IMG/VR virus record: IMGVR_UViG_3300024264_000194
Location: 1-21,013 of that record
Direction: 5' to 3' (one strand)
DNA from: a virus
DNA length: 21,013 nt
Positions 1 through 21,013 of this stretch are shown piece by piece. The notes beneath the pieces are model-generated. The model was not told the DNA's origin and searched no databases. It saw only the letters and a list, made by a program, of their open reading frames with translations. The position numbers and the translations under genes are program-made. Numbering within the stretch: the stretch's first letter is position 1; every line of letters starts with the position of its first letter.

Positions 1-640
1 CGATTGCCGCATCATTTCCACCCGACACAGTAGATAATCCAATATCTTCCTCAAATTCTGTTCCAGTGGCTCCATCTTGTCCTAAAATAATATCTGTTTG
101 ATTACCGAAACTGGATTTAAAAATTTCCGAACTATTAAATGGGTGAACACACAGATCGTGCGCGATCTGAAATAAGAGACCGCCATCACCTTTAAATTTT
201 GATACATCTTCAACATAAGAAATTTCAATTTTTTCACCAACCATAGGTTGTGACTGAGTATTAAATACAAGACCTCCAAAATCTCCGTACTTAGAATTAT
301 ATTCTACAGATCCACGTCCAGCAACCAAGGAACCTTCTGTGTATAAATTTTCTACGAATGCTTCATCTTCTGTCGCAGCGACAGCGCCGGCTTGAGAACC
401 AACTCCGCCTGTGCCAGTATTAGAAATATTTACAGCTTGAGCTAATGAACCTCTTTCTAGATGTATTCTAACTTCGCCCATTCTTATGTCCCAATCCCAC
501 GTTTTATCTTTAAAATCGGGTAATGATCTCAATACATAAACAGAACTTCCTGCTATGGCGTTGTGAACTTCGTATTGTTGCCTGTGAGGCACTTGTATAA
601 CGTCATTTCTCTGAATGCTAAATCCGCTTGCAATAGACAT
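1..640 (-). CDS. Phage structural-region protein of unknown function (C-terminus cut by window edge)
   Basis: An open frame starts at the ATG read leftward from 640 and runs 213 codons to the left edge without a stop, so only the N-terminal part is visible. The start is supported by a strong AGGAGA ribosome site 6 bases upstream and by a late promoter further up. The protein begins MSIASGFSIQRNDVIQVPHR and is soluble-looking, with no signal peptide or membrane segment. Residues around 80-100 are rich in Gly, Ala and Ser; the rest has the Gly/Thr/Val-rich texture of beta-structured virion proteins. I do not recognise a family. Its place at the end of the tail and fibre gene run, with its own late promoter, suggests a virion component, possibly a fibre or decoration protein. 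That role is inferred from context only. Confidence 0.8.
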   Translation of the reverse strand, partial: MSIASGFSIQRNDVIQVPHRQQYEVHNAIAGSSVYVLRSLPDFKDKTWDWDIRMGEVRIHLERGSLAQAVNISNTGTGGVGSQAGAVAATEDEAFVENLYTEGSLVAGRGSVEYNSKYGDFGGLVFNTQSQPMVGEKIEISYVEDVSKFKGDGGLLFQIAHDLCVHPFNSSEIFKSSFGNQTDIILGQDGATGTEFEEDIGLSTVSGGNDAAI

Positions 641-645
641 TAAGG

Positions 646-651
646 TCTCCT
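646..651 (-). promoter_or_regulatory. Ribosome binding site of the left-edge gene
   Basis: On the minus strand this reads AGGAGA, a near-perfect Shine-Dalgarno sequence, ending a few bases before the ATG at 640. It fixes the start of this truncated gene. Confidence 0.75.
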
Positions 652-667
652 ATCTGGTTTTTCTTTA

Positions 668-675
668 TATTTATA
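668..675 (-). promoter_or_regulatory. T4-type late promoter (TATAAATA)
   Basis: The minus strand reads TATAAATA, an exact match to the T4 late-promoter -10 octamer recognised by the gp55-type phage sigma factor. It lies in the 65-base gap between two structural genes, 27 bases before the ATG at 640 and ahead of a strong ribosome site. No -35 box is expected in this promoter class. The same octamer stands at similar spacing before the genes starting at 3054 and 16729, which argues against chance in AT-rich DNA. Confidence 0.7.
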
Positions 676-705
676 AAAAATATTTTGTTGATTTTGGTTT
701 TGCGA

Positions 706-3054
706 TTAAGGAGTATATTCAACTCCTATCGCATCGTTTACATCTAATATTACATCGCTATTATGAATATTTTGACCATTGACTAATGCCATAATTCTCA
801 TACCATTGCCAAATGCAGCTGTTGATCTCATACCCTGATATCTACGTTTGTCTGTGTTTATTCCATCATATTTGTAAGTTGTCATAGGAATATTGCTGGA
901 TTCAGCGACCACCTCGGCAGATGAGAAACAAATCAAGTCCATTTCTTCTTTTGGATACATAAATCTTTGTGTCGTTAGTCCGGTCGGAAATGTTATAACG
1001 AATCTGTTTTCGTCTGTGATCGACAATTGTTCGAGTGGATTGATAACTGCATTGCTGTCAACTTGGTGTCGCGTGGCAAATTTATGAACATCTGTAGGTT
1101 TCAAAATATCAAATTCTCTCGCAACAAATCTCCAAATATTTTTTGCAGTGTATTCATCCGCGAGATAATCTTCTCTATCATATGGACTCAATATATAAAA
1201 TGTTTTGCTGTTGTCTAAATTTGATAAGTTGTATGTATTACCTCTTTCATCATAAACTGTATTAACCACCGTTTCTGCATTCTGTAAATTTGCTGCATCT
1301 TGAGAAAAATAAACACCCGCATCCCTAGAATACATTGAATCTCTAGAACAAGAATACATGGTATGTACTGGAAACTTAGAACCTTCATCAACTCTCGGTA
1401 TTCCAGTTTCGTTATTTACAGTTCTTTGAACTGCGAGCCACGCATAATCATCTGCTTGATCTGAAGAGGCATCATCATGAATATACAAAAATATTCCTCT
1501 TTCTGTCATTGTCAGTCTATATGAAAATGGATATGTGCCCTGCAATGATGGTTCTGTTTTTGGAAATCTTTTAAACCAACCAGATCCCTTTTTCTTATTT
1601 CTAAATCTAAGAGATCGATTGTTAATATATTTTTTATATCCTGATGTTGAAGTTGGCGCAGTAGCAGTTCCCCATAAGGCAGAATTAGCAGGATCGAGAG
1701 TGGTAGTAGGAACATATACTGTTAATAATGGAAATTCGGAAAATGTTTTTGCAGTCGATGTGCCCACTCCTGAAGTGGTACTACCACCACTAACATATTG
1801 TTGAGCAACAGTCCAACCACTACCGTTTAATGGTATGGTACAATTCGAATTCATATAAACAGAAAATTCGTTCGTACTCCCCGAAACTGGTTTTGCATAA
1901 TAAGTGTTTCCGTTTAATGGATTTATACTCGGCGAAATACTAGAAAACGCTATTGGTTGTCCCTGTGTATAACCATGTGGCGAACTTGTCGTTACTACTA
2001 CAGGATTTGTGTTAGAGACACCAGATATTGATATAGCTGTTCCAGTATTTGCGATTGCTCCATCATATTGATTTGCTGCATATTGATCTAAAAACACTGG
2101 ATAATAAAATAGTTGACTTGGGTCTCCGCCGATCAAAGTACCCTCTACATAATAAGGCCCTGTATTAGAAGGGTCGGACAACACCGTAACATCCTCGTAT
2201 GTTAAATCTACACATTCGCCAGGAAATCTTAAAATAGATGTATCGACTGTCGATCCATTTTCTAGGGTGATTATTCCATTTGATTCTGATTGTGGAGATG
2301 AAATATCACCAGAAGCTAATAGTTGATTTGAACATCCCACATTGACTTTGAACCATCCATACATAGGATTTGGAATACCTATTTGATCTTCCCATCCAGA
2401 AGTGTTTGGAAACCCAGAATTGGGCAAAATAAAGGCCTCTGGTCTATATACACTATCGGGATAGTATGAATTTGGTTTAAATGTTTGTTCGTTTATTTGA
2501 TTGCCGCCGGCGTAATGATAATATCCCAAAGAATCCATTCTTAAATTTAATTGATATAATTCATCTGCAAATTCTCTGTCGCCAGTAGCTGTTGAAAAAT
2601 TATGAAAAAGTCGAGGCCTCAAATCCAATTCAAATCGTATTCTGTAATTTTGATCTAATCCTCTAGAAACTGTGCCGTTATTAGGCAAACTCTCGGTAGT
2701 TGTCTGGAATAACATTACATGTTGAGAAGGCGCTGATGGAGTTGATTGACTGTAGTTTGCAGAACCAGCATAATTTCCAGTAGATGATGCACTAGTGAGT
2801 CCAATTTCTTGAAAAAATTGTTTAGTTATGGGTGTCCCTAAATTATCGACTATTTCATTGCCAGCGTCTGGAGAACCATTAAACATTCCCCATTGGGTTT
2901 GCATGTCTATAGCTAACGCCATCATCATACCGCCGGTAACAACTTCGTTTCCATCTATAGAAGCTGTTCCATCAATTTTGGTAAATCCAGTTCTGAGTCT
3001 ACTCATTCCATAATTAGAGAATGTAGAAAGATTTGTTATTTGCCTTTGAGCCAT
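706..3054 (-). CDS. Conserved-looking phage virion structural protein, 782 aa
   Basis: The product begins MAQRQITNLSTFSNYGMSRL. The ATG at 3054 is preferred over an in-frame GTG two codons upstream at 3060, because AGGA lies 10 bases before the ATG but only 4 before the GTG. Residues about 338-412 (NPVVVTTSSPHGYTQGQ, then LNGNTYYAKPV and FSVYMN) resemble the small beta domain often labelled E1-FCCH-like in phage tail proteins. The C-terminal third (FSYRLTMTERGIFLYIHDD, LAVQRTVNNETG, FVITFPTGLTTQRF, SSAEVV, GMRIMALVNG) looks like a domain recurring in structural proteins of other large myoviruses. A strongly basic stretch lies near residues 478-505. No enzymatic motif, signal peptide or membrane segment is seen. 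A late promoter precedes it, so it is probably expressed with virion genes. Being a structural protein is fairly secure; its place in the particle is unknown. Confidence 0.75.
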   Translation of the reverse strand: MAQRQITNLSTFSNYGMSRLRTGFTKIDGTASIDGNEVVTGGMMMALAIDMQTQWGMFNGSPDAGNEIVDNLGTPITKQFFQEIGLTSASSTGNYAGSANYSQSTPSAPSQHVMLFQTTTESLPNNGTVSRGLDQNYRIRFELDLRPRLFHNFSTATGDREFADELYQLNLRMDSLGYYHYAGGNQINEQTFKPNSYYPDSVYRPEAFILPNSGFPNTSGWEDQIGIPNPMYGWFKVNVGCSNQLLASGDISSPQSESNGIITLENGSTVDTSILRFPGECVDLTYEDVTVLSDPSNTGPYYVEGTLIGGDPSQLFYYPVFLDQYAANQYDGAIANTGTAISISGVSNTNPVVVTTSSPHGYTQGQPIAFSSISPSINPLNGNTYYAKPVSGSTNEFSVYMNSNCTIPLNGSGWTVAQQYVSGGSTTSGVGTSTAKTFSEFPLLTVYVPTTTLDPANSALWGTATAPTSTSGYKKYINNRSLRFRNKKKGSGWFKRFPKTEPSLQGTYPFSYRLTMTERGIFLYIHDDASSDQADDYAWLAVQRTVNNETGIPRVDEGSKFPVHTMYSCSRDSMYSRDAGVYFSQDAANLQNAETVVNTVYDERGNTYNLSNLDNSKTFYILSPYDREDYLADEYTAKNIWRFVAREFDILKPTDVHKFATRHQVDSNAVINPLEQLSITDENRFVITFPTGLTTQRFMYPKEEMDLICFSSAEVVAESSNIPMTTYKYDGINTDKRRYQGMRSTAAFGNGMRIMALVNGQNIHNSDVILDVNDAIGVEYTP

Positions 3055-3064
3055 TTGCACCGAT

Positions 3065-3068
3065 TCCT
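3065..3068 (-). promoter_or_regulatory. Ribosome binding site deciding the start at 3054
   Basis: AGGA on the minus strand lies 10 bases before the ATG at 3054 and only 4 before the alternative GTG at 3060. The spacing favours the ATG. Confidence 0.5.
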
Positions 3069-3086
3069 AATATTTTTAGTTTTCAT

Positions 3087-3554
3087 TTATTTATATGATA
3101 TTTTTTTGTTAAATTCTATTTCGTCTTGAATAAATTCTTTGTCCTTATATTTATTCTCAATATCATATACGAAAGTTTTTGTATTGTTCTCGGCCAACTC
3201 AAAATTGTGATATTTGACATATCTTTTCTGTAATGCTTCTGTACCCGTCACGGTATACACAAGTTTGCATTCATTGTCAATGGCTAATTTACATAATTCA
3301 TCTATACAAATTTTTAACGCCTTGTGTGAATCCCTATCTGATATATTTTTGTCTCGTACCACCCATTCCATAAAACCGAATGCAGTTCCTTGTCCAATAT
3401 ACAAACCCCCACCGCAAATCGGTTTATCTTCTTTTTCTATCATTATTCCTAATGGTGGCAAACACTCTATTGGCACAATTCCAAAATCCCATTGTTGCCA
3501 CCATTTTGTTAAAAATTCATAATCTGTTTTCAAATTCCATTTTCTAAAATTCAC
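3087..3554 (-). CDS. GNAT-like acetyltransferase-fold protein, 155 aa
   Basis: A small soluble protein starts at GTG; the GTG overlaps the TGA of the upstream Hint-fibre gene (GTGA), with GGAG 11 bases upstream. Its pattern matches a GNAT-like family common in marine T4-like phages: an N-terminal YEFLTKWWQQW segment, LPPLGIMIE, a Gly-rich strand ICGGGLYIGQG, EWVVRDKNISDRDSHKALK at the usual acetyl-CoA strand-loop-helix position, and a C-terminal helix RYVKYHNFEL. The canonical Q/RxxGxG/A loop is not clear, so catalysis is doubtful. GNAT enzymes move acetyl groups from acetyl-CoA to amines; phage members beside fibre genes have no assigned substrate that I know of. Translational coupling to the fibre gene suggests work on, or assembly with, that product. 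The fold is likely; the function is inference. Confidence 0.75.
   Translation of the reverse strand: MNFRKWNLKTDYEFLTKWWQQWDFGIVPIECLPPLGIMIEKEDKPICGGGLYIGQGTAFGFMEWVVRDKNISDRDSHKALKICIDELCKLAIDNECKLVYTVTGTEALQKRYVKYHNFELAENNTKTFVYDIENKYKDKEFIQDEIEFNKKISYK
3088..3095 (-). promoter_or_regulatory. T4-type late promoter (TATAAATA) overlapping a stop codon
   Basis: The minus strand reads TATAAATA, an exact late-promoter octamer, sharing two bases with the TAA stop of the GNAT-like gene (3087-3089). It lies 33 bases before the ATG at 3054. It would start a transcript for the 782-residue virion protein independently of the fibre/GNAT pair. Confidence 0.68.
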
Positions 3555-6500
3555 TTGTTTATAATCTCCATTGTTTTTTGTTTTGATATAGGGTCTTGAT
3601 CCTGCCAGTCATTAAAATATTCATCTCCGACTAACTGCAATTTTTCTTTTTCGTGTATTTCAAAATAATCGGTAAAAGTAATTCCTTCAATTTCAAGTCT
3701 ACGATTTTCCGTACCGAAATTGTATGTAGTCACAACTTCATCAGAAATAAAGTTGCTATCGGCAGAATCTTTCACTTGAATCCATTTACCATTTTCTAAA
3801 ACCAAATGAGATCCCGAAACTTTGATACCATGATAATCGTGCAAATCATCACAGATAAATTTACCACAAGCAAATATCCGGCCGCCGATTTTGACACTTT
3901 CGCCTAGATCAATAGTTTCTATGGCCTTTTTTGTCCCATCTTCCATTGTCACCATTGTGCCTGCAAGGAAACATAAATTAATATCCCACCACTTATCTTT
4001 TTTCTTCACCCATGTATGTGCTACAGATGTTCCAGTGCCGGTGGTGTCTGTGCCCCTATAACCACAACTAAAATAAGTAGTACTCTGTGCGGTAGTTCCA
4101 TAAGTACTGTATGCCAGACCCTCCCAATTATCTTTAATCCAATATATTCCTCTAGTATCTGTTCCATCGGACGTGTCGATGGTTGCAAACTTCGTTCCAA
4201 ATAATGCTGGAAAATTTGCAGAGGTTAGGTTTTTACCATTAATGGTCCAATTAGTATTATAAGGCCCCAGCACACGACCATTGCCCCATTTATAATTAAC
4301 TCGATGGGCAAGGGGGTGGTTTCGTATGCCGGAAGCGTCCGAATTGGATTTATCAATTTTAACAGCGGGGGGATTATTTCCGCTTAAGTAAAACCCACCC
4401 ATTCCTGTATATGTAACTGCCATATCAGCACTTGCGAATGAGTTCATTCCACCGCTTTCGTCGAGTTGCATTTGACCTCTATTTCTCACATACGATGCAA
4501 GCCTATTAGCTGCAGATTTATTTCTTCCTGTGCCATCTAAATGCTGTGGTTTTAATACATATCTTTCCTGAGAGGCCATGGTGAATTCTACAACACTTTG
4601 ACTTTTGCTTAATGTAAATGAAGAGGGCCCGCCACCTCTATTTGTTGGAACAGCTGTAGACGCAACTTTTGTAAATGTAGCTGTGTTGCTATAACTTCCA
4701 CGATGAGTCAACTCGAATTTGACATTGCAGGTCGAAGTAAACCAATTATCAATATTTTCAAAATCAGTTACTTCTCTAGGTATATAGTTACCCGATACCT
4801 GTTCAACAGTGAGCGAAGTATCTGGATTATTATATAATCCTTCTAAAGCAGGGCTATTTAAAAATATTTTTCTTCCTAATACTTCTACCTTTACTGATTT
4901 TTTCCCCACATGACAAAATCTGGTTTTCATTGGCACATCGCCATTTTTTCCAATTCTAGCACTAAATCTTAACCGATACATTTTTGGATTATTTACATCA
5001 TCCGATCCCATTACATCTACACTTCTAGCAGAAGTCATCGATCCTTGAAAAGTTGTTACTCCGCGAACTGAAACATTTTTTGCATAGGAAGATGCCAAAA
5101 TATCGCCAAATTCATCTTCTAATATCCAGCCTGGGTGGGTCACTTTTGAATGAGAATGTCCATAAGATCCTATTACCTGAACGACACCATCTCCGCCATA
5201 ACCAGATTCGGAAATTCGTGAGCTCGTACTACCTTTAAATCCATCAATTCCGTATTCGACTGTCTCTGGGTCAAAATCGTTGAATTGATTTTCGCTACTT
5301 CTTCCACCAGCACCAACAGAAATATTTATGATATCCCCACCGTTTACTTCAAAGTCTCCGAAATATCCAGTAACACCAGCTTGTCCTGCTTCAGTGCCTG
5401 TATATCCGCTTTCATCTGATCCGCGGCCGCCGTGCTGACCAGCTGCGCCACCAACGCCAAAGGATGTAACAGGCACTTGAGTTATCGCAGTTTGACGTTC
5501 ACCAGCATATGTGTATTCAATGCCCGGTGCGCCTCCTGTGCCAAACAAAGAATCTTCGCCGAGTCCAGACTCACGGTTGACCGCATGACCACGATTATCT
5601 ACATATGATACTTTGTGTAAAATGTTAATAGGAAAATTGTTTCGACCAAAAGAAATACTACCGTTAGCAGGAACCATTGTGTTTGATACGATATATTCTG
5701 ATGGTGTATCAGCTGATTTATTTTCGTACGAAGTTGCAAATCCGCCGACTACAATTGGATTTTCTGTTGTAGCTATTGTTTGATCGTATAAATTGCCTGT
5801 TTTAACGACTCCACCTACTTCAGAGACATCGCCGCCGCCGGCACCACCTCTTAATTCTATAGATGCGTTTTCCATCCAAATAGAAGAATCTCTACCATCA
5901 TAACCGCGTTCAACAATACCTTTGGTTTTTTTATTTTTTAATTCATCGCCGGATACAATAGTTTTTTGAACACTACCAGAACCACCACCAGAAGATATTA
6001 CAATTCTAAGTCTTTTAAATTTTTTGGGTACGATCATTTGCCACTGGCCAGGCGCAAAGCTTGTTGTAGGTAATCCCATTGCCGCAGCAACAGAAGACGT
6101 ATTTTCTAAGATTCTTTCGTATCTAAGATCTTCTCCCAGTTCACTACCAATTTCAAATTTCAATGCAGGAATTGTTATTGTTGCAGATTTGTTAAAAACT
6201 GGTATTACCATTGAAGCTTCAGTATCATCTCTTCCTACATATTCATTTGTTGAATCTTGTACTTGATCCCAGTTATCTACGCCTTGACCGAAAAGATGGA
6301 ATGAATCTGTGCAAAGTTCTGGAATTGGCCAAAAATATTCGGATTGCAGTCCTGTTCCATGAAAATCTGACCACTTTATTTCTCGAGGAGTGCCAGATCT
6401 ATACAGTGGAATGGATGTATTACTCACGAAATCTTTTACATTTCCATTTGGATGCGCCCTATAATATTCGCTTATTGAGTGAGGCGAACTATTAGTAGAT

Positions 6501-6559
6501 GGATTAAAATTTACAACGATTTCAGATACGGATATTTTTCCTGATTTTGGTATTGACAT
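3551..6559 (-). CDS. Glycine-rich tail fibre/adhesin-like protein with C-terminal Hint domain, 1002 aa
   Basis: Residues 1-70 carry the N-terminal signature common in marine-phage fibre proteins: KISVSEIVV, HSISEYYRAHP, then SGTPREIKWSDFHGTG. Residues about 190-470 are rich in Gly with short beta segments (SSGGGSGS, RGGAGGG, GVGGAAGQHGGRG), like glycine-rich phage adhesins. Residues 500-860 are beta-like and unrecognised. From Cys863 the sequence is a Hint domain: CFLAGTMVTMEDGTKKAIET (block A), SGSHLVL with His918 (block B), then LEIEGITFTDYFEIHE. No C-terminal His-Asn plus Cys/Ser/Thr follows, so protein splicing is not expected. Self-cleavage before Cys863 is possible by analogy with bacterial intein-like and hedgehog Hint domains. 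A one-mismatch late promoter lies upstream; the ribosome site is weak (GAG). The GNAT-like gene overlaps its end. Fibre role: probable. Hint fold: confident. Cleavage: inferred. Confidence 0.85.
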   Translation of the reverse strand: MSIPKSGKISVSEIVVNFNPSTNSSPHSISEYYRAHPNGNVKDFVSNTSIPLYRSGTPREIKWSDFHGTGLQSEYFWPIPELCTDSFHLFGQGVDNWDQVQDSTNEYVGRDDTEASMVIPVFNKSATITIPALKFEIGSELGEDLRYERILENTSSVAAAMGLPTTSFAPGQWQMIVPKKFKRLRIVISSGGGSGSVQKTIVSGDELKNKKTKGIVERGYDGRDSSIWMENASIELRGGAGGGDVSEVGGVVKTGNLYDQTIATTENPIVVGGFATSYENKSADTPSEYIVSNTMVPANGSISFGRNNFPINILHKVSYVDNRGHAVNRESGLGEDSLFGTGGAPGIEYTYAGERQTAITQVPVTSFGVGGAAGQHGGRGSDESGYTGTEAGQAGVTGYFGDFEVNGGDIINISVGAGGRSSENQFNDFDPETVEYGIDGFKGSTSSRISESGYGGDGVVQVIGSYGHSHSKVTHPGWILEDEFGDILASSYAKNVSVRGVTTFQGSMTSARSVDVMGSDDVNNPKMYRLRFSARIGKNGDVPMKTRFCHVGKKSVKVEVLGRKIFLNSPALEGLYNNPDTSLTVEQVSGNYIPREVTDFENIDNWFTSTCNVKFELTHRGSYSNTATFTKVASTAVPTNRGGGPSSFTLSKSQSVVEFTMASQERYVLKPQHLDGTGRNKSAANRLASYVRNRGQMQLDESGGMNSFASADMAVTYTGMGGFYLSGNNPPAVKIDKSNSDASGIRNHPLAHRVNYKWGNGRVLGPYNTNWTINGKNLTSANFPALFGTKFATIDTSDGTDTRGIYWIKDNWEGLAYSTYGTTAQSTTYFSCGYRGTDTTGTGTSVAHTWVKKKDKWWDINLCFLAGTMVTMEDGTKKAIETIDLGESVKIGGRIFACGKFICDDLHDYHGIKVSGSHLVLENGKWIQVKDSADSNFISDEVVTTYNFGTENRRLEIEGITFTDYFEIHEKEKLQLVGDEYFNDWQDQDPISKQKTMEIINK
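3635..3973 (-). other. Hint (hedgehog/intein-type) domain coding segment
   Basis: Codes residues 863 to about 975 of the 1002-residue fibre protein. It opens with Cys863 (TGT at 3973-3971) in CFLAGTMV, followed by MEDGTKKAIETIDLGESV, the block A signature of Hint domains. SGSH places His918 at the block B position. The end, ITFTDYFEIHE, resembles the terminus of other phage-borne Hint domains. There is no endonuclease insert and no splice-type C-terminus. Confidence 0.8.
5150..5992 (-). repeat. Glycine-rich low-complexity domain coding segment
   Basis: Codes residues about 190-470 of the fibre protein, with many Gly-Gly and Gly-Ala-Gly clusters (SSGGGSGS, ELRGGAGGGD, GVGGAAGQHGGRG, SVGAGG, GYGGDG). 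Such segments in phage adhesins can form polyglycine-type sandwiches exposing variable receptor-binding loops. The composition is directly visible; receptor binding is inferred. Confidence 0.6.
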
Positions 6560-6580
6560 GTTTTGATACTCTTTTTTATC

Positions 6581-6588
6581 TATTTATC
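6581..6588 (-). promoter_or_regulatory. Possible late promoter variant (GATAAATA)
   Basis: The minus strand reads GATAAATA, one mismatch from the late octamer. It overlaps the stop codon of the upstream fibre gene (6584-6586) and lies 21 bases before the ATG at 6559. The geometry copies the exact site at 3088-3095, but the first base differs and the spacing is short, so this is tentative. Confidence 0.35.
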
Positions 6589-7774
6589 CGACAGAACCGA
6601 TGTATGCTACAATATCTCCGGTACAAGTAATGCGTCTTGCAGTGCCTGCGGCTCCTTGTACTTGTAAATCTCCATTATTTATATCAAGTCCGTTACTCAT
6701 ACTGTCGCCATCGGCTTTATTTCTCCTGACAAATCCACCATTATTAGTATAATCATCGTACATGGGTTTTAGCCAACCATATATAACATTTATTGCATCA
6801 ATAATAGTTGTGCCTTCCAATCCAGTAGTTAAGTCTGCTACAGTACCCACATCTTCTATTTTGGTTCTAAGATCAATTTGTGATTGTAATGCATTGAGTT
6901 TTATTTGAAGATCGCTATCTATTTTTTGATTCAACAACAAAATATTATCATCTAACAACTTGATATTATTTCTTACATTGGTTTCGACTGCATAAGTGTT
7001 TCTAGGATCTATAGCCGAAATACCTTGTGGGCTATCAGTACCTAATGTTGTAATAATATTGGTGATTTTTTGTAAATTTTGTTCTGCTGCGGTTGTGTTT
7101 GTAATTCTGCCATCTGTATTAGTTTTGATTCTATTGTCAAGGATAACCAAATTCTTTTTGATATTTGCATATCCGTTTGTTTCTACTGACAAATAGTTTA
7201 TTGTACTATCTGACCAATTAAATTTAGCGTCTGCCTGCACACCTACTGTGTCGATGAGAGTGTCTAGTAAGTCTGCCTTTGACTTGACTGCAATATCTAA
7301 TGTAGTGACTGCGTTCCATAGTGAGGTGGACGCCCCTACATAAGACGATCCCGTCATTAAAGGAAATGTACCATTAGTATTGATTCCAATAGCTACTTGA
7401 CTTATATCTAATTCCGATTGAATTGCAAGATCTGCAGCTATTCTATCAATAACTTCTTTGTCTATTTGCGAGTCAGTATTTGTTTTTTGCCAACTATAAT
7501 TGTTATTGATTGCTGACACCAAATCTACAGCACTAATATCTGACTCTAGAAGTGTTAAATTACCAATTGATTGCGTATTTGTATCGGTGTTATTATCTAC
7601 TTCATTTATTGCATTTACGATAGAAAATTTATCATCTGTGCTAAGAAGTCCCAGATCACCTATATTTTCTTTTCCGGCCTCTGTATGGACGATCATAGAA
7701 TTGGTTTTTTTGCGCCATTCTTCGAATGTATCCGTAGTTAAAACGGGTTCCAGTTTTGGATATGTTACGGCCAT
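6584..7774 (-). CDS. Tail fibre-like protein with IGDL repeats, 396 aa
   Basis: The N-terminus, LTTDTFEEWRKKTNSMI, is the attachment-type motif common to fibre and whisker proteins of marine T4-like phages. Two repeats of the phage-fibre pattern IGDLxxL...VxAINE follow (residues 37-60 and 69-92), with a weaker copy near 310-335 (VADLTTGLEGTTIIDAINVI). Residues about 205-305 are helical and heptad-like, suggesting a trimeric coiled coil. The C-terminus has NKADGDSMSNGLDINNGDL, a variant of the GDTMTG fibre motif, and ends at CTGDIVAYIGSVG, close to where many fibres enter a peptidase-S74 chaperone domain, which is absent here. The gene starts 1 base after the small upstream gene, with GGAG 10 bases before the ATG, so translation is probably coupled. 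Being a trimeric fibre is likely; where it attaches is not shown. Confidence 0.8.
   Translation of the reverse strand: MAVTYPKLEPVLTTDTFEEWRKKTNSMIVHTEAGKENIGDLGLLSTDDKFSIVNAINEVDNNTDTNTQSIGNLTLLESDISAVDLVSAINNNYSWQKTNTDSQIDKEVIDRIAADLAIQSELDISQVAIGINTNGTFPLMTGSSYVGASTSLWNAVTTLDIAVKSKADLLDTLIDTVGVQADAKFNWSDSTINYLSVETNGYANIKKNLVILDNRIKTNTDGRITNTTAAEQNLQKITNIITTLGTDSPQGISAIDPRNTYAVETNVRNNIKLLDDNILLLNQKIDSDLQIKLNALQSQIDLRTKIEDVGTVADLTTGLEGTTIIDAINVIYGWLKPMYDDYTNNGGFVRRNKADGDSMSNGLDINNGDLQVQGAAGTARRITCTGDIVAYIGSVG
7499..7666 (-). repeat. Two tandem IGDL...AINE fibre repeats
   Basis: The minus strand codes NIGDLGLLSTDDKFSIVNAI and then SIGNLTLLESD followed by VDLVSAINNN. Both follow the repeat seen in many phage fibres: Ile-Gly-Asp/Asn-Leu, a Leu, then Val-x-Ala-Ile-Asn. 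The copies are about 32 residues apart in register. Confidence 0.6.
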
Positions 7775-7775
7775 T

Positions 7776-7985
7776 TTATTTTTTCTCCAATATCTTTATT
7801 AAAAGTTCTTTTATTTCCGACATCTCGTTTTGCAAATCTCTGATATCTTCTTTTGTTTGTCTTTGTGTATTAATTTTTTTCATATATTGTCTATATGATT
7901 TTACATCGGTATTGATAATTGCATTTGTAGAACTATCTCTTACAAAATCGTTGTGGTCTTCTACTTTTATTCTTTCTTTTTTCAT
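7776..7985 (-). CDS. Small coiled-coil phage protein, 69 aa
   Basis: A short, highly charged protein. Residues 13-34 (DFVRDSSTNAIINTDVKSYR) match the pattern VRD-x-x-S-x-AI-x-NTD-x-x-x-Y found in small proteins encoded among structural genes of many marine T4-like phages. Residues about 41-67 (KEDIRDLQNEMSEIKELLIK) form an amphipathic helix with heptad spacing of Ile/Leu, so a short coiled coil is likely. The ATG lies 3 bases after the stop of the DUF4815-type gene, and the stop is 1 base before the next fibre gene, so the three are probably co-translated. The ribosome site is weak. I know of no assigned function; a bridging or assembly role is a guess. Confidence 0.75.
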   Translation of the reverse strand: MKKERIKVEDHNDFVRDSSTNAIINTDVKSYRQYMKKINTQRQTKEDIRDLQNEMSEIKELLIKILEKK

Positions 7986-7988
7986 GTC

Positions 7989-10900
7989 TTAACTCGCCAA
8001 TGCAATTATTCTTAGGTCTTTTACCCTTGGCACAATTGCCGAATTTTCAGTTGTCATTACAATTTTTACCGAAACCGAAGTAAATTCTGGTAAATTTTGC
8101 AAATCGAATTCAAACTCTTTAAAATCTTCAGGACCAAATGATTCTGTTTCATAAGCTTCTGGTCTTTCCATTAACACCCAAGGTCTATCCACAAATACCT
8201 GCTCTTCCGATGTTTTGATTCTATAATAAAAATCAACATCACATGGAGACTGTCTGCATACTGTAGCAATAGTTTTCAAAGAACTCGAACCCTGATCCAA
8301 TGTAACTTCTTTTGTTATATATTTAGTTGCAATCGAACCGCCTGTGGGTTCGGTTTCTGCGACAAATCCCGTATTAACATAACCTCTTTGTCCGACAGTA
8401 GTATTGGATGGACTATTTGTTTTGTTTGATACAAGAATTGCACTCATTCTCTGCGTATCGACAACAGGTGAAATATTAGCCATTGTGGAAGTTAGATTTA
8501 ATTTTATAACCAAAGATTTTTTATCAAGCGCAGTACCCGAAGTGTTAAAAATTCTTTCGTTTGTATTTGTTGCCATCATCTTGGGCGAAGAAAATTCGAT
8601 ATTTTGATTGGGAACAAAATAGTTATAATTCTGATCTTTAATTCCTGGCACTCTATTTGAATCTTGAGATGTACCAGACAATCCCCGAACTTGCGCCGCA
8701 ATATCAGTATTTGGTAATTCTATTGTTTGTATGATTGGTTTTATCAAATCATACTTGAAATTACTTTTAAACCTCGGCGAAGAAGTTGTATTACTTTTTG
8801 GAGTATATGTGTTTGTCACTGTCGGCAATTCTGCAGCAGAGTAAGCAATACTTTCTGTGGTAGATCCTTGAGCATAAAAATTGTTTCTCATATCAATAGT
8901 GAACGTATTATAAGTTGTTCTAGTAACTAGGTGGTCCCCATTAAAAGATTCTGATGGAAATACATCATATGTTCCGTGAAAGTCAGATAGAGTTACATAA
9001 TTATATCCCTGACCAGCCCATCGATCAGTCGGCACAAATCCAGAAGAGTCATTAATATCAAATGTAATTTCTGATGAATTTTCAGTTATTTTCATACTCT
9101 GTGGGCCAAATTCTTTAGTCCAAAGATCGTTATTATTATCATCATATTCTGAATTTTCTAAAATCACTTCTCCCCGAGCAGATGTATCAAATACAGCACG
9201 ATTTACTCTGAATTTCAAATCTTCCATTTGATCTGCTGTCCAAGTAGAAGCATTTTGAGACTTAAAGAAAACTCCAGCATGTGGTTGGGCAGAAATTATT
9301 CCACTACCATCTACGGCTTCTTGGCCCATTCTTGAAATATGACATCTATATCCTTGGGTATCGGCAAGTATCACAATACAATATTCTGTCTCATCTGCAC
9401 AATATATCGGCGAAGGAAACTCAAATTGTGTCGGTTCCGTACCCAATTCAGACACAACAACATCTTTCGGATATACAACTTTTTCTCCTAAGATCTTTGG
9501 GCCAGGATATCCATTTACAGTGTGACGAATTTGACATGTAACTGGTTTGAAATCATCCTTGGTGGAAAAGAATAGATCGACAGAAGTAATGAATATACCC
9601 CCATCCATATCAACCATAATAGTTTGTGCCAGTGGGTCGTACCAACCGCCACGCATCTCTATAAATGTGTTTGGATTCATTCTCTCTTCGGCAGGCTCTG
9701 TCTCGGAGACATCGTTTACTGAAAATTCTGGCACTCTTGTCAAAACAATTTGATCAGCAACAGTTTCAATAATACCTGTAGCGGAATATGTCGTTTGACA
9801 TTCTGTATCCGCATCGGCTGCATTATTTACCTGATCCGACATTCTAAATATTCTTTCGCCAGTTTTGAACTTTAAATTATCACTGTTTGGAATAGAGAAT
9901 ATTCCAGAAATAAATCCAGCTTCGTCTGTAGTTAAACTAGAATTTGCAGCAACCAAGTTGTCACCCGTAGGTAATGTTCCTACTCGTTTTTCTGAAAATC
10001 CTGTAGGACTATCTGGATCGGGCCAACTAACAGTCATTTGTTCGCCTGCGGAAAATGTGCTCGCTGGGCCCAACGATCCGCTCTGATGATCTGGTCCCAC
10101 ATGCAGTTTGATAGATGTTTCACTTATCCAATCAATATCATACAAATTAACTTGATGTTCACTATTATCTCCTTTAAGGATAATTTTTCCCCTGTTGTCG
10201 ATAATAGTATTTCTGTTGTTCTTAAACCATTCAGAAATTACCTCATTTGTATCTGTAAATATAAATTTTCTAGTACTTTCACAAAACTCTGAAACTGCTA
10301 CTCCATCAAAAAACGCATATAATTTAGTATTCGGTTTCATTCTCTCAGCAGAAAAATAAACATTTCTTGAACGAATATAAGGAATCACTTCAGTTTTCAG
10401 AGTTTTGGTGCCATAACTTTCTCTTTTATCTAAAGGAGCAACGGTTGTCCGTTGTCCTGTGCGAGTTTTTGTGCCCACTCTTTTTTGCTGAACCGTAACA
10501 TTCCAAGTTCTTGGCACTCCGCGATTGCCGTGAAGCGCTGGTCTTGCCCATTTGTAGTCGTAATTCTGGCGCCAAGATCTTTTTGTAGAACTTCTCCCTG
10601 TCTCTTCGATACCTGTCCAGTTCTTTTCCCATTCTCCCCATTCTGTTCCCATAACTCCATCAGCAGGCAATAAATGTTCAAAGACTTCATATTCGCCTCT
10701 TTTATCTGTTACAATATCCGGCGCTGTGATCGTATCTTTCCAATCATCGGTTGCGGGGAAAATATTTAAAAATCCTCTAAAAGAGAAAATTGCAAAAGGA
10801 TTGACATTGATTGTTTTAGAAGATTTCTCTTGGGCCATAATCTGTTCACTGGTATACGGCAAATAAACTTTTTGTTCTTTGATAGCATATCCACTTGATT

Positions 10901-13900
10901 CTAGTGGATTGATAGAAAGATTTACATTTTTTGATGTATGGAAAGGACGCAATTCTCCTTTGTCACTATCAATTGCCACTCTATAATCTGGATTTGCTGT
11001 TGCGCCGACACTATGATTTTGAAACTGATCTACAATAAATCCATTTTTAAATCTATCATTTCCATCCGCATCTGTAACTGTCATATCTAAGGTATCTTTT
11101 TCTAACAAGTTTAAACTTGTATAATATTCTAAAGTAGATATTCTTTTATCTAATTTTCCTATATCTCTCATAGTATATCGTCTATTATCCATCATAGAAA
11201 CTGATATAGCTTGTGGGCCGACTGTATATGGTTCTGTAGACAATTCATATATAACCATACCATCTGTAGGATCTATCGGCATCACAGGATCTATTGAAGG
11301 ACTTCCATATTTTAATAAGAATTTACCCTTTGGTGTCACATAAAGTTTGTCATTTCTGCCGAGATATGCCTGAAGGTCTGCACTAATAGCACTACCTGTT
11401 CTTGGATAATCCCTTGTCGTATTGTTTACAACACCTTTAACATTTGGCCAACCACCGCCAACTAATCCACTAGAACCATCGAGTTGTGACCACTCTAAAG
11501 CAGGCCTAAAGTCTAAAACATCGGATAACCTAAAATTCTCAAAATATCCAATATTATTATAATCACTATATGAATCTACTGAGGCATAATCACCAGTACC
11601 ATGATTCCAATAAGTATATATTAAAATAGGTCGTCCTTTACATCCCTCGGCCGCTCCGCGAAGATTTACTTTTCCAAGTCCTAAAACATTTAATTTAGAT
11701 CCATCATTTAAAATATATCTATCGGTAACATCATTTATCTTAACGGGTATATCTGTCTGATTTGGAATTGCGGTCACACCAGAAACAAACATATTCAAAA
11801 TTTCGCTAGAAAATGGATTTTCTATACCAGCCTTTGTTAGACCAGCTTCAACAAGTTCATATGTCATTGTATTAGTGCCGTTTTGCAAACTTACATCGAA
11901 TGGACTAGAACCTGTCTGTTCCCAAAACTCATATGCTTTCAGCGCAAATTCAAATTCTGCCTCCGACATTTGATGAATATTTTTCTTATCCGAAGAATCT
12001 ATTCCGACTCTGTATGCATAATTGTTGACATTACATGTATCATATAGTTTTTTTAATTCTATAACGTCTGAATGGTGTAACTGATATTGATTTATAGACA
12101 CATCTAATGTAGTACTGGTTCCCAATCCGGTTAATGTAGTGAGTAACTGGCCAGAGGAGGTAGTTCTTTGAGAAGCGATATCGGTATCATATGTATTAGT
12201 ATTGTTTGTATCATTAGTAGCAACATTAGAATTCCAGTTAATACCTGTTATATTTGCACCCGTCAAAGTTGACAATGTAAATGGCATTAATATTTGAGTA
12301 TTTTCTGTTTTGATTTTTTCTTTAGATTGAGTTTTTCTAACCGGAACTGAAACATTTAAACTATTTGAACTTGATATAGAGGTGGTAAAAGTAACCTCTT
12401 TCAAATCGACCGAGAAGCTGAAAGCCGACTGAACTCCTACTACTCCAGCACTGATAGATGTTCCATTAGCGGGTTGCCATACATTATACAAAGATGTCGT
12501 CTGTTCAAAATATTCATCTGCGGCCGCTAAGGTAAGAGTTACCGAACCACCAGCAGTACTAGACTCACCTATAAACTGTTTCATAACAGAATATTGTGTG
12601 TCTACTGAGGCAGTTCCGCTAATATCATCTATGCTGCGTACTGTCTGTACCCACCTGCTGCCTGTGTCGATCATACTGCTACCTTTGGACGCAGTTACTA
12701 CAGATGTACTAAAAAGTCTACCAGAAACGCCCGTATCGGTAATGGTGGTGTCTGTAGCATTGCCACTATTTGCAAATGTTCCCGATGAACTTACACCATT
12801 CGCCTCTAATATTATTCTGTTAAGAGAAAAACTATCTCTTGGTAGAATATTAGCATCACCAACTTGACTATTCAGGCCGCCAGCGTTACCAGAATTCAAC
12901 GGTTTTACCAACAAAAGTCCAGTATATTGATTATAATAATATACTATTCCCCTAATTGCATCGTTATCTTTTTCATACAACATAGTTTTTGTGGAAAATT
13001 GACCATTGGTTTGCATTGTAGACATTTTTGTTAATATATTTGAACCGAAATCATACACTTTAGAAGAACCATGAGTTTCCACTGAAGTCAGAGATCTAGC
13101 ATTTGCCATGGTATATTCAGCACCAGTTCTAGGATTAGTTTCGAATTCCAAATCATACAAATAGACTTTATATATTGCTGATTCTTGGCTAGAAACTGGT
13201 GGTCTAAAGTCTGAGGTTGTATAGTTATTTCCCCGTGCGCCGCTACTGGAGTCATCATAATAATGGAATGCCTTAACTTTTGCAGTACCGACAATATCAA
13301 TGCCATATGTATTTGCACCTAAAACACCATTCGACAAAGTACCAGATTCAAACATATTTGTTGGAATTTCGCCGGCAACTCCATCGACTGTCACTCCTGC
13401 AACACTTTGGGAAGTGTTTGCAGAATCAGCTGAAACTGAAATCCATTTCTCCGACGCGCCTGAACCAATATGACAATTAACCAAATTAACACTACTATCA
13501 ACCTTTGGCAACCCCTTGACATCAGAAACTAGAATATATGGGCCCAGATCTACAGGAATAAATTCATTATTTTCCTTATATACTTCTCTTGATTTGTCAT
13601 ATATAAGGTATTTGCCTTCTTTTGTCAATGCCTTTGATTCTATTTCATATCCTTTTACATATGCCTTACCAGATTCAATACCAATCGCAATTTTATCTCT
13701 TACTGCATTTAATAAATTTTCGTGTGTAACGCCGGGATAATATTTTGTCTGAGTCGTATCCAGCACCTGATTTGGATAGTTTCTAATATCCTGCTGTGTA
13801 ATTTGGTGAGACTGTCCGACACCATCTATAGTCATTCCATAATCATCGGGCATTTTACTTTGAGCCCACCAAATAGCATCAACTTCTTTGTCAAACACAA

Positions 13901-15017
13901 AATCGGACATATCAAAAACACCATTATTGCTGTTTTCTTTATAATATTCTCTAATATCCAACTTGAAAGGTCTTACAGTATAATCACCAGATTCATCGTA
14001 AGTTCTTCTGGCCAATGTTTTCATAAGAATTTCATAATCATCTCTTGCCGCTTCTTTTGCTATAAGACCACCATCAACACTGATTAATTCTACAAAATTT
14101 GCAGTGTCTATTACATCAAAAGGTTTCTTTACCAATGTCAATTTTACTTGCAATCTGTCTGCGCCAGGCGCGTTATAGTTTACACTACCCAAAGATGTAT
14201 CAAGCAGGGAATCGTCATCGTTAGAGGTTATAACAGTTTCGGAAACTTCTAAACCAATTTTCACAGAAGGATTTGGAGTGTACTTACTCAAAACAATACT
14301 TTGAGACTGACATTTTACTAATTGTCCACCAATATAATAAACGCCTTCTTCAATAAATCCAATACTACCTCTACCAATAGGATTGGAAACAACAGAATTT
14401 GACATAACTTCGCAAGTTAAAGTTGTTCCATCAGTAGATGTTGTTACAAGAGTTTCGCCTTCAACGAATGTAGAAGTCGCGCCTTCGTCGATAGTAATGG
14501 TTTCTCCGTTCACTGTAAATGTTGTTTGGCCGGGGACCGTATTCTCAATCAATACTAATCCAGAACCAGTATTTACTTGAGTAGTAGGTACAGGAGCACC
14601 ATCCAAATATTTCAAATACAATGTGGTTGGTTCATCTCCATCTAATTCATAATCAGTAAAATCTCCATCGCTATTTCCATCTATAATATCTACATGCTTA
14701 ACGACTAAAGCTTTCAATCCGGTTTTATTGCCTTGTACTACTTTTCCTACAAAATCATTTGCAGATGGCAGAGCGGTTGGAAGCATAACTTTTACATATT
14801 GGGCGTTTAGATCAAGTGCCGCTTGGCCAGGAATTACCATTGCACCTTCTTTGAAAAAATGATCGGACAAATTACTAATTTGTTGTTGCAACAAACTCTG
14901 CATCTGAGTCAATTCTCTTGCCTGAATTGAATTGCCAGGCTTGAATAGTATTTTTAAATATCCCTTATTAATATCATAATCGTCAAAATAGGGGGTGACA
15001 TTAAGATTTAAAGTCAT
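7989..15017 (-). CDS. Giant DUF4815-family tail/baseplate structural protein, 2342 aa
   Basis: Residues 10-65 carry the DUF4815 opening (PYFDDYDINKGYLKILFKPG, QARELTQMQSLLQQQI, FFKEGAMVIPG). Later family landmarks are MRDIGKLDKRISTLEYYTSL (near 1285), RFKNGFIVDQFQNHS (near 1320), NVNPFAIFSFRGFL, KPNTKLYAFFDGVAVSEFC (near 1565) and DPLAQTIMVDMDGG with VDLFFSTKDDF (near 1800). Proteins with these motifs are virion components of marine T4-like phages, encoded just after gp8 where T4 has gp9 and gp10. Residues 113-124 form an EF-hand-like loop. The middle is Ser/Thr/Asn-rich and beta-like, as in fibre shafts. The ATG at 15017 follows GAGAGAAGAAAC; no late octamer lies in the 32-base gap after gp8, so it is probably co-transcribed with gp8. 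The frame is open throughout. Family assignment is firm; the exact virion position is inferred. Confidence 0.85.
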   Translation of the reverse strand: MTLNLNVTPYFDDYDINKGYLKILFKPGNSIQARELTQMQSLLQQQISNLSDHFFKEGAMVIPGQAALDLNAQYVKVMLPTALPSANDFVGKVVQGNKTGLKALVVKHVDIIDGNSDGDFTDYELDGDEPTTLYLKYLDGAPVPTTQVNTGSGLVLIENTVPGQTTFTVNGETITIDEGATSTFVEGETLVTTSTDGTTLTCEVMSNSVVSNPIGRGSIGFIEEGVYYIGGQLVKCQSQSIVLSKYTPNPSVKIGLEVSETVITSNDDDSLLDTSLGSVNYNAPGADRLQVKLTLVKKPFDVIDTANFVELISVDGGLIAKEAARDDYEILMKTLARRTYDESGDYTVRPFKLDIREYYKENSNNGVFDMSDFVFDKEVDAIWWAQSKMPDDYGMTIDGVGQSHQITQQDIRNYPNQVLDTTQTKYYPGVTHENLLNAVRDKIAIGIESGKAYVKGYEIESKALTKEGKYLIYDKSREVYKENNEFIPVDLGPYILVSDVKGLPKVDSSVNLVNCHIGSGASEKWISVSADSANTSQSVAGVTVDGVAGEIPTNMFESGTLSNGVLGANTYGIDIVGTAKVKAFHYYDDSSSGARGNNYTTSDFRPPVSSQESAIYKVYLYDLEFETNPRTGAEYTMANARSLTSVETHGSSKVYDFGSNILTKMSTMQTNGQFSTKTMLYEKDNDAIRGIVYYYNQYTGLLLVKPLNSGNAGGLNSQVGDANILPRDSFSLNRIILEANGVSSSGTFANSGNATDTTITDTGVSGRLFSTSVVTASKGSSMIDTGSRWVQTVRSIDDISGTASVDTQYSVMKQFIGESSTAGGSVTLTLAAADEYFEQTTSLYNVWQPANGTSISAGVVGVQSAFSFSVDLKEVTFTTSISSSNSLNVSVPVRKTQSKEKIKTENTQILMPFTLSTLTGANITGINWNSNVATNDTNNTNTYDTDIASQRTTSSGQLLTTLTGLGTSTTLDVSINQYQLHHSDVIELKKLYDTCNVNNYAYRVGIDSSDKKNIHQMSEAEFEFALKAYEFWEQTGSSPFDVSLQNGTNTMTYELVEAGLTKAGIENPFSSEILNMFVSGVTAIPNQTDIPVKINDVTDRYILNDGSKLNVLGLGKVNLRGAAEGCKGRPILIYTYWNHGTGDYASVDSYSDYNNIGYFENFRLSDVLDFRPALEWSQLDGSSGLVGGGWPNVKGVVNNTTRDYPRTGSAISADLQAYLGRNDKLYVTPKGKFLLKYGSPSIDPVMPIDPTDGMVIYELSTEPYTVGPQAISVSMMDNRRYTMRDIGKLDKRISTLEYYTSLNLLEKDTLDMTVTDADGNDRFKNGFIVDQFQNHSVGATANPDYRVAIDSDKGELRPFHTSKNVNLSINPLESSGYAIKEQKVYLPYTSEQIMAQEKSSKTINVNPFAIFSFRGFLNIFPATDDWKDTITAPDIVTDKRGEYEVFEHLLPADGVMGTEWGEWEKNWTGIEETGRSSTKRSWRQNYDYKWARPALHGNRGVPRTWNVTVQQKRVGTKTRTGQRTTVAPLDKRESYGTKTLKTEVIPYIRSRNVYFSAERMKPNTKLYAFFDGVAVSEFCESTRKFIFTDTNEVISEWFKNNRNTIIDNRGKIILKGDNSEHQVNLYDIDWISETSIKLHVGPDHQSGSLGPASTFSAGEQMTVSWPDPDSPTGFSEKRVGTLPTGDNLVAANSSLTTDEAGFISGIFSIPNSDNLKFKTGERIFRMSDQVNNAADADTECQTTYSATGIIETVADQIVLTRVPEFSVNDVSETEPAEERMNPNTFIEMRGGWYDPLAQTIMVDMDGGIFITSVDLFFSTKDDFKPVTCQIRHTVNGYPGPKILGEKVVYPKDVVVSELGTEPTQFEFPSPIYCADETEYCIVILADTQGYRCHISRMGQEAVDGSGIISAQPHAGVFFKSQNASTWTADQMEDLKFRVNRAVFDTSARGEVILENSEYDDNNNDLWTKEFGPQSMKITENSSEITFDINDSSGFVPTDRWAGQGYNYVTLSDFHGTYDVFPSESFNGDHLVTRTTYNTFTIDMRNNFYAQGSTTESIAYSAAELPTVTNTYTPKSNTTSSPRFKSNFKYDLIKPIIQTIELPNTDIAAQVRGLSGTSQDSNRVPGIKDQNYNYFVPNQNIEFSSPKMMATNTNERIFNTSGTALDKKSLVIKLNLTSTMANISPVVDTQRMSAILVSNKTNSPSNTTVGQRGYVNTGFVAETEPTGGSIATKYITKEVTLDQGSSSLKTIATVCRQSPCDVDFYYRIKTSEEQVFVDRPWVLMERPEAYETESFGPEDFKEFEFDLQNLPEFTSVSVKIVMTTENSAIVPRVKDLRIIALAS
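14646..14681 (-). other. EF-hand-like calcium-binding loop coding segment
   Basis: Codes residues 113-124 of the DUF4815-type protein: DGNSDGDFTDYE. This fits the 12-residue calcium loop (Asp1, Asn3, Asp5, Gly6, hydrophobic 8, Glu12). It lies in the structured N-terminal region between beta-like strands, so it may be a single dockerin-like or viral calcium loop rather than a paired EF-hand. Confidence 0.45.
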
Positions 15018-15049
15018 ATGTTTCTTCTCTCATTAGGTAGTTAAACGGA

Positions 15050-16729
15050 TTAAAATTCAAAGACAACCTTGATATCTTCGATTTGGTCTATAGCGCGGGA
15101 TACTGGTTGTCTGTTTTCTGTATATAAAACTTTACCAGAACCAGCTTCTACATCAAATGTAGTCTCCCCCGATGTACCCCAAGCATCACTTACCGGCGTT
15201 GTATAAGATGGCCCGCGATATGATACATTTGTTGCAGGGATAAGAGATGTTTTTTCAAGTGGATCTGCGACAATTGCAATTTGTCTGAATACGGATGAAG
15301 TGTCCGAAACAGGGAACATAACTTTAGTTGTATCAACACCTGCATCATTAGGTCTAGTATGTTGTTCATCATATTCAAGTCGCATAGCTATCATAATATA
15401 ATACCCACCAAGTTCTTCTATAGCGTCAAACCCATGTCCATTATCAGGACTAATAATCGGTTTTACTTTACATGCATTTACATTCGCCGCGCCGCTACTA
15501 AGAGCGGGCAAATGATCTGTGTCTATAACCGCTGAAGTAATAGAGGTATAATTTGTTCCCTTATTGGTAATATTTATACTAGAAATTTTTCCGGAAGAAA
15601 CAATACCATAGGCCTCAAAACCAGAACCGTTGCCTGTGAGAGTAATTCCTGGCGCAACCATTATATTAGTGCCGACTGCGGCCGGAAGAGCTCCATCAAG
15701 AGTAGCGACAACGGTTGTTCCAGTAACTACCCACCCCGTAATTTTTTGTTGTTTTTGATTGTTTACATCTACAACATAATAACCAACATATTGACCGTCC
15801 GAACTAGATTCAACACCAGATATTGTGACCAGATTACTCCCACCAAGAGTAAAGTCGTTACGAACAAGATTTACATGATAACCCGACCCGCCGGTTACTG
15901 CTCCCGCGACCTCATTGGGTAATATTTTTACTTGGTCTATGTGGCCAGGCGCCGTCAAAGCGGATTGTTGAATTTGCCATTGAATACCTTCGGCAGAAGA
16001 GGAATCCAAGGGATCATATTCTATAGTATTAACAGGAATATAGTCTTTAGTTAAAAATTTCAAGGAATCTGACAGAGAAATCGAATACATAAACTTCCAT
16101 TTATACCCATCAGCCGTAGTTTCTATTTCAGACACAGAAGTAGAAGTGGGTTTAACAGTCGATTGAACTGTAACAGATGTTGCACTATCATCCACAAATC
16201 TTTGGTTATTTATGCATTTGTATACATTATATTGATTCGAGCCTTCGGTTATCACATAAGAATTTGGGATAATCTCTTCTGCCAAATCATGTTCATACAT
16301 TGTATAAACTGTATTTGGTGTCCAGTTAATTCTCGGAATTGCTAGAGTCATGTCAGTTTGTTCAACTTTTTTCATTGCAATTGAACCCTGTTTGACTGCA
16401 TATCCATATCCAATAGAATCTTCGGGAGTTGGTGGATTTGCATCATTCAACCAAGCGGTGGGTTTGCCAATCGACATATAAAGGTTATTATATACCGACT
16501 GTCCTAAATGGGCCCAAGTAACCGCACCATCGATAGGTGTAGATGGAGTTGGCCCAGTTGTTCCTGATTGTCCTGTTCCCAAAGCAATCCAAAGATTTCC
16601 ATCTTTTACTACTGAATTTCCTTCAGAATAATTTGTTGTTGCCTTCCAAATTGGTGCTGATCTATTAATAGATTGCAAAAATTCCTGAGCATTAAATATT
16701 CTCAGTTTATTTGTGATAATAGCTGCCAT
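15050..16729 (-). CDS. 8: Baseplate wedge protein, T4 gp8-like, 559 aa
   Basis: gp8 homologues form part of the T4 baseplate wedge with gp7, gp10, gp6, gp53 and gp25. The N-terminus (AIITNKLRIFNAQEFLQSIN) and later landmarks match marine-phage gp8: YMSIGKPTAWLND, IPRINWTPNTVYTMYEHD, SNQYNVYKCINNQ, the TADGYKWKFMYSISLSDSLKF segment, and FRQIAIVADPLE towards the C-terminus. T4 gp8 is 334 residues. The extra length includes a carbohydrate-binding-like module at residues 28-77 and a beta-rich insertion near 275-400 ending in NGSGFEAYGIV and a following GKISSINITNKGTNY, a motif resembling the G-Y repeats of the upstream protein. An exact late promoter stands 30 bases before the ATG, and AAGG lies 7 bases before it. 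The DUF4815-type gene follows after 32 bases. Gene order (gp7 position, gp8, large baseplate/fibre protein) agrees with T4. Confidence 0.82.
   Translation of the reverse strand: MAAIITNKLRIFNAQEFLQSINRSAPIWKATTNYSEGNSVVKDGNLWIALGTGQSGTTGPTPSTPIDGAVTWAHLGQSVYNNLYMSIGKPTAWLNDANPPTPEDSIGYGYAVKQGSIAMKKVEQTDMTLAIPRINWTPNTVYTMYEHDLAEEIIPNSYVITEGSNQYNVYKCINNQRFVDDSATSVTVQSTVKPTSTSVSEIETTADGYKWKFMYSISLSDSLKFLTKDYIPVNTIEYDPLDSSSAEGIQWQIQQSALTAPGHIDQVKILPNEVAGAVTGGSGYHVNLVRNDFTLGGSNLVTISGVESSSDGQYVGYYVVDVNNQKQQKITGWVVTGTTVVATLDGALPAAVGTNIMVAPGITLTGNGSGFEAYGIVSSGKISSINITNKGTNYTSITSAVIDTDHLPALSSGAANVNACKVKPIISPDNGHGFDAIEELGGYYIMIAMRLEYDEQHTRPNDAGVDTTKVMFPVSDTSSVFRQIAIVADPLEKTSLIPATNVSYRGPSYTTPVSDAWGTSGETTFDVEAGSGKVLYTENRQPVSRAIDQIEDIKVVFEF
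16499..16648 (-). other. Carbohydrate-binding-like module inserted in gp8-like protein
   Basis: Codes residues 28-77: WKATTNYSEGNSVVKDGNLW, then a GTGQSGTTGPTP linker and VTWAHLG. The pattern W-x(4)-Y-x-x-G-x-x-V-x-x-x-G-x-x-W, followed by a short Thr/Gly/Pro segment and a final Trp, is that of small chitin-binding-like (CBM5/12-type) modules seen in many phage tail proteins. It sits where shorter gp8 proteins go directly from the N-terminal strand to the YxSIGxPxxW segment. Sugar binding is inferred. Confidence 0.5.
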
Positions 16730-16759
16730 TGTTTTACCTTTTGCGTATGTAATTTTATA

Positions 16760-16767
16760 TATTTATA
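16760..16767 (-). promoter_or_regulatory. T4-type late promoter (TATAAATA) upstream of gp8
   Basis: The minus strand reads TATAAATA, an exact match to the T4 late octamer, in the 45-base gap after the stop of the gp7-position gene and 30 bases before the gp8 ATG. It probably drives gp8, the DUF4815-type gene and the small downstream genes as one late unit. Confidence 0.7.
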
Positions 16768-16774
16768 ATCTTTT

Positions 16775-19700
16775 TTAGTCGATTGTCGCGGTTTCTAAAA
16801 TTTGATTTAATTCTTCGACAGTCGAAGGTATATTTGTTGTCGTATATTTTACTAATGTAGATTCGGATGCGAAATTGGTTTTGTCGTTCATAGTGCCTGG
16901 CGATATAAATTTTTCGAATGTATTTTCATCAAGTACATCATCATTATAGTCTGAACCCGACTGCAATTTTTCATTAAATTTTGCGCGTTCGACAGATAGA
17001 TTTGTCGGGCCCATTCTTTTTCTGGTTCCCGATAAAGGATTTTCTTCAGACATAATCAAATAAACAGGGGAAATATTTACGATAGAATCCAAAACTGCCC
17101 TATATTTCCTATCAGATTTTGTGACAACATCGGACATAATAGTATTTCTCCATTTATGATCGGTGCCATCGGTAGTAGGAATCCATTCACCATTACCATT
17201 AGCTTCAACAGGCAAATTATACCACATATTATAATCTGGATGTCTTACTGCTATATGTGTCAAATTATTTCCTTGTACCAATTTTCTATGAATATTATAA
17301 GGCGAACCTACCATTTCCGAAGAAGGACTAAACATTTGTTGTACCAATTCACGCCAAGGATATATATCTCTAAAATAAAACTTAAATCTTTCGAGGGATC
17401 TCCAAGTCGTATGTAATGTCGGAACATCGCCTTCTTTGTTATTGTTAAATCTTCCAGAAATATTTATGATCATTTTTTCATCGCGGGGATTGGCGCCGTC
17501 TGCAATAGAACCAATCCAACTATTAGCGTTTCTGTCCACATTTCCTCTAAATATATTATCCCATCTAAATTCTACTTTGTTCGGTCCGCCAAATGTGACA
17601 TTATCCCATTCTGGCAGATCAGCCGTATAACTTGAAATTAAATCGACATCGTATACAACATATCGTTCTCCGACTGATGAATCTATCAGGGCCCCAGTGA
17701 TTTCATACTTTCCCCAAGGTTTTGTGTTTATCCAATTATTATCAACCATATTTTCATCTGAAGTATCGTAAATAGTTACAGTATTTCCTATAAGTCCTGA
17801 AGTGTAATAATGGGAATAATCTTTTCCATACGCTTCTCTAAAATTCAACGCAATCTTTTTGACCTGCCACCATCCACCAGAAGCATTTGTACCATCCGCC
17901 TGCAAAAGCGCATACCTACCAGATCCAATATCTACGGTTGTCGATCCAGCGGTGTCATCGGACACCTCTCCTTCTCCTACACCATTATACATTCCGTCTA
18001 TTGTTGAATTTACACTTAGTTGTCTATTATCATAAGTGAAAATATTTCCATGTGAATTTAAATAATTGGTGTCCTGTCTGGTCGAAGTTGGATACCAATA
18101 TCCATCAGTTTGTCCATATGCCCATCGGCCTAGTCCATCCATATTTTTAATTTTCATATTAACATTTTTAATGATTTCATATATAAGTTGGGTCCATGCA
18201 ATACCCGCACCCTTTCTCACTTCGGCATCTGTGGTAATACTATATTCTCCAAACATCATCAATCCAGCTGGGTGGACCACTCTTTTAACAATTTTTCTCC
18301 ATTCATCGATATATCGTCCGACTTTTACAACATATGAAAACTCCTGCCACAAATACCCATCATACAATCTATTATCATCAGACAAAAATCCCTGTTTATT
18401 TAAAAACTCGCCAGATCTAACGCAGAGTGGTCCTGTCAACACCGTTGCAGTAGCTTGTCCATCACCAAATGAAGTTAGATCAATCGTGGGTGGAGTCGTA
18501 TAATCGACACCAAATCCTTCGCTTTCAGATTGATAGGAATTTCCTTTTATTCTAAAACTTTCTATTTTACCTATATTTTCTCCATGGCCCTTGAACCAAG
18601 CTCCAGATCCAAGAGACTTATAAGAATTAGTATAATCTTTGACATAACCATATGGTTTTTTCATATAATTATTTCCAGATGTAGATAAAGACACAACACT
18701 GATTTCAGCTCTGGGTTTTGATGACCAAGAAACTCGCAAAGAATTTCCATCCGGTAAAGCATAGGTAGAATATATACCATTTTCATCAGATTTTCTCAGA
18801 GAAATTTTATTAGCAGATACCGGATGATTTTCATTACGGATAATATATTCGACATCATCTTCAAGAACGCTCAAATAACTTATTTCTATGATTTCGTCTA
18901 TCCCCAAATCGGGAGAAAATGTAATGCCGCTGGCCATACCACTTATAGAATTTCCAAGAGAATCCAAAGCCTGCGTCAACGCAAACTGAGCTCCCGACTG
19001 GCCAGGTTGAATTAGTTCTGAAGTGGTTGTAACTATTTCACCAGAGGCAGCAGTAGAATTTACACTTCTAGTAATTCTAGGAGTTTCGTTCATATCGAAC
19101 ATCATAGAAAATGCAGATTTATTTGATTCTGTCACCTTAAATTGAATTTTTAATGGTTCGGATTGTCGAATTGTTTTAACAGAAGGAATTGGATTTACAT
19201 ATATTGGATTCAATCCAACACCAGAGATAGAATTATCAGTACCCGTATCTTCGATAAGACCAGAGACTTCATCATATCTCTGCCCGGTTGTAAATCTGAG
19301 AGTTCCAAAGAAAGCATGATTATAATCTTCTATAGAATATGATGGGTCTTCTTTTTGTCTAGCACCCAAGTAAAAATTCTTTATTGGTTTTGAATATGTT
19401 AGAGTAACAGTATCACCTACTGATAAAGTTTTCCCCCATTGAATAGTAGTCCCGTTAGTATTTAAATTGACTTGCGGCGAGTCGGAGTATACTCTGGTAA
19501 TAGATGAAGGTCCTGACATATAATTGATACCGATTTCGATAGGACTGTTTGGGTCATATGATTTTGTAATACCTGTCGTGTTTGTAGAATCAATAGTGAT
19601 TGTTTCTGTATACTCTCCATATTCCGAAATATCAAAATAACTACCATCTCCAATTGCGATATAGTCTTGTCCATCGACATAAACTTTAGATTCTGTTGGT

Positions 19701-21013
19701 CCTAAAAATACTGCAATATGATGCCAGTCGCCAAAAGAAATAGCTGAGCTGGTTTGCGATACAGTCCCATTCCCAAATTCCAACCTACCATCTGGAAGCT
19801 GTTGTAAAAATGTTTTTTGTGCGCCGCCTACAGATTCATTTATAGAAAATATAGATGCACCATTATAAGCACCACTAATTTCAGTACCCTTTCGGAAATA
19901 CCAAAAATCAATAGTAATACCATCCGTGGAATTTTTTCTAAATGTTTCGCCAATATCCGACAGTCTCATATAACCAGAATCAGTAAATATTGCATTTTCG
20001 CCAACCTGATCTATTTTTGCAGAAAATCCATTTTTAACCCATTGATGTGCTAAAACAGAACCTTTGAAAGTCAAAACTTGTCCTACATTATATCCCGTTC
20101 CGACTTTGCCCGGACTAACACTTGCGGAATAGACATCATTTATAATATCAACATCGAATTCTGCACCTTGGCCTTTGACCGAATTTGTAGAAACGTCTAA
20201 AATTTCAAATACATTTTTAGACGTACCTAATATAGAAGAAACCCCGACGATTCCACCGTTGCCATCAATATCCGAAACTTCAAAACTCAAATCATTTGCT
20301 GGCGCGTCACCACCCAAAGATGAGCCGGAGATAGCTATAGTGTCTCCCAATCCATAACCAGTACCCCTATCGGAAATACTAGGGGATTTTACTTGATATA
20401 CATTACCGTTTCTTTCAACAAAAAATTTCGCCCCAGATCCTACTACCGAAGAGTTGGATGGAGTCAAGGTAAACGAAGGGTTATAATGACTGTCACTAAC
20501 ATCGGGGATATTTGGTGTGCCGAGAACACTAAACGAAGATATTTGTCCCACAGGAGAGATACCAGAAAAAGAAAATTCCTGTATTCTTCCAATAGGGTCG
20601 ACTTGGTCTACGATAATTGTTAAGTCGTTTGTTGGAGATATACCTCCCAATAATGTGCCAGGGATTTTAAATATATCATTTACAGAATATCCAATAGAAG
20701 ACGGAGAATCTGCCAATCTAACAAAAATGGATATAGGATATGGGTTTGAGGTTGGCAGATTCATACCTGTACTGACATTCCAACTAGCATTCACGCCACT
20801 AATTGATGTGGTGGTATATCCGGCAGTTGAACTAATAGGGTCCTCTTGATTAATTCCAATAAAATCGGTCCCAGACGTGACGGTATCTATTTTTATAAGA
20901 ATATCATTTGTACCCGATATTCCATTTGGTCCAAGTCGACTCCCATCAATCTTCAAAACATCATTATTTAAATATTGAAATCCCAATCCAGAAGAACTAG
21001 ACAGAATACTTAA
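16775..21013 (-). CDS. Giant baseplate/tail structural protein at gp7 position, N-terminus cut by window edge
   Basis: The frame stays open to the right edge, giving 1412 visible residues with no start. A TTG at 20986 falls inside a repeat unit and is not a credible start. The first 320 or so residues hold four copies of a G-x-G-Y-x-V-x-D-x-x-x-I-x-G-x-x-LGG-x-x-x-x-NDL repeat. A LamG/concanavalin-like domain follows (ITIDFWYFRKG, SFGDWHHIAVFLGP, KVYVDGQDY). The C-terminal half includes LSDDNRLYDGYLWQEFSYVV and RRVVHPAGLMMFGEYSI-like text (written KRVVHPAGLMMFGEYSI in the sequence), a pattern recurring in large marine-phage tail proteins. It is transcribed directly ahead of gp8, the place of gp7, the T4 wedge initiator (1032 residues). 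Its size and position suggest a gp7 counterpart, but I see no decisive sequence match. Virion role: likely; gp7 identity: tentative. Confidence 0.75.
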   Translation of the reverse strand, partial: LSILSSSSGLGFQYLNNDVLKIDGSRLGPNGISGTNDILIKIDTVTSGTDFIGINQEDPISSTAGYTTTSISGVNASWNVSTGMNLPTSNPYPISIFVRLADSPSSIGYSVNDIFKIPGTLLGGISPTNDLTIIVDQVDPIGRIQEFSFSGISPVGQISSFSVLGTPNIPDVSDSHYNPSFTLTPSNSSVVGSGAKFFVERNGNVYQVKSPSISDRGTGYGLGDTIAISGSSLGGDAPANDLSFEVSDIDGNGGIVGVSSILGTSKNVFEILDVSTNSVKGQGAEFDVDIINDVYSASVSPGKVGTGYNVGQVLTFKGSVLAHQWVKNGFSAKIDQVGENAIFTDSGYMRLSDIGETFRKNSTDGITIDFWYFRKGTEISGAYNGASIFSINESVGGAQKTFLQQLPDGRLEFGNGTVSQTSSAISFGDWHHIAVFLGPTESKVYVDGQDYIAIGDGSYFDISEYGEYTETITIDSTNTTGITKSYDPNSPIEIGINYMSGPSSITRVYSDSPQVNLNTNGTTIQWGKTLSVGDTVTLTYSKPIKNFYLGARQKEDPSYSIEDYNHAFFGTLRFTTGQRYDEVSGLIEDTGTDNSISGVGLNPIYVNPIPSVKTIRQSEPLKIQFKVTESNKSAFSMMFDMNETPRITRSVNSTAASGEIVTTTSELIQPGQSGAQFALTQALDSLGNSISGMASGITFSPDLGIDEIIEISYLSVLEDDVEYIIRNENHPVSANKISLRKSDENGIYSTYALPDGNSLRVSWSSKPRAEISVVSLSTSGNNYMKKPYGYVKDYTNSYKSLGSGAWFKGHGENIGKIESFRIKGNSYQSESEGFGVDYTTPPTIDLTSFGDGQATATVLTGPLCVRSGEFLNKQGFLSDDNRLYDGYLWQEFSYVVKVGRYIDEWRKIVKRVVHPAGLMMFGEYSITTDAEVRKGAGIAWTQLIYEIIKNVNMKIKNMDGLGRWAYGQTDGYWYPTSTRQDTNYLNSHGNIFTYDNRQLSVNSTIDGMYNGVGEGEVSDDTAGSTTVDIGSGRYALLQADGTNASGGWWQVKKIALNFREAYGKDYSHYYTSGLIGNTVTIYDTSDENMVDNNWINTKPWGKYEITGALIDSSVGERYVVYDVDLISSYTADLPEWDNVTFGGPNKVEFRWDNIFRGNVDRNANSWIGSIADGANPRDEKMIINISGRFNNNKEGDVPTLHTTWRSLERFKFYFRDIYPWRELVQQMFSPSSEMVGSPYNIHRKLVQGNNLTHIAVRHPDYNMWYNLPVEANGNGEWIPTTDGTDHKWRNTIMSDVVTKSDRKYRAVLDSIVNISPVYLIMSEENPLSGTRKRMGPTNLSVERAKFNEKLQSGSDYNDDVLDENTFEKFISPGTMNDKTNFASESTLVKYTTTNIPSTVEELNQILETATID
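19637..19981 (-). other. LamG/concanavalin A-like domain coding segment
   Basis: Codes about 115 residues opening with SGYMRLSDIGETFRKN, then ITIDFWYFRKG, a Phe-Ser-Ile strand, LPDGRLEFGNG, SFGDWHHIAVFLGP and KVYVDGQDY. The order of strand, F-W, W-H-H-I-A-V and V-Y-V-D-G is that of laminin-G-like jelly rolls, often sugar-binding. The fold is well supported by pattern; the ligand is unknown. Confidence 0.6.
20006..21013 (-). repeat. Array of four G-Y/LGG/NDL protein repeats
   Basis: Minus-strand coding copies lie near 20879-21013 (GLGFQYLNNDVLKIDGSRLG then SGTNDILIKI), 20561-20698 (IGYSVNDIFKIPGTLLGG then SPTNDLTIIV), 20225-20365 (GTGYGLGDTIAISGSSLGG then APANDLSFEV) and 20006-20098 (GTGYNVGQVLTFKGSVL). 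The fourth loses the NDL part and leads into the LamG-like domain. Spacing is irregular. Such repeats are common in large tail proteins of marine T4-like phages. The array probably continues past the right edge. Confidence 0.65.

Follow-up and report, generated by a model that had tools for sequence, protein, structure and literature searches.

The window, by which we mean the whole stretch of DNA analysed (21,013 nt of virus record IMGVR_UViG_3300024264_000194), contains a gene for a large glycine-rich surface protein whose C-terminus resembles a Hint domain, and the question raised by this locus is what such a self-processing fold would do at the very end of a phage virion protein. The 21-kb record carries T4-type tail genes, including a gp8-like wedge gene, a DUF4815 protein and a sheath. 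Nearest cultured relatives of its DUF4815 protein were mostly cyanophages and pelagiphages (31–36% identity). This DUF4815 protein was very long (2342 aa; 7989–15017) and was without the C-terminal module present in its relatives. A 1403-aa protein (16775–20986) gave a weak Laminin_G match. The Hint-bearing product was labelled a fibre or adhesin in the preliminary description, which is plausible from its N-terminus and gene neighbourhood, although its backbone (residues 1–862) matched no family model; homologues of the backbone were found on contigs L003, L004 and L005.

Identification of the terminal Hint domain

Features of the locus are collected in Table 1. Forty-six unique terminal-Hint sequences were aligned, with pairwise identity as low as 42%. 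Pfam Hom_end_hint matched 43 of the 46 and Vint matched 12; the window protein itself matched Hom_end_hint at E 5e-4, under the gathering score. Searches with the single sequence returned weak Pfam Hint matches at block A and, in the PDB, a block-B match to the Neq split intein, and the 46-row profile was matched in the PDB by the Neq intein at block B (E=0.0016) and by PI-SceI at block A (E=0.046). The domain was modelled with AF2 from a 14-row alignment (pLDDT 62, pTM 0.58; residues 965–988 poor), and the model was compared with the PDB by Foldseek, which returned BIL2 (6y75), a Tetrahymena Vint domain (8r2c, rank 2) and a further BIL (2lwy), followed mostly by inteins, at TM about 0.5 and with two matches at E ≤ 0.001. 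The horseshoe beta fold was recovered in this model at moderate confidence, and the Hint identity put forward in the preliminary description was borne out by Pfam, PDB profiles and structural matches to BIL and Vint domains alike. By sequence and model, residues 863–1002 are a member of the Hint superfamily in which Cys1, the block B His and the horseshoe beta fold are all present.

Table 1. Coordinates of the features of the Hint locus in the window
Feature	Position	Strand	Basis or detail
Gly-rich adhesin/fibre gene, 1002 aa	3551..6559	-	residues 1–862 backbone, 863–1002 Hint
C-terminal Hint domain, residues 863–1002, 140 aa	3554..3973	-	Pfam Hom_end_hint, AF2 and Foldseek, PDB profile
Codon of Cys863, the Cys1 of the Hint; N-S acyl shift and scission at 862/863 predicted here	3971..3973	-	kept in 46/46
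His918 codon, block B His56	3806..3808	-	kept in 46/46
FTDYFE block-F-like motif, residues 962–967, in place of intein block G His-Asn	3659..3676	-	FTDY in 46/46
35-residue C-terminal extension with near-invariant Asn1001	3554..3658	-	helices in AF2 model (DSSP), partly low confidence
Partner gene, 155 aa, phrog_17252, faint GNAT-like signal	3087..3554	-	GTG start overlaps fibre stop by 4 nt (GTGA)
Unit replaced by CCTA domain in sister phages	3095..3983	-	DNA homology gap against L032

In the 1002-aa translation Cys863 begins CFLAGTMV and His918 lies within KVSGSHLVL, at the positions first described. The two residues correspond to Cys1 and His56, which were invariant in all 46 unique relatives and were the sole conserved Cys and His, so their occurrence in the window is not a matter of chance. 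The block-B Thr of TxxH was replaced by Ser in 41 sequences (including that of the window) and by Ala in five, and the usual block-F Asp was not conserved; FTDY was invariant. What had been taken for a TDYFE-type ending is present as FTDYFE but is not the protein end, since 35 further residues follow, with Trp in 36/46 and Asn1001 (N139) in 45/46 relatives. No block G His-Asn and no C-extein were found, in agreement with the earlier reading that a splice-type C-terminal Asn and a +1 nucleophile are absent. Cys1 was usually preceded by a Gly-rich linker and marked the border between linker and domain, and the residue at −1 was not restricted (Leu862 in the window, Pro in L166 and L172).

Distribution and backbones

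Contig scans placed the terminal Hint in about 88 uncultivated virus contigs, which are related and do not stand for 88 events. Wherever a terminal-Hint protein was read as far as its stop, the Hint was the last domain, and a single copy was present per contig, even in a contig of 152 kb. An all-against-all comparison divided the backbones into at least eight groups unrelated to one another; these include the DUF4815 baseplate protein, the adhesin described here, fibres with Gly-rich repeats and proteins that end in a Gly-zipper. The Hint-bearing backbones are mostly virion proteins, although not each of them is proven to be one. Backbones of ~270 aa ended in a membrane-like Gly-zipper (VGGPIGGVIGG..) directly before Cys1 (L125–L130, L139, L142, L143, L147–L153 and L155–L161). 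In tblastn searches of 50,697 phage records with the Hint, there was no match or, at most, weak ones at block A to inteins and other Hints, and 84,980 cellular genomes yielded generic Hints only. The Hint of contig L031 was of a different kind, carried a long tail and had no partner gene.

The overlapping partner gene

Downstream of the Hint lies a second gene, the partner, and phrog_17252 was matched by 11 of 12 partner sequences. By profile search one copy of the partner was present in each of 19/19 Hint contigs versus 0/17 contigs carrying the alternative CCTA domain described below (Fisher p about 1e-10 if independent, which the contigs are not fully). A reverse scan with the partner profile recovered 66 loci, two of which were uninformative, their upstream sequence being merely 51 and 71 nt; the Hint was upstream in 64/64 informative loci, and in 63 of these the distance from the Hint stop to the partner was −29 to +18 nt, counts that are not independent given that Hint contigs are phylogenetically related. 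Identities of Hint and partner were correlated (r=0.56; 0/2000 permutations). An Asp/Asn hydroxylase gene stood between Hint and partner in L029 and L030. Among divergent terminal Hints, L185 had a SET gene in place of the partner, and L189 and L195 were without one.

Occurrence of the partner with a Hint everywhere was considered and rejected: distant homologues in cultured flavobacterial phages (L110:4369–4878, L112:4477–4887, L113:4477–4884) adjoin virion structural genes that lack a Hint, and the linkage is therefore confined to this Hint subfamily. Profiles from Pfam, NCBIfam and the PDB did not confirm the GNAT identity first assumed from the look of the partner: Acetyltransf_1 (GNAT) was found faintly in 2 of 42 sequences (best E 0.028), and no match was obtained with PDB profiles. 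For this reason the partner is called only phrog_17252. Enzyme genes were also seen to overlap the stops of such virion genes, namely a SET methyltransferase (L185:3245–3694), an Asp/Asn beta-hydroxylase (L029:6416–7090) and a fatty acid desaturase (L214:2795–3562). The two-gene unit terminates at least eight phage genes of unrelated kinds, most of them virion genes, and this grafting suggests a shared finishing step. The preliminary description covered neither the partner gene nor the exchange described below nor the spread over many backbones.

Exchange with the CCTA domain

The adhesin of L003 and its allies was homologous only up to residue 862 and continued with a 107-aa helical domain starting [ST][HY]CCTA, for which AF2 gave five helices (pLDDT 83) and which matched nothing in Pfam or the PDB. 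One scan detected this CCTA domain in 44 viral contigs (one of which ends 15 residues in); it was C-terminal wherever the end was seen, was carried by virion proteins of several kinds, including the DUF4815 protein, and did not co-occur with the terminal Hint in any contig tested. CCTA...WQEGYDIWGK was invariant in the aligned set (examples at L003:6608–6940 and L037:5001–5321). At the DNA level the window was 73% identical to L032 up to position 3983, where homology stopped 10 nt before the Cys863 codon, and homology was regained (77%) at 3095, a position within the end of the partner gene. Because it stops before the Cys863 codon and resumes at the partner end, the exchanged unit is the Hint together with its partner.

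This exchange bears on two other accounts of the locus. The Hint fold could be an inert structural or binding tip of the virion protein, its bond left uncut, and replacement by a helical domain at the same site as well as the loss of the block B Thr and block F Asp would fit such a role. Against it, no Cys or His other than Cys1 and His56 is invariant in the 46 sequences, which are spread over many backbones, and Cys1 is placed at the linker–domain border; an inert domain is fairly unlikely. The terminal domain could alternatively be an effector of Hint or CCTA type that is delivered with the virion, sometimes released by a BIL, the overlapping partner serving as its guard as in polymorphic toxins. 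C-terminal domains are indeed exchanged at a single junction, where just one of the alternatives comes with an overlapping gene, BIL domains are followed by differing C-terminal domains (below), and a HINT just upstream of toxin domains is a known toxin-release layout (PMC3482391). Against this, the genes 3' of the CCTA domain on adhesin and DUF4815 backbones were the ordinary next tail genes with no guard gene, nothing follows the terminal Hint, no toxin family was matched, and divergent terminal Hints occur without the partner; a guarded payload is highly improbable.

Predicted reaction and its outcome

Since block G His-Asn and the nucleophile are absent, only the N-terminal reaction is possible. 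Judged from sequence and model, the domain retains what the first Hint reaction needs (Cys1, block-B His, horseshoe fold) and lacks what the later ones need (His-Asn, +1 nucleophile, C-extein). Hint domains with Cys1 and a block-B His but without a C-terminal Asn can form and release a thioester and are unable to splice (PMC4031507, PMC7664689). We favour, at about an even chance, a C-terminal autoprocessing cassette in which a virion-protein-fused Hint with an overlapping partner gene severs the protein at 862/863 and releases the Hint. An N-S acyl shift would turn the 862–863 peptide bond into a thioester on Cys863, which water or a simple nucleophile would resolve, freeing the adhesin at Leu862 together with a 140-aa domain; the size (residues 863–1002) and the cut before Cys863 proposed in the preliminary description both stand as predictions from the Hint evidence. 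The partner may take part, for instance as activator, inhibitor or acceptor. By analogy, such action would resemble that of a BIL or Hog domain reduced to its first half. The cleavage and its timing are predicted.

Hint homology, the invariant catalytic pair, the C-terminal position, the absence of block G, the partner linkage, the clean replacement by CCTA and the tandem BIL forms described below all speak for an autoprocessing cassette. Points against it are the moderate AF2 model, block-B Ser or Ala, loss of the block-F Asp, the free −1 residue, the partnerless L189 and L195 and the SET gene of L185. Release is favoured over specific coupling, which we regard as possible and distinctly less probable, and over the inert domain. 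Coupling would be a Hedgehog-like transfer of the thioester to a specific acceptor (protein amine, lipid or glycan), chosen by the partner, the helical extension or both. It would agree with the restriction to an N-terminal reaction, with the obligate partner gene and with an extension bearing a near-invariant Asn after block F, where Hog domains have their adduct-recognition region (PMC2362128); yet no family-level similarity was found between the extension and Hog regions, and the GNAT-like signal of the partner is faint. A full phage-encoded covalent coupling system is unlikely. In it, the Hint would activate the virion-protein C-terminus as a thioester, which the partner would hand on to a specific acceptor, and unrelated virion proteins would in this way become attached to another virion or host-surface component; CCTA-type domains would then serve the same end by an alternative, interchangeable route.

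Comparison with known Hint systems

Phage Hint domains have been reported as inteins in replication and packaging genes (PMC3556154, PMC5526547), and within the open-access literature, to which the search was confined, no paper was seen to describe a terminal Hint on virion proteins. By the features tested, the terminal Hint is not an intein, a type A BIL, a Vint or a PT-HINT. With BILs it shares the Hint fold, Cys1, the block-B His and the lack of a +1 nucleophile, but it is without a C-flank and block G and has an obligate partner gene. Type A BILs end in His-Asn, whereas type B BILs are without block G and cleave both flanks (PMC4031507). Like the Hedgehog Hog domain, it is a C-terminal Hint limited to the first step and followed by an extra C-terminal segment, but here there is no secreted signalling domain and no demonstrated sterol region, and sequence match is limited to a short block A motif. 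Vint domains share the Pfam Vint match and the 8r2c structural match, and differ in that the adhesin has no VWA match or Vwaint domain, is virus-borne and has a different partner. PT-HINT systems likewise show modular C-terminal swapping, an overlapping downstream gene and a Hint near the end of a large surface protein; here the Hint is last, no toxin follows, and CCTA occurs on adhesin and baseplate genes without a guard gene. GsCelA self-truncation (PMC9185962), retrieved under BIL terms, was set aside, its own text stating that no known self-cleaving domain is present.

The obligate partner makes this a testable two-component system, for which the clean CCTA exchange offers a natural comparison. 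The cassette could bring to light that, in uncultivated phages, tail and other virion proteins mature by self-truncation or covalent coupling; the terminal Hint itself might be turned into a new tag that forms thioesters, for use in protein chemistry.

Tandem BIL forms

In L124 and L131–L134 a BIL (Cys1, TSEH, VVHN-K) precedes the terminal Hint, that of L124 being cut at its start. The C-terminal His-Asn typical of type A BILs, absent from the terminal Hint, is present in the separate upstream BIL of L131–L134. These forms bear on whether the terminal Hint is a decayed intein left at a gene end. Hint homology without His-Asn would be expected of such a remnant, but a single protein can hold a complete BIL and a terminal Hint as distinct domains, the catalytic Cys and His are strongly conserved, the terminal Hint occurs on at least eight backbones, and the partner is obligate. 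An empty-allele comparison found the Hint-less adhesin to carry the CCTA domain, with no continuous extein restored. A decayed or splicing intein was rejected on the absence of block G and a C-extein and on an alternative tail in place of an empty site; we hold it to be exceedingly improbable. When the profile of the terminal Hint was compared with that of the upstream BIL, only block A could be aligned. A scan with the upstream BIL recovered alternative C-terminal domains in the same place, several of them helical with a [VI]CT motif like that of the CCTA family; as a BIL can be followed by either a terminal Hint or CT-type domains, both behave as interchangeable end modules, with or without the BIL.
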